A stretch of 64,000 bases of DNA from positions 1 to 64,000 of the forward strand of contig JADGDQ010000002.1 of NCBI GenBank assembly GCA_016744805.1. The letters run 5' to 3'. The notes under the pieces were generated by a model that saw only the letters and a list, made by a program, of their open reading frames with translations, was not told the DNA's origin and made no database searches. The translations under genes were made by a program, and so were the position numbers. The stretch is from Sulfurovaceae bacterium. GTDB lineage: Bacteria > Campylobacterota > Campylobacteria > Campylobacterales > Sulfurovaceae. Below, in pieces: positions 1 to 64,000 of the stretch (positions are counted from its first letter, which is position 1; each line of letters opens with the position of its first letter).

Positions 1-315
1 GATACTATAGAGTTAGCAACAGGAAGTAAATTAGTAGCAAAAAAACCTGCATATACTCTTGAACTTCCAAATGGTTCTATTCTTGTAGGTCATGAGATGC
101 GTTCACGAAATAATAAATTTTTAAATAAAATTAATGCAGATAAAAATGCACAATTGCTCCCATACCAATCAATGATTACAGATAATAAAGCATATATGTT
201 AGACCCTAAATTCTATTTAGCTTTATCTCTTCCTCTTTTAAGTATGAAGGATTTTATGCAGATTGCATCTACTCCTGATGAGATAGAAAAAGAACTCAAA
301 AAATCTTATAAATAG
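1..315 (+). CDS. C-terminal part of an unknown protein (5' truncated by the window edge)
   Basis: The reading frame is open from base 1 and ends at TAG 313-315, giving at least 104 residues. The visible part begins DTIELATGSK and carries on through the first in-frame ATG at 97, so that ATG is probably internal and the true start lies upstream of the window. The sequence is soluble-looking, with no membrane segment and a lysine-rich C-terminus. I do not recognise the family. A hairpin follows 9 bases after the stop. Confidence 0.6.
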   Translation, partial: DTIELATGSKLVAKKPAYTLELPNGSILVGHEMRSRNNKFLNKINADKNAQLLPYQSMITDNKAYMLDPKFYLALSLPLLSMKDFMQIASTPDEIEKELKKSYK

Positions 316-323
316 TTTCTCTA

Positions 324-348
324 AGACTCCATACAAAAGATGGAGTCT
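324..348. terminator. Hairpin between convergent genes
   Basis: A perfect 9-bp inverted repeat (AGACTCCAT / ATGGAGTCT) with a 7-nt loop lies between the stop codons of the partial plus-strand gene and the convergent minus-strand gene, overlapping the latter's stop by two bases. There is no strong T-run on either side, so a shared bidirectional terminator is likely but not proven. Confidence 0.5.
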
Positions 349-808
349 ATAAAACTTTACTTATATCGAACCAATAACTAATCTCTCTTTTTATTGTAGC
401 CTCTTTTTTTCTATCAAAATGATCTGCTATATCAAATTCCTTTTTCCCATAACCATCTTTATATTCATCAATAAATATTTTATATAACTCTTCTTGAATT
501 GCACTAATTTGATAAGTGACTTTTTGAAAAGTTATAGTATCTAGAGTATGCTCTTCTCTATATATTTCAGCCAAATTTATACCTGCATATCTATTTTCTT
601 TGGGAAGTGTCATATTCATTTCTATATGTGTACGCATAGAAGCTATAGTATGTTCAAGTTGTGCTATTGGCATATCTGCTTCTAGGATAATTGTAGCAAG
701 TTCTTGAGTATATCCCCATCCTCCATCAATAGATAACTCTATTGAGAATGCTGATTGTAAAACTTCTTTAATATCTTCACTTGATTGTATATTTTTAAAT
801 AATATCAT
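347..808 (-). CDS. Unknown 153-residue protein
   Basis: I do not recognise this protein. It is an acidic, soluble, probably helical protein without signal peptide or membrane segment. A modest GGA ribosome-binding sequence lies about 7 nt upstream of the ATG. It is monocistronic: convergent with the partial gene on its left and divergent from the rhodanese-like gene on its right. Codon use resembles the neighbours, which suggests a real gene. Confidence 0.6.
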   Translation of the reverse strand: MILFKNIQSSEDIKEVLQSAFSIELSIDGGWGYTQELATIILEADMPIAQLEHTIASMRTHIEMNMTLPKENRYAGINLAEIYREEHTLDTITFQKVTYQISAIQEELYKIFIDEYKDGYGKKEFDIADHFDRKKEATIKREISYWFDISKVL

Positions 809-906
809 TTATATTCCAATTTTATTCTATTTTTAGACGAAAATAGTAGCAAAATAGAAGTTAAGAGATGATTAGAGAAATTTGTACTATTTTAAATCTT
901 TTAGGA

Positions 907-912
907 TATAAT
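907..912 (+). promoter_or_regulatory. Candidate -10 box for the rhodanese-like gene
   Basis: TATAAT stands 55 nt upstream of the ATG at 968. A weak -35 candidate (TTGTAC, 882-887) is 19 nt away. This is motif reading only; no start site is known. Confidence 0.4.
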
Positions 913-967
913 TTATGATAATAAAAAATAAATTTTAGATATTAAGATAGAAGGTTTTAATAAAGAT

Positions 968-1564
968 ATGAAAAATATAGTTAATATAATAGCAGTACAT
1001 GTAGTATTCTCTTTACTACTTATTGGAGCAGAGATTAAGTTAATAGATCCAAAAGAGGCTATTAGATTAATTGGTAATAAAAAGGTAGTATTTATATCTG
1101 GAGATAGTTCTACTGAGTATAATCGACAGCATATCCTTAACTCTATAGGGATGTACGCTTATGACTTACACTATTTAGGTACAGAGTGTAGACCACTTTC
1201 TACCTGTCCTAGTAAAGCTAAAGATTATATTCAGAACAAAGGGATAACAGATGATCAATTAATTATAGCCTATGATAATCTTCATGGTTATAATGCTTTA
1301 GGTGTATATAGCTTTTTTATAAGTTTAGGACACTTAAATATAAAGGTGTTAAATGGGGGAATAAGTACAATTAAACTACTTGATCCTAATCAAAAGGTTT
1401 TCGATAAGTTACGAAAAGAGAAAATAGAGATAGATAAAGAGTTACTTATTGTTACAGAGGCTAAAGATATGGATAAGGTACTTAGGCTTAAAGATGATTT
1501 AGTATCACTTCAAGCCACAATGGATATTCTTAGACCAAAATTGTTGATCCAAGGTATAAAATAA
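968..1564 (+). CDS. Exported rhodanese-like domain protein, apparently short at the C-terminus
   Basis: A hydrophobic N-terminus (about residues 1-21, VVFSLLLIGA) suggests export. Residues 24-135 match the N-terminal, structural domain of thiosulfate sulfurtransferases: an IIAYDN strand followed by the GVYSFF..LGH..IKVLNGG pattern. The position where active rhodaneses have the catalytic Cys does not show a CRxG loop, so this domain is probably not a sulfurtransferase by itself. The end (VSLQATMDILRPKLLIQGIK) looks like the start of a second rhodanese domain that then stops, so the gene may have lost its catalytic C-terminal domain. It is convergent with the NosL-like gene, 6 nt away. Confidence 0.7.
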   Translation: MKNIVNIIAVHVVFSLLLIGAEIKLIDPKEAIRLIGNKKVVFISGDSSTEYNRQHILNSIGMYAYDLHYLGTECRPLSTCPSKAKDYIQNKGITDDQLIIAYDNLHGYNALGVYSFFISLGHLNIKVLNGGISTIKLLDPNQKVFDKLRKEKIEIDKELLIVTEAKDMDKVLRLKDDLVSLQATMDILRPKLLIQGIK

Positions 1565-1570
1565 CACTAT

Positions 1571-2320
1571 TTATCTATTTGTAAGGTAGAGTCCAACAGC
1601 CTGTAGCTTTTTACCTTCTATCCCTTTACAAAGATTATTTGTAAGGATAAAAGATTTTGCATCTGCAACTGTATCAAACTTTTTTTCAGTTTTTTGACAT
1701 ATCTTGTTATAAACCATCTCACCTTTTTTTGCCATCATTTTTTGTTTATTTGTAACCATAGCAGTATCTTTATCAAAATCACCCTCTGCTGTTTTATATG
1801 CTTTAGCATAGTCAACTACTTTTCCACCATTCTCTTTGGCAAAAGTATCAGCATTTATTTGTGAAGCAAAAGCATATTTACTCACCATAGACATAGTACC
1901 TTTTTTACTACTACCAACAACATAAAATGCTTTTGTTACATCAATAAACTTTAAGCTATTTACATCTACAACTTTAATATCAGTAAGCTTAGAACCTTTT
2001 TTAGTATCTTCTACAACACAATGGATAGAGCAGTACTGTTTTACTTTTCCATCTACTGTTGCAGAGTGATTAGTTTTGTAGAACATTTGCAGTGTCATAC
2101 CACACTGAGGACAAAATGCTTTAGATTTGCCATCTTGAAGTAAAATTGCTTCACCTTTTTTAACAGCTTGAAAAGGTTTCATCATCTTTTTAGGTTCTGT
2201 ATCACTTTTTGTCATACCCTTCATAGATGCCCCACATTTTCCTGCTTCACATTTCATTTCAGCCTGAGCCATCGTCAACATAGTACCCATAGCAATAAGT
2301 GCTAGTAGCAATTTTTTCAT
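1571..2320 (-). CDS. NosL-family copper-binding accessory protein
   Basis: The protein has a signal peptide (MKKLLLALIAMGTMLTMAQA). A Met/Cys-rich stretch follows (KCEAGKCGASMKGM). The NosL-type core comes next, with FCPQCGM at about residues 68-74, a second Cys/His site (QYCSIHCVVED), and the YVVGS...MSMVSKYAF segment typical of NosL. NosL proteins are periplasmic Cu(I) carriers known from nitrous oxide reductase maturation. No nosZ, nosD or nosF is nearby, so this copy may serve general copper delivery or a nos cluster elsewhere. At 249 residues it is longer than plain NosL and has an extra C-terminal domain with two Cys. It follows murB on the same strand, 61 nt downstream. Confidence 0.8.
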   Translation of the reverse strand: MKKLLLALIAMGTMLTMAQAEMKCEAGKCGASMKGMTKSDTEPKKMMKPFQAVKKGEAILLQDGKSKAFCPQCGMTLQMFYKTNHSATVDGKVKQYCSIHCVVEDTKKGSKLTDIKVVDVNSLKFIDVTKAFYVVGSSKKGTMSMVSKYAFASQINADTFAKENGGKVVDYAKAYKTAEGDFDKDTAMVTNKQKMMAKKGEMVYNKICQKTEKKFDTVADAKSFILTNNLCKGIEGKKLQAVGLYLTNR

Positions 2321-2381
2321 ATTTTTCCTTCTATTTTTGATAAGACATTATCGTCTCTCTACTGTTAATTTTGCGTTAAAC

Positions 2382-3158
2382 TCATAAAATCTTTATCTCT
2401 TCTTGGAGCTTAATACCAAACTCTTGATAAACCAGCTCTTTTGCTAACTCTATAAGATATTTTGCATCTTTAAAAGAGCCATCCCCCAAGTTTACAAGAA
2501 AGTTTGCATGTATTTCACTCCATGCCATATCTCCTTTGCGTTCTCCTTTGAGTCCTACAGCCTCTATAAGCCGTCCTGCCGCGTCACCTACAGGGTTTTT
2601 AAATGCTGAACCTGCACTAGGGTCTTTTGGTTGGTTACTACGCAACGCAACTAAATCATCAAGGAGTTCTTGACTAAAGCCTTCTTTGACTTTAAATCTA
2701 GCCCTTGTAGCTATCCCACCCAAATGAGCAAAACGATAGCCATACTCAATATCTTCTTTTGGTATCCATTTGCCATCTATCTCTATACTCTCCAAGATAT
2801 TAAATATCTCATAAGACTTCACCCCAGCATTCATAGCCAACATCCCCCCAAGCATCCCAGGAAGCTTCGCAAAAAACTCAAACCCTGCCAAATCACTCTT
2901 GCGAGCAAAAGAGACTATCCGCCCTGTAGGCATTGACGCACCTATAGTCAATATATCCCCCTTTAGCTCTATTGTCGCAAAATCTTTACCCAACATCATA
3001 AGAGGTGGTGGAGTAGGAGAAATGAGCAAATTATTTGCCCCTCCTATAAGGTATCTATCTGTGGGTATAGTGTCACCCTTCTCTATAATGAGAACTTCTG
3101 TGGGTTGACCGATTTTGATACTGGAATAGCGAGAGAAATCTATGGTTTTTGTGTGCAT
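2382..3158 (-). CDS. murB: UDP-N-acetylenolpyruvoylglucosamine reductase MurB
   Basis: MurB is the cytoplasmic FAD enzyme that reduces UDP-GlcNAc-enolpyruvate to UDP-MurNAc in peptidoglycan synthesis. The sequence shows the N-terminal FAD-binding part (RYLIGGANNLLIS), the FFAKLPGMLGGMLAMNAG segment, the catalytic SAGSAFKNP region and an ...AWSEIHANFLVN C-terminus. At 258 residues it is the compact form usual in Campylobacterota. Its ATG overlaps the stop of the upstream HNH gene by one base (TAATG at 3156-3160), with AGGAAG just before it, so it is translationally coupled to the defence gene upstream. Identification is firm. Confidence 0.95.
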   Translation of the reverse strand: MHTKTIDFSRYSSIKIGQPTEVLIIEKGDTIPTDRYLIGGANNLLISPTPPPLMMLGKDFATIELKGDILTIGASMPTGRIVSFARKSDLAGFEFFAKLPGMLGGMLAMNAGVKSYEIFNILESIEIDGKWIPKEDIEYGYRFAHLGGIATRARFKVKEGFSQELLDDLVALRSNQPKDPSAGSAFKNPVGDAAGRLIEAVGLKGERKGDMAWSEIHANFLVNLGDGSFKDAKYLIELAKELVYQEFGIKLQEEIKIL

Positions 3159-3778
3159 TATTCTTCCTCATTACAATATTGTTCTACAACACTTTTAAAG
3201 CCATATTCCTCTAAAGTATCTTGTATATCATTAGAAGATAATCCACCATTTTTATATATTTCAATTAAATTAATAATCTTCGTTCGTCTCTCTTTTAAAT
3301 ACTTATTATTTAAATTAAAGACCGTAATTGTTTTCTCAACTTTACCACTATCTTCCCTAATCATTCCAAATTCATTATAATAAAAATGATTTTCTATATT
3401 ATCAATAATAGGATTAAAGATTAAGTCATATTCATCTTCTGTTATTTTATAAGTATTGTCTTTATAATTCGCACCAAAATTATTATCTTTTGTTGCTACA
3501 ATATAATTATTCCAATTAAATCTTAAGTTTTGATTATATTCTTGCTTAATATAATGGTCTATATGACACTCTTTTTCATTATTTATATAGATTTCTGTAT
3601 ATCCACATTGTTGATGTTGTTCATCAATTAATATTTGAAGTCTTGTTTGTTCAAAAATATCTTTATATTTTCCATGAAAAGAAATATATCCACTTTTTTC
3701 ATTCCATAAAAAACAATCTCTATTATAGTTATCTCCATTAAAGTGAGGTAAAGGCGTTAGTTTATGTATTCTTCGCAT
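3158..3778 (-). CDS. HNH endonuclease of a Septu-like (PtuB-like) defence pair
   Basis: The 206-residue protein has the look of the TIGR02646/PtuB group: an MRRIHKL start, then Cys58 (QCGY), the ECHIDHYIKQ metal/catalytic motif at residues 70-79, and an Asn-containing NWNNYIVATK strand at about 88-97, which together make an HNH (beta-beta-alpha metal) core. In Septu systems an AAA/ABC-type ATPase (PtuA) works with an HNH nuclease (PtuB) against phage; retron-linked homologues also exist. Here the gene overlaps the end of the ATPase gene by 17 nt and its stop overlaps the murB start. The function is inferred from the motif and the pairing. Confidence 0.75.
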   Translation of the reverse strand: MRRIHKLTPLPHFNGDNYNRDCFLWNEKSGYISFHGKYKDIFEQTRLQILIDEQHQQCGYTEIYINNEKECHIDHYIKQEYNQNLRFNWNNYIVATKDNNFGANYKDNTYKITEDEYDLIFNPIIDNIENHFYYNEFGMIREDSGKVEKTITVFNLNNKYLKERRTKIINLIEIYKNGGLSSNDIQDTLEEYGFKSVVEQYCNEEE

Positions 3779-5339
3779 TTTTATCTCGTTTTAGTTTTTC
3801 AAGTTTTAATTTTAAAATAGCTATATCATCTTTTCCTATCTCTTCTTCTAGCGTTTCCAATTGAGATAAAAATACTTCTTCTTTGTAGTCATTTGAGTAT
3901 AAAAACTTTTGTAAAAATTCTATTTGTTTAGCTACTTCAGGGTACCTTAGTGACTTTACATCAAATGAACCCAAAAGTAATTCATCAATAGATTTTCCAT
4001 AAGTATTTAAAGAGGTTTTTTCAACTTTTCCCTCTTTTAAAATAAATAGTTTCTCTTTTTTGATAGAAGATAAAACATGCACACTATGTGTCGTTACAAT
4101 AAATTGAGCATTAGGAAAAATCCGTCTTAAATCAGATAAAATAGTCTGTTGCCATTTTGGGTGTAAGTGTAAATCTAATTCATCAATGAGAATAATAGCT
4201 TGTGAGTCATTTCCTATCTGAGGATTGGCTTGTGACATACGAGCAGATATATCCATAACCATTGCCAAAATGGTACGATAACCATCACTAAGTTGTTCTA
4301 TATTAAAAGAGATAATAGAGCCATCTTTTTCTATTCTATCTATTAAAAATTTAAAAGGCTTTAGCTCTATTCTTGGATTTTTAAAATTAGGAAGCATACT
4401 CTCTATCGCTTTTCGTACTTCTCCTAATTCAGTTAATTTGAAAGTAAAATCTTTTCTTATTTGTTGTTCTCTTCTCTCTATATCTTCCATCAAATCAAAC
4501 CATTGAAAAAGACGGTGAAAGTTGGCATCTCTTTCCAGTACACCATCAAGAGCATCAAAACGAGAAAACGCTTTTTTAAAATTTCTTTTTCTCATAGGTG
4601 CATTAAAAATAGCTCTATTTGTTTTATAATATATCACTAAAGGCATTACAAACTTTTCACCATCATCTTGGGCATCAATAATTCTATCAGTAAATGAAAT
4701 AAGCTCTTTATCTCCATATCTTTCAGGAATAGCTTCTTTCATTTTTGTAGATATTTTTGTTTTATTTTTAGAAATATCCCAAACTAAATTATCTGTAGAT
4801 TTAAGCCTTATTCTTATAAAGTTTTCTATTTTATTTTGAGAGTTAATTCGCAAATCTTGTTCACGAAAAGGTAACCCATTATGAAACTTATTAACCATTA
4901 CACCTAGACCTGTAGCAATAGCATCTAAAATAGTTGTTTTTCCTGCACCATTATTGGCAATAATTACATTTACATCTTCATCAAAATCTATCTCTAACTC
5001 TTCTATTAAACGAAAATTTGTAATCTTAAGTGTTTTAATTTTATATATTTTAAGAGGTTCAATCATATTCAAAAGTTCATATATTTTATCATTATTTCTA
5101 ATTAATGCAATTTTTTGACTATAACTTCCTCTTTCCAAAGAACTTATTAAAAAATTAGAGTCTAAAGGAAACTTTTCCCATTCATCAAATTCAATACCAT
5201 TAGAAAGATTTTTTACACATCGTGCATAAAAAACAAAAATACCCTCTGTAACGAAAAACAATATATCATCTACTTGAATTTTATCAATATTTTCTACATC
5301 TTTATGATTAAAACCATCTCTTACCTGCCAATATGCCAT
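3762..5339 (-). CDS. AAA/ABC-type ATPase of a Septu-like (PtuA-like) pair with an extra N-terminal domain
   Basis: The 525-residue protein has an ABC/RecF-like ATPase core: Walker A NNGAGKTT (about 129-136), signature LSDGYRT (350-356), Walker B AIILIDELDLHLHP (381-394) and H-loop TTHS (416-419). This is the arrangement of PtuA and retron-associated ATPases. Before it lies an additional domain of about 95 residues, starting MAYWQVRDG with DDILFFVTEG, that is not part of the usual ATPase; its beginning is reminiscent of EVE/PUA-like domains, but I cannot prove this. A charged C-terminal helix (about 485-525) follows. The start overlaps the mqnD stop by one base, placing the gene inside a housekeeping operon. 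Confidence 0.8.
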   Translation of the reverse strand: MAYWQVRDGFNHKDVENIDKIQVDDILFFVTEGIFVFYARCVKNLSNGIEFDEWEKFPLDSNFLISSLERGSYSQKIALIRNNDKIYELLNMIEPLKIYKIKTLKITNFRLIEELEIDFDEDVNVIIANNGAGKTTILDAIATGLGVMVNKFHNGLPFREQDLRINSQNKIENFIRIRLKSTDNLVWDISKNKTKISTKMKEAIPERYGDKELISFTDRIIDAQDDGEKFVMPLVIYYKTNRAIFNAPMRKRNFKKAFSRFDALDGVLERDANFHRLFQWFDLMEDIERREQQIRKDFTFKLTELGEVRKAIESMLPNFKNPRIELKPFKFLIDRIEKDGSIISFNIEQLSDGYRTILAMVMDISARMSQANPQIGNDSQAIILIDELDLHLHPKWQQTILSDLRRIFPNAQFIVTTHSVHVLSSIKKEKLFILKEGKVEKTSLNTYGKSIDELLLGSFDVKSLRYPEVAKQIEFLQKFLYSNDYKEEVFLSQLETLEEEIGKDDIAILKLKLEKLKRDKNAKNT

Positions 5340-6199
5340 TAACTCCCCCTCAATCCCTCATACTCCTTCGGCAAAAGATAATCTTCAGTTTTTATCACTT
5401 CATTCCATAGACAATTCTCTAAACCAATGTCATAAAGTTTATCAAGTGCTTTGAGTTGGAGTGGGCTTAACTCCACAGAGTCATCTGATGCATACATATC
5501 AAGATATTTGGTAAGCATAGCATCAGAGATACGCACTAAGTTATCTGCTTCAAGCTTAGTACAGAGTTCCTCTTTTCTCTCATTTGCTACTTTGACACCA
5601 TCTATAAGGATATTTTCTATATCTATAGCACGATTGAGAGGCAGAGAGCGACGCACAGCCATACCACCTAGAGGCAGAGGCAAACCCTCTCCTGCTAGCT
5701 CTACCCATATATCCCATATCTCTTTTTCTACTTCTAGGCTGTTGTCATAGTCTAGTATTGATTCATGTATTAGCACTCCAGCATCTACCTTACCACTTAC
5801 GACTGCTTCTTCTATCTCTAAAAAGTCCATATAGATAGGTCGTGCATCAGGATAATAGATACGAAAGAGCATGGCATTTGTGGTATATTTACCAGAGAGT
5901 GCAACCTTGAAATTTCGTTTGAGTCTTTTTTCTTTGCGTTTGATGAGTTTAGGACCATACCCCTCACCAAAACTTACAGCAGTACGAAGTAGAGCATAGT
6001 TATTTCGGATAAGTGGATACATACCAAAACTAATAGCAGAGACATCATAACTGCCTTTCATCGCTTCTACATTGAGTGTCTCTATATCTAAGCCTATGTT
6101 TGAAAACTCATAATCTTTGGTATCTACCCAACCAAATTTAATAGCAAAATACATAAATATATCATCTGCGTCAGGGGAGTGTGCTAGGTCTATTTTCAT
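5339..6199 (-). CDS. mqnD: 1,4-dihydroxy-6-naphthoate synthase MqnD (futalosine menaquinone pathway)
   Basis: MqnD converts cyclic dehypoxanthine futalosine to 1,4-dihydroxy-6-naphthoate in the alternative menaquinone pathway used by Campylobacterota. The 286-residue protein begins MKIDLAHSPDADDIFMY, the typical MqnA/MqnD two-lobe periplasmic-binding-like fold. It then shows DVSAISFGMYPLI, SFGEGYGPKLI, the substrate-loop ALSGKYTTNAML, and DAGVLIHESILDY with its catalytic-region His. The GLPLPLGGMAVRR segment favours MqnD over MqnA. It is the first gene of the minus-strand operon that contains the Septu-like pair and murB. Confidence 0.88.
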   Translation of the reverse strand: MKIDLAHSPDADDIFMYFAIKFGWVDTKDYEFSNIGLDIETLNVEAMKGSYDVSAISFGMYPLIRNNYALLRTAVSFGEGYGPKLIKRKEKRLKRNFKVALSGKYTTNAMLFRIYYPDARPIYMDFLEIEEAVVSGKVDAGVLIHESILDYDNSLEVEKEIWDIWVELAGEGLPLPLGGMAVRRSLPLNRAIDIENILIDGVKVANERKEELCTKLEADNLVRISDAMLTKYLDMYASDDSVELSPLQLKALDKLYDIGLENCLWNEVIKTEDYLLPKEYEGLRGS

Positions 6200-6232
6200 T
6201 TTTTATCTCTTTATTTTTATCTTTTAGTAGAC

Positions 6233-6248
6233 TCATTTTAGCTAAAAT
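6233..6248. repeat. 16-bp perfect palindrome in the mqnD / mshQ-like intergenic region
   Basis: CATTTTAGCTAAAATG is a perfect palindrome lying between the divergent mqnD and mshQ-like genes (34 nt from the mqnD ATG, 114 nt from the mshQ-like ATG). It could be an operator for one or both genes. This is seen in the sequence; the role is a guess. Confidence 0.45.
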
Positions 6249-6361
6249 GTACTAAATTATTCGTTTAAGATATTCTAAATCATAATAGTACTATACTATA
6301 GGTAATGCGTTGAGTCATATCAATAGTATGGCTTTTTGACTTTAAGTAAGGAGTTATACCA

Positions 6362-9300
6362 ATGAAAAAGATTAAATATATATTACAGATACTGCTTTTA
6401 TTGTTTCTAATAGTACCTACTGTATCACAAGCAGTTACAGACCCTAAGTTTACAGAGTGTGGGCTATTTCCTAGTGCTTTGAATACTTGGGATACAATAG
6501 ACCAAGGGAATGGAGATAATGTAATTAATGCTGATACTATCTATGCAGATAGTGCAGATGGGAAAGGTGATGTTGAGTGTAAACTTGGAGGTACTACGAA
6601 AGATTGTATTGTAGAAGAGTTTACTTCAGATATTCCTAATCTTCCAAGTTTTATAAAATCTACAACTACTACAAATACTACAGCAAGTGGTACACTAAGA
6701 AATGAAAAATATGGTGATATAACGGTTCCTGCTAATGCAAATATTACTTTTGATCCATCAGGAGAATATAATACAGGTGATCCTGTAATGGTGATGCAAT
6801 CACTCACTATAGAAGAAGGAGCTACTGTAACTTTTGGAGAGGGTGATTATTGGATTGAAGATTGGCGAAGTTTTGCTAGTATTAATATTCGTACCACAGG
6901 AGCAGTTAGACTCTTTATAAAAGGAGCTTTAAACCTAACAGAAAATCATATAGACTTTAACTATGATAGTGGTAAAGGTGAAGCAAAAAATATGTTTATT
7001 TTTGTATATGGAAACTTTTTATTTGCTTCTAATGGCGGTGGTGATAGACAATATATGAGTGCTTATGTCTATGTACAAGGTAGTTTCACTGCTAATCATA
7101 ATACAAGTAATAGTAAATTTGTAGGTGCTGTAACTTCTGTGGGTACAATTAGTTTAAATAATAACCAAACATACGAATATGATGATAGTGGACTTGATGA
7201 TGAGTGGGGTGCTTGTGATGCTGGTCTAAACTATAATAATGCAGATGATGTATGTTATTATGAAGTAGAACATAGTGGAAGTGGCTGTACTGGTTCGGAT
7301 GAATTTAAAGGTGGTGTAGATTGTACACAGACTATTCATATACGAAACCTTAGTAATAAAACTTTAAAAAATTCTACTGGTGGTATATTCACACTAGATC
7401 ACTCAGGGGCAACAATAACTCTTTTAAGTGAATGTGGTGTAGATGGGGTTGCACTAGATTGGGATACAACACCATTATGTGAAGCAGTAAATGATTGGCC
7501 TATAAACTTGGATCTTATAGATGGTATTGATGGAGAAATTACAAATTATGTTACTTATGAGAAGTTAGTATTTGAAGGATATGATGAACATAGTATATTT
7601 ACAAAATCTGCTATTTCCGCCTCTTTATTTGATGGAGGAAATCTTTATGCTATCTATAATAAAAGTGGTAGTACTTACGCAGGAAGAGTAAATAGTTGTG
7701 ATACTACTATTCAATTTGAACTAAGTGGTTATGAGGTGAGTGAAGATATCAATAGATTATATCTTACAGAGGTAGTACATCCTATTATCAAAATCAACAA
7801 AATTCTTGATTATGATGTAACTGTAGAGTATTATACTACAGATGGAACTGCTAAATCAGGACTAGGTGATTATCTAAAAGTATCTTCGCATACAGCAACT
7901 ATTCCTGCAGGAAAAACAAGAGTTGAGATAGAATTATCTATTTATAATGATCAACCAATTGAGACATCAGAAAACTTCTATGTACACCTCAAAAATCCAT
8001 CTAGTGATATTAAAATAGGTTATACTGATACAACAACTGTAACTATATTAGCACAAGATGATGCTCCTACATGTTTTGAAGATGAGTTTGATGACTTAAA
8101 TGAAGACTGGCGTGTTCTTTCTGCTATAGGTGGGTTTACTCCAGGTATTGTGAATGTGAATGGAGATGGTAGACTAAGGATTACTGATAGTCAAGAGGAT
8201 TTATCTACTGTTGTAACTAGAGATGTTGAATTTGAATCAAGCCAAAATCTTATTATTATAGAATTTGATTATTATGCTTATGGTGGTTGTGGTACAGGAC
8301 ATACAGGGTTAGGTTCTTATGGAGCTGATGGTACAGTTAACATTTTATTTGATGCTACTGTTGGTGCGGAACCTTCTGCTGGTGGATTTGGTGGATCTAT
8401 GGGGTATGCACAATTTGATGGCAATGTAGCAGGGTTTGAAGGTGGATGGCTTGGATTGGGGCTTGATGAATATGGAAACTTTGGTAGAGATACCGAGAGT
8501 AGGGATGGTGGTTCTAGTGGTCTAGTCCAAAATAATGCTGTAATTCGTGGAGAGGGTTCAGGAATGAATGGTTATACATATCTTACTAGTGTACAACTTA
8601 CAGGTAATGATATTAATGCTTTAGGTAATGCACCTATAGCAGAAAAAAACTCTAATGACTATTACTCTGGACGCTACAAAATGACTGTTGATGCTAGAGA
8701 TTCGGCACATCTTTATATTAATCTTATGCGTGCAGAAAGTGGAAATGAGGGTGATTATCAGACTATTATTGATCTCTTTGATGCTAAAGATTCACAATAT
8801 GGTCAATCTACTACACCTGATAAGATTAGGTATGCGATCTCTGGTGGTACTGGTGGTGGGTGTAATAAGCATGAGTTAAGTTGGATAAAATTAAGAGGTA
8901 ATTGTTCAGACTTTACTCCTAGTGGTTCATATACTACAGGACCATTTGCCTCTCAGGATTCATGGAGAGAGATTAAAGAAAGTGATTTTAATATCTCTAC
9001 TAAAATTGTTAATGAACCATTTAATGTAACATTTTTAAGTTTAGATGAAACGGGTATAAAAACAGAAAAAAAAGAGGAGATTGATGCTAGGTGGAGTCTT
9101 AAATATATATACAATAATAAAGGATTTTTATATGCAGGTGAAGATGGAACTACTTATTATAATATAAAGTTTGACTCTAGTGAGTATGAAGAACAGACAA
9201 CTCGTGAGATGCTAAGAGCTACAGAAGGTAGATATGATACTAGTATCATAGTAGATAAAGCATATCAAAATATGTATTTAGAGATTACATATTGTGCAGA

Positions 9301-11173
9301 ATATGACTCTGATACCAAAACAAAAACTCTCTATCCATGGTCTATGTGCGGAGAAGATACATCAGGGGCTGTTAGTGAAGACCAAACATTAGAAGGAAGA
9401 AGATATTATATTCATGAAGGAGATCATTTTGCTACAAGAGCATCTTGGTTTCAGCTTTATCCTCGTGGTACAGATGTATCAGAAGCAAGTTCCCTCCATG
9501 CAGGAAAAGACTTTAATTTAACCTTATGTGCCTATGATGGTAATCAGGTAGGTACACCTAATTGTAAAGAGAGTGCTAGCGCCCTAGTCAAAGAGTATAA
9601 CCAAGATATGTCAAATATTACTCTTCAGAAAAGACTTTGGTTATATAATGATTCTGAAGATAGTGGAACATTAGAAGGTACTCTAAAGTTTGAAGCGAGT
9701 AATAGTGCAGAAATTGTTGATGGTATGAGTAGGACAGTAGATAGTTCAGGAAATCCTACAGGAAGTCCTAGAGTTATGGATGTTACTTTTGATAATGTAG
9801 GAAATGTAGAGGTTGGAATAATAGATGAAAAATGGGCAGAGATAGATGCTGATGATAGCCCTGCTACCTGTATGGATAAATCGGATATAGATAGTATTCA
9901 AGCCTATGTAACATCTAGTAGTGGAGCACGAGAACCTTTTAGTCGATATATTTGTATGAGATCTAGTGAAGATAACTTGACTATGACTTTTATTCCTGAT
10001 TATTTTGAAATTTCTAATACAGAGTTAACTAACCATAGAAATGGGAGCTTTACATATCTTGCAAATGATATAGATAATATGTCTGGGGCAGTAGCGCTTA
10101 GTATAGAAGCTAAAAATAGTCAAGGTATAACTACAACTAACTTTAATAGAGAATCTGATGAATATACTTATCCTGATGATAATGATGGTAAAGGTATAAC
10201 TAAAAAATCAAGTGATAAATATTATGAAAATCCAGTTACTGTAACATTTGAAATGCTTGATCTTGATAATGATGGTCACCTTGATAATCCACATCCATTA
10301 TCAAGTAATAGTGATTATGATTTGCAAAAGAGAGATATTTCTACAGTTACGATGCTAGGTTTTAATAGTGGAAAACTTGATATTAATTCTACATCTAAAT
10401 TATTAGTTCCATATTACAGACGAAAAAATAATGAACCTGTAATGCCATTTGATATTAATATGAGTGATATGAAAGTAAGTGTACAGTCGGTATATCCTTC
10501 AGAGACTATCTCTGGAGATGCAGAGATTAGTAAGGGTAGTATAAACTTCTATTATGCTAGACTCAAACCAAAACTAGATTTTTATGAAGATATAATAGGA
10601 ACAGAAATTACTACACCTATAATGCTTACTATCTTTTGTAGTGAAGTTTTAGATGATGGTAAAGAGTGTAAACAATATAGTGCTATTAATGGAGATGATT
10701 CAGGTAAAACAAATGAGAGAAATTGGTATAAATCTCGAGGGCATACAGTAAGTCAAAATGATGGAAATGGAACTCTTGAAATAAGTAGTATTTCAGAGGG
10801 GAGTGGTAAAGCAGAACTTACCAAAACTTTTTTAGATCCAAGTGATGGTATAGATGATGAAGTAATTGTAGAAAGAGGTAATAATCCTACACTTCCTATG
10901 ACTGTAGTAATAGATTTGGATACGAATTCTAATCTTACAACAAGTCCTTGGCTTATTTATGGTGAGACTTTAAGTGGAGCTATAAATGATGAATCTGAAA
11001 GTGGATCTATAGGTGTAAGTTCAGGTGGTGATGATAAACCTACACCATTTTATCGAGTAAGATTTATTGATGGGGATATTGATGCTGATTCTGATTGGAC
11101 TGGTATTGGTCCTACTGGTAGTGTTATTGATAGGAATACAAATAAATTTAAAAATAATAGAATGAATTGGTAA
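6362..11173 (+). CDS. MshQ-like giant exported protein with Calx-beta and lectin-like domains
   Basis: The 1603-residue protein has a signal peptide (residues 1-24, ending VSQA). It continues with a beta-rich region (about 110-270), a Cys-containing segment, and a Calx-beta domain (about 451-566: DYDVTVEYYTTDGTA...GDY). Next is an L-type lectin/concanavalin-like part (about 571-880, with GWLGLGLDEYGNF), and then a long beta-sandwich C-terminal region resembling the DUF6701 part of MSHA biogenesis protein MshQ. There is no C-terminal anchor. The start is preceded by AAGGAG at the right distance. It heads an operon with three prepilin-like genes, so it is probably a pilus-tip or surface adhesin assembled with them. 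The MshQ match is by architecture and context. Confidence 0.75.
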   Translation: MKKIKYILQILLLLFLIVPTVSQAVTDPKFTECGLFPSALNTWDTIDQGNGDNVINADTIYADSADGKGDVECKLGGTTKDCIVEEFTSDIPNLPSFIKSTTTTNTTASGTLRNEKYGDITVPANANITFDPSGEYNTGDPVMVMQSLTIEEGATVTFGEGDYWIEDWRSFASINIRTTGAVRLFIKGALNLTENHIDFNYDSGKGEAKNMFIFVYGNFLFASNGGGDRQYMSAYVYVQGSFTANHNTSNSKFVGAVTSVGTISLNNNQTYEYDDSGLDDEWGACDAGLNYNNADDVCYYEVEHSGSGCTGSDEFKGGVDCTQTIHIRNLSNKTLKNSTGGIFTLDHSGATITLLSECGVDGVALDWDTTPLCEAVNDWPINLDLIDGIDGEITNYVTYEKLVFEGYDEHSIFTKSAISASLFDGGNLYAIYNKSGSTYAGRVNSCDTTIQFELSGYEVSEDINRLYLTEVVHPIIKINKILDYDVTVEYYTTDGTAKSGLGDYLKVSSHTATIPAGKTRVEIELSIYNDQPIETSENFYVHLKNPSSDIKIGYTDTTTVTILAQDDAPTCFEDEFDDLNEDWRVLSAIGGFTPGIVNVNGDGRLRITDSQEDLSTVVTRDVEFESSQNLIIIEFDYYAYGGCGTGHTGLGSYGADGTVNILFDATVGAEPSAGGFGGSMGYAQFDGNVAGFEGGWLGLGLDEYGNFGRDTESRDGGSSGLVQNNAVIRGEGSGMNGYTYLTSVQLTGNDINALGNAPIAEKNSNDYYSGRYKMTVDARDSAHLYINLMRAESGNEGDYQTIIDLFDAKDSQYGQSTTPDKIRYAISGGTGGGCNKHELSWIKLRGNCSDFTPSGSYTTGPFASQDSWREIKESDFNISTKIVNEPFNVTFLSLDETGIKTEKKEEIDARWSLKYIYNNKGFLYAGEDGTTYYNIKFDSSEYEEQTTREMLRATEGRYDTSIIVDKAYQNMYLEITYCAEYDSDTKTKTLYPWSMCGEDTSGAVSEDQTLEGRRYYIHEGDHFATRASWFQLYPRGTDVSEASSLHAGKDFNLTLCAYDGNQVGTPNCKESASALVKEYNQDMSNITLQKRLWLYNDSEDSGTLEGTLKFEASNSAEIVDGMSRTVDSSGNPTGSPRVMDVTFDNVGNVEVGIIDEKWAEIDADDSPATCMDKSDIDSIQAYVTSSSGAREPFSRYICMRSSEDNLTMTFIPDYFEISNTELTNHRNGSFTYLANDIDNMSGAVALSIEAKNSQGITTTNFNRESDEYTYPDDNDGKGITKKSSDKYYENPVTVTFEMLDLDNDGHLDNPHPLSSNSDYDLQKRDISTVTMLGFNSGKLDINSTSKLLVPYYRRKNNEPVMPFDINMSDMKVSVQSVYPSETISGDAEISKGSINFYYARLKPKLDFYEDIIGTEITTPIMLTIFCSEVLDDGKECKQYSAINGDDSGKTNERNWYKSRGHTVSQNDGNGTLEISSISEGSGKAELTKTFLDPSDGIDDEVIVERGNNPTLPMTVVIDLDTNSNLTTSPWLIYGETLSGAINDESESGSIGVSSGGDDKPTPFYRVRFIDGDIDADSDWTGIGPTGSVIDRNTNKFKNNRMNW

Positions 11174-11182
11174 AGAGGGAAC

Positions 11183-11890
11183 ATGATGAAAAAGTTAATT
11201 ATGAGACCAGCTATTGCTATGATAGAGCTTATATTTGCATTAACTGTTATGGGAATAGTAATGCTAAGTATTCCAAATCTATTAGGAATGGCTATGGGCA
11301 GTACCTATACAAGTTTACAACAAGAAGCAATTGCTACAGCTGCATCTGATATTAGTATAATAATGAGTAGGGAGTGGGATGAATCAAATACAAATCAAAA
11401 TCAAGGACAGCCCATACTTTCAGTAGGTAATCCAGATATAGATATAGGGATTGCAAATGAAAATTATATTAGAACACAACAAACAAATGATGAATCAGCT
11501 CCTGAGCCTGCAACACTCCCAAATAATTTAGGTACAGATGCTGATGATGCTGATGATATTGATGATGCTAATGGTAATGAAGTTAAACTTATAGATGTAA
11601 GTGATACAAAAGCAGGAAGTATAGATACAACTATTACAATAACGAGTAGGGTTAGCTATATGTTTGATGGTGAGACTGCAGGAAATTGGGATGATAGTAT
11701 GGTTGTAAACTATAACTATCCTTTTAATCCAGCTATTCAGGCTAATTCAACTAATATCAAACATATTTCTACAACTCTTATTAGTGATGAAGCAGATACA
11801 GAAATGAGTGAGTTAAATAAGAATATTACCCTTTTTGCATTTTCATGTAATATTGGAGGATTCAAAAGAGAGAGGCGGGTATTTGAATGA
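11183..11890 (+). CDS. Prepilin-like protein (MshD-like minor pilin)
   Basis: The 235-residue protein has a type IV prepilin N-terminus: a short basic leader (MMKKLIMRPA), then IAMIELIFALTVMGIVML with the conserved Glu at mature position 5. The residue before the cleavage site is Ala rather than the usual Gly. The globular part contains a run of Asp/Ala around residues 119-129 (DADDADDIDDA). RBS GAGG stands upstream of the ATG; a second ATG follows directly. It lies 9 nt after the MshQ-like gene and overlaps the next gene by 4 nt (ATGA). Confidence 0.8.
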   Translation: MMKKLIMRPAIAMIELIFALTVMGIVMLSIPNLLGMAMGSTYTSLQQEAIATAASDISIIMSREWDESNTNQNQGQPILSVGNPDIDIGIANENYIRTQQTNDESAPEPATLPNNLGTDADDADDIDDANGNEVKLIDVSDTKAGSIDTTITITSRVSYMFDGETAGNWDDSMVVNYNYPFNPAIQANSTNIKHISTTLISDEADTEMSELNKNITLFAFSCNIGGFKRERRVFE

Positions 11891-12882
11891 TTAAATTTAT
11901 AAGAAACAGAGTCGCATTTAGTATGATTGAACTCATACTAGTTATGGTTGTATTAGGTATTGTAGCCTCTATTTCGGCTTCTCTTATAGCGAGAGTATAT
12001 GAGAGTTATATTCTTCAAAGAGCCATACATAATGCTAGTATCTCTACAGAATTAGCAACTACACAAGTAGCAAATCGGCTTACTTATGCTATTGGTGGTT
12101 CTATTATTGCTAGAAATCCTTTAACTGCATATAACAATGAAAATTCTATTCGTAATATCCAAGATTTAGAGTTAAGTACTGCACAAGTGCAACTATTTAA
12201 TACATTAGAATGGATTGGGTATGATAATGATAGTTTTAGTGCTAATGTTCGTCCTGGATGGAGCAGTTATTGCAATGTAGAGCATGATAGTACAAGTGCA
12301 ATAACTATTGTTACCCCTGGATCTGAGTTAGATGTAGCTACAGATATTATTGCTTCTTTGGGTGCTATAGGGCGTAGAAATGGTAGAATTACTGATGGAG
12401 CACTTATATTTTCTGGAGGGGAATATAGTACGGGACAAATTTATGATTTTAGATGTATGGGATATATAAATAATGATTGTATTTCTCAAATAGAGAGAGT
12501 TGCAGGTGATATAATTACAATTACAGATAATTCAGAAAATGATGATTCTAGAATCTTAACAGATCGGTATCAACTAGCATGGAGTGCATATGCTATTGTT
12601 CCTGGTTTTGTAGATGATGAAGGTGATTTTGAGATTGGAGAGGTAAATCCAGATACAGGCACTTCAGATTTAATGCTTTATTCAAATTATCAACCATGGG
12701 ATGGAGATGATTTTTTAGATGGAGATAGTAATCTTATCGTAAGAAATGTAACACAATTTAAATTTTTTGGTCAGGGTCCTATTGTCCGTTTTAAGATATG
12801 TATTCGAGAAGAAATAGGACTAAATAATGAAGAGGATAGTGATAATTTAGGAGTTTGTAAAGAGAAGGTGGTAATAAAATGA
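11887..12882 (+). CDS. Prepilin-like protein (MshO/PilW-like minor pilin)
   Basis: The 331-residue protein begins MIKFIRNRVA followed by FSMIELILVMVVLGIVASISASL, a type III/IV prepilin signal with Glu5 and Ala at -1. The rest is a large Asp-rich globular domain, with Cys in CNVEHDS and FRCMGYINNDC suggesting disulfides outside the cytoplasm. Its size and place between a MshD-like and a MshP-like gene fit MshO/PilW. It overlaps both neighbours by ATGA, so the three are translated as a coupled unit. Confidence 0.78.
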   Translation: MIKFIRNRVAFSMIELILVMVVLGIVASISASLIARVYESYILQRAIHNASISTELATTQVANRLTYAIGGSIIARNPLTAYNNENSIRNIQDLELSTAQVQLFNTLEWIGYDNDSFSANVRPGWSSYCNVEHDSTSAITIVTPGSELDVATDIIASLGAIGRRNGRITDGALIFSGGEYSTGQIYDFRCMGYINNDCISQIERVAGDIITITDNSENDDSRILTDRYQLAWSAYAIVPGFVDDEGDFEIGEVNPDTGTSDLMLYSNYQPWDGDDFLDGDSNLIVRNVTQFKFFGQGPIVRFKICIREEIGLNNEEDSDNLGVCKEKVVIK

Positions 12883-13391
12883 TACAGCTAAAAATAACAA
12901 TGAAACCAGCATTTTCTATGATTACAGCAATTTTTGTTATATTACTCCTCTCTACAGTGGGTGCATATATAGTTAATACTGCTGGTAAAATGGTGAAAAC
13001 TACAACTATACAGTACTACAAAGAGCAATCATCACTCCTAGCTAAAAGTTATACAGAATTAGCTATTATGGGTGCATTATCTAATAGTGTAACTAATACA
13101 AACTGCTTAGAGACTATTAATGGAGATGTTGGCAATAACCCAGAAAATGGGGAAGGCTATAGAATAGAAACAAGACTCTCTTATATTGGAGATGAAACTT
13201 TGGCATGTACAGGGACAGATAGTATTATCTCTAATGAGGATACTACTCCAGAAAATCAATTCTATGTTATGGTAGATGTATTTGTACGATATAGAGATTT
13301 TGATGTAATAGGTGCAATTTTAGATGGAGGCGGTGATTTAGATGATGTACCATGGGTTACTTATCATAGACGGACATTACAAAGGTTATAG
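12879..13391 (+). CDS. Prepilin-like protein lacking Glu5 (MshP/PilX-like)
   Basis: The 170-residue protein has the leader MIQLKITMKPA followed by FSMITAIFVILLLSTVGAYIV. Mature position 5 is Thr, not Glu, as in the PilX/MshP/GspK kind of pseudopilin that caps the complex. Two Cys (NCLETI, LACTG) could form a disulfide. It is the last gene of the operon; a 10-bp stem hairpin overlaps its end. With the preceding two proteins and the giant MshQ-like protein it probably forms a pilus-tip initiation complex. Confidence 0.75.
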   Translation: MIQLKITMKPAFSMITAIFVILLLSTVGAYIVNTAGKMVKTTTIQYYKEQSSLLAKSYTELAIMGALSNSVTNTNCLETINGDVGNNPENGEGYRIETRLSYIGDETLACTGTDSIISNEDTTPENQFYVMVDVFVRYRDFDVIGAILDGGGDLDDVPWVTYHRRTLQRL

Positions 13392-13413
13392 AGTATTATA
13401 AATATACTCTATA
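13387..13413. terminator. Hairpin between convergent operons
   Basis: A perfect 10-bp inverted repeat (TATAGAGTAT / ATACTCTATA) with a 7-nt loop overlaps the 3' ends of the pilin operon and of the phosphodiesterase gene. It is A+T-rich and has no long T-run, but its place between convergent stops makes a bidirectional terminator likely. Confidence 0.5.
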
Positions 13414-13930
13414 TGCTTCTTTCAAAAATTATTCTTTCACTCTCCCATTTTTTAGCATCTACTGTACGATAAAACCTATCAATAGTCCACTCTTTACTTG
13501 TGACACTTAATAATACACACTCTGTAGCATTTTTTTCTCTTGCACATATCTCTCCAGGGTTTAAAAATAATTTTCCATTAATCTCTTGAGCATGAAATTG
13601 GTGTGTGTGACCAGAGATAATAAGATCTACATCAGGAGTCATATAATAGGGTAAGTGCATAAGTTTTATACGAAGAGAATCTAGAGTAAAATAATAAGGT
13701 TCTTTATATATGGAATAAGACTTACTAAGAGGCATAAGATGGTGGTCATTATTACCAAAGACTACTCTATAGGGCTTTTGTGTTGCTTGGAGCATGTTAA
13801 TATGCTCTTTAGAGCCTATATCTCCTGCATGAAGAAGATACTCTGCACCCTCTTGAAGAAGGTGAGTAATTGCCTCTTTGTGGAGTTTTGTACGGTGGTG
13901 ACTATCAGATAATATTCCTATTTTGAGCAT
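13409..13930 (-). CDS. YfcE/MJ0936-family metallophosphodiesterase
   Basis: The 173-residue protein shows the calcineurin-like metallophosphoesterase motifs in order: LSDSHH (about 7-12), HAGDIG (35-40), GNNDHH (59-64), and SGHTHQ near 110. The family consists of Mn-dependent phosphodiesterases active on model substrates; the cellular substrate is unknown. It lies 3 nt downstream of topA on the same strand and is probably cotranscribed. Confidence 0.88.
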   Translation of the reverse strand: MLKIGILSDSHHRTKLHKEAITHLLQEGAEYLLHAGDIGSKEHINMLQATQKPYRVVFGNNDHHLMPLSKSYSIYKEPYYFTLDSLRIKLMHLPYYMTPDVDLIISGHTHQFHAQEINGKLFLNPGEICAREKNATECVLLSVTSKEWTIDRFYRTVDAKKWESERIIFERSI

Positions 13931-13933
13931 GGA

Positions 13934-16126
13934 TTATACATCTACTTTATGTTTACATTTAAAACACTCATAAACCTCTTTACCTCTAAGAGTCTTTTGT
14001 CCCATTTGATACTCACACTCAGGACATTTTTTGTCTACAGGCTCAAAATTGGCTATAAATTTACATTTAGGATAGTGTTCACAGCCAAAGAATTTTCCTC
14101 TTTTTCCTTCTCTCTCATGGAGTTTTCCTCCACATTCAGGACAAGGGATAGCAATCTCTTTTGGTGGTGTAAGTGATTTTGCATTTTTGCATTTAGGATA
14201 ACCCGAACATGCCAAAAACTTTCCTCTTTTTGAGTTTTTGATTACCATGCCTTTGCCACATTTTTCACATATCTCATCAGTCTCTTCAGGTTGTTCAGGT
14301 TCTGTACCATCTGTATTTTTGGTATATTTACATTTAGGAAAATTACTACAAGCAATAAATTCACCATAACGACCCTTTCTTAATAGTAGTTCCCCCTCGC
14401 ATTTAGGACACGCCTCTCCTGTTGGAATAGCTACTTTAAGACTTTTGATATTCTCTTTACCATCAGCAATTTTTTTCATAAATGGTTCATAAAAATCATG
14501 TAAAACACTTTGCCAATCTATCTCACCCTCACCAACTTTGTCAAGAGTCTCTTCCATATTAGAAGTAAAGCTACTATCAACAATATCTGAGAAATTTTCC
14601 TCAAGCATGGTTGTTACTGTATAGGCTATCTCTGTGGGTTGGATACGCTTTTTTTCTAATTCAATATATTTACGCGTTTGGAGTATAGTAATAGTTGGGG
14701 CATAAGTACTAGGACGACCTATTCCTAAAGATTCTAATCTTTTGATAAGACTAGCTTCATTATATCTTGGTGGTGGTTCTGTAAAGTGCTGTTGGGGAGT
14801 GATTTTGTCTAAAGAGACATCTTGATTTTTACTCAATGTTGGTAAAAGTTTGTCTTTTTCGTTATATCCTGTAACAATATAAAAACCATTAAATAAAAGT
14901 TTCCTACCACTCGCCTTGAATACGGTTTTATCTCCCTTAAAAAGAATAGTTTGTGATTCAAATTCTGCATCAACCATCTGAGATGTTAAAAATCTGTTAT
15001 AGATTAAACGGTAGAGTTTTAGCTCATCATTAGAGAGATAGTCAGACGCAATCTGAGGAGTAAATCCTACCATTGTAGGGCGTATCGCCTCATGTGCTTC
15101 TTGTGCTGATTTTGTTTTAGTAACATAATTCTTGGATTTAGTTGGAAGGTATTTATCTCCATAATTTTCTAAAATATGTTCTCGTATAGATACTACAGCT
15201 TCTTTAGCAAGATTAAGACTATCAGTTCTCATATAGGTAATAACTCCCATTACTCCCTCATTCGTTTTAACTCCTTCATAGAGTTTTTGAGCTACCATCA
15301 TTGTCTTTTTGGGTGAGAACCCTAGTTGTGTAGAGGCAGATTGTTGGAGAGTAGATGTCATAAATGGTGGTGAAGTTTTGGTTTTTCTTTTGGTTGTTTC
15401 TATAGATTGAACATGAAAACTTTCAGTTTTAGCAGAGTTCACAATTTCTGTAGCCATAGCTTCATTACCAATACTTAGTTTATCTAGCTTAGCTCCTGCA
15501 AATGAATAAATGACAGCTTCTATATTTTTTTCAAAGAGAGCATCAATACTCCAATACTCTATAGGGTTAAATGTTGTGATTTCTCGTTCTCTATCAACAA
15601 CTATTTTGAGTGATGAACTTTGTACTCTTCCTGCTGATAAGCCTTTTTGAATTTTGCTTCCTAGAAGTGGAGAGAGTTTGTATCCTACTATTCTATCAAG
15701 AAGTCTTCTAGTCTGTTGGGCATTAATATTATTGGTATCTAGTTTTCGTGGATTAGCTAGAGCATGTTCTATAGCACTTTTGGTAATTTCATGAAAAACT
15801 ATTCTTGGCAGACTTTGTGGATCTTTTTTGATTGCCATAGCAATATGGTATCCAATAGCTTCTCCCTCACGGTCTTCATCCGTTGCGATATAGACTTGTT
15901 GGGCTTCTTTGGCAAGTTTTCTTAGCTCTTTGACTATTGGGTTAGCTTCTCTAGGAATAGAATATTTAGGTATAAAAATACCATTTTCATCTACAGTAAT
16001 TCCAAAATTACTTTTTGGTAAGTCCCTTATATGCCCTTTGGAGGCTACGACTTTATACTCTTTACCCAAAAAATTACTAATTGTTCTTGCTTTTGCTGGT
16101 GACTCGACGATAATTAAGTTTTTCAT
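13934..16126 (-). CDS. topA: DNA topoisomerase I
   Basis: The 730-residue type IA topoisomerase relaxes negative supercoils. The N-terminal Toprim domain shows IVESPAKA and the ATDEDREGEAIG acidic motif. The active-site Tyr is in VITYMRTDS (about residue 299). The C-terminus carries four Cys4 zinc-ribbon repeats, each beginning CPKC, CEKC, CPEC or CPEC; the last is divergent. The length is typical of Campylobacterota TopA. It starts at the ATG 121 nt from the divergent pgbA-like gene. Identification is firm. Confidence 0.96.
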   Translation of the reverse strand: MKNLIIVESPAKARTISNFLGKEYKVVASKGHIRDLPKSNFGITVDENGIFIPKYSIPREANPIVKELRKLAKEAQQVYIATDEDREGEAIGYHIAMAIKKDPQSLPRIVFHEITKSAIEHALANPRKLDTNNINAQQTRRLLDRIVGYKLSPLLGSKIQKGLSAGRVQSSSLKIVVDREREITTFNPIEYWSIDALFEKNIEAVIYSFAGAKLDKLSIGNEAMATEIVNSAKTESFHVQSIETTKRKTKTSPPFMTSTLQQSASTQLGFSPKKTMMVAQKLYEGVKTNEGVMGVITYMRTDSLNLAKEAVVSIREHILENYGDKYLPTKSKNYVTKTKSAQEAHEAIRPTMVGFTPQIASDYLSNDELKLYRLIYNRFLTSQMVDAEFESQTILFKGDKTVFKASGRKLLFNGFYIVTGYNEKDKLLPTLSKNQDVSLDKITPQQHFTEPPPRYNEASLIKRLESLGIGRPSTYAPTITILQTRKYIELEKKRIQPTEIAYTVTTMLEENFSDIVDSSFTSNMEETLDKVGEGEIDWQSVLHDFYEPFMKKIADGKENIKSLKVAIPTGEACPKCEGELLLRKGRYGEFIACSNFPKCKYTKNTDGTEPEQPEETDEICEKCGKGMVIKNSKRGKFLACSGYPKCKNAKSLTPPKEIAIPCPECGGKLHEREGKRGKFFGCEHYPKCKFIANFEPVDKKCPECEYQMGQKTLRGKEVYECFKCKHKVDV

Positions 16127-16158
16127 TCATTCACTACTTATTGGCTGGATTTTTGGCA

Positions 16159-16178
16159 TTGTAACACAAAAGTTACAA
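16159..16178. repeat. Inverted repeat between topA and the PgbA_N-domain gene
   Basis: TTGTAAC and GTTACAA, separated by 6 nt, form a 7-bp inverted repeat in the divergent intergenic region. A TATAAT (16208-16213) for the plus-strand gene is about 30 nt away. It may be an operator; no regulator can be named. Confidence 0.35.
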
Positions 16179-16207
16179 AAAGGCTACATAAATAAGACAA
16201 AACTTAG

Positions 16208-16213
16208 TATAAT
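16208..16213 (+). promoter_or_regulatory. Candidate -10 box for the PgbA_N-domain gene
   Basis: TATAAT lies 34 nt upstream of the ATG at 16248, with AAAGGA (16237-16242) as ribosome-binding site between them. Good spacing supports both the promoter and the chosen start. Confidence 0.5.
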
Positions 16214-16247
16214 CATACGAACTAATTTTCAATTTCAAAGGATTTTT

Positions 16248-16940
16248 ATGCGTACAGGAGCATTAACTTTTTTTCTTATTCTATCAACCATATCTTTAAT
16301 GGCACAATTTTATCCTCCTTCATTTAGTAGTGAAATTAAACAGGTTAAAGGCAATAAAGTGATATTAACTAAGCCTCTTCCCAAAGTTGGTATGAGTGCT
16401 GTTGTTATACACAATTATGGAAGTGAACTCAAAGCCATTAGTAGTTATTTGGTATATGATGGAGCTTCAAAAGCTTCACTACGTCAGCATGAACCAATTA
16501 TACATGCAGAACTTCCAGCGGTTAAACCAAACCTAAAAGTAGGGGATAGAGTAATAGCAGGGTATTTGTATAGAACTATTCTTCTTTTAGCACCAGATAG
16601 TGCAACATACTCTAAAATTACCTCATCTACATCCAAAAATTGGGTACATCCTGATTTGTATGCTCTCTTTTTATCCAAAGAGGGAGACCAAATTCCTACA
16701 AAAGATAACTTAGCAAAGTTTGCAAGTGAGTATCAAGTAGGTCTTATCTATATAGTAAAAAAAGGCAAAGGGATGCTTTATGACCCTATTAGTCGTAGAT
16801 ATGTAGGTGAGATGGCTTTGAGTGGATTACCAAAAAAAGGACAATTTCCTTTTTATATGCGTTTGGGAAAAATAGATAGTGGGTGGTTTAGCAGAGAAGC
16901 TACAGGTACTTATTATAATATGATAGGAAATATTAGATGA
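16248..16940 (+). CDS. Exported protein with plasminogen-binding PgbA N-terminal-type domain
   Basis: The open frame extends far upstream, but the real start is the ATG at 16248. It is preceded by AAAGGA and opens a signal peptide (MRTGALTFFLILSTISLMA). The 230-residue product contains IKQVKGNKVILTKPLPKVGMSAVVIHNYG and a long beta-rich segment ending in a YDPISRRYVGEMAL motif, as in the PgbA_N family of Helicobacter and its relatives. In Helicobacter these surface proteins bind plasminogen, but in free-living relatives the role is unknown. It lacks the long Lys-rich tail of Helicobacter PgbA. Its stop overlaps the next start by ATGA. Confidence 0.72.
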   Translation: MRTGALTFFLILSTISLMAQFYPPSFSSEIKQVKGNKVILTKPLPKVGMSAVVIHNYGSELKAISSYLVYDGASKASLRQHEPIIHAELPAVKPNLKVGDRVIAGYLYRTILLLAPDSATYSKITSSTSKNWVHPDLYALFLSKEGDQIPTKDNLAKFASEYQVGLIYIVKKGKGMLYDPISRRYVGEMALSGLPKKGQFPFYMRLGKIDSGWFSREATGTYYNMIGNIR

Positions 16941-18325
16941 TAGAGACAGGACATATAGAGGCTCTTAAAGCTATAGTAGGCAAAGAGAATGTCTATAGCG
17001 ATAAAGCACATCTTATAGCCTACAGTTATGATGCTACACGCACTCGTTATGAACCTGAAGCTGTGGTGTTTCCTCGACACGAAGAGGATGTAAGTGTAAT
17101 TTTGAAATATTGTAATGAGCATAAGATAGTGATTACTCCTCGTGGTGCAGGTTCTGGCTTTACTGGTGGAGCATTACCTACAAATGGTGGGATTATTCTT
17201 GCTATGGAAAAATATATGAACCGCATCTTAGAGATTGATTTTGAAAACATGGTAGCTGTGGTACAACCAGGTGTTATCAATATGGATTTACAAAAAGCTG
17301 TTCAAGAAGTGGGGCTTTTTTATCCGCCAGACCCAGCGAGTGAAGAGTACTCTACTCTTGGTGGAAATGTAAGTGAGAATGCAGGAGGTATGCGAGCAGC
17401 CAAATATGGTATTACCAAAGATTTTGTTATGGCTCTTCGTGCGGTGCGTCCAAATGGTGATATTATCCGTGCAGGAAAACGAACCATCAAAGATGTAGCA
17501 GGATACAATATAGCAGGTATTCTTATTGCAAGTGAAGGAACACTAGCAGTAACTACAGAGATAACCCTAAAGCTTCTGCCTTATCCTAATTTTACCAAAG
17601 GGTATATGGGGATTTTCCCATCTGTTGAGAGTGCTATGAATGCAGTATTCAAATCATTAGCATCAGGGGCAAATCCTGTAGCAATGGAGTTTTTGGATAG
17701 TTTGGTTGTACAAGCCCTCAAAGAGAAACTAGGTGTAGAACTCCCCGAAGATGCAGGTGCGTTATTGATTGGAGATGTAGATGGTAATGTCTCCCAAGAA
17801 GTAGATTTTCAATTAGAGATATTAGAAAAATCTTTTAGAGAGAATGGAGCTGTAGATTTTGTGGTTGCCAAAGATAAAAAGCATAGAGAAGAGCTTTGGT
17901 ATGCAAGACGCAATGCCTCTCCATCTATTACAATATTTGGTTCCAAAAAGCTTAATGAAGATATATCAGTCCCACGAAGCCTTTTACCAAAAGCCCTTAA
18001 AAGTATCTATGAGATAGGGGACAAGTATGGATTTAAAGTACCATGTTTTGGTCATGCGGGTGATGGAAATATTCATGTGAATGTAATGGTTGATGGGAGT
18101 AATCCAGAAGAGTTAGCCAAAGGACATGACGCTATAGAAGAGATATTTGAGCTTGTAGTAAGTATGGGTGGAACACTAAGTGGAGAGCATGGCATAGGCA
18201 CAAGTAAAGCACCATTTATGAGTATTGCTTTTAATGAAGAAGAGTTAACACTCTTTAGAGACCTTAAAAATGCTTTTGACCCCAATAATATTTTGAACCC
18301 TGGAAAGATGGGACTACCAGTGTGA
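16937..18325 (+). CDS. glcD: FAD-linked oxidase, GlcD / D-lactate dehydrogenase family
   Basis: The 462-residue flavoprotein has the FAD_binding_4 domain (PRGAGSGFTGGALP, YSTLGGNVSENAGGMRAAKYG) and the FAD-oxidase C-terminal domain with PCFGHAGDGNIHVNVM and SGEHGIGTSKAPFM, followed by NPGKMGLP. The family oxidises glycolate or D-lactate and passes electrons to the quinone pool, usually with Fe-S partner subunits GlcE/GlcF, which are not present here. Which 2-hydroxy acid it uses cannot be told from the sequence. It overlaps both neighbours by 4 nt. Confidence 0.88.
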   Translation: MIETGHIEALKAIVGKENVYSDKAHLIAYSYDATRTRYEPEAVVFPRHEEDVSVILKYCNEHKIVITPRGAGSGFTGGALPTNGGIILAMEKYMNRILEIDFENMVAVVQPGVINMDLQKAVQEVGLFYPPDPASEEYSTLGGNVSENAGGMRAAKYGITKDFVMALRAVRPNGDIIRAGKRTIKDVAGYNIAGILIASEGTLAVTTEITLKLLPYPNFTKGYMGIFPSVESAMNAVFKSLASGANPVAMEFLDSLVVQALKEKLGVELPEDAGALLIGDVDGNVSQEVDFQLEILEKSFRENGAVDFVVAKDKKHREELWYARRNASPSITIFGSKKLNEDISVPRSLLPKALKSIYEIGDKYGFKVPCFGHAGDGNIHVNVMVDGSNPEELAKGHDAIEEIFELVVSMGGTLSGEHGIGTSKAPFMSIAFNEEELTLFRDLKNAFDPNNILNPGKMGLPV

Positions 18326-19128
18326 TAAACCTTTCTAAAGAAACTACAGAAATTGTACGAAATTATTATTTTTTTATGCGAGATTTTTTTGTAGATCTTT
18401 TGGATGATAGACTAGGATACTATGCCTCTAGTTTGAGTTGGAATAGTATCTTCTCTATTATTCCACTTTTTGTTATTTTACTCTCTGTTTTTACCTATCT
18501 TCCTATCTTTGAGTCTGTATATGCAAAAGTACATCAGATGATTTTTGCCAACCTTATGCCTACCCACTCCAAAGAGATTATGACTCATATAGATAGCTTT
18601 ATAGCCAATGCAGATAAGCTTGGAATAGTTGGATTTTTTTATGTAGTATTTGCAGCTGTGATGTTTTTTAAAAATTATGATTTTGTTGTAAATGATATTT
18701 TTGAAACTCCAAAAAGAACAGCTGTACAGGCACTTACAACCTATCTCTCATTAGTTATTATTGTACCTACAATGCTTGGAATCTCTTTCTATTTCTCTTC
18801 GTTGGTTCATACAGTTCATATTTACTATTTTTTACCTTTTCTTATGGTTTGGGGTGTCTTTTATATTGCCTACCAACTCTCTGCACACAAAAGAATATCC
18901 AAACGAGCAGCCATTACAAGCTCTTTTATAGCATCACTTATATGGTATCTTGCAAAGAGTGGTTTTATTTTGTATGTAATGCACAATCAAACTTATGCTA
19001 GTATCTATGGAGGTATTAGTATCTTACTCTTCTTTTTCCTCTGGATTTATATCTCTTGGGCTATATTTTTACATGGTTTACGGTTTTGCTATCTTTTAGA
19101 TAAAGGTGTAGAGATAACAAAGATATAG
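18322..19128 (+). CDS. YihY/BrkB-family inner-membrane protein
   Basis: The 268-residue integral membrane protein has about six hydrophobic segments. It shows the family pattern, with YYASSLSWNSIFSIIPLF near residue 34 and YASIYGGISILLFFFLWIYISW near 225. Some members were once called RNase BN, which is now considered wrong; the transport or envelope role is unsettled. Its start overlaps the GlcD-family stop by ATGA. The 3' end overlaps the convergent comEC gene by 33 nt. Confidence 0.85.
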   Translation: MINLSKETTEIVRNYYFFMRDFFVDLLDDRLGYYASSLSWNSIFSIIPLFVILLSVFTYLPIFESVYAKVHQMIFANLMPTHSKEIMTHIDSFIANADKLGIVGFFYVVFAAVMFFKNYDFVVNDIFETPKRTAVQALTTYLSLVIIVPTMLGISFYFSSLVHTVHIYYFLPFLMVWGVFYIAYQLSAHKRISKRAAITSSFIASLIWYLAKSGFILYVMHNQTYASIYGGISILLFFFLWIYISWAIFLHGLRFCYLLDKGVEITKI

Positions 19129-20364
19129 AAAAGAGACTAGGAGCGTTAAGATAAAAAATATTTTACTGTTTATCGCTCCTAATGAGAGTATAATATATCC
19201 AATCAAAAGTTCTAGTGATAAAATATTCTCTTCATATCCTTTGGGTAATGAAAAAAGCCACACTAACCAACTATCCATAACTCCTCCCATATTTATCAGA
19301 TGCAACGCAATAACTAGAGGATAGAAGAGTGTAAAGAGTAGAGATAGTGGTGGTGACAAGAGTTGCCATAGTGTTGTGATACCAAATAAAGTATGTACTA
19401 TAGGTTGCATCAAAATAAATATTCCTAGAGGGATAAAGATAAAAGAGATGATATATTTATGAACTCTTTTACTCCAATGTAAAATCAAGTAGATATAAAA
19501 TACTCCTGATACCGAAAACCAAAATCCTAAAGAGACAATAAGTCTAGGAAAGAGTGCTAAAAGTACTATAACAATAAATCCTAAAAGCCCAAAACTTACA
19601 AGTTCTATTCCCAAAAGTAAAGCCATCCAAGCAATCAAAAGCATAGCAAAAGAGCGAAGTAGTGATGGAGGAAACTCAACAAACCAGAGATAGCCAAAGA
19701 GAAGTATAATAGTGAGTATGCCTAAGTCTATAAGACTATAGCGGTAGGGAAAATAGCGTTGTTGCAAAGGCTCGTAGAGAAGAAGCAAGAGACCATAGAC
19801 CACTACCCATAAAATACTCAAATGAAATCCACTAAGTGCTACAAGATGACTAACTCCTAACATTGCTATCTTTTCTCGCAAGGCTTTATCAAGAGGTGTT
19901 GCCAAAAATATTGCTTGATAAAAAGAGATAACCTCTCTCTCTTGGTGCTGTGAGGCTAGAGTCTCTAAGAGTTTTCCTTTGGTTGTTTCTACTTTTTGAT
20001 ATACCTCTTTAATAGTACTCTTGATATAAAAAGCTTGTAAGTACTCCCAAAAACCAAGAGAGGTATCAGGTATAAGTCTAATTCTTATTTTATAGTTTGT
20101 AAGATTCTCTTTTAGGTGGGCAGTAGTATAGAGAGTATACTCCTCTTTGGTGCGGAGTTTGAGTACTTGATAGGGTTTGTTATCTTTTTGTTTTGTATAT
20201 TGTTGGAGTACTAGGGCATGTGTATAATAAAAGGGCTTACCAATAAACTCATTATACTCCCAATAGAGAAGCAGAAGACGAACAGAGAGTATCAAACTCA
20301 AAACTCCCAAGACCCAAAAAGCCTCTTTATAAGTTCTAAAGAGTTTTGGTTTTTCTAAGAGCAT
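19096..20364 (-). CDS. comEC: ComEC/Rec2-family DNA-uptake channel, short form
   Basis: The 422-residue polytopic membrane protein carries the ComEC core with the conserved MLGVSHLVALSGFHLSILW segment (about 183-201), an N-terminal OB-like region and many membrane helices. Full-length ComEC also has a C-terminal metallo-beta-lactamase-like domain, which is absent here. The family forms the inner-membrane channel for transforming DNA. It lies 6 nt downstream of dnaB. The family assignment is strong; competence activity is inferred. Confidence 0.82.
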   Translation of the reverse strand: MLLEKPKLFRTYKEAFWVLGVLSLILSVRLLLLYWEYNEFIGKPFYYTHALVLQQYTKQKDNKPYQVLKLRTKEEYTLYTTAHLKENLTNYKIRIRLIPDTSLGFWEYLQAFYIKSTIKEVYQKVETTKGKLLETLASQHQEREVISFYQAIFLATPLDKALREKIAMLGVSHLVALSGFHLSILWVVVYGLLLLLYEPLQQRYFPYRYSLIDLGILTIILLFGYLWFVEFPPSLLRSFAMLLIAWMALLLGIELVSFGLLGFIVIVLLALFPRLIVSLGFWFSVSGVFYIYLILHWSKRVHKYIISFIFIPLGIFILMQPIVHTLFGITTLWQLLSPPLSLLFTLFYPLVIALHLINMGGVMDSWLVWLFSLPKGYEENILSLELLIGYIILSLGAINSKIFFILTLLVSFLYLCYLYTFI

Positions 20365-20370
20365 AAGAGT

Positions 20371-23265
20371 CTATAGAGGTGGCATCTCTATAGGTGGTAG
20401 CTCTATATGACCCTCACGCATATCTGTATTTCCCTCTTCATACACCACCTCAAAAGCAGGAGAGACAGAGGCATCTACAAAACGAGTAAAATTCTTTTGA
20501 AAGACAAGATCCACAGTCCCCGTAGGTCCATTTCTCTGTTTGCCTATAATAATCTCTGCATCCTCTTCAGCCTTTTTCTTAAATTCCCCAGTATACTCTT
20601 TCCCTTCAGCTTTGGCTTTCATCTCTTTCTCTTTCTCCATAGCCTCACGATAGACATCATCACGGTAGACGAACATAACAATATCTGCATCTTGTTCAAT
20701 TGAGTTATGTACAATAATATCATTTGCAACAAAATTATGCACACTATCAACAGTTAAATCATAAGTTTTGACACTATCTCCTTTTTCTATAGAGACTATC
20801 TCATCCCAATATATATCCACTCTATCAGGTGTAGCAATCTTATCTCCAACTTTTAGCTTATCTAATCTTAGCCAACCATCGACTTTATAGAACTTGTGAT
20901 TTGCGGTAGCATTAATCGTTTTTCCTGATTTTGTAGTTAATCTATAGATAGTTTTTATACCTGAAAAAAAGGCATTAGTAATTTTAAAATTCTCTATTTT
21001 TAAATCTGAAGTCATAGCTTTTGTCTCAAAGGGAAGTAAAGCTCTATTTTTTTCTAGTTCATCTATTCTATAGACTCTTCCACTTTTGGCATCAATAATA
21101 ATTGAATCACCTGATAAACAGCCACTCTCTCTAAGGTCACTTAACATAGGTCTTTTATTATCTCGACTCTCTACTCCACGGTTAAGCTGTGAAAGAGCGA
21201 GGATAGGGATGTCTAACTCTCTAGCTAACTGCTTTAAACCCCTAGAAATCTCTGAAATCTCTTGTTGTCTTCCTTCTCTTCCTCCATCACCACTCATAAG
21301 TTGTAAATAATCAATAATAGCCACAGAAATCTCTGGATGTTGTGATTTGAGTTTGCGAAGTTTGGAGCGGACATGGTGTATAGTTGCATACCCTCCATCA
21401 TCGACAAAAAGTTTTTTACGAGATATATCATCTACCGCTGAAGAGAACTGACTCCACTGCTCATCACGCAAATCACCTACACGCAGTGCCTGAAGGGGTA
21501 TAGAGGTCTTAGCTGAAAGCATACGAAGCATCAACTGCTCTGCTGGCATCTCTAAAGAAAAGAATGCCACCCCTTCATCTCTCTCTATCGCTTTAAGAGC
21601 CATATTAAGAACAAGAGCAGTATTATGAGTAACAGTCATATCTTCTAGCAAAAAGAGTCTATTTCCATCTATCTCAAATCCATAGTAATCATCTACTTTG
21701 TCATACTCTAGTTGGATACCTGTATGAAGATGTTCTCTCTTTGAAATTAAAGGACGAGCTTGTTTTCTTGCTATTTTTGTAGGAATACTATCAAGGTGAC
21801 CTACAATACGAACTCTATAAACCTCACACTCATAACCTATACTTTTAATAGTTGCTTTTTTGGCTCTAAAGGAGCATCTAAATCCTAAACTATCTACTAA
21901 AAATTTAATCTGTTCTGTAAGTTCTTTAGATTTTTGAACTATTTCCATTACATGTGCTTTATCATCATAATAGCCATCACTATCAATAAGACCTGCTAAA
22001 AGTTCTAGTCGATTTTTTCTATCATTTATAAGATACTCTTGGGGAATATGTTTATTATCTAAGAGGTTATAACCTCTTAATTTTTTTTGTAAAGAGGTGT
22101 CTTTATCCAAAGCCACACCTGTATGTCCTTTGGTAATACCATACATAGGACATTTATCTTTGACGATATAAGAGCTTAATTGTAATAACAATCTATTGGC
22201 ATACTGTTCCAAATAAGATACGACTTCATTATCTTCTGAAGCAATACGGACATCACTACTTCGACTATCACCTAACCAAAGCCCTAAAAAATAAGGCTCT
22301 ATCTCTACCTTTTTTGTAGAAAACTCTACACCAACTTTATACCCTTTATAGTTACTCTTAAACTTCTCACTCTTTGTTATGTAGTCTGAAACTTCTATAT
22401 TTAAAATATCTCCATGTTTATGTTTTCCTTCATTGCGTGAGCGTTTAAGAGAGAGGATATGTGACTTATTCACTCGATAGTCTATCCCTTTATTTTGATG
22501 AACCCAGTACATCTCTTCTCTGCCACGAGCCAAAGAGAGTACTCTTCTAGGGGTGGAGTCATCGCCCATAAGCTCTTCTCCAACCTGAATATCTTCTACC
22601 TTTTTAAGCTCTCCTGAGTACATTAGAACTTTTGTACCCTTTCCCAAACATTTCCCCATCGCTGGTCTAGCTGCAATGATGACTAGGTCTCCCTTACCAA
22701 ATCCACTTGTTTTTTCGTTAAGATTTCTAAAGCCTGTATCTGTGCCTATAAGTTTTGAGTTTCCTAGGGCTTTGAGTCGCTCTATCTCATCCATCATAGT
22801 AAGTGTAATATCTTTGGATTCTCTAAAATCTTCATTGGTGCTGTTTTGGGTTATCTCATAGAGTTTTTTCTCCACAAGATTCATAATCTCTTCTGTGGGG
22901 AGGTCATCTTCTATAGTGACTTTTCTAATCTCTGTGGCAAGAGTGACTAAGGCTCTTTTACTTGCTTTGGATTTGATTTCTGTAAGATAAGCGGTTGTAT
23001 TAGAGATAGGATTAGCCGCGAGTATATCAAGCATTCCTGCCTCATCAAATTTATTCATAGAGACAAGTTTTGCTCGAAGAAACTCTTCATCTATAGGTTT
23101 CTCTTCTACGGCTAACTCCTCTATAGCAGAAAAAAGGTGTTGGTGAAAGGGAAGATAAAAATCGTTAGGGCGTAGTTTGGATGCTATCTCTTCAAATATC
23201 TGTGGGTCAAATATTATTGCAGAGAGTACGGCTCTTTCTATATTGAGGTTATACATATTCTCCAT
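20371..23265 (-). CDS. dnaB: Replicative DNA helicase DnaB interrupted by two in-frame inteins
   Basis: The precursor has 964 residues. The host parts are a DnaB N-terminal domain (1-150) and a RecA-like helicase domain with Walker A split after GK (residues 202-205), Walker B IIDYLQLM (650-657) and the ALSQLNRGVE motif (690-699). Removing intein 1 (206-548) and intein 2 (716-854) leaves 482 residues, the normal DnaB length, and rejoins PAMGKTALV and RESGSIEQDAD, both canonical. Splicing is therefore essential for a working helicase. The start overlaps the ispG stop by one base; a second ATG three codons later has a nearer GGAG and might be used. Confidence 0.96.
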   Translation of the reverse strand: MENMYNLNIERAVLSAIIFDPQIFEEIASKLRPNDFYLPFHQHLFSAIEELAVEEKPIDEEFLRAKLVSMNKFDEAGMLDILAANPISNTTAYLTEIKSKASKRALVTLATEIRKVTIEDDLPTEEIMNLVEKKLYEITQNSTNEDFRESKDITLTMMDEIERLKALGNSKLIGTDTGFRNLNEKTSGFGKGDLVIIAARPAMGKCLGKGTKVLMYSGELKKVEDIQVGEELMGDDSTPRRVLSLARGREEMYWVHQNKGIDYRVNKSHILSLKRSRNEGKHKHGDILNIEVSDYITKSEKFKSNYKGYKVGVEFSTKKVEIEPYFLGLWLGDSRSSDVRIASEDNEVVSYLEQYANRLLLQLSSYIVKDKCPMYGITKGHTGVALDKDTSLQKKLRGYNLLDNKHIPQEYLINDRKNRLELLAGLIDSDGYYDDKAHVMEIVQKSKELTEQIKFLVDSLGFRCSFRAKKATIKSIGYECEVYRVRIVGHLDSIPTKIARKQARPLISKREHLHTGIQLEYDKVDDYYGFEIDGNRLFLLEDMTVTHNTALVLNMALKAIERDEGVAFFSLEMPAEQLMLRMLSAKTSIPLQALRVGDLRDEQWSQFSSAVDDISRKKLFVDDGGYATIHHVRSKLRKLKSQHPEISVAIIDYLQLMSGDGGREGRQQEISEISRGLKQLARELDIPILALSQLNRGVESRDNKRPMLSDLRESGCLSGDSIIIDAKSGRVYRIDELEKNRALLPFETKAMTSDLKIENFKITNAFFSGIKTIYRLTTKSGKTINATANHKFYKVDGWLRLDKLKVGDKIATPDRVDIYWDEIVSIEKGDSVKTYDLTVDSVHNFVANDIIVHNSIEQDADIVMFVYRDDVYREAMEKEKEMKAKAEGKEYTGEFKKKAEEDAEIIIGKQRNGPTGTVDLVFQKNFTRFVDASVSPAFEVVYEEGNTDMREGHIELPPIEMPPL
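20704..21120 (-). mobile_element. DnaB intein 2 (139-residue mini-intein) without endonuclease
   Basis: Residues 716-854. It starts CLSGDSIIID, has the block B motif TANHKFY and the C-terminal block DIIVHN before Ser855, so it should splice. At 139 residues there is room only for the Hint splicing domain. The site (RESG / SIEQDAD) is the one used by the well-known Synechocystis DnaB intein. Without an endonuclease it cannot home by itself; it is either an old inherited element or has lost its endonuclease. Confidence 0.94.
21622..22650 (-). mobile_element. DnaB intein 1 (343 residues) with LAGLIDADG homing endonuclease, inserted in Walker A
   Basis: Residues 206-548 of the precursor. It begins with Cys206 (CLGKGTKVLM), has a block-B-like NKSHILSL with His269, and ends HN before Thr549 (TVTHN/T), so all splice-junction residues are present. 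The middle holds two LAGLIDADG-type motifs, YFLGLWLGDS (325-334) and LAGLIDSDG (423-431), with acidic residues intact, so the homing endonuclease looks active. The insertion splits the P-loop between GK and T, a site where inteins abolish ATPase activity unless spliced. Confirmed at DNA level: TGT at 22648-22650 and AAT at 21622-21624 (complement). Confidence 0.94.
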
Positions 23266-24329
23266 TAACTATCACTCTTTTTGGCAAACTCTTCAACTTC
23301 AAAGACAAATCTATCTACAAGCTCTTTTTCTGGTAATTTTGCTACTACCTCTCCTCCTACCATCACAAGTCCACTCCCTTTGCCATAGGCTATAGCTACA
23401 TCTGCATGTTTGGCCTCTCCAATAGCATTGACCACACACCCCATTACAGAGACATTCATAGGGGCTTTGATATGTGCGGTGCGTTTTTCTACCTCTTCTA
23501 CAGCTGTTACTAGGTCTGCTTCTATGCGTCCACAGGTAGGACAGGAGATAATATTAAGCCCCTCTTTGCTTCGTCCACTATCTTTGATAATAGCTCTTGC
23601 TACATTTATCTCCTCTTCTAGTTCCCCAGTAATCGAGACACGCATCGTATCACCTATACCATCAAGAAGTAGCGTTCCTAAACCTATAGAGGATTTAACT
23701 GTTGCATGAAAGAGTGTTCCTGCTTCTGTAACCCCTAGATGAAAAGGGTAATGGTTTTTTGGGCGGAGCATTCTGTAGGCATCTACAGTTCTATCTACAT
23801 CAGAAGCTTTTAGAGATACTTTAATATCTGTAAAATCTAAATCTTCTAAGAATTTAATATTATACTCAGCACTTGCCACCATACCTTGGGCAGTTGCTCC
23901 ATATTTTTGGTCAAACTCTTTTTCTAGTGAACCTGCATTTACACCTATACGGATAGGTAAAGAGCGTTCTTTACAGGCTTGTACAATCTCTTTGATACGA
24001 GACTTTTCACCAATATTTCCAGGATTAAAACGGATACAATCTACCCATTTAGCAGCTTCAAGAGCGAGTTTATAGTGAAAATGTATATCTGCAATTAGTG
24101 GTATAGAGATGCGTTCTTTTATCTCTTTAAGAGCTAGGGCATCTTCCATCTGTGGCACAGCTACACGCACCATATCAGCCCCTGCAAAATGAAGACGATT
24201 TATCTGTTCTACAGTTGCATCTACATCGTGTGTATTGCTATATGTCATAGACTGTACAGAGATAGGTGCATCCCCACCCACGGCTACGCCACCTACAAAT
24301 ATTTTTTTAGTTGGGTATCTTTCTTTCAT
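23265..24329 (-). CDS. ispG: 4-hydroxy-3-methylbut-2-enyl diphosphate synthase IspG (GcpE)
   Basis: IspG is the penultimate enzyme of the MEP isoprenoid pathway, a [4Fe-4S] reductase acting on MEcPP. The 354-residue protein has the TIM-barrel start ([22 protein letters not shown]). In the C-terminal cluster domain the cluster ligands are in ISCPTCGR and [11 protein letters not shown]. This is the normal bacterial short form. It overlaps dnaB by one base. Confidence 0.95.
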
Positions 24330-24396
24330 TTTTTTGCCTTTAGTCTTGAATAATTATATATTTATTATGAGGATTTTTTGTCATTATAGCTAATTT

Positions 24397-26238
24397 TTAT
24401 GAAAAATCTACAGGGTCAATATCTATCTCTATGCCTCTTTGATTTATACTGTGAAGAGCCTTTATTAAAGGTATTCTTTTAGAAGAACGAAGGAGTATAT
24501 TGTAACGGTATTTTCCTGCAATTTTCTCTATAGGAGCTTTTCCTGACCCTACAGTCTCTATATTTTCAAAAGCTTCTAGTTTTTGGAGAATTATATCCAT
24601 CAATTGTATCGCTTTTGTTTGCTCTTTATGGGCGATAAGTATCCGTGCCAAGGTAACAAAAGGAGGATACATATCACGCATAAACTCTAATTCATCTTCC
24701 AAAAAAGCCTCATAGTTATCTAAATAAGGGGTAAAAAGTTCTGAATTATTAGATTGAATAAGCACCTCAGCCTCTTTGGCTCGTCCTGCTCGTCCTGCTA
24801 TCTGTATCAAGAGACTAATAGCTTTTTGTCTTGCTCTATAGTCTGCTAAGCCTAAGAGATAATCTATTCCCATAATTACACACAGAGTTATATTGGCATA
24901 ATCATGCCCCTTACTAAGCATTTGTGTTCCCAAAAGTAAATTACTCTGCTTAGATTCAAAGCGTTCAAGAGCTTTTTTAAGCTTGGTAGCAGTAGTAATA
25001 CTATCTTTGTCAAACTGTTCAATCTGTAGCGAGGGTATATGCATTTCTATAATCTCTTTAGCTTCTACTGTCCCCATTCTTTGGCTTAGGAGTGGTTGAT
25101 TGCCACAAGTGGTGCAAGTATCTACAATAGCTTCGGTATACCCACAATAGTGACACTTAAGATGCTTGTTATATCTATGCAAAGCCATACCTACAGAACA
25201 GTAAGGACAAAGATGCGTAGACCCACATCTATCACAATATAAATACTTAAAATTACCACGAGTAGGCACAAAGAAGAGAGCCTGATTCTCTTCGTTATAA
25301 TTTTTTTGTAGTTTATTTATAATAGTAGAGTTAAGTTCTGTTCCACCTATAAAATAGTATGATTTTTTTGTTTGGATAAATGGCTTGTCTAATTTGATAA
25401 TAGGATATTTATAATAAGAACTCAAACTTGGTGTAGCACTAGCCAAAAGTACTTTAGCATCTCTTTTTTGTCCTATCAATAGAGCTAAGTCTCGCGCATG
25501 GTAGCGTGGACGCGTCATGGATTTGTAGCTATCATCATGCTCTTCATCTACAATAATAAGCCCCAAGTTCTCAAAAGGTATAAAGAGTGCAGACCTAGCC
25601 CCTGCCACAATATCTATCTCTTGGGCATAAATTTTTTCTAATATTTGCTCTTTTTTTTTCTTGCTAAGTTTAGAGTGCCACATAGCCACTCTCTCTCCAA
25701 AATATACTTTAAGTCTTTTTTCCATCTGTGGAGTAAGAGAAATTTCAGGCATCAAAAATATAGAAGTTTTTTGCTCTTCTATCATTTTGGCTATAAGCAT
25801 AATAAATATCTCTGTTTTGCCTGAACCTGTGACACCAAAAAGCAGTGATTTATCGTGAGTAAGTATTTTTTGATAGGCTCTTTCTTGTATAGGCGTAAGC
25901 AGAGGTTTTTTTATAAGAGCTATCTCTTTTTTTATTATTGTAGATTTTGTAGAGTAGGGTATAAAAAGTGAGAGTGCTTCCCCAAAAGAGGAGAAGTAGT
26001 AAAAAGAGATAAATTTAGCTATCTCTATTTGAATCGATGAGTAGCAAAAAGGAAGAATCGAAATAATATTTTGAGTTTTAAACTCTGTAGGCTTTGTAGT
26101 CTCTTCTACAACTACGGCCTCTTTAGTACTATTTTTAAGAGGCACAAGGACAACACTCCCCAAAACCAACTCCTCTTCCCAAGAGTAAGTAAGCCTAGGA
26201 GCAGAGGACTTTAGAAGAGAGAGCTGGTAGTAGTACAA
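24397..26238 (-). CDS. priA: Primosomal replication restart helicase PriA
   Basis: The 613-residue DEAH-box 3'-5' helicase restarts stalled forks by loading DnaB. The sequence has a shortened N-terminal DNA-binding part, Walker A LLFGVTGSGKTEIF (about 132-145), the DEEH box IIVDEEHDDSYKS, and a zinc-binding insert rich in Cys (CDRCGS...CPYCSVG...CHYCGYT...CTTCG). Helicase motifs GTQMLSKGHDY and QIAGRAGRA follow. It is shorter than E. coli PriA (732) but normal for this phylum. A pilin gene lies 2 nt upstream. Confidence 0.94.
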   Translation of the reverse strand: MYYYQLSLLKSSAPRLTYSWEEELVLGSVVLVPLKNSTKEAVVVEETTKPTEFKTQNIISILPFCYSSIQIEIAKFISFYYFSSFGEALSLFIPYSTKSTIIKKEIALIKKPLLTPIQERAYQKILTHDKSLLFGVTGSGKTEIFIMLIAKMIEEQKTSIFLMPEISLTPQMEKRLKVYFGERVAMWHSKLSKKKKEQILEKIYAQEIDIVAGARSALFIPFENLGLIIVDEEHDDSYKSMTRPRYHARDLALLIGQKRDAKVLLASATPSLSSYYKYPIIKLDKPFIQTKKSYYFIGGTELNSTIINKLQKNYNEENQALFFVPTRGNFKYLYCDRCGSTHLCPYCSVGMALHRYNKHLKCHYCGYTEAIVDTCTTCGNQPLLSQRMGTVEAKEIIEMHIPSLQIEQFDKDSITTATKLKKALERFESKQSNLLLGTQMLSKGHDYANITLCVIMGIDYLLGLADYRARQKAISLLIQIAGRAGRAKEAEVLIQSNNSELFTPYLDNYEAFLEDELEFMRDMYPPFVTLARILIAHKEQTKAIQLMDIILQKLEAFENIETVGSGKAPIEKIAGKYRYNILLRSSKRIPLIKALHSINQRGIEIDIDPVDFS

Positions 26239-26240
26239 GG

Positions 26241-26750
26241 TTATTGGGTGAGTTCTTTACAGTATTCATCTGTTGTAGATTTACAATTTAATCTATTATT
26301 TTTTAACTCTAAAATAGCTTTATGTGTAGTTGATGTAGGCATTACAAAAGTATACTCACTTGTTGTAGTTACTCCCGAAGATGATCTTGTACCTGTTTTA
26401 GTTTCTCTCCAACAACCTGTTGATGTACTTTTTTCACATGATATAAGAGGGTATTCTAATACAGGTAGATCATCATCTCCATCAAATGCATCAAAAATAG
26501 ATTTATCATATCCACTAGTTTTACTAAGTTTAAAAATAGCTTTGAAATCTCCTCGTAAAACGCGTCTTTGTTTCTCTATTGCTAGTGAACTACGAATAGA
26601 TGAAATTGTAGATTTTGCAGTTGTTACAACAGCATCATCTCTATTCATTGCAAGCTTTGGTACAGCCACAGCGGCTAAAATACCAATAACAACTATAACA
26701 AAAACTAATTCAATCATAGAAAATGCTGGACGAATATTTTTATAAATCAT
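26241..26750 (-). CDS. Type IV pilin-like prepilin
   Basis: The 169-residue protein starts MIYKNIRPA followed by FSMIELVFVIVVIGILAAVAVPKLA, a textbook type IV prepilin or pseudopilin with Glu5 and the ...AVPKL break. Ala again precedes the cleavage site, as in the three pilins at 11-13 kb. The C-terminal part has Cys residues (LISCEKS, GCWRE, NCKSTTDEYC) that can form a disulfide loop. It might be the major or another minor subunit of the same MSHA-like machine. It is located directly before priA with its own upstream region. Confidence 0.85.
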   Translation of the reverse strand: MIYKNIRPAFSMIELVFVIVVIGILAAVAVPKLAMNRDDAVVTTAKSTISSIRSSLAIEKQRRVLRGDFKAIFKLSKTSGYDKSIFDAFDGDDDLPVLEYPLISCEKSTSTGCWRETKTGTRSSSGVTTTSEYTFVMPTSTTHKAILELKNNRLNCKSTTDEYCKELTQ

Positions 26751-26839
26751 TATAAAATCCTTTTTAAATAGTTACTTCTATTATATCATAAAATAGTTAT
26801 TTATGATAAAATAGTTGAAAAGTATTTTGGGAGAGATTT

Positions 26840-27187
26840 ATGCTAGAGAGCCAAAAAAAGAAGATAAGAATAAAAATAGATTCTGATATAGTTCTACTTC
26901 AAGAGCAAATAGTATTATTAGAAGAGAAGTGTCAGCCTATTACTCCTGATTGTTCTTTGGGGCGTTTAACACGCCTTGAAGCAATGGGAGAACAGCATGT
27001 TAATCATACAATACTTGATGAAGATAAATTAAGACTTACACGGCTTACAAATGCTCTTTTGCGTATAGATAAGGACTCTTTTGGTATTTGTATCTCTTGT
27101 GAAGAGGATATTGATATAGAGCGGATGCTTATTCGTCCTGAGAGTGTTCGCTGTGTTTCTTGCCTAAATAAAAAGGAGATGAAATGA
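26840..27187 (+). CDS. DksA/TraR-family zinc-finger protein
   Basis: The 115-residue protein has an N-terminal helical hairpin and a C-terminal zinc finger CISCEEDIDIERMLIRP...CVSC, the DksA/TraR C4 pattern (CxxC-x17-CxxC). The conserved Asp-containing coiled-coil tip (DxxDxA) of true DksA is not seen, so an effect on RNA polymerase cannot be assumed. GGGAGAG before the ATG is a good ribosome-binding site. It overlaps the NlpC/P60 gene by ATGA. Confidence 0.82.
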   Translation: MLESQKKKIRIKIDSDIVLLQEQIVLLEEKCQPITPDCSLGRLTRLEAMGEQHVNHTILDEDKLRLTRLTNALLRIDKDSFGICISCEEDIDIERMLIRPESVRCVSCLNKKEMK

Positions 27188-27804
27188 GAAAAAATATTTT
27201 TATTCTATTTGCTTTTATTCAAACTTTTCTTTTTTCTATAGAATTAACATCTCCTTTATTAGACTGTAAAGTACATTTTGTTGTCACTCAATCTACAGCT
27301 TCACAGATAAAAATTACTATTAGTCATGATACAAACTGTACTGTTGTGATAGAAGATTTAAATCGTACAATAACTATTGCTACTATCAAAGAGAGTAACC
27401 AAACTATAGAGCAAGAGCAAAATAAAACGATTATTCCAAAGATGATTACACTAGCTAAAAGCAAAATAGGAACACCCTACAAAAGAGCAGGGGTAGGAGA
27501 TGGTGGTTTTGACTGTTCTGGGTTTGTCTATTATCTTTTTAAAGAGAATAATATAACCATTCCACGCACCTCAAAAAATCAATCTAAATTAGGTGTTAAA
27601 CTCTCACGAGAAGAGATAGAGGTAGGAGATATACTCTCATTTGATACAACAAACGCAGGGCATATAAATCATAGTGGAGTATATTTGGGTGATGGAGAGT
27701 TTATTCATGCCTCTTCAGGAAAGGCGTATGGAGTGACTACCTCTAAGCTTGATAGAGGATTTTATAAAGATAAGTTTCGTTGGGGTATACGAGTAAAACA
27801 GTAG
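27184..27804 (+). CDS. Exported NlpC/P60 (C40) peptidoglycan endopeptidase
   Basis: The 206-residue protein has a signal peptide (ILFAFIQTFLFSIE) and then an NlpC/P60 domain (about 95-205). The catalytic Cys is in FDCSGFVYYLF, the His in GHINHSGVYLGDG, and a third polar residue lies after FIHASSG. Such enzymes cut between D-Glu and meso-DAP or related bonds in the periplasm. The region at residues 20-90 is beta-rich and of unknown role. The gene is coupled to the DksA-like gene and convergent with the histidine kinase gene. Confidence 0.88.
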   Translation: MRKNIFILFAFIQTFLFSIELTSPLLDCKVHFVVTQSTASQIKITISHDTNCTVVIEDLNRTITIATIKESNQTIEQEQNKTIIPKMITLAKSKIGTPYKRAGVGDGGFDCSGFVYYLFKENNITIPRTSKNQSKLGVKLSREEIEVGDILSFDTTNAGHINHSGVYLGDGEFIHASSGKAYGVTTSKLDRGFYKDKFRWGIRVKQ

Positions 27805-27805
27805 T

Positions 27806-29056
27806 CTATTTTCCTTTTGTTTTACTCTCTTGGGCTAAGAGTACAAAGATATTTTCACCATCATCATAGCGATAGCCCAAAGTATAATCAAGTTTTTTGA
27901 GAATACTATGAACAATATAGAGTCCTAGTCCAAAGCCATGACTTCGTTTTTCTTCTTGTGAGAAGGGTTCTGTGTAGTAGGAGAGAGGATAGAGTAGACC
28001 ATCTCCTTTGGAGATTATTTTAATCAGTTTCCAATCTTTTGCTTCTACTCTTACTTTATGGTCTGTACTATACTTAATTCCATTATCTAATAAGTTTTTA
28101 ATCGCCAAAGAGAGGAGTTTGCTATCGGTAAGAAATGAGATATTATCAATATCAATATCTATATTTACTTTTCCTGTATCTGCCATAAGAAGGTGTTGGC
28201 TCTCTTTTACTACTGTAGCTAATGTAGTAGCTTCTATCATGGGTTCAAAATTACGAGTTGTTACCCGTTCTACTTGTGCGAGTTCTTTAATAAGCTCATT
28301 CATCCTATCAAAAGCTCGTATTAGTACCCCTTTTACCATCTCATCTTCTATGGATTCAACTACTATTCTTCCTTTGGTTATAGGAGTTTTTAGCTCATGC
28401 ATCATGTTTCTCATAAAGAGGTTTTTGGATTCATTGAGTTCTCTAATACGCATTAAAACATTATTATCAAAATTTTTAGCTATTTTACCTATCTCATCAT
28501 CATATTTATAACTAATCTTTACATCCAAATCACCCATAGCAAACTGCTCTATTTGGTCATGCAGTCTTTTGAGAGGATAGAGCTTTTTGAGAATAGCTAA
28601 ATAGAGTATCAAAAGAGAGAAAATAAGTATAAAACCTATAGCTATAGCCATACCAAAAGTATAATTTTTAGGACGGTTATCTTTGAGCATTAGATTATAG
28701 CCTAAGCGTTGTACATAGATAAAATGCAAGCCATCTATCTCAAAAACACGCACTTGACCATAGATAGATTTTCCACCAAAGACAGTTTTCCCTTTTTTTC
28801 TTATATCATTTTCTGTCTCATTTAGATCTATAGGTTTTACAGAAAAATTTTTATAAAAACTTTCTAATTTTTCTTCTGTTGGGTTGAGCTGTACATTTGA
28901 TAAAAAGGCATCTGCTATAAGTTTGTAGTGGCTAATCTCTTCGAGTTTTCGACGCTCTTTATCCCATGATATAAAAACAAAAAAGGTTACTATTAATATG
29001 GTTATTGCGAGTGTAAAAAGGATATGGATAAAGGTGGTAACTGATAAATGTTTCAT
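27806..29056 (-). CDS. ArsS-like sensor histidine kinase
   Basis: The 416-residue membrane kinase has an N-terminal helix (IHILFTLAITILIVTFFVFISW), a periplasmic sensor loop (about 35-135), a second helix (GMAIAIGFILIFSLLILYLAIL) and a HAMP-like segment. The phospho-acceptor box is NMMHELKTPITKGR (about 217-230) and is followed by an ATPase domain with NLLDNGIKYS and GFGLGLYIV. This layout and H-box are those of the Campylobacterota ArsS family, which in Helicobacter senses acid. What it senses here is unknown. It is downstream of its response regulator, 3 nt apart. Confidence 0.88.
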   Translation of the reverse strand: MKHLSVTTFIHILFTLAITILIVTFFVFISWDKERRKLEEISHYKLIADAFLSNVQLNPTEEKLESFYKNFSVKPIDLNETENDIRKKGKTVFGGKSIYGQVRVFEIDGLHFIYVQRLGYNLMLKDNRPKNYTFGMAIAIGFILIFSLLILYLAILKKLYPLKRLHDQIEQFAMGDLDVKISYKYDDEIGKIAKNFDNNVLMRIRELNESKNLFMRNMMHELKTPITKGRIVVESIEDEMVKGVLIRAFDRMNELIKELAQVERVTTRNFEPMIEATTLATVVKESQHLLMADTGKVNIDIDIDNISFLTDSKLLSLAIKNLLDNGIKYSTDHKVRVEAKDWKLIKIISKGDGLLYPLSYYTEPFSQEEKRSHGFGLGLYIVHSILKKLDYTLGYRYDDGENIFVLLAQESKTKGK

Positions 29057-29059
29057 GGC

Positions 29060-29740
29060 TTAGGGATTGGATATAAGCAAATATCCAACTCCTCTAACAG
29101 GTTTGATATAAATATTTTTAGAATCTATAGAGGCTATTTTATGGCGAATACGAGAGATAATAACATCAATATTTTTAATGGAGCTATCATCATCTATATG
29201 TTCACTCTCATAGAGGAGTTGCTCACGAGAAACAGAACCATTTTTATGTGCAATAAGCATAGAGAGAACATCAAACTCTGCAGCTGTAAGATTAAGCATT
29301 TTTTCTTGGAAAAGTATAGTTCTTGAGCTTCTATCTACTTTGAATAGTTCCTCTTTTTGTGGTTTTTTATCTTCAAAGGTGTGAGTACGACGCAAAATGG
29401 TTTTGATGCGAGTTACTAGTTCTCTAGGGTCATAAGGCTTTGGCATATAATCATCAGCTCCTCGCTCTAGTCCGATAACCTTGTCGGTAATATCATCACG
29501 AGCAGAAGAGATAATAATAGGGATATTCGAGTGTTCACGGATTTTTGGAATTACCTCTAGCCCATCCATTCCAGGGAGGGTTAAGTCCAAAATAACCAAA
29601 TCAAATTGATGCTGTGTCAACAGAGATAATCCAATATATGGGTCTTCAGCCCCAATTACTTCCATATCATATTTTGTTAAATAGTTAGTAAGGATAAGTG
29701 CTAGTTCTAAATCATCTTCAATAAGTAATATTTTTATCAT
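29060..29740 (-). CDS. OmpR-family response regulator (ArsR-like)
   Basis: A longer frame begins with TTG at 29770, but the ATG at 29740 fits better. It gives MIKILLIEDDLELAL, the expected receiver start, and has GAGG about 9 nt upstream. The 226-residue protein has the receiver domain with the phosphorylated Asp in VILDLTLPGMDG and the Lys in MPKPYDP. A winged-helix C-terminal domain (LTAAEFDVLSMLI...VISRIRHKI) binds DNA. It pairs with the ArsS-like kinase immediately downstream. Confidence 0.9.
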   Translation of the reverse strand: MIKILLIEDDLELALILTNYLTKYDMEVIGAEDPYIGLSLLTQHQFDLVILDLTLPGMDGLEVIPKIREHSNIPIIISSARDDITDKVIGLERGADDYMPKPYDPRELVTRIKTILRRTHTFEDKKPQKEELFKVDRSSRTILFQEKMLNLTAAEFDVLSMLIAHKNGSVSREQLLYESEHIDDDSSIKNIDVIISRIRHKIASIDSKNIYIKPVRGVGYLLISNP

Positions 29741-29787
29741 AATGTTAAACCTCGATTCTTTTAGGCTCAAATAATATCATTTACTCC

Positions 29788-30477
29788 TTAAAAATGCTCT
29801 ATAATTTGGTAGGCTCTTTGGATACATGCTTCAATCATAGGTTTCTTTGCTACTACAAACTTAGCATTTGTTGGAAGGTGGACTTTTGTGGCAGAGCCTA
29901 TAACTACAGCCCTATAACTAGGAAGCCAAGAGAAGTTTTTTAAAAAACAATCAATTGTAGATGGAGATGTAAAGATAATAATAGAATTTTCAGGGGGTTG
30001 TTGTGATATATTATAGTGTATACAAGAGGTTTGATAAATAATTTGCTCTTGTAAAAGTATATTCTTTTTGGCTAGATATTCTTTGCTCTGGAAGATAACT
30101 TTAGCTGGTCGAAGATATAAAATATTTCTATCTTGAAAAAAATTTTCTATATCTTTAGCTAACTCTTGACCGTAAAACTCTTTTGGGTGGTATATTACCT
30201 CTCCGCCTAACTGTTCTATTTGCTTTTTGGTAGCAGACCCTACAGCAATAGATGGAATATCTCTCCATTTCTTATCTATGGCATTTGCAGTTACTACAGC
30301 TTGTTTTGATGTGAACATAAGTGTATCACATGTGGAAAAATTTATACTATCTACAAGCTGAGTAAACTCTATCATAGGTAAAGACTCTACCCCCTCTTTG
30401 GGAGTAGGAGAGAGAAGATAAATAGAGGGGTTATCCGTTGACACTTGGTAGTCTCTCTCCATGGAACATCGCTTCAT
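29788..30477 (-). CDS. hemD: Uroporphyrinogen-III synthase HemD
   Basis: HemD closes and inverts hydroxymethylbilane to uroporphyrinogen III in heme synthesis. The 229-residue protein shows the two-lobed pattern with TLMFTSKQAVVTA, IAVGSATKKQIEQLGG, ILYLRPAK, IIFTSPSTIDCFL and AVVIGSATK. The annotated start overlaps the upstream CDF transporter gene by 47 nt; a later Met at codon 6 would shorten that overlap and is equally possible. Sequence conservation in the family is low, so the call rests on the motif order. Confidence 0.85.
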   Translation of the reverse strand: MKRCSMERDYQVSTDNPSIYLLSPTPKEGVESLPMIEFTQLVDSINFSTCDTLMFTSKQAVVTANAIDKKWRDIPSIAVGSATKKQIEQLGGEVIYHPKEFYGQELAKDIENFFQDRNILYLRPAKVIFQSKEYLAKKNILLQEQIIYQTSCIHYNISQQPPENSIIIFTSPSTIDCFLKNFSWLPSYRAVVIGSATKVHLPTNAKFVVAKKPMIEACIQRAYQIIEHF

Positions 30478-31360
30478 TCATATCTTCATCATCATAAGGG
30501 TCAAAATGAGGTGTAATTACCCATCTTTTTCTTTTGTCTATAGCCATAATTTTATCTTCTACTTGATCTGCAATTCTATGGGCTTCAAGCAGAAGCATAT
30601 TAGGACGAAGTACCATATGAAATTCAATAAAGTTTGTTGTTCCATCTGTACGAGTTTTGAGCCAATGGTAGCTAGTAACTTCTGGATGTTCAGAGATAAT
30701 TTCACCAATCTTAGCAACCTGTTCACTCTCTAGGGCATGGTCTAGGAGTATTTTAATACCATCTTCAATAATTTCATAGGCAGAGTAGATAATATAAATA
30801 CCAATAGCAATACCAAAAATAACATCTATTATATCCCAGCCAGTAAACCAAACTAAACCAAGAGAGATCAAAATAACTCCATTGCTCCAAAGGTCAGTTT
30901 GATAATGCAGAGCATCAGATTTTATAACTATATTATCTGTCTGTTTTGCTATCTTAAGAAGATAGACTACAAGTCCATAAGTAACAACTATAGAAAAGAG
31001 CATAGCTATAATTGAAGGCATAAGAAGAGTCGTTGTAGACCCCTCTATGGCTTTTTCTATAGCAAGATAGATAATAAAAAGACCAGAAAGAGTAATTACA
31101 GTCCCTTCGATTACAGCTGCAATTGCTTGTATTTTACCTTTACCATACTGAAACTGATGGGTTGCATCCTCTTCAGCTTTTTTAATAGCAAAAAAGTTAA
31201 AGATAGAGATTACACTATCTAGCAAAGAGTCTATAGCAGATGCCATCACTGCTACAGAACCACTTGCTATTCCAATTACAAGTTTTACAACAACTAGAAT
31301 AATAGCAACAGAACTAGAAACTACTGTAGCCTTTTTTTGTGGAGACATCTGTTGAGACAT
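30431..31360 (-). CDS. Cation diffusion facilitator (FieF/CDF family)
   Basis: The 309-residue protein has about six membrane helices. Metal-site acidic residues are in AVMASAIDSLLDSVIS (DxxxD, about 39-48) and SDALHYQTDLWSNG (HxxxD, about 148-161), followed by a cytoplasmic C-terminal domain ending in DDEDMNEAMFHGE. The SAIDSLLD and HYQTD arrangement is FieF-like. It exports divalent metals such as Zn, Fe or Mn; specificity is not settled. It lies 2 nt downstream of htpG and overlaps hemD. Confidence 0.9.
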   Translation of the reverse strand: MSQQMSPQKKATVVSSSVAIILVVVKLVIGIASGSVAVMASAIDSLLDSVISIFNFFAIKKAEEDATHQFQYGKGKIQAIAAVIEGTVITLSGLFIIYLAIEKAIEGSTTTLLMPSIIAMLFSIVVTYGLVVYLLKIAKQTDNIVIKSDALHYQTDLWSNGVILISLGLVWFTGWDIIDVIFGIAIGIYIIYSAYEIIEDGIKILLDHALESEQVAKIGEIISEHPEVTSYHWLKTRTDGTTNFIEFHMVLRPNMLLLEAHRIADQVEDKIMAIDKRKRWVITPHFDPYDDEDMNEAMFHGERLPSVNG

Positions 31361-31362
31361 AA

Positions 31363-33225
31363 CTAGAGTGCCTTTGTAGCTAAATTAGCAATACGAGTAG
31401 AGAAAGCACCTTTATCTTTTGGCTCTAAGCCTTCAGATAATTTTGCAGAATCTAAGAGTATCCATGAGAGGTCACCAAAGAGTGAATCATCTTCTAGCTT
31501 ATCAAGTTTTTGAATCATGGCATGGTCTGGATTAATCTCTAGGATAAGTGGAATCTCTGGCATATCTTGTCCCATTTGAGCAAACATAGCAGCCATTCCA
31601 GCCATTGGGTCAGAGCTATCTTTGAGGACACATGATGGGCTTGAAGTGAGTCTTGTAGAGATTTTTACCTCTTTTACCTCATCACCTAGTACCTCTTTGA
31701 TTTTATCTGTAAGAGATTTAAACTCTTTGTTTATCTCTTCTTTCTCCTCTTGGGTTTTGCTATCTGGTGCATCTATGCTAGTAATATCTTTAAGACTCCA
31801 CTCATTATAACTCCCAATCATAGGTGTTACAATCTCATCAATCTCTTTGTCATCCATAATAAGCACTTCTATACTTGCTTTTTTATAGGCTTCAAGCAGA
31901 GGAGAGTTTCTAAGTACTTGCTCATTTTCACCAGTAATATAATAAATCTCTTTTTTCTCGCTATCTCCACGACTTACATAACTCTCTAGTGATACAAGAC
32001 CTTCTTCTGTTGAACTTTTGTATCGAACTATATCAAGAAGTATATCTTTATTGGTTTGATCCATATAGATACCCTCTTTGATAACTTTATTATACTGAGA
32101 TGTAAAAGTTTCAGAATCTTCACCCTCTAGTTTTTTAATCTCTCTTAGAATCTTTTTAACAGAGTTTTGTTTGATATTTGCCAAGATTCTATTCTCTTGA
32201 AGAATCTCTCTACTTACATTTAGAGGTAAATCTTCACTATCAATAATACCTTTTACAAAACGCAAATATGGAGGGAGTAGCTCTTTGTCATCATCTGTAA
32301 TAAATACTCTTTTTACATAGAGTTTAATTCCTGACTGATAATCAGCTCTATACAGATCCATAGGAGCAGTTTTTGGGATATAAAAAAGTGTTGTAAACTC
32401 TTGAGACCCTTCTACTTTGTTGTGGAGATATTTAAGTGGCTCTTCATCACCATGCGAGAGAGATTTATAAAACTCCACATACTCCTCTTCTTTGATTTCA
32501 GATTTAGGAAGTGTCCAAAGAGCAGTCGCAGCATTGACCTGTTCTGATCTTTTGACTTTGGTAGTTACTGCATCTTCTCCCTCACCTGTAGTCTCATCTT
32601 CTTCAAAATTAATTACAATTGGGTATGCAATATGGTCAGAATATTTTTTGACAACTTTTTCTACTCTTGATTTACCCAAAAACTCTTTTTCATCTTCTTT
32701 GAGTTTCATATAGATAACTGTACCGTGTGAATCTTTTGTAACAGGTGTAATTTCAAATTCACCAGTACCATTAGTTGTAAATTTATATGCTTGTTCTTCC
32801 CCAGCTTTTTTTGTAATTACATCAACTCTATCAGCAACCATAAATACAGAATAAAATCCAACTCCAAATTGACCAATAAGATTACTATCTTTTTGTGCGT
32901 CACCTGTAAGGTTTTCTACAAATGATTTTGTTCCTGATTTTGCAATAGTCCCTAAGTGATTGATGAGGTCATCTTCGTTCATACCTAATCCATTGTCTGC
33001 AATAGTCAAACTACCATCTTTACTATCAAGACCTATAGATACTTGACCTATCCAATCTTCTTGTTTAAATTGCTCATCCGTAAGTGAAAGATAATTAAAC
33101 TTATCAATTGCATCACTAGAGTTAGAAACGAGTTCTCGAATAAAAATTTCTTTATTTGAGTATAAAGAGTGAGTCATAAGTTTGAGTAGTTGACCTATTT
33201 CTGTTTGAAATTGATGTTTTGCCAT
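31363..33225 (-). CDS. htpG: Chaperone protein HtpG (Hsp90)
   Basis: The open frame reaches 33288, but the ATG at 33225 gives the family start MAKHQFQTEIGQLLKLM and has AAGGA upstream. The 620-residue product has the GHKL ATPase domain (ELVSNSSDAIDKF, DNGLGM, GTIAKSGTK, GQFGVGFYS), a middle domain (FVKGIIDSEDLPLNVSRE) and a C-terminal dimer domain (LTSSPSCVL). It is the cytosolic Hsp90, induced by heat in most bacteria. A 260-nt region separates it from the divergent hpf gene. Confidence 0.95.
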   Translation of the reverse strand: MAKHQFQTEIGQLLKLMTHSLYSNKEIFIRELVSNSSDAIDKFNYLSLTDEQFKQEDWIGQVSIGLDSKDGSLTIADNGLGMNEDDLINHLGTIAKSGTKSFVENLTGDAQKDSNLIGQFGVGFYSVFMVADRVDVITKKAGEEQAYKFTTNGTGEFEITPVTKDSHGTVIYMKLKEDEKEFLGKSRVEKVVKKYSDHIAYPIVINFEEDETTGEGEDAVTTKVKRSEQVNAATALWTLPKSEIKEEEYVEFYKSLSHGDEEPLKYLHNKVEGSQEFTTLFYIPKTAPMDLYRADYQSGIKLYVKRVFITDDDKELLPPYLRFVKGIIDSEDLPLNVSREILQENRILANIKQNSVKKILREIKKLEGEDSETFTSQYNKVIKEGIYMDQTNKDILLDIVRYKSSTEEGLVSLESYVSRGDSEKKEIYYITGENEQVLRNSPLLEAYKKASIEVLIMDDKEIDEIVTPMIGSYNEWSLKDITSIDAPDSKTQEEKEEINKEFKSLTDKIKEVLGDEVKEVKISTRLTSSPSCVLKDSSDPMAGMAAMFAQMGQDMPEIPLILEINPDHAMIQKLDKLEDDSLFGDLSWILLDSAKLSEGLEPKDKGAFSTRIANLATKAL

Positions 33226-33485
33226 TGTTAATGTCCTTGTGTAATATAATTTTTTTGGGATTATATTATATTTTTGCTCTAATTTCAAGGGTTCTGATAT
33301 AATTTAATAAACAATCTTTAGCTAGTATGACTAAACTTTGTCTTCTAGATGCTACTAGTTGCATAATTTTTTACTCTCTTATCGGAGCTATTTACCCTCT
33401 ATTAAGCTTCTTCAGTTACAATTAAGCTAAAGAAATAGTCTATAAGAGGCTATCTCTCTTAACTTTATATGACTAAGGATACATT
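33226..33485. other. Intergenic region between divergent htpG and hpf
   Basis: This 260-nt A+T-rich region must hold both promoters. I see two direct copies of ATTAAGCT (33400-33407 and 33431-33438 approximately), but no CIRCE-type inverted repeat (TTAGCACTC-N9-GAGTGCTAA), so HrcA control is not apparent. AAGGA precedes the hpf ATG. No small gene or RNA could be supported. Confidence 0.4.
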
Positions 33486-34010
33486 ATGAATAAACATATT
33501 GTTGGAAGACACTTTGAACTTACAGACTCAATAAAAGAGTATGTCGATGGAGCAGTTGATGGGCTAGAAAAATATAATTTAGATATTATTTCTGTAACAA
33601 CTCTTATTAACGCTGGCACTAAAAAAGGTCTCTCTGTAGAATTTGTAATTAATTTAAAAGATAAAAACACTATCGTTATTACTCAAAATGATAAAGATGC
33701 GTATGCTGCCATTGATATTGCTATTGAACGAGTAAAAAAATCTCTTAGAAGACACGCTGACAAAATTAAAGGTCATCGTATTATGAGTTTCAAAGATATG
33801 GGATCAGATGCAGAAGCTGTAACTAACTTTGATACAAAAGATATAGAGTTAGTTCCTATGGACTTAGAGCTTCATAAGCCATTAGACTTTGATGAGGCTA
33901 TTGATGCACTAAAAGCAGAAGATAAAAGACAGTTTATTGTATTTAATGACCATGATGGAAATATGCGTGTTATGTACAAAAGAGCAGATGGGAAGTTTGG
34001 TCTCTATTAA
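33486..34010 (+). CDS. hpf: Ribosome hibernation-promoting factor, long form
   Basis: The 174-residue protein has the RaiA/HPF N-terminal domain (1-100: IVGRHFELTDSIKEYVDGAV, DAYAAIDIAIERVKKSLRRHADK). The C-terminal dimerisation domain (about 120-174: VPMDLELHKPLDFDEAIDAL, QFIVFNDHDGNMRVMYKRADGKFGLY) makes 100S ribosome dimers in long-form bacteria. It is monocistronic with AAGGA before the ATG; a hairpin follows. Confidence 0.93.
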   Translation: MNKHIVGRHFELTDSIKEYVDGAVDGLEKYNLDIISVTTLINAGTKKGLSVEFVINLKDKNTIVITQNDKDAYAAIDIAIERVKKSLRRHADKIKGHRIMSFKDMGSDAEAVTNFDTKDIELVPMDLELHKPLDFDEAIDALKAEDKRQFIVFNDHDGNMRVMYKRADGKFGLY

Positions 34011-34030
34011 TAGATAATTTATACAAAACT

Positions 34031-34050
34031 CTCTAAACACTTGTTTAGAG
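34031..34050 (+). terminator. Hairpin after hpf
   Basis: An 8-bp stem (CTCTAAAC / GTTTAGAG) with a 4-nt loop stands 20 nt after the hpf stop. A T-rich stretch (TTTTTTTT) comes only about 30 nt later, so termination is plausible but atypical. Confidence 0.5.
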
Positions 34051-34155
34051 GGCAAATCAGATAATTTTACTCCTAATTTAATTTTTTTTATAGATTTTTT
34101 TGCTACAATCACCTCACTAGAGACAAAAATAAATTTATTTAATCAAGGAAAAAAT

Positions 34156-34749
34156 ATGGAAAATTTACACTTTATCAAAGACGAAATGCTATCACATATA
34201 CCAATCTGTACACATGCAGACCCTAAAAGAGTACTTATTATTGGTGGGTGTGAGAAACTCCAATTAGAAGTAGAAAAACATAAAAGTATTGATGCTATTG
34301 TACGATTATCAGAAAAAGAGGCAAGTGCTAAGATTGCTGATGAGCCTGAAGATAGTTATGATGTTATTATTGTAGCTTCTGAAGCGTTTACAAGTGATAG
34401 AATTTTTTGGGGATTACTTAACCGTACACTGACTCCAAAAGGTGTTATCTCTACAATGTCAAGTAGACTGCTTACACAAGAAGATGAAGCTAAAGCAGAG
34501 TTAGAGACTATTGGGGAACTTTTTAAAATAGTTATGCCTTATAAGTATGAAGCTTCTGCACATGGTACAGGTCTTTCGTGTCGTAATGCTATAATAGCTA
34601 GTCATACTTACCATCCAACAGCTGATATTAATCTCCAACGAGCAGATTTAACTGATGGATTTAATTATTATAACTCTGATATTGCTATAGGAACATTTCA
34701 TCTTCCAACGGTAACTCGCAAAAAGTTTTTGGGTCTTATTAAACTCTAA
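34156..34749 (+). CDS. SpeE-like spermidine synthase relative, N-terminally short and motif-poor
   Basis: The 197-residue protein aligns with the Rossmann part of Campylobacterota SpeE (RVLIIGGCEKLQLEV, YDVIIVASEAF, LLTQEDEAKAELETIG, GLSCRNAIIASHTYHP, YYNSDIAIGTFHLP). It lacks the N-terminal beta domain, about 55 residues compared with Helicobacter SpeE. The GGGDGG aminopropyl-donor motif is replaced by GGCEKL, and the Asp of the DSSDP-type catalytic loop is missing (VASEAF). Helicobacter SpeE is itself divergent, so activity cannot be excluded, but this form is more reduced. A ribosome-binding AAGGA stands upstream. It overlaps coaE by one base. Confidence 0.7.
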   Translation: MENLHFIKDEMLSHIPICTHADPKRVLIIGGCEKLQLEVEKHKSIDAIVRLSEKEASAKIADEPEDSYDVIIVASEAFTSDRIFWGLLNRTLTPKGVISTMSSRLLTQEDEAKAELETIGELFKIVMPYKYEASAHGTGLSCRNAIIASHTYHPTADINLQRADLTDGFNYYNSDIAIGTFHLPTVTRKKFLGLIKL

Positions 34750-35342
34750 TGGCGTATGAATATGCAGTAGCCCTCACAGGAGGGATTGCTACAGGCAAGA
34801 GTTCTGCTACAGTTTTGCTCTCATTATATGGGTTTCGCTTTATTGACGCAGATAAAATAGCTCATAGTATGCTAGACCTCCATCATAAAAAGATAGCAGA
34901 GTTGTTTGGAGACTCTTTTGTGGTAGATGGCAAGGTTGACCGTGGAGCATTGGGGCAGTTAGTTTTTGCTGATTCCTCAAAACGAAAGGCTCTTGAAAAT
35001 CTTTTGCATCCTTTAATTTATAATGAAATAGAGAGACTCTCTGAAGAACAAGATAAGTTTAAAAAACCGTATATTATAGATATTCCTCTCTTTTTTGAGG
35101 GAGACCGCTACCCTATAAGCAAATCTATTACAACTTATACACCAAAAAATAAACAGTTAGAGCGACTGATAAAACGAGATGGCTATGGTGAGATAGAGGC
35201 TTTGCGACGCATTGAGAGCCAGTTAGATATAGAAGAGAAACGAAAACGAGCAACATTTGTAATAGATAATAGTGGCGACCTCAAACAACTCCAAAAAGAG
35301 TGCGAACGGGTCAAAGAGGCAATATTAGAGAGTTTTAGATAA
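34749..35342 (+). CDS. coaE: Dephospho-CoA kinase CoaE
   Basis: CoaE phosphorylates the ribose 3'-OH of dephospho-CoA, the last step of CoA synthesis. The 197-residue protein has the P-loop LTGGIATGKSSA (9-20), the DADKIAH motif (about 33-39), the LLHPLIY segment and the lid RLIKRDGYGEIEALRRIESQ. The start codon overlaps the previous stop (TAATG). Confidence 0.93.
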   Translation: MAYEYAVALTGGIATGKSSATVLLSLYGFRFIDADKIAHSMLDLHHKKIAELFGDSFVVDGKVDRGALGQLVFADSSKRKALENLLHPLIYNEIERLSEEQDKFKKPYIIDIPLFFEGDRYPISKSITTYTPKNKQLERLIKRDGYGEIEALRRIESQLDIEEKRKRATFVIDNSGDLKQLQKECERVKEAILESFR

Positions 35343-35353
35343 AAGGGGAGAGT

Positions 35354-36100
35354 ATGACTGTTACAAAATATAGTGCTAATGGGAATGATTTTATTATATT
35401 TCATGCTCAAGAGAAGAGTGATTATAGCTCTCTAGCACGCAAGCTTTGTCATCGTCAAAATGGTGTAGGTGCTGATGGATTGGTAGTTTTACTTCCTCAT
35501 AAAGAGTATGATTTTGAGTGGGACTTTTATAATTCGGATGGAAGTTATGCTGCTATGTGTGGTAATGCAAGTAGAGCCGTAGCCCATTATGCCCATGAAA
35601 AAGGTATATCCAAAGATGATAAAGCTATCTTTTTGACGGGTGCAGGGGTGATTAGAGCTACTATTAATGGTCTATATGTTGTAAGCGATATGGTTGCTCC
35701 ACAGATACTAAACCAAGAGATAGAAGAGTTTGGTCATAAATGGTGGCTTATAGATAGTGGTGTGCCACATTTGGTAAGTATTCGTGAGAGTGTAGAGGAG
35801 TTTGATAGAGTACAAATGAGAGAACTCCGATATAAATACAATGCCAATGTCAATATAGCAACTATCAAAGATGATAAGCTTTTTGTGCGTACTTATGAGC
35901 GAGGTGTAGAAGACGAGACTCTAGCCTGTGGTACTGGTATGGTTGCATGTTATGTCAAGGCTCACAAAGAGGGACTCTTGGGTGATATGGTAGCTGTATT
36001 TCCAAAAAGTGGAGACGAACTCTATGTAAGTTATGAAAATGATACTTATAGATTTGGTGGACAAGTCAGCAAGACCTTTATTGCAGAGACACTAATCTAG
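35354..36100 (+). CDS. dapF: Diaminopimelate epimerase DapF
   Basis: DapF converts LL- to meso-diaminopimelate for lysine and peptidoglycan. The 248-residue protein has both catalytic Cys in mirror motifs, AAMCGNASRAVAHY (about 67-80) and LACGTGMVACYV (about 193-204), plus the N-terminal YSANGNDFIIFH. It follows coaE by 11 nt with GGGGAG before the ATG, so the speE-like, coaE and dapF genes form one operon. Confidence 0.95.
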   Translation: MTVTKYSANGNDFIIFHAQEKSDYSSLARKLCHRQNGVGADGLVVLLPHKEYDFEWDFYNSDGSYAAMCGNASRAVAHYAHEKGISKDDKAIFLTGAGVIRATINGLYVVSDMVAPQILNQEIEEFGHKWWLIDSGVPHLVSIRESVEEFDRVQMRELRYKYNANVNIATIKDDKLFVRTYERGVEDETLACGTGMVACYVKAHKEGLLGDMVAVFPKSGDELYVSYENDTYRFGGQVSKTFIAETLI

Positions 36101-36166
36101 TATTTGGAGTAGATAATAAGTCTTTTTTAAGCCTCTTTGGGTTATTATTTTACTCCACAAATTAGT

Positions 36167-36242
36167 GATCGCGTAACTCAGTTGGTAGAGTACTTCCTTG
36201 ACATGGAAGAAGTCGTTGGTTCAAGTCCAATCGTGATCACCA
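36167..36242 (+). tRNA. tRNA-Val (anticodon GAC), CCA encoded
   Basis: The cloverleaf can be drawn by hand. The acceptor GATCGCG/CGTGATC has 7 bp with one G-T. The D stem is ACTC/GAGT, and the anticodon stem CTTCC/GGAAG has loop TTGACAT and anticodon GAC at 36200-36202. The variable loop is short, and the T stem GTTGG/CCAAT has loop TTCAAGT. The discriminator is A, followed by an encoded CCA. The 3' end overlaps the stop codon of the convergent glycosyltransferase gene. Confidence 0.96.
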
Positions 36243-37148
36243 CTTATCCCACCATAGCGGATGCATACTCATCTTTTTTATCAAAAACTTATGGAAAAAT
36301 TTATGGTTTTGTCCTAATTTATATCCCAAATACTTCATTCCATTACGCAAAAAAAACTCTGGTATACGGTAAGAGAGACGCTCTTTGAGTAGATAGTTTA
36401 GTTCTGATTTGATATATCTTTTGCCCTCACCCTCTGCTTTGCCAAACTCTTTGGGGATCCATGACTCCTCTTTATGAAAGACACCTATATCAAAATATCT
36501 TCTAAACTCTTGGAGTATACTATAACTATGAGAGTGATAGACCTTGGCATCTGCACAGTAGGCGATGCTATATTCTGCTAGGAGCATCTTGGCACCTGCG
36601 TAACTATCTTCTCCTACTATTAGCCCATCTTTAATCCAGTCGATTTTTTCTAAGGCACTTCTTCTATAGGCAGAAAAACTATCAGATAAAAATGCTGTTT
36701 TGATGCCAAACTCTTTTTTATCTTCTAGTGTTCTTATATAAGAGGTGTTGCCATAGTTAAAGGCTCTTAGGTGCTTTCCAAAAGGGTTTGTTTGGGGGTA
36801 GGGGAGTTGTCTTCCATAGACTGCACCTACTTTTGGGTTTTCAAAGTTTTTGACAATGTTTTCGACAGTTTTTGTATTATAGGGGAGAGCATCTTGTGTA
36901 AGAAAAACAATTATATCTCCTGATGCCTCTTTGGCTGCTTTGGTGCGTGTGCCTCCATGGTCAAACTCATGTTGGGGAATTATAATAATATTGTTGGTAT
37001 ACTCTTTGGCTATTGTGGTGGTACTGTCCTTGGAAGAGGAGTCTATAATAATAAGCTCAAACTCTATGCTTTGGCTTTTGAGTGTATCTAAGAGTTTGGG
37101 CAGATAAGACTCTGCATTATAGGTAGGTATAATAAGAGAAATAGACAA
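36237..37148 (-). CDS. Family 2 glycosyltransferase (rhamnosyltransferase-like)
   Basis: The 303-residue GT-A enzyme has SLIIPTYNAESYLPKLLDTL at the start, IIIDSSSKDST as nucleotide-binding part, FLTQDALP in place of a DxD motif, and the GEDSY motif near residue 185. Similarity is to rhamnosyltransferases that build O-antigen or other surface polysaccharides. Its last two codons and stop (TGA at 36237-36239) lie within the tRNA-Val gene on the opposite strand. It is last in a four-gene minus-strand cluster for surface sugars. Confidence 0.85.
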   Translation of the reverse strand: MSISLIIPTYNAESYLPKLLDTLKSQSIEFELIIIDSSSKDSTTTIAKEYTNNIIIIPQHEFDHGGTRTKAAKEASGDIIVFLTQDALPYNTKTVENIVKNFENPKVGAVYGRQLPYPQTNPFGKHLRAFNYGNTSYIRTLEDKKEFGIKTAFLSDSFSAYRRSALEKIDWIKDGLIVGEDSYAGAKMLLAEYSIAYCADAKVYHSHSYSILQEFRRYFDIGVFHKEESWIPKEFGKAEGEGKRYIKSELNYLLKERLSYRIPEFFLRNGMKYLGYKLGQNHKFFHKFLIKKMSMHPLWWDKW

Positions 37149-37149
37149 G

Positions 37150-38175
37150 TTAAGTTCCTTTGATGGCTGTAGTGTAGAGAGGTTTTTCTATATATTTATA
37201 ATAGAGCAGACTAAAAGTTATAGAGATAAAAATAATCATACAGAGACCCAAAAGAGGAAGCAACACTCCCTCACCACTAAAGAAAGCTCTAAATCCCATA
37301 AAATAAAAAAGATTGATTATAATAAGATGAGAGAGATAGAGTGTATACGACGCATCTCCTAGGGCTACAGCATATCTATTGGCACTATAGATATTTTTTT
37401 GTTCTAGTATAAGAAACATAAGTGTAAGAAAAAATGCTCCTACTCCAAAGGTAAGGATTCGGTAGAGACCATTTTTGCTCTCGTAGTGAATACCATATCC
37501 GTATGCTACTACAATAACTACTATACTCAAAACCAAAACCCACCAACGCATAAGATACTCTTTGAATTGATACAAAAGCACACCGCCAAAAAATTCCAAA
37601 AGATAGGGAGAGTAGAAAAAACTACTTGGAAGAAGTGTAGTGGAGTGAGCTATAAGCACAAGTGTTAGAATGAGTAGAGTAAGAAGGGGTATAACTCTAT
37701 AGAGCTGTTGCAAAGAGAATAAAAAAGAAAATAGAAATAAAAAATAGAAATAGAGTTCATAACTCAGCGACCAAGAGATAGGGAGTAGAAGCTCACTCAT
37801 AGTGGTATTAAGCAAAAAGAATGAACCAACTAAATCAAAAGATGGAATCTTAGCAGGATTTGTAAACCAAAAGAGTAAAAAAGAAAAGAGAAAAAATGGC
37901 CAGTATCCAAGATAGATTCTAAAGAGTCGATGTTTCAAAAAAGTTCTGCTATTTTGGAGGGTTCTTGGTTTGTGAAATGTGGTATATGCCATAATAAAAC
38001 CACTAATCACAAAAAATATATCTACACCCATAAAGCCCCAATAGGCTACTTTATCTATTAGCACTAGAGTCTCACCCATCACTTGATAGTGGGGAAGGGC
38101 ATGGTGTAATAGTACCAAAAGAGCTGCTATAGCTCTTAGGAGTTGAATATTATTAAGAGTAATTTTTGTCTGCAT
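37150..38175 (-). CDS. Acyltransferase family 3 (OafA-like) membrane protein
   Basis: The 341-residue polytopic protein begins NIQLLRAIAALLVLLHHALPHY, the typical acyltransferase-3 start with the essential His. GFMGVDIFFVISGFIMAYT, RLFRIYLGYW and about ten hydrophobic segments follow. These enzymes O-acetylate (or otherwise acylate) lipopolysaccharide, capsule or peptidoglycan sugars. It lies 1 nt from the glycosyltransferase downstream and 3 nt from the large one upstream, so it is part of the same operon. Confidence 0.88.
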   Translation of the reverse strand: MQTKITLNNIQLLRAIAALLVLLHHALPHYQVMGETLVLIDKVAYWGFMGVDIFFVISGFIMAYTTFHKPRTLQNSRTFLKHRLFRIYLGYWPFFLFSFLLFWFTNPAKIPSFDLVGSFFLLNTTMSELLLPISWSLSYELYFYFLFLFSFLFSLQQLYRVIPLLTLLILTLVLIAHSTTLLPSSFFYSPYLLEFFGGVLLYQFKEYLMRWWVLVLSIVVIVVAYGYGIHYESKNGLYRILTFGVGAFFLTLMFLILEQKNIYSANRYAVALGDASYTLYLSHLIIINLFYFMGFRAFFSGEGVLLPLLGLCMIIFISITFSLLYYKYIEKPLYTTAIKGT

Positions 38176-38178
38176 TGC

Positions 38179-41100
38179 TTAGGAGTTTTGGAGTGATGCT
38201 ATATGTGCAAGGGTATTTTGTAGATAATCTTTAGATATAACCACACCTTTACTATACTCTTTGACTCGTGAGGCAGGAGCTCCCAAATCAAAAACCATCA
38301 AAGGAAGCTCCATCATCATAATCTCACTAGTTGTATAAGAGAATGTTTCAGGACATACAGAGGGTATCAAGAATATATCAATCGCCTCTTTTTGGATAAT
38401 AGTTGGGAGTTGGTCTCTTTGGTATCTTCCTGTAACGCGGAATGCATCACTAGAGATATTTTTGGAGATTTCACCAATAAGAACTATTTTGATATTGAGT
38501 GCATCTTTTTCTATAGAATCAACAAGTGCCTCTATAATATTCGCCCCTTTGGCTTGGTTGATAGCTCCTAGTATACCTATGGTTATAGGGGCATCTTTGG
38601 GTTTTTTGGCTACTGTAACAGGGGGTAGGGGGGCTACTTGGTGGGGTGTAATCTCTATTTTTGAACTATCAAGAGTTTTGTATGCACGCAATAAAATCTC
38701 TTTTGAAGAGCTAGAGAAACAGATTATTTTGTCTGCTAGGGTAAGTATATTCTCCCAATCGCCTCTCCATTGACGCATATCCACGCCATCACTTACAAAT
38801 GTACGCCACTCTAAATCATTTGTTTTCATACAGTTTTGACACTCTTGGAGTCCATGAGGTACCTCACAAAAGACTCCCTTAGGGTCAAGAAGCGTATAGT
38901 TTGGACAGAGAGCATAGTAGTCATGAATAGGGACAATAAGAGATGCTTGATTTGTATCTGTTAGCTCCTCTATCCATTGTAAGATTTGTGATGGTTGCTC
39001 AAAAGAGACAATATTATTGATAAATATCTCACCAAATTTAAGGTGAACAAAGAGTTCTTTGAGTGATTTGAGTGTTTGGAGTATAAAGGAGTAGTTATAC
39101 TCTTTGTACTCAAAATAGACTCTATAGTTACTTGCATAGTAGTCATAGACTAGATGAAGTATTTTTTTGTTTTGCTCTCTATACTCCTCTTTTCGTGCGG
39201 TAGTATAGTGGTTTGCTCCGCCACCTAGGGCTTGGTCTATAATGAGATGCAGAGGCTCTTTATCGTGAGAAGAGGCTACTACTACCATAAGTTGTCGGAG
39301 TATTTTATGGGGGTCTTTGCCTACATAGGTTTGAATATCTTTATCGTAGTTAGGATGCTTATGCAAAAGTTTAATAGCATTCTCTTGCATAAGTCGCTTT
39401 TTATCTTCAGCCGAAAAAGAGCCACCATGTTTATGATAGACAAAAAGATTTGGAACCATAAGATTTTCATAGCCATGAATAATTGCTCTTTGACACCAAT
39501 CATTCTCTTCTCCATAGCCTCTTCCAAACTCCTCTTCTACAAAAAAGCCTATCTCTTGGATAAGATTATAGTTTACTCCCATACAAAAACCAACTCCCGT
39601 AGGAACTTTGCTATAGAACTTATCAGGATTTACCTCTTTGAAAACAGCATCTAGTGCATCTACACTCATGCCCTCAAAGATATTATTATCGGCAATAAAG
39701 TTAGGGAAACTTGCTATTTGCCCAGAGTTTGTAAATGGGGTAGTTGTTGCAATATTTTCCATTTGCAAAATAGGGTACATCAACCTCTCTACCCAAAGCT
39801 CTGGAACTTCTGTATCTGTATTAAGAATAAGAAAATGGTCTTTGGTATAGGTATATGCTTCATTAACACTCTTCACAAAACCCAAATTAACCGCATGGTC
39901 TACAAAAATAGCCGTAGGGTGTTTTTCTAGTCGTTTGAGAAGCAGTGGTTTGACTCTCTCATCAGGGCTACAATCATTAACCACTATTAGTCTATGAGGA
40001 GCAGAGGTATTTTTTTCGAGGCTATCAAAAAGTGGCTCTAAAAACTCATATCCATTATAAACAGGAATAATAATATCAATAATTCTATTTTCGATTGTAT
40101 ACTTATTATTATCATAAGCTTTAAAGTACTCTTGGGGTTGAATAGATGGGGTATTGGTGGAAGAGAGAGTGCTTTGTTCTGTTTTCTCTTTGGTTTTACT
40201 CCATAAGTAGCCAATCTCTCCTCGTTTGAGATAGTAAAATACTTTTTTGAGTAGAGCAGGGTTTTTTTGGACAGCTCGCAAAGGAGAGAGAAGTTTTTGT
40301 GGAGCAAGTCGTTTGAGTCTATTTTTGATTCGTAGTGATTGTGCTATGGCTTGAAGCTCTTCTATTTGATTACTTAGAGTTTGAATATGAGTATGCTGTT
40401 CTTGGATGAGTTGCTCTTTGTTCTCTACAGTTTCACCACTAAGTGCCAAGAGTTCTTCAAGTTTTTGGATAGTCTCTTCTTGTGCTTGTATCGTTGCTTT
40501 TTGCTCTGTTATAGTTTGTGTTGGGTCTATTTTATCTTTGAGATAGTAGTGCTGTATCTGATAAAAAGAGTCTCTATTAAGGACATATCCTAACAAAAAA
40601 GCATCCTCTTTGGCTCTGAACTCTTTGAGTTCTGTAGGATTAAAATATTTCTCTACAAGCCCTTTTTGATTAAGAGAGCTAATAGCCCTAAAGTAGACAT
40701 ACTCTAGCATCAATGGCATCTCAAAAACCCACTCATAGTCTATAATATAGATTGTCTCACCACTATAGATAATATTAGAAAAAATAAGATCAATATTACT
40801 ACAGCCCTCAAAATAGAGGTCACTATTAGAAAGGGGTCTATTATCTCCAAATATTTTATGTTGGTCACTATGGAGTGGAGTACTACTGTTGCTAAAGCTA
40901 CTTGCTACAAGCTCTTTATACTCATCAATAACTCTGTATGCTTGTGTAGGACTTGTCTCTAAAGATTGATAAAACTTACTCTCCAAACTTACTCCATCAA
41001 TAAACTCAAAAGTCAGAGTTGTTGGAGTCTCTTGAATAATTTGGGCTAGTTTGACCTTGGGGTTAATAATACTCTTTGAAAGGAGTGCATAGTTCTTTTT

Positions 41101-41241
41101 CATCTGCTCTAAGTGAGCTATAGACTCTTGGCAAGATGCCTCTTTTTTGACATACTTTTGACCATTCTCTTCATATACAGTTGTGGTTAGTTGGAACTCT
41201 TTGGCTCTTGCACTACTGTTTTTGACATAGTATACTTTCAT
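38179..41241 (-). CDS. Multi-domain glycosyltransferase: kinase-like, coiled coil, GT2 and a second GT module
   Basis: The 1020-residue protein has four visible parts. Residues 1-220 look like a small-molecule-kinase-like fold (TFEFIDGVSLESKF, HSDQHKIFGDNRPLSNSDLYF, IYIIDYEWVFEMP), with the DYEW acidic motif as in lipopolysaccharide kinases. Residues 245-300 form a Gln/Glu-rich coiled coil. Residues 388-640 are a GT2 domain (DIIIPVYNGYEFLEPLF, NDCSPDE, LNTDTEVP, GRGYGEENDW). Residues 680-1020 look like a GT-B glycosyltransferase (ITIGILGAINQAKGANII, SVCPETFSYTTSEIMMMELP). It probably adds and modifies several residues of a surface glycan. The kinase-like assignment is the least certain. Confidence 0.8.
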   Translation of the reverse strand: MKVYYVKNSSARAKEFQLTTTVYEENGQKYVKKEASCQESIAHLEQMKKNYALLSKSIINPKVKLAQIIQETPTTLTFEFIDGVSLESKFYQSLETSPTQAYRVIDEYKELVASSFSNSSTPLHSDQHKIFGDNRPLSNSDLYFEGCSNIDLIFSNIIYSGETIYIIDYEWVFEMPLMLEYVYFRAISSLNQKGLVEKYFNPTELKEFRAKEDAFLLGYVLNRDSFYQIQHYYLKDKIDPTQTITEQKATIQAQEETIQKLEELLALSGETVENKEQLIQEQHTHIQTLSNQIEELQAIAQSLRIKNRLKRLAPQKLLSPLRAVQKNPALLKKVFYYLKRGEIGYLWSKTKEKTEQSTLSSTNTPSIQPQEYFKAYDNNKYTIENRIIDIIIPVYNGYEFLEPLFDSLEKNTSAPHRLIVVNDCSPDERVKPLLLKRLEKHPTAIFVDHAVNLGFVKSVNEAYTYTKDHFLILNTDTEVPELWVERLMYPILQMENIATTTPFTNSGQIASFPNFIADNNIFEGMSVDALDAVFKEVNPDKFYSKVPTGVGFCMGVNYNLIQEIGFFVEEEFGRGYGEENDWCQRAIIHGYENLMVPNLFVYHKHGGSFSAEDKKRLMQENAIKLLHKHPNYDKDIQTYVGKDPHKILRQLMVVVASSHDKEPLHLIIDQALGGGANHYTTARKEEYREQNKKILHLVYDYYASNYRVYFEYKEYNYSFILQTLKSLKELFVHLKFGEIFINNIVSFEQPSQILQWIEELTDTNQASLIVPIHDYYALCPNYTLLDPKGVFCEVPHGLQECQNCMKTNDLEWRTFVSDGVDMRQWRGDWENILTLADKIICFSSSSKEILLRAYKTLDSSKIEITPHQVAPLPPVTVAKKPKDAPITIGILGAINQAKGANIIEALVDSIEKDALNIKIVLIGEISKNISSDAFRVTGRYQRDQLPTIIQKEAIDIFLIPSVCPETFSYTTSEIMMMELPLMVFDLGAPASRVKEYSKGVVISKDYLQNTLAHIASLQNS

Positions 41242-42132
41242 CTACTCTCCACAGATTACCAAAAATGAGTTTGCAAAAAACTCAAATTGGTTATTTTTTA
41301 TAATGCCTTCAAAGGCTTTGGTTTCATTAAATAGCTCATATCGTTGGGTATCAAAGTTTGGGGCTTGTGAGAGCTGTGCATAGTAGCTAGGAAGCCACTC
41401 TTGGCTATATATCTCTAAAGGCATTTTATAATCAGGATGTGGATAATAAAACTCTTGTATAGGGTATCCACTCTGCAAGAGAAGTTCCTCTAACTCATCT
41501 TTACCAAAGGTACAAACACTCTTATTTCCCTCGTATCCTGTAATACTATCAAAGACTTTATTTGTATGGTCTTCATTTGCACCTGCAAAATATTTGAGAC
41601 CATAACGATTTTCAATGGCAATAATAAGTTTTCCGTTTGGTTTGAGATAACTTTTAATCTGTTTGAGAAAATCTTTATATGGCTCATCTGTATGCGTAAA
41701 AGAACCAGCATACTCAAGCACACCATTAAGTGTAATATAATCAAACTTCTCCTCAAATTTCATATCATTAAGGTTGCCTACTAATATCTCCAAATTGTCA
41801 TACTTTTGATGTCTTGTATGGTTGATTAAGGCTCTTCTTTTAGAGAGTTCTACTACTTTGACACTCTCTAGCTTTTCACATAATGCCCCAGTGATAGCAC
41901 CACACCCACCACCTATCTCTAAGCAGTTAGCCCCCTCTTCAAAAGGGTACCAGTTGATAATATTTTGACGAATAGGGGAGAGATGATAGAGTATAGCCCA
42001 GCGACTCTCTTTGGAAAGTATTGAATCATACTCTGTGTGGTTTTGTACAATATGAAGAAGCTCATCTTCAATATCACCATCACTATAAAAGTCCTGACCA
42101 CTGTAAAAGTCTAAATTAAATATTGCACCCAT
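41242..42132 (-). CDS. Class I SAM-dependent methyltransferase
   Basis: The 296-residue protein has SAM motif I CLEIGGGCGAITGAL (about 70-84), motif II VKVVELSKRRA, NLNDMKFEEKFDYITLNGVLEYA, and KPNGKLIIAIENRYGLKYFAG after it. It is the first gene of the surface-glycan cluster and ends directly before the large glycosyltransferase, so it probably methylates a sugar or a glycan terminus. The substrate cannot be read from the sequence. AGAGG before the ATG is the ribosome-binding site. Confidence 0.85.
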   Translation of the reverse strand: MGAIFNLDFYSGQDFYSDGDIEDELLHIVQNHTEYDSILSKESRWAILYHLSPIRQNIINWYPFEEGANCLEIGGGCGAITGALCEKLESVKVVELSKRRALINHTRHQKYDNLEILVGNLNDMKFEEKFDYITLNGVLEYAGSFTHTDEPYKDFLKQIKSYLKPNGKLIIAIENRYGLKYFAGANEDHTNKVFDSITGYEGNKSVCTFGKDELEELLLQSGYPIQEFYYPHPDYKMPLEIYSQEWLPSYYAQLSQAPNFDTQRYELFNETKAFEGIIKNNQFEFFANSFLVICGE

Positions 42133-42229
42133 AGCTACCTCTAAAAGAAAGTTAATAAAGAGACATCATAACATAATATTGGTTAGAGGGTTTTTGGAGA
42201 GAGGTGTGAAACTTTATCATTGAGCTTAT

Positions 42230-43552
42230 CTATATTAGAATATTATCTAAATTAATTAAAGTTTCAATTGTGCGTTCAACTTCACTTTTATAAATTTCTG
42301 TACTATTGTAATGTGAAGCATCATTTAACAATACGCGTTTAAATGTTCTTAATTTAAGAAAACTATCTATAATCTCTTGATTTTTATCTATAGATTTTGT
42401 CTCTTCATAGTTTTTTGCTTTTTTTAATAAAGTATCTAAGTTTGAAACTTTACATCTTCTATCTAGTATCAATTCTTTGGGTAAAAAATCACAGAGTAAT
42501 TTTTCTGTATATTGTCTTAAAATATTTGCACTACATCCATAATTTTGTGTCTCTTTTTGATAGATTGCCTGAGTCATAAGTGAATTAGATTGCTTAATAA
42601 AAGGTACTTCATAGCCATCTTTTTTATTTACATATATCTCATAAGCTTTTAAATTCATCTTCTCATTTATTAAATCATACAAAGCTTTTTCATGAGTGAA
42701 GAAAAATATTTGAAAGTCACTAAATTCACTTTCTAATATTTTAATTAGACTTAACCTATTGTTCATATCTAAAGAGATAAGTAAATCATCTAAAACTAAT
42801 ATTTTGAGACTATCCTCTTCTAGCTTGTTAAACTGTTTTTTAATAATAGCAAAATAAATACTCATAGCCAATGCTGATAACCTAGCTTCATTTAGAAAGT
42901 TTTGATAATCTTCTAGCTTCTTATCAAAATACTCTATTTCCAAATTTACTTTATGAAATCCAAAATTAAAGCTTATCTTTGTAAGTTTAAAATGTTGCTC
43001 AAATTGTTCTAAAAAAATATTAATCTCATCAAACAACTCGTCTTTTAAAATCTTTTCAAAAACAGAGAAGTAATTCTCATCTTCTTCTTCTTTTAAGTTT
43101 TTTAGAATTTTATTTTGACCTATTGGATATTCAGATAATATATTTTCAAAAAACTTATATAAATTCTTTTTTTCTTCTTGTTGAGTTGAATAAGAGACTT
43201 TAAGTAAGGATTTATAATCCATTATAGGTCTAGGAATAGATAATTTACTGATAAAATCAAAATCATTCTCCAAACTCAAATGGTCACTATCTATTTTTAG
43301 TGTCTCTTCATTATTAAACTCAAACTCTAAGTAAGTATCATCTTTTTTAAATATATTCACATTCTTTGCAAATTCTTCTTCTGATAGTGTTGGTGTAGCC
43401 AAAAACTCAAAAGCCTTGTAGAGAGAACTCTTCCCACTCCCATTTTCTCCATAAAGAAGCATACCTTTTGCATTGGGTTCAAAAGTATTATTTTCCTCAT
43501 CATCTGTAAAAAATCTAAAATTATTTAGTTGTATTTTCTCTATTTTTATCAT
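42230..43552 (-). CDS. RecF/SMC-like ATPase B of the defence island
   Basis: The 440-residue ATPase has Walker A LYGENGSGKSSLYKAFEFL (about 32-50), Walker B LKILVLDDLLISLDMNNR with the unusual LDD...SLDMxNR form, and H-loop FFTHEKALYDL. A C-terminal helical domain has YGCSANILRQYTEKLL and a late NDASHYNS motif. It is clearly a shorter paralogue of ATPase A (44628-46247): both share NEARLSALAMS / NEAKLTAIALS and the same Walker B. It is the last gene of the island operon and overlaps the truncated methyltransferase gene by 4 nt. Such ATPases often license nucleases in defence systems; the role here is inference. Confidence 0.72.
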   Translation of the reverse strand: MIKIEKIQLNNFRFFTDDEENNTFEPNAKGMLLYGENGSGKSSLYKAFEFLATPTLSEEEFAKNVNIFKKDDTYLEFEFNNEETLKIDSDHLSLENDFDFISKLSIPRPIMDYKSLLKVSYSTQQEEKKNLYKFFENILSEYPIGQNKILKNLKEEEDENYFSVFEKILKDELFDEINIFLEQFEQHFKLTKISFNFGFHKVNLEIEYFDKKLEDYQNFLNEARLSALAMSIYFAIIKKQFNKLEEDSLKILVLDDLLISLDMNNRLSLIKILESEFSDFQIFFFTHEKALYDLINEKMNLKAYEIYVNKKDGYEVPFIKQSNSLMTQAIYQKETQNYGCSANILRQYTEKLLCDFLPKELILDRRCKVSNLDTLLKKAKNYEETKSIDKNQEIIDSFLKLRTFKRVLLNDASHYNSTEIYKSEVERTIETLINLDNILI

Positions 43553-44631
43553 TTCTTAACTCCATTTATTACTTTAACTACAGAAATAACTCGACTATAT
43601 ATTAAACCTCTCCCAATAGTCTTATTATTATCCAAAACCTTATACACTTCCTCTATCTTCTCACTATCAAACTCGCCTAGTACTTTGCTCACCTCATCAG
43701 AGATAAAGCAATCCCCTTTTTTCATCTCATCTGCAAAATACAAATCATACACCATACCGTTAATCACACTTTCAAATAGCGAGGCTTCTAAGCTCAAATC
43801 ATTCTCTTTGGCAAACATCACATAATCCACCAAAATCTCAAAGGGCTTTTGAGCTTCTTTTGAGATTTCAAATTTTTTTAATTTATCAATATCTTCAAAA
43901 TCTATAATAGATTTATAAAAACTTAGTACCCTATAGTTTAAAAATGAAATAATATTTAATAGTCCCATATTTTCAATTTTATGTTTTATCTCTATCTGTT
44001 TTAAAGATAAAAATTTAAACTCTTTAATAGATAAGTCATTCATCAAATAATTATAACTATTTTTATGTGTAAAATCTGTTATATTCTTGCACTTATTCGT
44101 TATTTTGCAATAGATAAAATCAAAGCTTTTATTTTCTGATTTTTGACAAGTCAATATACTTTTATCATTAAAATCAATATATTCTAAAATATTTACATTA
44201 TTTAAAATAAAATTTCTAAAATTCTTTGCGTATCGTGCTTTAGTATATTTACTATCAGTATAATAACTTAATATTCCACCCGCTTTAAGCAGTCTAAATC
44301 CTTTTTCAAATAGATATACATTCAAATCTGCTGTTTCAAAATATGATTGGTAGTTTATAAGCAAAGGCTTAATAGATTTTATTTTCTCTTGTCTCGTATT
44401 GGGTGGGTTTCCTATAATTAAATCAAAACTATTATCCAATAAGTTTTCATCTATAAAAAAATCAAAGTTTGAGACACTTACACTACTTATATTTTCAGCT
44501 TTAACATCTAAGTCTATTAGAATATCCCTATATAAGTCTATCTCATTATAGGATATCAATACTTTGATATTTTCTTTGTGTTGTATTTTTTCAACAGCAC
44601 TTTTAGATTGATATTCTAGTATATCGTTCAT
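43549..44631 (-). CDS. Truncated second adenine methyltransferase paralogue (NPPN instead of NPPY)
   Basis: The 360-residue protein matches the C-terminal half of the 1127-residue methyltransferase of the island. Residues 70-170 follow FDLIIGNPPNTRQEKIKSI...LLKAGGILSYYTDSKYTKARY, and the ends share ISKEAQKPFEILVDY. It lacks the N-terminal domain and the DPAxGSG SAM-binding motif, and the catalytic NPPY is NPPN (75-78), losing the aromatic residue that holds the flipped adenine. Most of the target-recognition region is also missing. It is most likely catalytically dead. Yet there are no frameshifts, and it overlaps both flanking ATPase genes by ATGA-type 4-nt overlaps, which suggests it is still made. 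A DNA-binding or regulatory role is possible. Confidence 0.75.
   Translation of the reverse strand: MNDILEYQSKSAVEKIQHKENIKVLISYNEIDLYRDILIDLDVKAENISSVSVSNFDFFIDENLLDNSFDLIIGNPPNTRQEKIKSIKPLLINYQSYFETADLNVYLFEKGFRLLKAGGILSYYTDSKYTKARYAKNFRNFILNNVNILEYIDFNDKSILTCQKSENKSFDFIYCKITNKCKNITDFTHKNSYNYLMNDLSIKEFKFLSLKQIEIKHKIENMGLLNIISFLNYRVLSFYKSIIDFEDIDKLKKFEISKEAQKPFEILVDYVMFAKENDLSLEASLFESVINGMVYDLYFADEMKKGDCFISDEVSKVLGEFDSEKIEEVYKVLDNNKTIGRGLIYSRVISVVKVINGVKK
43822..43868. repeat. 47-bp repeat, copy 1 (in the truncated methyltransferase)
   Basis: This segment, encoding the shared KEAQKPFEILVDY part, matches 46598-46644 at 45 of 47 positions in the same orientation. Nucleotide identity this high, in otherwise diverged genes, points to recent duplication or gene conversion. 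Confidence 0.8.
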
Positions 44632-46247
44632 AATTCATCTCTCAATTTTTTTATATTTTCAATAGCATCTTCTAGCTCTTTTTTGTAGAGTGGTACTCGT
44701 GTATCATCGTGTGACTGAGGATTAAGTATTAACGCTTTAAACTCTTCTAACATTATTAATGTTTTATTTAATCCAACTATTTCATTCTTTGAAAAATCTT
44801 TAAATCTTTTTAATTCAGTTCGTATAGTTCCTATTGTTTTTTTGTCTTCTTGACTTTCTAATTGACTTAAATCAAATTCTATAAATTTATCAAATTCATC
44901 AAAATTAACTAAGTTTCTAACTCGCTCAACTATATTTTCTTTTTCACTTAAAGAACCACTAGTTTTTGCTTTATCTATCAGTGTTTGTAGATTTTTTGTC
45001 TCACTGCATGATAAATCTCTATGATGACACACAAGAGCTTTCAATAATCTCTCTGCTTCTTTGCGTAGATAGTTAGCACAAGCTGAATAATCATGTTTTT
45101 TTAAATAATATTCTGCTTTTTCAAAATAGTCTCTATGTGGTAATATCAAAGGCTTTTCATACTCTCCCTCACTATCCAAATACATCTCAAAATATTTCCA
45201 TTTATTTTTTTCTACATAGTTAAACTTCTGTTTAGCCATTTCAAAAAAAGCTTTATCATGCGTAAGTATGATTTTTTGATACTCTTTCAAAGTTTCATCA
45301 TTGAGTAAAATATCTAAAACTTTATCACGATTACTCATATCTAAAGATACTAATAAATCATCAAGTACCAAAAACTTTAAAGGACTATTTTTGAGTTTTG
45401 TTTTCGTTATTGCGAGTCGTACAGACAGAGCAATGGCTGTAAGTTTTGCTTCATTAAAATAACTTTGAGGTCTTAATATAGGTTTATCAGGACTCTCATT
45501 TTTTAAAACAGTAAGCTCTATTTTGATTTTAGGTTTATCAAAAATTTGAGTTTCATATTTACCATCTTTAACCAATAATACTAATTTCATATCTTCATAA
45601 TTAAATGCTTTTAAATAAGTATTGGCTGGTTCATTTATATTTAAAACAATATCTTTTAAACTATTGTTAAAACTTTTCAATTTAGTTTGTAATTCAAGAT
45701 AATCATCTTTATCAGCTCTTACTCTTGGCTTCCTATCTTCTAGTTTTACTATCTCTTGCCAAAGTTCATTAAGTCCAATAAGATGTAATATTTCATATTC
45801 AAACAAATCAAATAAATCTATATCGGCTTTATGGAAGAAGTTAAAAAAACGAAATAGATATTTGTAATTGATGAAATCGCTTGTAGCAAGAGTATCTTCT
45901 ATTAATAAGTTTGAACTATTGTTTTTAACTGTAATTGTATCTTTTGAGATAATCACTTCCTCACTCTCTTCATCTACAAATAACTCTATTTTTGAATCAT
46001 TCTCATCTGCATAGATATTAACCAATGAACTATGGTTGGGAGTAGTTAGGGTTGAGTGTGTAAAATATTTTCTTATTTTATCCTTATCTTTTTTACTGCT
46101 CTGCAATAGTGTATATAAAGCCCAATATATCGTACTCTTACCACTTCCATTTTCTCCATATACCAATACATTTTTACTCTCAAAATTCAATGCTTCTACT
46201 TTATCAAAAAATTTAAAATTCTTTATCTCTAATTTATTTATTTTCAT
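44628..46247 (-). CDS. RecF/SMC-like ATPase A of the defence island
   Basis: The 539-residue ATPase has Walker A VYGENGSGKSTIYWALYTL (about 28-46), Walker B LKFLVLDDLLVSLDMSNR (near 300), H-loop ILTHDKAFFEM, and a C-terminal helical domain with YSACANYLRKEAERLL and LNPQSHDDTRVPLYKKELEDAI. There is no zinc hook or long coiled coil. It is directly coupled to the full methyltransferase (stop and start share one base) and to the truncated one (ATGA). It probably works with the methyltransferase in one complex. Compared with ATPase B it has about 100 extra residues in the middle. Confidence 0.75.
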   Translation of the reverse strand: MKINKLEIKNFKFFDKVEALNFESKNVLVYGENGSGKSTIYWALYTLLQSSKKDKDKIRKYFTHSTLTTPNHSSLVNIYADENDSKIELFVDEESEEVIISKDTITVKNNSSNLLIEDTLATSDFINYKYLFRFFNFFHKADIDLFDLFEYEILHLIGLNELWQEIVKLEDRKPRVRADKDDYLELQTKLKSFNNSLKDIVLNINEPANTYLKAFNYEDMKLVLLVKDGKYETQIFDKPKIKIELTVLKNESPDKPILRPQSYFNEAKLTAIALSVRLAITKTKLKNSPLKFLVLDDLLVSLDMSNRDKVLDILLNDETLKEYQKIILTHDKAFFEMAKQKFNYVEKNKWKYFEMYLDSEGEYEKPLILPHRDYFEKAEYYLKKHDYSACANYLRKEAERLLKALVCHHRDLSCSETKNLQTLIDKAKTSGSLSEKENIVERVRNLVNFDEFDKFIEFDLSQLESQEDKKTIGTIRTELKRFKDFSKNEIVGLNKTLIMLEEFKALILNPQSHDDTRVPLYKKELEDAIENIKKLRDEL

Positions 46248-49200
46248 TACAAACTCTCTTTTATTGGTTTAATTAATTCTTTAAAATGTATATCTATCAA
46301 AATCAAATTATTACGAATTTTATTATAAGGTTCTCTAAGTGTTTGGTAGCTTTGATGAATTATTTCAATAGATTTATCTTTATCAAGTCCTTCAATAGAA
46401 GCATAATCCTCTTTTGCATATTCTATAAATTTGATATATCCTTTCTCTTTTTCAAATTGAATAAGTCTGTTCTCAAACTCCTCCCCAAAATAAAGCTCAT
46501 AAACCATAGCATCCAGCACCTCTTCAAATTTATTGATAATATGAGAGTTTGGTACATATTCATTTATCGGCTCATCCAAAGTTTTAAGAAGCATAATATA
46601 ATCCACCAAAATCTCAAAGGGTTTTTGGGCTTCTTTTGAGATTTGTGGGATTGGGAGTTGTTCAACATAAATTTTTTTCCATCTATTTGTTCCCACTCCT
46701 GACTCTGCACATATAAAATTAAAATACCAAAATACTACTTTTGAGTTTAAAAGTGCCAATAGATATTTTAAATTTTCTCCACTTATGAAAAAGACTGTCA
46801 TCTCTAATAAATATTTAGAGCTATCCAATGTAAATTTTGGATTATCAGTTAATTCTAACCACATAATTTTTTCTTTTTCAAACTCTTCTAAATAAGCACA
46901 ATTTCTAAGGTTATAAGGAGTAACACCCTTATCACTTCTTTTTTCTAATTTATCTATATATTTATCTAAATGCTCTTTGATTATAGGATATTCATTTATA
47001 TCTATAGGTGGATTATTGTGTATATTAATCAACCACTTATCAGCAAATTCATACTCATATCTCTTAACATCTCTTCCTCTAAGTAGTGGCTTGATAACTT
47101 CACTATTTTTAATATCTTTAGCGATTAATTCATCTTTGATTTTTCCATCAATTATAAACGCTTCGTTAAATCCTGTTTTAATACCTGATTTAATCTCTAT
47201 ATTCCACTCTTTTAGTATTGGACCTTTTTTTTCCATTATCTTTTTAATGGCTAACTCTTTTTGATTCATAAATATAAATCCATCCTCATCCAAATCATCT
47301 TGAGGATAAGAAAAGCCTTTTTGAGAGATAAAGTTCTCTAAAACCTCACCTTTCCTATAGGATTTATCCACATCACAATAAGTAAAGCTTTTGGATGAGG
47401 CTGAAGCCCCACTTCCGATTTTTTTGTAACTGAAAATTGATGTAGCTACAGTAGCACTGTCAAATATCTGAATATCCTTGAAATCTATATACTCTAGTAT
47501 AGTAGTATTGTCCAACACAAACTCTCTAAACTGCTTGCCATATTTGGCTCTTGTGTATTTGTTTGAGGTGATATAACTTAGTATTCCATGTTCTTTGAGC
47601 AATCTATATCCTTGTTCAAAAAAGTAGATATAGAGGTCGGCTGTGCCGTTGTAGGATTGGTATCCCTCTATCTTGAGTCTCTCTTTGATGGCTTTTATCT
47701 TTTCGTGGCGGACATAGGGGGGATTGCCTATGACGACATCAAAACCACCATTGTTCATCACATCTGCGAAATATATCTTGTAGAAAAAGAGTTCTGTAGT
47801 AGGGCGTTGTTTTATATTTTCTATGATCTCAATAGTCTTGTTTGCTTTTTCTATAATCTCTGCTTGCTTTTTACTAAGACCATTGAAGAGGTTGACATTG
47901 GATATTTGGCTCTCTTTTTCATCTTGTTTATCTTTGAGTTTACTATCTAGTATCTCGTCAATCTCTTTTTCTATGGTCTCTTGGAGTGCTTGCTTTTTAT
48001 CGTTGTTGGCAGTTAGGTAAAAATCATTCAGAAGCTTTTGAATATTTTTTATCTTTTTGCGATTATTACCCATAAGGCTCTGTTCATTGGCTAATGGGTC
48101 AAAGCCGTCTATAGTCTCTAGCAGGCTGTTGCCTACCATTATCTTATAAAATAGATTTGGTAGAGGGCTAGGAGTCTCCTCGTCCACGACGATACTCAGC
48201 CAAAACCTGAGCTTGGCTATCTCCACAGCACTAGGCTCTATATCCACACCATAGATACTGTTTTGTATGACTGTTCTCTTGAGGTTTTGGGTTGACTCGT
48301 CACTCACAATCTCTAGGAGTGATACTATCTCATGGAGCATTCCCATAGGAAAAGCACCCGAACCTATAGCAGGATCTAGCACCTTGATCGCTACTAGGCT
48401 CTCTTTGAGTTTGGTTTTGTCTAGCGTGCTTAACTCCTTTTTGAGTACAAAATCCCTGAGTGCTTCTCTCGTCCCCATCTCGCAGGAGAATAGATAATTG
48501 ATGATAGACTCCTGACACATATAATGCACTATCTCTCTAGGAGTATAAAAAGCCCCTTTGTCTTTGCGGTCTTCGAGCAAGTCTTCAAAAACCCGACCTA
48601 GCATCTCAGGGTCGATGGCTACTTCGCTATCGTGGGGAGTATCCTCTATGACGGTAAAGTTATATTTGTCAAATGTATCAAATATCTGGCTCATCAACTC
48701 ATCATCTAGCTCATACTTCTCATGCTTGAAGATTGTATCTATCCTATCTCGCGTGAAAAGCCCACCATTGAGAAATGGCATCTTACACTCTAGCAACTCA
48801 AAATAATCATCGCTTTTTCGTCTATCGATATTGAGAGCATCGAAAAAGACAGGCTCTAAAATATCATGATAAAAGTTGCCATTTTCATTTCGATTTTTAA
48901 ATAGATGACTCATAAAGTTCTTTTTGCCATCCCCCCATTTTTCTATACTCCCTAGCCAACCTTTTTTTTGCAAAAAATAGAGAAATACAATCCTTCCCAA
49001 TAGCTTTTTTGTAAATGAACTTTTTTCTATCTCTTCATCAAAGTAGTATCGCTCAGTTAGATAATTCATACTCTCTTTGTATAGACTCTTGTACTCATAA
49101 AAAAACTCTTTAGATACCTTCTCGACAGAGAAAGCACCCTCCAATATCTCTTGGGTTATCCTACCCCTACCCAAAGCCCCTATCTGCTCTTTGGCTGTTT

Positions 49201-49630
49201 TGGTGGCTATACCTTCACCCAAGACATAGCTATATCGTTTGGCATTGGTTCTTTGTGTCTGTTTGCCATCTTTGAAATCATACGATACAAAAGTAAGTCT
49301 CCATACAGGACTATCCTCGTGATGGATAACAACTAAAACAGTATCTTTTAGTATTGGTTTTGCCAATTTACTTATCACTTGTGAAAAGCCCACTCTTTTG
49401 TTTTCTATATGAGGTGTTTTTGATTTTAGCAGAAGTACCCCTATTTCAGAATTATCATCCAAAAATGCTTCACCAAAATATCTATACTCACTAATATGTT
49501 TTTTATCACTCTCATCTAAATGGTCATTTCTATATCTACTATCTATCATCTCTATATCATCAAATGTCTCATGTAAAAATGTTACAAATATATCTTCATC
49601 AAATCGTTTACCCAAAAATTCTAAATTCAT
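46247..49630 (-). CDS. Large Eco57I-type N6-adenine methyltransferase (type IIG / BREX-like)
   Basis: The 1127-residue protein has an N-terminal domain (1-200, with WRLTFVSYDF and TNAKRYSYVLGEG) found in Eco57I-type enzymes, a helical linker, SAM motif I VLDPAIGSGAFPMGML (417-432) and motif II YGVDIEPSAVEIAKLR. Motif IV is VVIGNPPYVRHEKI (NPPY at 636-639). A C-terminal target-recognition region follows (about 760-1010). I could not find a convincing PD-(D/E)XK nuclease motif, so cutting may depend on the PLD-helicase upstream. GGAG stands before the ATG. G+C falls from about half in the part coding for the middle of the protein to about a quarter in the part coding for the C-terminal specificity region. 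Confidence 0.85.
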   Translation of the reverse strand: MNLEFLGKRFDEDIFVTFLHETFDDIEMIDSRYRNDHLDESDKKHISEYRYFGEAFLDDNSEIGVLLLKSKTPHIENKRVGFSQVISKLAKPILKDTVLVVIHHEDSPVWRLTFVSYDFKDGKQTQRTNAKRYSYVLGEGIATKTAKEQIGALGRGRITQEILEGAFSVEKVSKEFFYEYKSLYKESMNYLTERYYFDEEIEKSSFTKKLLGRIVFLYFLQKKGWLGSIEKWGDGKKNFMSHLFKNRNENGNFYHDILEPVFFDALNIDRRKSDDYFELLECKMPFLNGGLFTRDRIDTIFKHEKYELDDELMSQIFDTFDKYNFTVIEDTPHDSEVAIDPEMLGRVFEDLLEDRKDKGAFYTPREIVHYMCQESIINYLFSCEMGTREALRDFVLKKELSTLDKTKLKESLVAIKVLDPAIGSGAFPMGMLHEIVSLLEIVSDESTQNLKRTVIQNSIYGVDIEPSAVEIAKLRFWLSIVVDEETPSPLPNLFYKIMVGNSLLETIDGFDPLANEQSLMGNNRKKIKNIQKLLNDFYLTANNDKKQALQETIEKEIDEILDSKLKDKQDEKESQISNVNLFNGLSKKQAEIIEKANKTIEIIENIKQRPTTELFFYKIYFADVMNNGGFDVVIGNPPYVRHEKIKAIKERLKIEGYQSYNGTADLYIYFFEQGYRLLKEHGILSYITSNKYTRAKYGKQFREFVLDNTTILEYIDFKDIQIFDSATVATSIFSYKKIGSGASASSKSFTYCDVDKSYRKGEVLENFISQKGFSYPQDDLDEDGFIFMNQKELAIKKIMEKKGPILKEWNIEIKSGIKTGFNEAFIIDGKIKDELIAKDIKNSEVIKPLLRGRDVKRYEYEFADKWLINIHNNPPIDINEYPIIKEHLDKYIDKLEKRSDKGVTPYNLRNCAYLEEFEKEKIMWLELTDNPKFTLDSSKYLLEMTVFFISGENLKYLLALLNSKVVFWYFNFICAESGVGTNRWKKIYVEQLPIPQISKEAQKPFEILVDYIMLLKTLDEPINEYVPNSHIINKFEEVLDAMVYELYFGEEFENRLIQFEKEKGYIKFIEYAKEDYASIEGLDKDKSIEIIHQSYQTLREPYNKIRNNLILIDIHFKELIKPIKESL
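46598..46644. repeat. 47-bp repeat, copy 2 (in the full methyltransferase)
   Basis: This is the partner of 43822-43868 (two mismatches). It marks the same C-terminal segment in the intact methyltransferase and supports a tandem (methyltransferase + ATPase) duplication with a period of about 2.8 kb. Confidence 0.8.
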
Positions 49631-49782
49631 CTATTTTCTCCTGTAACTATTTTATTATTTTATCCAATTCGTAACACTTGTTTGTAAAAACCATCTTGTT
49701 TATCTCCAATTTATGCTACCTTAATACAATTTGTACTATAAATAAATATCTTGAATTACCAATGCTATCTTAATAGGGGTAA

Positions 49783-49801
49783 TAAAAACTTTATGTTTTT
49801 A
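49783..49801. terminator. Short A/T hairpin within the island
   Basis: TAAAAAC / GTTTTTA with a 5-nt loop lies about 40 nt downstream of the BECR-like gene on the minus strand and upstream of the methyltransferase. It may separate the two halves of the island into two transcripts, or be part of a structured element with the G+C-rich islet next to it. Confidence 0.35.
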
Positions 49802-49804
49802 CAA

Positions 49805-49842
49805 GTGGCGTTTCGTCCTGCCGTATGGGCGACCAACTCCCT
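49805..49842. other. G+C-rich islet of unknown nature
   Basis: These 38 bases have 24 G or C (63%), in a genome near one third. They stand in the only real gap (49631-49841) inside the defence island and touch the stop of the BECR-like gene. No tRNA, promoter or coding sense is evident. It could be a dispersed repeat, a recombination scar or a structured RNA segment. Confidence 0.4.
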
Positions 49843-50405
49843 CAAAACCATTCCAAACCATTGGGTGCTTCTTCTTTATACTCTTTTAACTGTTTTTCAT
49901 ATCTTCGTATCTCACTACGATAAATCAAATATGACGAGACCAAAAATTTATCATTGGTATGGCTCAATTTTCGTATAATCACCAAAAAATCTTTTTTGAT
50001 ATGCCAAATAATAAGATTAACCTTATTCTCTCTTTTTTGATAAAAATACTCTATATCATCATCTGTTTGCCAATTATCTATAAGTATTTTTATCCAATGT
50101 ATTCGTTTTGCTCTTGCTTCATCATATTTTCTATTTTTTTCTATCTTGTCTGGACATGGATTATTTTTATGCTTTACTTTGTTTTCTGTTATGGTAATAA
50201 TATGCCAAAACCTTTCTGGTTTAGAAACATTGTTTCCGAAAGGACAAGGACATAGTTTATCAGCTTTGACATCTATATCAAAAGAAATATCTTCTTTTTG
50301 TAAAATAGTTTGATTATCTATAAAATCTCTTTTGAAAATATTAAAAAGCTTTTCTATTCCCTCTTTATTGAGTGTCTTGATATTAAAATCTGTTAAAATA
50401 AACAC
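49842..50405 (-). CDS. Putative BECR-fold (RelE/barnase-like) nuclease
   Basis: The 187-residue protein begins with GTG, which overlaps the DUF3800 stop (TAGTG). The N-terminus has a Cys-containing CPCPFGNN segment and then RFWHIITITENKVKHK. The second half (ARAKRIHWIKILIDNW..., LIIWHIKKDFLVIIRKL...KFLVSSYLIYR) has the strand order and spacing seen in phage-type barnase/EndoU/ColicinE5/RelE-like nucleases (PBECR). No named family is certain. In this setting, between DUF3800 and a methyltransferase, it would fit as a toxic effector. Confidence 0.5.
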   Translation of the reverse strand: MFILTDFNIKTLNKEGIEKLFNIFKRDFIDNQTILQKEDISFDIDVKADKLCPCPFGNNVSKPERFWHIITITENKVKHKNNPCPDKIEKNRKYDEARAKRIHWIKILIDNWQTDDDIEYFYQKRENKVNLIIWHIKKDFLVIIRKLSHTNDKFLVSSYLIYRSEIRRYEKQLKEYKEEAPNGLEWF

Positions 50406-51076
50406 TATTTACTCACCAATAGCCATCTAAAAATATTAAATTTTTCAATCCAAGGAGCTGTGCTTATCAATTCATATCCTAGTTTAAATTCTAAATATTC
50501 AATTATAAAGTTTTTAATTGGGCTTATATGTTCTATATCTTTCCTATTTTTATAGGCGATAGCACCTATAAATAGGTCACACACTTGTAATATTTGCGAC
50601 TCTTGTGATTGTATAATAAATATATCTGTACTTCCTTTATGGTTAAAAATCTTTTTCATTTTTGCTATTCTTTTGCCTCCATTTATATCTTTGTAATCAA
50701 GATAAATTTTATAATTATTTTGACTCTCTATAAAATTTTTAATGGTATAGTGATAAACAATATAATAAAACTCATCAAAGCTATATCCATATTGTTTATG
50801 AAGTGCTTCTTTTTTATTTGGGATAAAAGTAGCTTTAAAGAGCATATCACTCTCAAAAAAATAATCAATAAGTTCGATATAAAACTCTTTTTGTTTAGCC
50901 AAAACTTTTGTCCATTTTAGTTCATTATAATAGCTATGATTGTATTTTATAGTTTTTATATGCCTATTGATTTCTTCAACTTTATCTTCGGCGATACATA
51001 TCGCTCCATTTACCATTACATTAGATTTGTCATTGAGTAGATGATTACTCTCATCACAAAATATTTTATAATTCAT
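50405..51076 (-). CDS. DUF3800 protein (RNase H-like fold, defence-associated)
   Basis: The 223-residue protein starts MNYKIFCDESNHL, the FxDES signature of DUF3800, and has ELKWTKVLAKQKEFYIELIDYFF, IYLDYKD and SQESQILQVCDLFIGAIAYKNR, with the second acidic site in QVCDLFIG. DUF3800 proteins are common in defence islands and are predicted to have an RNase H-like fold with acidic active site. It abuts the PLD-helicase gene with no gap and overlaps the next gene by one base. Confidence 0.82.
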   Translation of the reverse strand: MNYKIFCDESNHLLNDKSNVMVNGAICIAEDKVEEINRHIKTIKYNHSYYNELKWTKVLAKQKEFYIELIDYFFESDMLFKATFIPNKKEALHKQYGYSFDEFYYIVYHYTIKNFIESQNNYKIYLDYKDINGGKRIAKMKKIFNHKGSTDIFIIQSQESQILQVCDLFIGAIAYKNRKDIEHISPIKNFIIEYLEFKLGYELISTAPWIEKFNIFRWLLVSK

Positions 51077-54000
51077 CTATTTTTCTCCCCTAAAAGTCTC
51101 TGATAATTTCACTCTAATATCTACTATATCAAAGAGTGAAACTTTATTTTTTTTCTTATTTTTTTCCAAAATTTCTTTTAAAACTTTACTGCTATTTTCA
51201 TCTCTATTACCCTTTAGAGCAAGGATTTTATCTATATCTATTATACTCAAAACTCCATCTTGGAGAGCTACTTTATATGTTTTAAATAATACTTTATCTA
51301 TCACTCCACTTCTCAACCACTCTTTGAGTAAAAAGACAACCTTTTCTGATATTTTATCTGATATTTTACCCTCTGCTTTATCTTGTTTTTTGCGTTCAAT
51401 CTCATCTTCTATAAACTTTATAACCCTTGAAGTATCTATCTCTTCACACTCTATAGCTTTTTCAGTTCTATCAGCTTGAAGTGCTTTTGCCATAGTGACA
51501 AAAGTAATAGGTTTAATATCTTTTTGGCTAAGAGATAGATACCTTTTATTTTTATTTACTTCTAATGCTATATAGCTATTTTTTACTTCACCTAGCCTAC
51601 ATACAGAGGGGTTTTCTAGTTTTTTTATGGCTTCAAATTCTGCTTTATTGTTATCTCTAAATTCTCTTAGTTCTTCTAAGTAATCTAATGTTTCATCTCT
51701 CTCATTGAGTTCTTTTTGGTACTCATCAAAGAGTGTTACACTCCCTACAACTTCTTGAGTAGAATAGATTTGATTATCTTCTCCCATCATACTATGAGAA
51801 GATTGTAGCTTGACAAAGGCTTTTTGTGAGAGTTTCAAGACGGTTTCTATCTCTTCTGTAGGTTTAAAATTATGAATATATATAAAATCTTCTTTTGTAC
51901 CAATACGATTGACTCGTCCTATTCGTTGTATAAGTTTGGTTGCATTCCATGGAATATCATAGTTATAAATAATATTACTTCGGTGTAGGTTGATACCCTC
52001 TGCTAAAGTATCAGTGGTCACTATCATATTATAGTCATTTTTTTGCTTCTCTATTGAATAGTTTGCATCAAAATTCTCTTGTATCTTTTGCTTTATCTCT
52101 TCACGATTTTGGCTTGTAACAAAAAGTATTTTATCACTGTTTATGCTCTTTTTTATATATTCTAAAGTATCTATAGACTCTGTAAATACTACGATTTTTT
52201 TATTGTTTTTTACTAATTTTTCTTTTTTTACTTCTTCTTTAAATCTTGCTAGTTTTGGGTCTGTATCTATATTTTTCCATCTCTCTACAAGTCTCTGAAA
52301 TATAGTATAATCTTTGATTAAATCATCTAAAAAATTTTCTTTAAAATCATTTCTATTCAAAGTTCTAATTTTACCTTCATCATCTAATTTTTGGATAAAG
52401 TCTTCATAGTCTTCATCATTATTTTCATCATAATCTAAAATATCAGACGATTTTTTACCTAGATAGACTCTATTTTCTTTGAGGTTTGCAATAAAAGTCT
52501 CATAGCGTTTTAAGTGCCTAGCAATAGAGATTTTAAAGGCATCAAAAGAACTCTCAAATCGTTTAATAAGGAGGGTTTTCATAATCCCTGCTAATGGGTT
52601 TTTATCAAAGATATTAGAACTCTCTTTGGGATAGTGTTGTTCTCTAGCTTCCTTTGTGAGATAAGAAAGAGCATTAAATCGTGAATAGTCAAGTTCTTTG
52701 CTAATCTCTTTGGCAGTTATTTTAAAGATAATGGCTAACTCTTTATCTAGGCTATATTGATGCTCATTGGGTGCTAATACCTTTGGGATAGAAAGATTTT
52801 GCTTTTTTATATCTTTTTTGTACATATTATGATGACTAATATCATATCTTGTACGGCGTATCATTATTTCTCTAAGCACAGAGTCTCTAATCTCTTTTGA
52901 TAATTTTTTTAGGGCTATTGTATCTATGAGAGTATCAGCATTGATAATTGATTTAAACTCTAGCTCTTTTTGTTTGAAAAAGGCTTCTAAATTTCTACAA
53001 CTTTCTATGCTAGAAACTTTGGTATTTTGAAAGAGTGCAATTTGGTTATATAGGTCATTGGGTGTATTGTTTTGAGGCGTAGCAGAAAGAAGTATTACCT
53101 TTTTGTTTAGGCATATATTAGCTAATTGTTTGTATCTTGTAGCATTTTTATTTTTGAATTTATGTGATTCATCTACGATAATAAGTTGATACTCTTTAGC
53201 ATTTATTTTATGTAAAGAAGCTAAAGAGATAATAGTATAAGGAACAAATTCAAACTCTTGCATGGTCTCTTCCCATTGTATTTTTACAGCAGGAGGAATA
53301 ACAATGAGTACTTTTTGACTTAAAGTGCTTTCTATCTTTTTGAGAAGCATTGCAATAACAACTGTTTTACCAAGCCCCACCACATCTGATAAGAAAAAGC
53401 CATTATGAAGCTCTAGTTTTTCTATCCCCTCATTGACAGCTTCTATTTGATAGGAGAGTTTTTTGTACTCATTAGGTACGATAATACCCGCATCATTCAA
53501 AAAGTCAATACGAGTGCCAAAATGTTCTATAAGGAGTTTGATATAAAGCTGATAAGGTGTAATATTTTTGTTGCTAGGTAGTGGAGGTTTGAGATAAGGT
53601 CTAAAGTGCTTTTCAAAGTCATCTTCTGTAAGTTCTACAGACTCTTTCCATAAATCTTCAAAGAGCGTTAGGGCATCTTCTATATTTTTATTGTCTTTGA
53701 GTTCTGCGTTTATTTCTCTATTTTTTTCTAGTCCATTATGTGTAAGATTAGATGAACCAATAATCACAGAACCCAAATAGCTTTTACCACTTTTATCATG
53801 CTTTTGAATCCCCTCACTTCGCATAATATACATTTTGGAATGTACATCTCTATAGGGAGTAATTTTTATAGTTATTTTTTTAGATTGGATAAGCTCTTTC
53901 ATAGAGATAAAGTTATTATAGTTCTCATCACAAAACTCTATCTGAGCTTTAGCAAATTGCGATATAAGTTCTGAAGCTTCAAAGGTTGCTTTATCTGTAC

Positions 54001-54187
54001 TAATACCTATCAAAATCCGTGTATGTTCTATGTTTTTTAGACTAGAAGCTATCTTATCAAAGCCACTCATTCTAAAATAGCCTATTAAAAAATCTAAATA
54101 GTTGATATTCTTATCATGACTTAAAATATGATTTATTTTGTTTTTTAATGTATTCTCTTTTTCATTAGTAAAAAATTCTGAACTCAT
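51077..54187 (-). CDS. PLD-nuclease / SNF2-type helicase fusion
   Basis: The 1036-residue protein has an N-terminal phospholipase-D-type (HKD) domain, with VHSKMYIM (His116, Lys118) and GSSNLTHNGL plus NREINAEL (about 144-162). A SF2/SNF2-type helicase follows: Walker A FLSDVVGLGKTVVIAML (266-281), DESH box (339-342), LLSATPQNN, then the C-terminal helicase lobe with TTDTLAEGINLHRS and RIGRVNRIG. This PLD plus SNF2 helicase combination recurs in defence islands, and as separate proteins (DrmC, DrmD) in DISARM. It is the likely DNA-translocating and cutting component and heads the minus-strand island operon. Confidence 0.85.
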   Translation of the reverse strand: MSSEFFTNEKENTLKNKINHILSHDKNINYLDFLIGYFRMSGFDKIASSLKNIEHTRILIGISTDKATFEASELISQFAKAQIEFCDENYNNFISMKELIQSKKITIKITPYRDVHSKMYIMRSEGIQKHDKSGKSYLGSVIIGSSNLTHNGLEKNREINAELKDNKNIEDALTLFEDLWKESVELTEDDFEKHFRPYLKPPLPSNKNITPYQLYIKLLIEHFGTRIDFLNDAGIIVPNEYKKLSYQIEAVNEGIEKLELHNGFFLSDVVGLGKTVVIAMLLKKIESTLSQKVLIVIPPAVKIQWEETMQEFEFVPYTIISLASLHKINAKEYQLIIVDESHKFKNKNATRYKQLANICLNKKVILLSATPQNNTPNDLYNQIALFQNTKVSSIESCRNLEAFFKQKELEFKSIINADTLIDTIALKKLSKEIRDSVLREIMIRRTRYDISHHNMYKKDIKKQNLSIPKVLAPNEHQYSLDKELAIIFKITAKEISKELDYSRFNALSYLTKEAREQHYPKESSNIFDKNPLAGIMKTLLIKRFESSFDAFKISIARHLKRYETFIANLKENRVYLGKKSSDILDYDENNDEDYEDFIQKLDDEGKIRTLNRNDFKENFLDDLIKDYTIFQRLVERWKNIDTDPKLARFKEEVKKEKLVKNNKKIVVFTESIDTLEYIKKSINSDKILFVTSQNREEIKQKIQENFDANYSIEKQKNDYNMIVTTDTLAEGINLHRSNIIYNYDIPWNATKLIQRIGRVNRIGTKEDFIYIHNFKPTEEIETVLKLSQKAFVKLQSSHSMMGEDNQIYSTQEVVGSVTLFDEYQKELNERDETLDYLEELREFRDNNKAEFEAIKKLENPSVCRLGEVKNSYIALEVNKNKRYLSLSQKDIKPITFVTMAKALQADRTEKAIECEEIDTSRVIKFIEDEIERKKQDKAEGKISDKISEKVVFLLKEWLRSGVIDKVLFKTYKVALQDGVLSIIDIDKILALKGNRDENSSKVLKEILEKNKKKNKVSLFDIVDIRVKLSETFRGEK

Positions 54188-54258
54188 TATTTTACTCCTC
54201 TATTAAAAATAGGGAAATTATAACCTAAGTTCTTAATTTATAGAAAGTTCAAAGATTT

Positions 54259-54281
54259 AGGATAGGCACAAGACCTATCCT
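54259..54281 (-). terminator. Hairpin after tpiA
   Basis: An 8-bp stem (AGGATAGG / CCTATCCT) with a 7-nt loop lies 22 nt downstream of the tpiA stop and before the first defence gene. It probably ends the gap-pgk-tpiA transcript and insulates the island. There is no long T-run after it. Confidence 0.55.
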
Positions 54282-54302
54282 TATGATTAATGAAAATAAA
54301 AG

Positions 54303-54992
54303 TTACGTAGTTACCATCTCAAAGAAGCTCTCTACATTAAGTGAGGCACTTCCTACCAAGACACCATCAACATTATCTATAGAGATAATCTCTTTGATAT
54401 TGGCTGGTTTTGCACTTCCACCATAAAGTAGTGGTTTAGTCACAGAGGCTCTGAGTGCTTTATGAGTAGAAGCTATCTCTTCTACGGTTGCAGAGCGACC
54501 TGTACCAATAGCCCAGATAGGCTCATAGGCTATGATAAGATTTTCATAAGTTGTATCTATTCCCTCAAATTGAGCTAAAAGATATTCCATAACAGCTTTA
54601 TCACCCTGTTCTCGTATTTCTAGTGGTTCACCAATACAATAAATAATTTCAAATCCCTCATTTAGAAAAAATGAAAACTTCTCTGCTACTATTTCTTGGC
54701 TCTCTCTTAGGTGTTCTCTTCGTTCACTATGACCAATAAGAATTGTTTTGATAGCAAATTCATCGAGTTGGTCTACACCTATTTCACCTGTATATGCACC
54801 ATTTTTGCTTGGGTAGGCATTTTGTGTTCCTACTGTGGCTTTTGTATCAAATTTATTTAATGCTGTAGCAGGAGGAAAGATATAAATATCATTAGGAGTA
54901 GATGTTGCTTCTATTTTTTGATTGAGTTCTTGGATATAAGTTTGTGTAGTAGCTCTTGTATGGTTTGTTTTAAAGTTGGCTGCAAAAATCAT
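54303..54992 (-). CDS. tpiA: Triosephosphate isomerase
   Basis: The enzyme interconverts dihydroxyacetone phosphate and glyceraldehyde-3-phosphate. The 229-residue form, shorter than the usual 250, is the Campylobacterota kind. It shows FAANFKTNHTRATT at the start, catalytic His in LIGHSERREH, catalytic Glu in IAYEPIWAIGTG, and the phosphate loops GGSAKPANI and GVLVGSASL. It is the third gene of gap-pgk-tpiA. Confidence 0.95.
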   Translation of the reverse strand: MIFAANFKTNHTRATTQTYIQELNQKIEATSTPNDIYIFPPATALNKFDTKATVGTQNAYPSKNGAYTGEIGVDQLDEFAIKTILIGHSERREHLRESQEIVAEKFSFFLNEGFEIIYCIGEPLEIREQGDKAVMEYLLAQFEGIDTTYENLIIAYEPIWAIGTGRSATVEEIASTHKALRASVTKPLLYGGSAKPANIKEIISIDNVDGVLVGSASLNVESFFEMVTT

Positions 54993-55085
54993 TGCGTTCC
55001 TTTTGATTGTAATATTGGGGTTGTATATATTTGGTGGGAGAATCCCACCATTTTTTGATAGAGAGTTAGATTTATAGAATAGTAT

Positions 55086-56276
55086 CTATTTAAGAGCTTC
55101 AATTCCAGGGAGTAGCTTCTCTTCGATAAGTTCGAGACTCGCCCCTCCACCTGTACTGACAAATGTCATCTCATCCACATCACCAGCTCTTTGAGCCACA
55201 TCAGCAGTGTCACCACCACCTACGATAGTAGTTGCATGTGTATCTGCTATATCATGAGACATTTTCATACTCCCTTTGGAGAATTTATCTATCTCATAAA
55301 CACCCATAGGACCATTCCAAATGATAGTTTGTGCATCATTAATAGCAGAACGGAAGAGTCTGCTAGATGCAGGACCAATATCTAGTCCCATCCAATCTTC
55401 AGGAATTTCTTGGGCAGGAAGGTACTTAGTGATACTATTTTCAGAAAACTCAGGAGCCACTACTACATCTACAGGGAGATAGAACTTTACACCTCTCTTT
55501 TTGGCTTTGTACATGATGGCTCTTGCTTCATCTAGTAGGTCATCTTCTACTAGTGAATTTCCTATCTCATATCCTTGAGCTTTAAGGAAAGTAAATGCCA
55601 TACCACCACCAATAATAACCTTATCCACTTTTTGGATAAGATTTACAAGTGCTTGAAGCTTACCAGAGACTTTACTTCCTCCTACTACAGCCACAAAAGG
55701 ACGCACAGGATTATCTATGACTTTTTGAAAGAAGTTAACCTCTTTGGTCATCAAGAAACCTGCTGCTTTATGATCAGTATCAAAATGCTCTGTTATAGCA
55801 TAGATAGAGGCATGTTTACGGTGACAAGCACCAAAAGCATCATTGATATAGACATCTGCATAAGAGGCTAACTCTTTTGCAAACTCAGCATCGTTAGCTG
55901 TCTCACCTGCTTCATATCTTAGGTTTTCTAACAAGAGGATGTCTCCAGCTTCTAGTGATGCAACTTTGGCTTTTGTATCCTCTCCTACTACATCTGTAGA
56001 TAGGTAAAGTTTATTCTTAATTTTAAGTAGAGTGTCAAGTCGTTTTGCAACTGTAGCTAGTGAATACTTTGGATCAAATTCACCAGATTTTGGTCTACCA
56101 AAATGTGAAGCAAGAACTACCTTACAGTTACGGTCTATACAGTATCTAATAGTTTGTAGTGCTGAACGGATGCGTCTATCGTCAGTAATATTATCAAACT
56201 CATCTTGTGGAACATTAAAATCACAACGAATAAAAACTCGTTTATCCTCTATCTCAATATCTTTGATACTTCTCAT
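55086..56276 (-). CDS. pgk: Phosphoglycerate kinase
   Basis: The 396-residue two-domain kinase has [25 protein letters not shown] at the start, [54 protein letters not shown] and VGGGDTADV. It makes ATP from 1,3-bisphosphoglycerate, or works in reverse for gluconeogenesis. It is 18 nt downstream of gap and 93 nt upstream of tpiA. Confidence 0.96.
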
Positions 56277-56294
56277 GCTTATCCTTTGCTCTTA

Positions 56295-57290
56295 TTACTT
56301 ATTACTTACATGCACTGCCATATCGACCAATCGACATGAATAGCCCCACTCATTATCATACCACGAAAGAATCTTAACCATATTCTCATCAATAACTTGT
56401 ATAGTATCCATAGCTACTACAGTACTATGAGCTTCACCTACAAAGTCTTGAGATACACGATACTCTTCATCTATTGCTAAGATACCTTTATGTGAACCTT
56501 CACTTGCTGTAGTAAATGCTGTTTTGACCTCTTCTAGTGTTACATTTTTATTTAATGTTACTGTTAAGTCTACTACTGATACATCTGGCGTAGGGACACG
56601 GATAGCTTGACCATTAAGTTTACCTGCCAAATTAGGTAATACTTTTGCTATAGCTTTTGCAGCACCTGTTGTTGAAGGTACAAGATTTAATGCCCCAGAA
56701 CGACCTTTTCTAGGATCACTTTTATGTTTACCATCAAGTATAGGCTGTGATGCTGTATAGCTATGGATAGTTGTCATAAGTCCTGCTTTGATACCAAAGT
56801 TATCATCTAATACTTTAGCTAAAGGAGCTAAACCATTAGTAGTACAACTAGCATTTGAAACGATTGCTTGACCTGCATACTCTTCTTCGTTTGCACCAAT
56901 AACAAATGTTGGTGTATCATCTTTTGCAGGAGCAGAGAAAACTACTTTTTTGATACCATTATCAATATGACACTGTACACTCTCCATAGTCAAAAATGCA
57001 CCAGTACACTCAAGTACAAGTTCAGCACCATACTCGGCAAAGTTTATTTTTGCAGGTTCTCTTTCTGAAAGAATTTTTGCTTTTTCATTTCCTATCATTA
57101 AATAACCATCTGCAACAGTTATATCATCACGGTGTCCATGAACACTATCATAACGCATCATATACTGTATTGATTCTTCACTACCACTAACATTTACTGC
57201 TACTAGTTCTACATCATCTCTATCTGCTATGATTCGAGCGACACATTTACCAATTCTGCCTAAGCCGTTGATTGCAACTTTTATTGCCAT
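56295..57290 (-). CDS. gap: Glyceraldehyde-3-phosphate dehydrogenase
   Basis: The 331-residue enzyme has the NAD-binding start VAINGLGRIGKCVAR, the catalytic Cys in SNASCTTNGLAPL (about 151-163), the phosphate-binding TGAAKAIAKVLP and the end SWYDNEWGYSCRLVD. It is first in gap-pgk-tpiA and divergent from nadD. A short inverted repeat upstream (57347-57365) may be its operator. Confidence 0.96.
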   Translation of the reverse strand: MAIKVAINGLGRIGKCVARIIADRDDVELVAVNVSGSEESIQYMMRYDSVHGHRDDITVADGYLMIGNEKAKILSEREPAKINFAEYGAELVLECTGAFLTMESVQCHIDNGIKKVVFSAPAKDDTPTFVIGANEEEYAGQAIVSNASCTTNGLAPLAKVLDDNFGIKAGLMTTIHSYTASQPILDGKHKSDPRKGRSGALNLVPSTTGAAKAIAKVLPNLAGKLNGQAIRVPTPDVSVVDLTVTLNKNVTLEEVKTAFTTASEGSHKGILAIDEEYRVSQDFVGEAHSTVVAMDTIQVIDENMVKILSWYDNEWGYSCRLVDMAVHVSNK

Positions 57291-57346
57291 TATTTGTTCC
57301 TTGTAATGAAAGAGATTTCTATGAAAATCAGCATACGGGTATCATT

Positions 57347-57365
57347 AACCCTAATCTTTAGGGTT
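57347..57365. repeat. Near-operator palindrome between gap and nadD
   Basis: AACCCTAA and TTAGGGTT form a perfect 8-bp inverted repeat with 3-nt centre, 57 nt from the gap ATG and 58 nt from nadD. Its left arm, extended to TTAACCCTAA (57345-57354), recurs upstream of eno (62937-62946). It is a candidate regulatory site for glycolytic genes. Confidence 0.45.
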
Positions 57366-57422
57366 TATAGAAGTGCCCTTATGATAAAATTCACTATATT
57401 TTATAGTAAATGAGGTTATTAT

Positions 57423-57986
57423 TTGATTAAAGTTGCAATATTTGGTGGTAGTTTTGACCCTCCTCATCAAGGGCATCAGGATATAGTCAGTAGGGCTTTA
57501 GAGTTATTGGATATAGATAAGTTAATTATTGTACCAACCTTTTTAAATCCTTTTAAACATACTTCTTTAGCATCTGCTAAACAGAGACTTCAATGGTGTC
57601 GTAAACTCTTTGAGTCTATAGATCGTGTAGAGGTGAGTGATTACGAAATATCCTTAGCAGAGCCTACTTATTCTAGCGTAAGTATAAAATATTTTCAAAG
57701 GTTTTATAGTGTTGATTACTTTATTATTGGAGCAGATAATTTAGAATCTATTAGAAAATGGGATTCATTTGATTGGATAAACAAAGAGCTTACATGGGCA
57801 GTAGCTACACGAAAAGGATATCAACTAGAGACAGAGATGCTCTCTCGTTGGGTTCTTTTGGATGTAGATATGGATATAAGTGCAACAAATATTAGAGCAT
57901 GTAACGATTTAAAGCATGTAGATAAGCGTATCATACAAAGTGTGAATACAATAATACAAAATAAGGAACATAATGACAATAGATGA
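57423..57986 (+). CDS. nadD: Nicotinate-nucleotide adenylyltransferase NadD (TTG start)
   Basis: The 187-residue protein transfers AMP from ATP to nicotinate mononucleotide in NAD synthesis. It has KVAIFGGSFDPPHQGHQDI at the start, the family's GGTFDPxHxGH motif, and MDISATNIRA near the end. The start codon is TTG (57423) with GAGG 8 nt upstream; no ATG fits. It overlaps rsfS by 14 nt. Confidence 0.94.
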   Translation: MIKVAIFGGSFDPPHQGHQDIVSRALELLDIDKLIIVPTFLNPFKHTSLASAKQRLQWCRKLFESIDRVEVSDYEISLAEPTYSSVSIKYFQRFYSVDYFIIGADNLESIRKWDSFDWINKELTWAVATRKGYQLETEMLSRWVLLDVDMDISATNIRACNDLKHVDKRIIQSVNTIIQNKEHNDNR

Positions 57987-58308
57987 AAGAGTAGAGGTAA
58001 TTGTATCACTACTAGATAACAAGAAAGCAGAAGAGATAGAAGTATTTAATCTAGATAAAGTAGATTATATTGCCCAAAGAGTAGTTTTAGCAAACTCATT
58101 AGGTGGTAAGCATACAGAAGCACTTTATGAGCACCTCAAAAGCACTTTAAAACCTCAAGGTGAAGAGTTTCTTATAGCAGATGTAAGTGATTATTGGGTT
58201 GTAGCAGATTTGGGTGATATTCTTATCCATATAATGACACCAGAGTATAGACAAAAATACTCTATGGAAGATTTTTTGAGTGATTTAGCAAAACCAACTC
58301 ATAGCTAA
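57973..58308 (+). CDS. rsfS: Ribosome silencing factor RsfS
   Basis: The 111-residue protein binds L14 of the large subunit and blocks subunit joining. It has the conserved DYIAQRVVLANSLGGKHTEAL and DYWVVADLGDILIHIMTPEYRQKYSMEDF. The nadD-rsfS pair is conserved in many bacteria, and translation is coupled by overlap. Confidence 0.93.
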   Translation: MTIDERVEVIVSLLDNKKAEEIEVFNLDKVDYIAQRVVLANSLGGKHTEALYEHLKSTLKPQGEEFLIADVSDYWVVADLGDILIHIMTPEYRQKYSMEDFLSDLAKPTHS

Positions 58309-58317
58309 GGAGAGAGT

Positions 58318-58881
58318 ATGGGACTAAAGTCAGATAAATGGATACGAGAAAAATCTCTTAATGATAATATGATTACACCCTTTTGTGAAGGTCTAATAGG
58401 AGAGGGTGTGGTAAGTTATGGATTAAGTAGCTATGGATATGATATTCGCGTAAGTGATGAGTTTAAAATTTTTACCAATATCAATGCAGAGGTTGTTGAC
58501 CCTAAAGATTTTAACCAAAATAATGTAGTAGATTTCAAAGGAGATGTTTGTATAGTTCCACCCAACTCTTTTGCACTTGCTAGGACTATAGAGTACTTTA
58601 AGATGCCTAGCGATACATTAGCAATTTGTCTTGGAAAATCGACTTATGCTAGATGTGGCATCATCGTTAATGTTACACCATTTGAACCTGAATTTGAGGG
58701 GCATATTACTATAGAGATTAGCAACACAACGCCATTACCTGCCAAAATTTATGCCAATGAGGGGATAGCCCAAGTGCTATTTTTGCAAGGTGACGAGCAG
58801 TGTGAGACAACCTATAGTGATAGAAAAGGAAAATACCAAAGCCAAACAGGGATAACTCTGCCTAGGATTTTGAAAAAGTAA
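58318..58881 (+). CDS. dcd: dCTP deaminase
   Basis: The 187-residue protein makes dUTP from dCTP. It shows [13 protein letters not shown] (about 27-39), [33 protein letters not shown] (about 100-132) with the catalytic Glu in FEGHITIEI, and [22 protein letters not shown] precedes the ATG. It follows rsfS by 9 nt in the same operon. Confidence 0.95.
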
Positions 58882-58933
58882 TATAAATAGTATTATTTTT
58901 TAGTTAGTGTATAAATTTAGAGTATTCTTATAG

Positions 58934-58939
58934 TATAAT
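58934..58939 (+). promoter_or_regulatory. Candidate -10 box just before bioB
   Basis: TATAAT abuts the first ATG of bioB (58940). If used, transcription would begin about 7 nt downstream, at the second in-frame ATG (58946), giving a leaderless message. No Shine-Dalgarno sequence is seen ahead of either ATG. Confidence 0.4.
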
Positions 58940-59791
58940 ATGAACATGAAACAGATATTTTTATGTGCTATTAACAATATATTAAGTGGAAGTTGCAAAG
59001 AAGATTGTAAGTTCTGTACGCAGAGTGTAAGGTATAAGGCTGATATTGATCGCTACACCTTTAAATCTATAGATACAATTGTATCCGAGGCAAAACAGGC
59101 AAAAGCACTAGGAGCATTAGGCTATTGTCTTGTTACAGCAGGGAAGGGCTTGGATGACAAAAAAACAGAATTTGTCTCTAGTGTTGCTGTAGCTATCAAA
59201 AAAGAAGTTGAAGGCTTAAACCTTATTGCTTGTAATGGAACAGCTTCAAAAGAGCAGTTATCATACCTTAAAGCTCATGGAGTTGATAGTTATAACCATA
59301 ATCTTGAAACATCACAAAACTATTACAAAGAGATATGTACCACACATAGCTGGCAAGAGCGGTACCAAACATGTGAAGATGCCAAATCAGTAGGACTTAC
59401 ACTCTGTAGTGGAGGAATATTTGGGATGGGTGAGAGTAGAGAAGATCGTGATGAGTTACTCAAAGCTATAGCCTCCTTAGAACCTGAATCAACACCACTT
59501 AATTTTTATCATCCTAATAGTGCATTACCTATTAAAAGTAATACTCTTTCACAAGAAGAAGCTATAGAGATTATCTCTACAGCACGAAATTTATTAGGTG
59601 AAGAGAGAATGTTAATGATGGCAGGAGGAAGAGAATTGCTTTTTGGTGGAGATGAATCAAAAATGTTTGATGCAGGAGCTAATGCTATTGTGATTGGTAA
59701 TTATCTTACTACATCAGGAGAAAACCCAAGTAAAGATCATCAAATGCTTTCAGATTTAGGATATGAAGTTGCAAGCAGTTGCGGTGCATAG
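58940..59791 (+). CDS. bioB: Biotin synthase BioB
   Basis: The radical-SAM enzyme inserts sulfur into dethiobiotin. The 283-residue short form has the cluster motif SCKEDCKFCTQS (CxxxCxxC, near residue 18), YCLVTAGKG, SYNHNLETSQNYY, CSGGIFGMGESREDR and a C-terminal MAGGRELLFG. Short BioB is typical of Campylobacterota. The start is either ATG at 58940 or the one two codons later. It lies 58 nt after dcd and overlaps the antiporter gene by 29 nt. Confidence 0.93.
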   Translation: MNMKQIFLCAINNILSGSCKEDCKFCTQSVRYKADIDRYTFKSIDTIVSEAKQAKALGALGYCLVTAGKGLDDKKTEFVSSVAVAIKKEVEGLNLIACNGTASKEQLSYLKAHGVDSYNHNLETSQNYYKEICTTHSWQERYQTCEDAKSVGLTLCSGGIFGMGESREDRDELLKAIASLEPESTPLNFYHPNSALPIKSNTLSQEEAIEIISTARNLLGEERMLMMAGGRELLFGGDESKMFDAGANAIVIGNYLTTSGENPSKDHQMLSDLGYEVASSCGA

Positions 59792-60929
59792 TAATATCTC
59801 TTTGATATTAACTCTTTCTATACTGATATGGGTGAGTCCATTTATCTCTAGGATAATCAAAATTCCTACACCACCTGTAGAGATTATCTTAGGTTCGCTG
59901 TTTGCTTATATGGGTTTTGTAACACATCATGAATACTTTGATCTTATTGCTGAAGTTGGATTTTTGTATTTAATGTTTTTAGCGGGGATGGAGGTTAATC
60001 TTAAGAGTATTCTCTCAAGTTCTCGTTATTTAATACAAAAGTCTATACTCTTCTTAGTTATTATGGGCTTCTTTTCTCTCTTCTTTGGATGGCTTTTTAA
60101 TCTTAGCATCATAGTTATTATCTCTTTACCTCTTATCTCAATAGGTCTGCTTGCATCTCTATCTAAAATATATGGCAAAGATCAAGAGTGGTTAAAATTG
60201 GCTTTTATTGTAGGTGTATTAGGAGAGATTATTAGTATAGCTGCTTTAACAACACTAGAAGCCGCGAGTAGTGTAGGTTTTGGGTGGGAATTATTTATAA
60301 AAATGACCTATTTAGGGTTATTCTTATCAGTTATTTTGGCACTTTACCGTCTCTTTCATCTTCTTTTTTGGTGGTATCCCGAACTTAAAAAAACACTTAT
60401 CCCAAAGTTTGATACCTCTGACCAAGATATCCGTTTGGCTATATTTTTGTTTTTTATAATGATTGTAGTAATGTTACAACTCAAACTAGAAGTAGCATTA
60501 GGTGCATTTATTGCAGGTGTTGCTATTTCTGCTTTTTTTCATCATGAAAAAGCTCTTGAAGAGAAGATGTCTAGTTTTGGTTTTGGCTTTTTAGTACCAC
60601 TATTTTTTATTCATGTAGGTGCATCATTTGACATTAATGCATTGGCTTTAGATGGGATAGTTAGTGGGGCTTTATTAATTACTTTTTTAATGATTTTAAT
60701 TCGTATTTTATCAGCAGTAGTTCTCAAACATGTCTCTGGTTCACGCAATGCACTTTTGAGTGCATTAGCTCTCTCTATGCCACTTACATTACTTGTAGCT
60801 GTTGCTACTATAGGGTATGAGACACATTTAATTGATTTATTGAGTTATTATCAGCTTATTCTTGCGACTCTCTTTGAAATTATTATCTCTATGATAGCCA
60901 TAAAAATACTACAAAAAGGTAAAGTGTAG
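59763..60929 (+). CDS. Kef-type cation:proton antiporter, membrane part
   Basis: The 388-residue protein has about 12 membrane helices in the CPA2 arrangement (PPVEIILGSLFAYMGF, VGFLYLMFLAGMEVNL near the start, LGAFIAGVAISAFF and GFGFLVPLFFIHVGASFDI later). It has no C-terminal TrkA-N domain, so it is the transporter part only. The start overlaps bioB by 29 nt; an in-frame GTG at 59784 is an alternative. Ion specificity is unknown. Confidence 0.85.
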   Translation: MKLQAVAVHSNISLILTLSILIWVSPFISRIIKIPTPPVEIILGSLFAYMGFVTHHEYFDLIAEVGFLYLMFLAGMEVNLKSILSSSRYLIQKSILFLVIMGFFSLFFGWLFNLSIIVIISLPLISIGLLASLSKIYGKDQEWLKLAFIVGVLGEIISIAALTTLEAASSVGFGWELFIKMTYLGLFLSVILALYRLFHLLFWWYPELKKTLIPKFDTSDQDIRLAIFLFFIMIVVMLQLKLEVALGAFIAGVAISAFFHHEKALEEKMSSFGFGFLVPLFFIHVGASFDINALALDGIVSGALLITFLMILIRILSAVVLKHVSGSRNALLSALALSMPLTLLVAVATIGYETHLIDLLSYYQLILATLFEIIISMIAIKILQKGKV

Positions 60930-60933
60930 CCTC

Positions 60934-61353
60934 TTAGCGAACACTGTTAATAGCATCTTGAAGTGCTTCTTGATAGAGTTTTTCTGCTTTGGCTTCATCT
61001 TTAATTTTTTGAGCTTTTTTCTTTTCTGTTAAGATAGCTCTTTTTTCATCTAGACTTAGTTTTTTTGGTTTTGTATCACTCTTTTTTGATTCTTTATCAA
61101 GTTTCTTTTTCTCTTCTTCTTTTTTAACAACATCAGCTATTTTAGTTTTTTCTTTACTTGGTTTAATCTTTTCTTTTTTTATAACATCTTCAATTTTTGT
61201 CTTTTTAGGAGTTTCTGAAGTGACAACATCTTTTATTTTTATATCTTTTTTGTCTTTATCTACATCTTGTTTATTTTCATCTGATTGGGCATATATAGAA
61301 GTTTGACCTCCTAATAGTACGGCTCCAATTAATATTTCTTTAACTATCTTCAT
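60934..61353 (-). CDS. Exported Lys/Glu-rich repeat protein of unknown function
   Basis: The 139-residue protein has a signal peptide (MKIVKEILIGAVLLGGQTSIYA). A very charged, probably extended region follows with three imperfect repeats around IKIKDVV, TKIEDVI and TKIADVV (about residues 36-85), and then a helical C-terminus. I do not recognise a domain. It is the last gene of the eno / FtsB-like / unknown series. The gene overlaps the FtsB-like gene by one base. A periplasmic scaffold role is possible but unproven. Confidence 0.7.
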   Translation of the reverse strand: MKIVKEILIGAVLLGGQTSIYAQSDENKQDVDKDKKDIKIKDVVTSETPKKTKIEDVIKKEKIKPSKEKTKIADVVKKEEEKKKLDKESKKSDTKPKKLSLDEKRAILTEKKKAQKIKDEAKAEKLYQEALQDAINSVR

Positions 61354-61616
61354 TATTCTCCCCTATTTGGTTCTAAGTTTTTTAATTCAAAGAACTCTTT
61401 TTGTAGTTTTTGGTTACTATTTTTTAGGCGAATTGCCTCTTGTGTCAAACTTTTTTTCTCTTCTCTAAGTTGTGTTAGAATGACAAAAGAGTTTTTGCCA
61501 AATAGTATAATACCTATATAGGTACTTAAAAGAAGTATGATAAGTATGATAATTAATTTACTCTTCAAAGAGATTTTAGAACTCTTTGAAGTTTTTATGT
61601 TGTTTTGCGTAGGCAT
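61353..61616 (-). CDS. FtsB/DivIC-like septum formation initiator
   Basis: The 87-residue single-pass protein has a basic cytoplasmic start, a membrane helix (LIIILIILLLSTYIGIILFG, about 25-44) and a short periplasmic coiled coil (QLREEKKSLTQEAIRLKNSNQKLQKE, about 54-79). This is the FtsB/DivIC layout; FtsB joins FtsL and FtsQ in the divisome. The recA-eno-FtsB-like neighbourhood supports it. Confidence 0.8.
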   Translation of the reverse strand: MPTQNNIKTSKSSKISLKSKLIIILIILLLSTYIGIILFGKNSFVILTQLREEKKSLTQEAIRLKNSNQKLQKEFFELKNLEPNRGE

Positions 61617-61624
61617 TTATAACT

Positions 61625-62896
<1,272 letters not shown>

Positions 62897-62936
62897 CTAC
62901 ACCCTTAGTTATGAATTTAATAATATTTTAGCGAAA

Positions 62937-62946
62937 TTAACCCTAA
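62937..62946. promoter_or_regulatory. 10-nt sequence upstream of eno shared with gap upstream region
   Basis: TTAACCCTAA occurs 44 nt before the eno ATG and again at 57345-57354, 55 nt before the gap ATG, in the same orientation relative to the genes. At eno the second arm of the palindrome is absent. This may be coincidence. Confidence 0.3.
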
Positions 62947-62955
62947 ATTATGATT

Positions 62956-63999
62956 TTACTCTTCGCTTATATCCTTTGTATCCATAGTAAGCATACTTTC
63001 TACTCCAAGAGCCTCTTTAATCTTGGTTTCTATCTCCAAAGCTAACTCTTTATCTTCTTTAAATATAGACTTTGCATTCTCTTTCCCTTGTCCTAATTTC
63101 TTTTCTCCATAGCTAAACCATGCACCTGATTTATCAATAATATCAAGCTTTACACCATAATCTACTAATTCACCCTCTTTAGAGATACCTTCTCCAAACA
63201 TAATATCAAACTCTGCTTGTCTAAATGGCGGTGATACTTTATTTTTGACCACTTTGGCTTTTACACGATTTCCTATTGATGAATCTCCTTGTTTAAGTGT
63301 AGCAATGCGTCTAACATCAATTCTTACAGATGCATAAAACTTTAGAGCATTTCCTCCCGTAGTAGTCTCTGGTGATCCATATCCCATCATTCCAATTTTC
63401 ATACGAATTTGGTTAATAAAGATAACAGTGGTATTCATTTTGTGTAGTATACCTGTTAGTTTTCTAAGAGCTTGAGACATAAGGCGTGCTTGTAGACCTA
63501 CATGGGTATCTCCCATATCGCCTTCTATCTCATTTTTTGGTGTAAGTGCTGCGACTGAATCAATGACTACAAGATCAACCGCACCACTTCTTGCCAAAGT
63601 TTCCAATACATCAAGAGCTTGTTCACCAAAATCAGGTTGAGAGACTAAAAGGTTATCAATATCTACACCCAAATTTTTTGCATATACCACATCCAGTGCA
63701 TGTTCGGCATCTATAAACGCACATACTTTATCTTCAGCCTGTGCTGAAGCAATTGTTTGGAGGGCTAGAGTTGTTTTACCAGAAGATTCTGGACCATATA
63801 TCTCTATAATTCGCCCTTGGGGGATACCACCAATACCAAGAGCCATATCAAGACCTAATGATCCAGTACTAATGGCTTCTATAGGTTCAAATGTTTTATC
63901 TCCCAGACGCATAAGTGTACCTTTACCAAAAGTTTTATCTATCTGTTTAATCGCCATATCAAGGGCTTTTTGTTTGTTTGCATCCATAGTTATTGTCAT
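62956..63999 (-). CDS. recA: Recombinase RecA
   Basis: The 347-residue RecA has [24 protein letters not shown] at the start, Walker [13 protein letters not shown] (about 69-80), [19 protein letters not shown], loop L2 [22 protein letters not shown] and the C-terminal acidic tail. The first Met is at 63997-63999, against the window edge, so its ribosome-binding site cannot be seen. A Met four codons later (63987) matches the usual family start but has no Shine-Dalgarno sequence before it. The protein is complete or nearly so. Confidence 0.95.
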
Positions 64000-64000
64000 C

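What the first reader, a model, noticed from the sequence alone, without database searches (positions are those of the whole stretch)
42230..49630. Tandem duplication of a (methyltransferase + RecF-like ATPase) module
The four genes MTase (1127 aa), ATPase A (539), truncated MTase (360) and ATPase B (440) form two paralogous pairs in the same order. Both ATPases share the unusual Walker B LDDLLxSLDMxNR and a late SH-containing C-terminal motif. Both MTases share ISKEAQKPFEILVDY and, at the DNA level, a 47-bp stretch with 45 identities (43822-43868 and 46598-46644). All junctions overlap (1 or 4 nt). I know of no named defence system with this doubled arrangement, so it may be a new type of restriction-like system with catalytic and non-catalytic subunits.
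Basis: partly seen in the sequence, partly recalled or inferred. Interest (0 to 1): 0.85.

Follow-up and report, generated by a model that had tools for sequence, protein, structure and literature searches.

The report
Two ATPase cassettes behind one methyltransferase
A bacterial anti-virus (restriction-like) operon in a Sulfurovum-like bacterium carries two different methyltransferase-ATPase pairs that came from two different lineages and met by recombination at one short shared sequence, which also reveals a detachable tail that appears to plug the ATPase onto the methyltransferase.

Summary
The four ORFs, their overlaps and the 45/47 repeat are real. They form the 3' part of a seven-gene operon: PLD-SNF2 helicase, DUF3800 and PDC-M04B cargo, MT1, AT1, MT2, AT2. 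The tandem-duplication reading fails. AT1 and AT2 belong to different clades (AU p=2.5e-6), as do the MT1 and MT2 C-termini (p=6.6e-8), and each has its nearest relatives in single helicase-MT-AT loci elsewhere. Across 47 MT genes, a ~100-aa C-terminal tail is present exactly when an ATPase gene follows (9 of 9 independent contrasts). In Campylobacterota the tail, not the catalytic part, tracks the ATPase phylogeny (rho 0.72 against -0.18 and 0.12). The tail is therefore probably the ATPase-docking module, inherited as a [tail+ATPase] cassette. MT1 is a mosaic: its core resembles AT2-type enzymes, its tail AT1-type, and identity switches exactly at the shared KPFEILVDY joint. MT2 is a dead stub (no SAM motif, NPPN, no target-recognition domain) with an intact AT2-type tail. 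A second genus holds the same TRD-less MT2 (dN/dS 0.25) in a decayed locus; another genome has an independent full-length doubled locus. Best model: recombination gave two ATPase cassettes, with MT2 kept as a non-catalytic adaptor.

The parts
51077..54187 (-). HEL: PLD (HxK) nuclease-like domain + SNF2 helicase, 1036 aa
   Evidence: Pfam PLDc_2, SNF2-rel_dom, Helicase_C; H116, K118 and the helicase motifs invariant in six family members
50405..51076 (-). DUF3800 protein, PADLOC PDC-M04A (cargo)
   Evidence: PDC-M04A E 2.6e-69, DUF3800 E 9.5e-13; not seen in the other loci mapped
49842..50405 (-). PDC-M04B protein (cargo)
   Evidence: PDC-M04B E 9.4e-28
46247..49630 (-). MT1: full-length type IIG-like N6-adenine methyltransferase with target-recognition domain
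   Evidence: Eco57I E 1.4e-42, TaqI_C; motif DPAIGSGAF and NPPY intact; PADLOC REase_MTase_IIG E 8e-165
46250..46624 (-). MT1 C-terminal tail (codons 1003-1127), AT1-type docking module
   Evidence: 91/88% aa/nt to L195 just after the joint, 14/36% to L050; blastn match to L195 begins at codon 1003
46598..46642 (-). Joint in MT1 (ISKEAQKPFEILVDY), one of two direct repeats
44628..46247 (-). AT1: Rad50/SMC/RecF-like ATPase, 539 aa
   Evidence: SMC_N E 1.9e-17; clade with L034/L053/L035
43549..44631 (-). MT2: catalytically dead, TRD-less methyltransferase stub with full C-terminal tail, 360 aa
   Evidence: no motif I, NPPN in place of NPPY, TRD deleted; AF2 tail pLDDT about 90, residues 1-61 below 50
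43552..43857 (-). MT2 C-terminal tail (codons 259-360), AT2-type docking module
   Evidence: 66% to the L050 tail; C-term tree with L050/L183/L184
43822..43866 (-). Joint in MT2, second direct repeat, 2776 bp from the first
42230..43552 (-). AT2: Rad50/SMC/RecF-like ATPase, 440 aa (natural length of its clade)
   Evidence: 69% to L050 ATPase of 444 aa; AF2 pLDDT 85, Foldseek to Rad50/SMC heads

Best explanation
The locus is an ATP-dependent restriction-modification-like defence operon of the helicase-methyltransferase-ATPase kind. MT1 reads and methylates a DNA site (N6-adenine), and the PLD-SNF2 helicase is the likely translocase/nuclease. A Rad50-like ATPase docks on the methyltransferase through a detachable ~100-aa C-terminal tail and probably gates the switch between methylation and attack. 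Tail and ATPase are inherited together as a cassette. In this strain recombination at the KPFEILVDY joint brought a second cassette: MT1 combines the catalytic core of an AT2-type enzyme with an AT1-type tail plus AT1. The displaced AT2 cassette survives behind MT2, which has shrunk to a non-catalytic stub that keeps only a partial methyltransferase fold and the tail, and most likely serves as an adaptor for AT2. Shown from sequence: cassette structure, mosaic joint, different ancestry of the two pairs, loss of MT2 motifs. Inferred: physical docking, ATPase role, adaptor role of MT2, defence function.
For: Helicase-MT-AT is the standard architecture in Campylobacterota and some Bacteroidota. 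ATPase tree and AU test. MT C-tail tree and AU test, against core and motif-IV trees in which MT1 sits with AT2-type L050/L184 and L051. Tail present in 28/28 readable MTs with an ATPase and 0/19 without; 9 of 9 phylogenetically independent contrasts, p=0.0039. Mantel in Campylobacterota: tail-ATPase rho 0.72 (p 5e-4), N-terminal domain-ATPase -0.18, motif IV-ATPase 0.12. MT1 identity switches from L050-like to L195-like exactly at the joint. MT2: tail branch 0.25, like L050's, but motif-IV branch 1.06 against about 0.2. The same TRD-less form is in L189 of another genus, dN/dS 0.25, Fisher 1.8e-6. ORF and 4-nt overlaps intact.
Against: No complex was modelled and no experiment exists; co-inheritance can reflect linkage, since tail and ATPase gene are adjacent. 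The co-occurrence of tail and ATPase across the tree argues against linkage alone. The L189 copy lies in a decayed locus, so MT2 is not indispensable. The stub part of MT2 alone shows only marginal constraint (Fisher p 0.054). MT2 residues 1-55 match nothing.
Confidence: 0.6

Rival explanations
1. Decaying remnant: MT2-AT2 is the leftover 3' end of a displaced system, still open by chance and recency; only helicase-MT1-AT1 works.
For: MT2 lost motif I, NPPY and the TRD; fast motif-IV branch; the related L189 locus is itself decayed with a helicase frameshift, IS-like insertion and MT2-AT2 fusion; G550 retains only a broken tail before its AT2-like gene.
Against: Tail evolves at a normal rate; dN/dS 0.25 between two TRD-less copies; AT2 keeps all family-invariant residues; reading frame and 4-nt coupling intact in spite of several large deletions.
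Confidence: 0.27
2. Tandem duplication of an MT-AT module in place, followed by divergence.
For: Same gene order and homology of both pairs; near-identical 45-47 bp.
Against: AU tests reject sisterhood of ATPases (p 2.5e-6) and tails (p 6.6e-8); parental types occur singly in other genomes; identity is confined to the joint.
Confidence: 0.03
3. MT2-AT2 acts as an antagonist or brake: a dead decoy that competes with MT1-AT1 for the helicase and prevents self-restriction.
For: MT2 lacks catalysis and DNA-recognition domains but keeps the docking tail and half of the methyltransferase fold.
Against: No direct evidence; its tail belongs to the AT2 clade, so it should not compete for AT1.
Confidence: 0.1

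Closest known systems
Hma (helicase, methylase, ATPase; PADLOC, PMC8565338)
   Same: Three-gene logic helicase-methylase-ATPase with an SNF2 helicase; HEL matches HmaA over the helicase core only
   Different: Both HmaB models tested find nothing in this whole genome; Hma is described as m5C-type while MT1 is an N6-adenine type; HmaC not among listed matches of the ATPases
Type IIG restriction-modification enzymes (PADLOC REase_MTase_IIG, PDLC03596)
   Same: MT1 matches full-length-type models at 8e-165
   Different: Coupled to a PLD-SNF2 helicase and a Rad50-like ATPase; family consensus of the N-terminal domain shows no clear ExK
DISARM class 1 (DrmD, DrmMI)
   Same: SNF2 helicase and Eco57I-type methyltransferase match DrmD and DrmMI models
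   Different: DrmD score 121 against cut-off 610; no DrmA/DrmB/DrmC among the operon proteins
MADS (MAD3 ATPase)
   Same: All 28 ATPases match the mad3 model
   Different: Score 21.6 against cut-off 420; other MADS genes not found in the operon
BREX PglX/BrxX
   Same: Methyltransferase fold
   Different: No PglZ or BrxC among the operon proteins; BREX_1 score 91 against cut-off 500
DUF262 (GmrSD_N)-ATPase gene pairs
   Same: Same ATPase family, found next to GmrSD_N genes in Campylobacterota
   Different: No methyltransferase; ATPases form a separate clade

Membership tests
Hma | HmaA helicase | tested here: inconclusive
   PDLC00659 E 6.5e-25, but over the helicase core only, 545-778
Hma | HmaB methylase | tested here: not met
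   PDLC00660 and PDLC00661 find no match in the whole genome
Hma | HmaC ATPase | tested here: inconclusive
   not among the best 25 listed for AT1, nor among the 14 families for AT2, nor among the first 25 families across 28 ATPases; the model was not searched on its own
DISARM class 1 | DrmD at curated cut-off | tested here: not met
   120.6 against 610 bits
DISARM class 1 | DrmA/DrmB/DrmC in the locus | tested here: not met
   none of the seven operon proteins is one
BREX | PglZ and BrxC | tested here: not met
   none among the operon proteins
MADS | MAD3 at curated cut-off | tested here: not met
   21.6 against 420 bits
Type IIG R-M | fused methyltransferase and TRD | tested here: met
   Eco57I + TaqI_C, PDLC03596 E 8e-165
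Type IIG R-M | active N-terminal PD-(D/E)xK nuclease | tested here: inconclusive
   consensus LDDxKEIGFFEFxS lacks an obvious ExK; no activity test
PDC-M04 (PADLOC candidate) | adjacent M04A (DUF3800) and M04B | tested here: met
   E 2.6e-69 and 9.4e-28, adjacent genes
Tandem duplication model | the two pairs are sisters | tested here: not met
   AU p 2.5e-6 (ATPases) and 6.6e-8 (tails)

The most novel reading that the evidence does not exclude
The locus is an ATPase switch. The two in-frame 45-bp joints are direct repeats 2776 bp apart, so one crossover deletes the MT1 tail, AT1 and the MT2 stub and leaves an 1101-aa MT1 hybrid with the AT2 tail next to AT2 (in frame). The cell population could thus change the ATPase partner of one restriction system while keeping its DNA specificity, with MT2 stabilising the waiting ATPase.
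Probability: 0.2. Interest if true: 0.75.

Novelty: new variant of a known kind. Interest (0 to 1): 0.56.

Why it matters
Many defence systems pair a methyltransferase with a Rad50/RecF-like ATPase, yet how the two connect is, to my knowledge, unknown. Here comparative data point to one short tail as the connector, predict which ATPase goes with which methyltransferase, and show a recombination point where partners are exchanged. That makes modular assembly of restriction complexes directly testable by tail swaps. It also offers a rare case of a methyltransferase reduced to what looks like a docking adaptor.

Tried and rejected
Tandem duplication: rejected by AU tests. AT2 as a truncated ATPase: rejected, since its clade is naturally 440-476 aa in L050, L183, L184 and L122. 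Hma membership: HmaB absent. DISARM, BREX and MADS: below cut-offs and partner genes missing. MT2/AT2 in viral contigs: nothing; plasmids hold only distant ATPases, 27-31% identity. MT2 as a silent TRD donor: rejected, it has no TRD. The extra 614-617 aa MTase in L035/L053 as an MT2 counterpart: rejected, it has intact motif I and NPPY and is very distant. Assembly chimera at the repeat: unlikely, since the longest exact run in the repeat is short (24 bases by eye) and L189 independently links the MT2 stub to the AT2 tail across the joint, but reads could not be checked. The paper searches for MADS and PDC-M04 gave nothing useful.
Full report
Observation. They are the last four genes of a seven-gene minus-strand operon: PLD-SNF2 helicase (HEL, 51077-54187), DUF3800 protein (PDC-M04A), PDC-M04B, MT1, AT1, MT2, AT2. 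Upstream lie a triosephosphate isomerase-like and a phosphoglycerate kinase-like gene (read from the translations); downstream lies a glycan-type gene cluster. Its nearest named relatives in the helicase search are mostly Sulfurovum and other Campylobacterota MAGs, so the Sulfurovum-like label is an inference.

What the parts are. MT1 is a full-length type IIG-like N6-adenine methyltransferase with motif DPAIGSGAF, NPPY and a TaqI-like specificity domain. MT2 keeps only the second half of the methyltransferase fold and the C-terminus. It lacks motif I, reads NPPN where MT1 has NPPY, and lacks the whole specificity domain. Its first 55 residues match nothing in the MT set and are predicted with pLDDT below 50. 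AT1 and AT2 are ATPases of the Rad50/SMC/RecF head type. The AT2 model (pLDDT 85) matches Rad50 and SMC heads, with an extra C-terminal helical part. All residues invariant across 28 family members are kept in both.

The standard system. Searches of Campylobacterota genomes and of one genome per bacterial species show that the usual form is a three-gene unit, helicase-MT-AT, in Campylobacterota and some Bacteroidota; many Bacteroidota have helicase-MT without an ATPase. Cargo genes sit between helicase and MT: SLFN_AlbA_2 in L053, YhcG nuclease in L088, DUF3800 plus PDC-M04B in the window.

Two lineages, not a duplication. In the ATPase tree AT1 groups with L034, L053 and L035, and AT2 with L050, L117, L045 and others. 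Holding AT1 and AT2 together is rejected, p=2.5e-6. The tree of MT C-termini gives the same split: MT1 with L034/L195, MT2 with L050/L183/L184; p=6.6e-8 against sisterhood. In trees of the catalytic part, however, MT1 sits with L050 and L184, the AT2-type enzymes, and with L051 in the motif-IV tree.

The tail as a docking cassette. From the conserved KPFEILVDY stretch onward, the MTs that are followed by an ATPase gene have 96-122 residues; those without have 36-76, or in two cases an unrelated long extension. L037 reads as masked N there, L061 ends at the contig edge, and L100 and L035_11 are a fragment and a distant MTase; these were left out. Tail and ATPase presence agree in 47 of 47 MTs and in 9 of 9 independent contrasts on the core tree, p=0.0039. 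Among Campylobacterota pairs the tail distance correlates with the ATPase distance (rho 0.72, p 5e-4), while the N-terminal domain (-0.18) and the motif-IV part (0.12) do not. The simplest reading is that the tail binds the ATPase and that [tail+ATPase] moves as one cassette. Adjacency alone could give part of the correlation, but not the presence/absence pattern.

The joint. MT1 is L050-like up to the joint (70% aa/77% nt in the last 20 codons) and unrelated just after it (14/36%); against L195, a locus in the same genus, the order is reversed (30/52% before, 91/88% after). The blastn match of MT1 to L195 starts at nt 3007, the first base of codon 1003, K of KPFEILVDY. L045 and L195 show the same kind of switch at the same place with other partners. 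A plausible origin is integration by homologous recombination of an AT1-type copy into an AT2-type MT gene; that route is inferred.

Is MT2 functional? For: the tail evolves at the normal rate while the motif-IV part is about five times faster, as expected of a protein kept for its tail. A TRD-less MT2 copy in G511 (L189, another genus; 89% nt) differs with dN/dS 0.25, Fisher p 1.8e-6; tail p 2e-5, stub part p 0.054. Against: that locus is decayed, with a helicase frameshift, an apparently inserted element and an MT2-AT2 fusion, so MT2 can be lost. Two further multi-ATPase loci exist: G397 with helicase-MT-AT-AlbA_2-MT-AT and both MTs full length, and G554 with MT-AT-AT.

Mechanism. Shown: gene content, motifs, modular inheritance, mosaic structure. 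Inferred: MT1 provides specificity and methylation, the helicase translocates and cuts through its PLD domain, the ATPase docked on the tail controls the response, and MT2 holds AT2. A direct prediction follows: a crossover between the two joints deletes 2776 bp and yields an in-frame 1101-aa hybrid MT with the AT2 tail next to AT2. This would switch the ATPase without changing DNA specificity; it was not tested.

Known systems. No curated cut-off of a named system is reached: helicase 121 against 610 (DrmD) and 124 against 1100 (NF042964), MT1 91 against 500 (BREX_1), AT1 22 against 420 (MAD3). The logic resembles Hma (PMC8565338), but both HmaB models find nothing in this genome. I file it as a new variant of a known kind: a helicase-methyltransferase-ATPase R-M-like system with two ATPase cassettes.

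Limits. The genome is an assembly of 94 contigs of about 93% completeness; reads were not available. Alignments of the fast-evolving TRD region are uncertain. The trees and tail analysis were built after the pattern was noticed, so the p-values are not from pre-planned tests. No complexes were modelled.

Noticed in passing
L068:17127-19182; L107:15803-17647; L102:15505-17821; L072:10049-10846; L098, L103, L104: Bacteroidota helicase-MT loci carry inverted repeats (33-393 bp, 85-100%) between the MT gene and the stretch downstream, in several cases with an inverted MT/TRD fragment, as expected for specificity switching by inversion.
   Followed up: partly
L039, L041, L043, L044, L046, L180, L191, L194: ATPases of the same family but without an MT lie directly behind GmrSD_N/DUF262 genes, a two-gene unit seen in many Campylobacterota; two identical-scoring copies occur in G328 (L039, L040).
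   Followed up: partly
L035:6761-8614; L053:12666-14510: A second, motif-intact N6 methyltransferase of 614-617 aa follows the ATPase gene in two helicase-MT-AT loci.
   Followed up: partly
L209:1-3090 (G554): MT with AT2-type tail followed by two tandem AT2-type ATPases (about 65% and 51-55% to AT2); the contig ends inside the second.
   Followed up: partly
L225, L226, L227, L228: MT plus AT2-like pairs (MT about 1240-1270 aa in L225, L226, L228) with no recognisable PLD-SNF2 helicase match nearby, suggesting that MT-AT can also work without it.
   Followed up: no
window 49842-51076: DUF3800 + PDC-M04B pair embedded between helicase and MT1, not seen in the other mapped loci of this family.
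   Followed up: partly
L185, L186 (G412): AT2-like ATPases next to unrelated genes without a MT tail, apparent orphans.
   Followed up: partly
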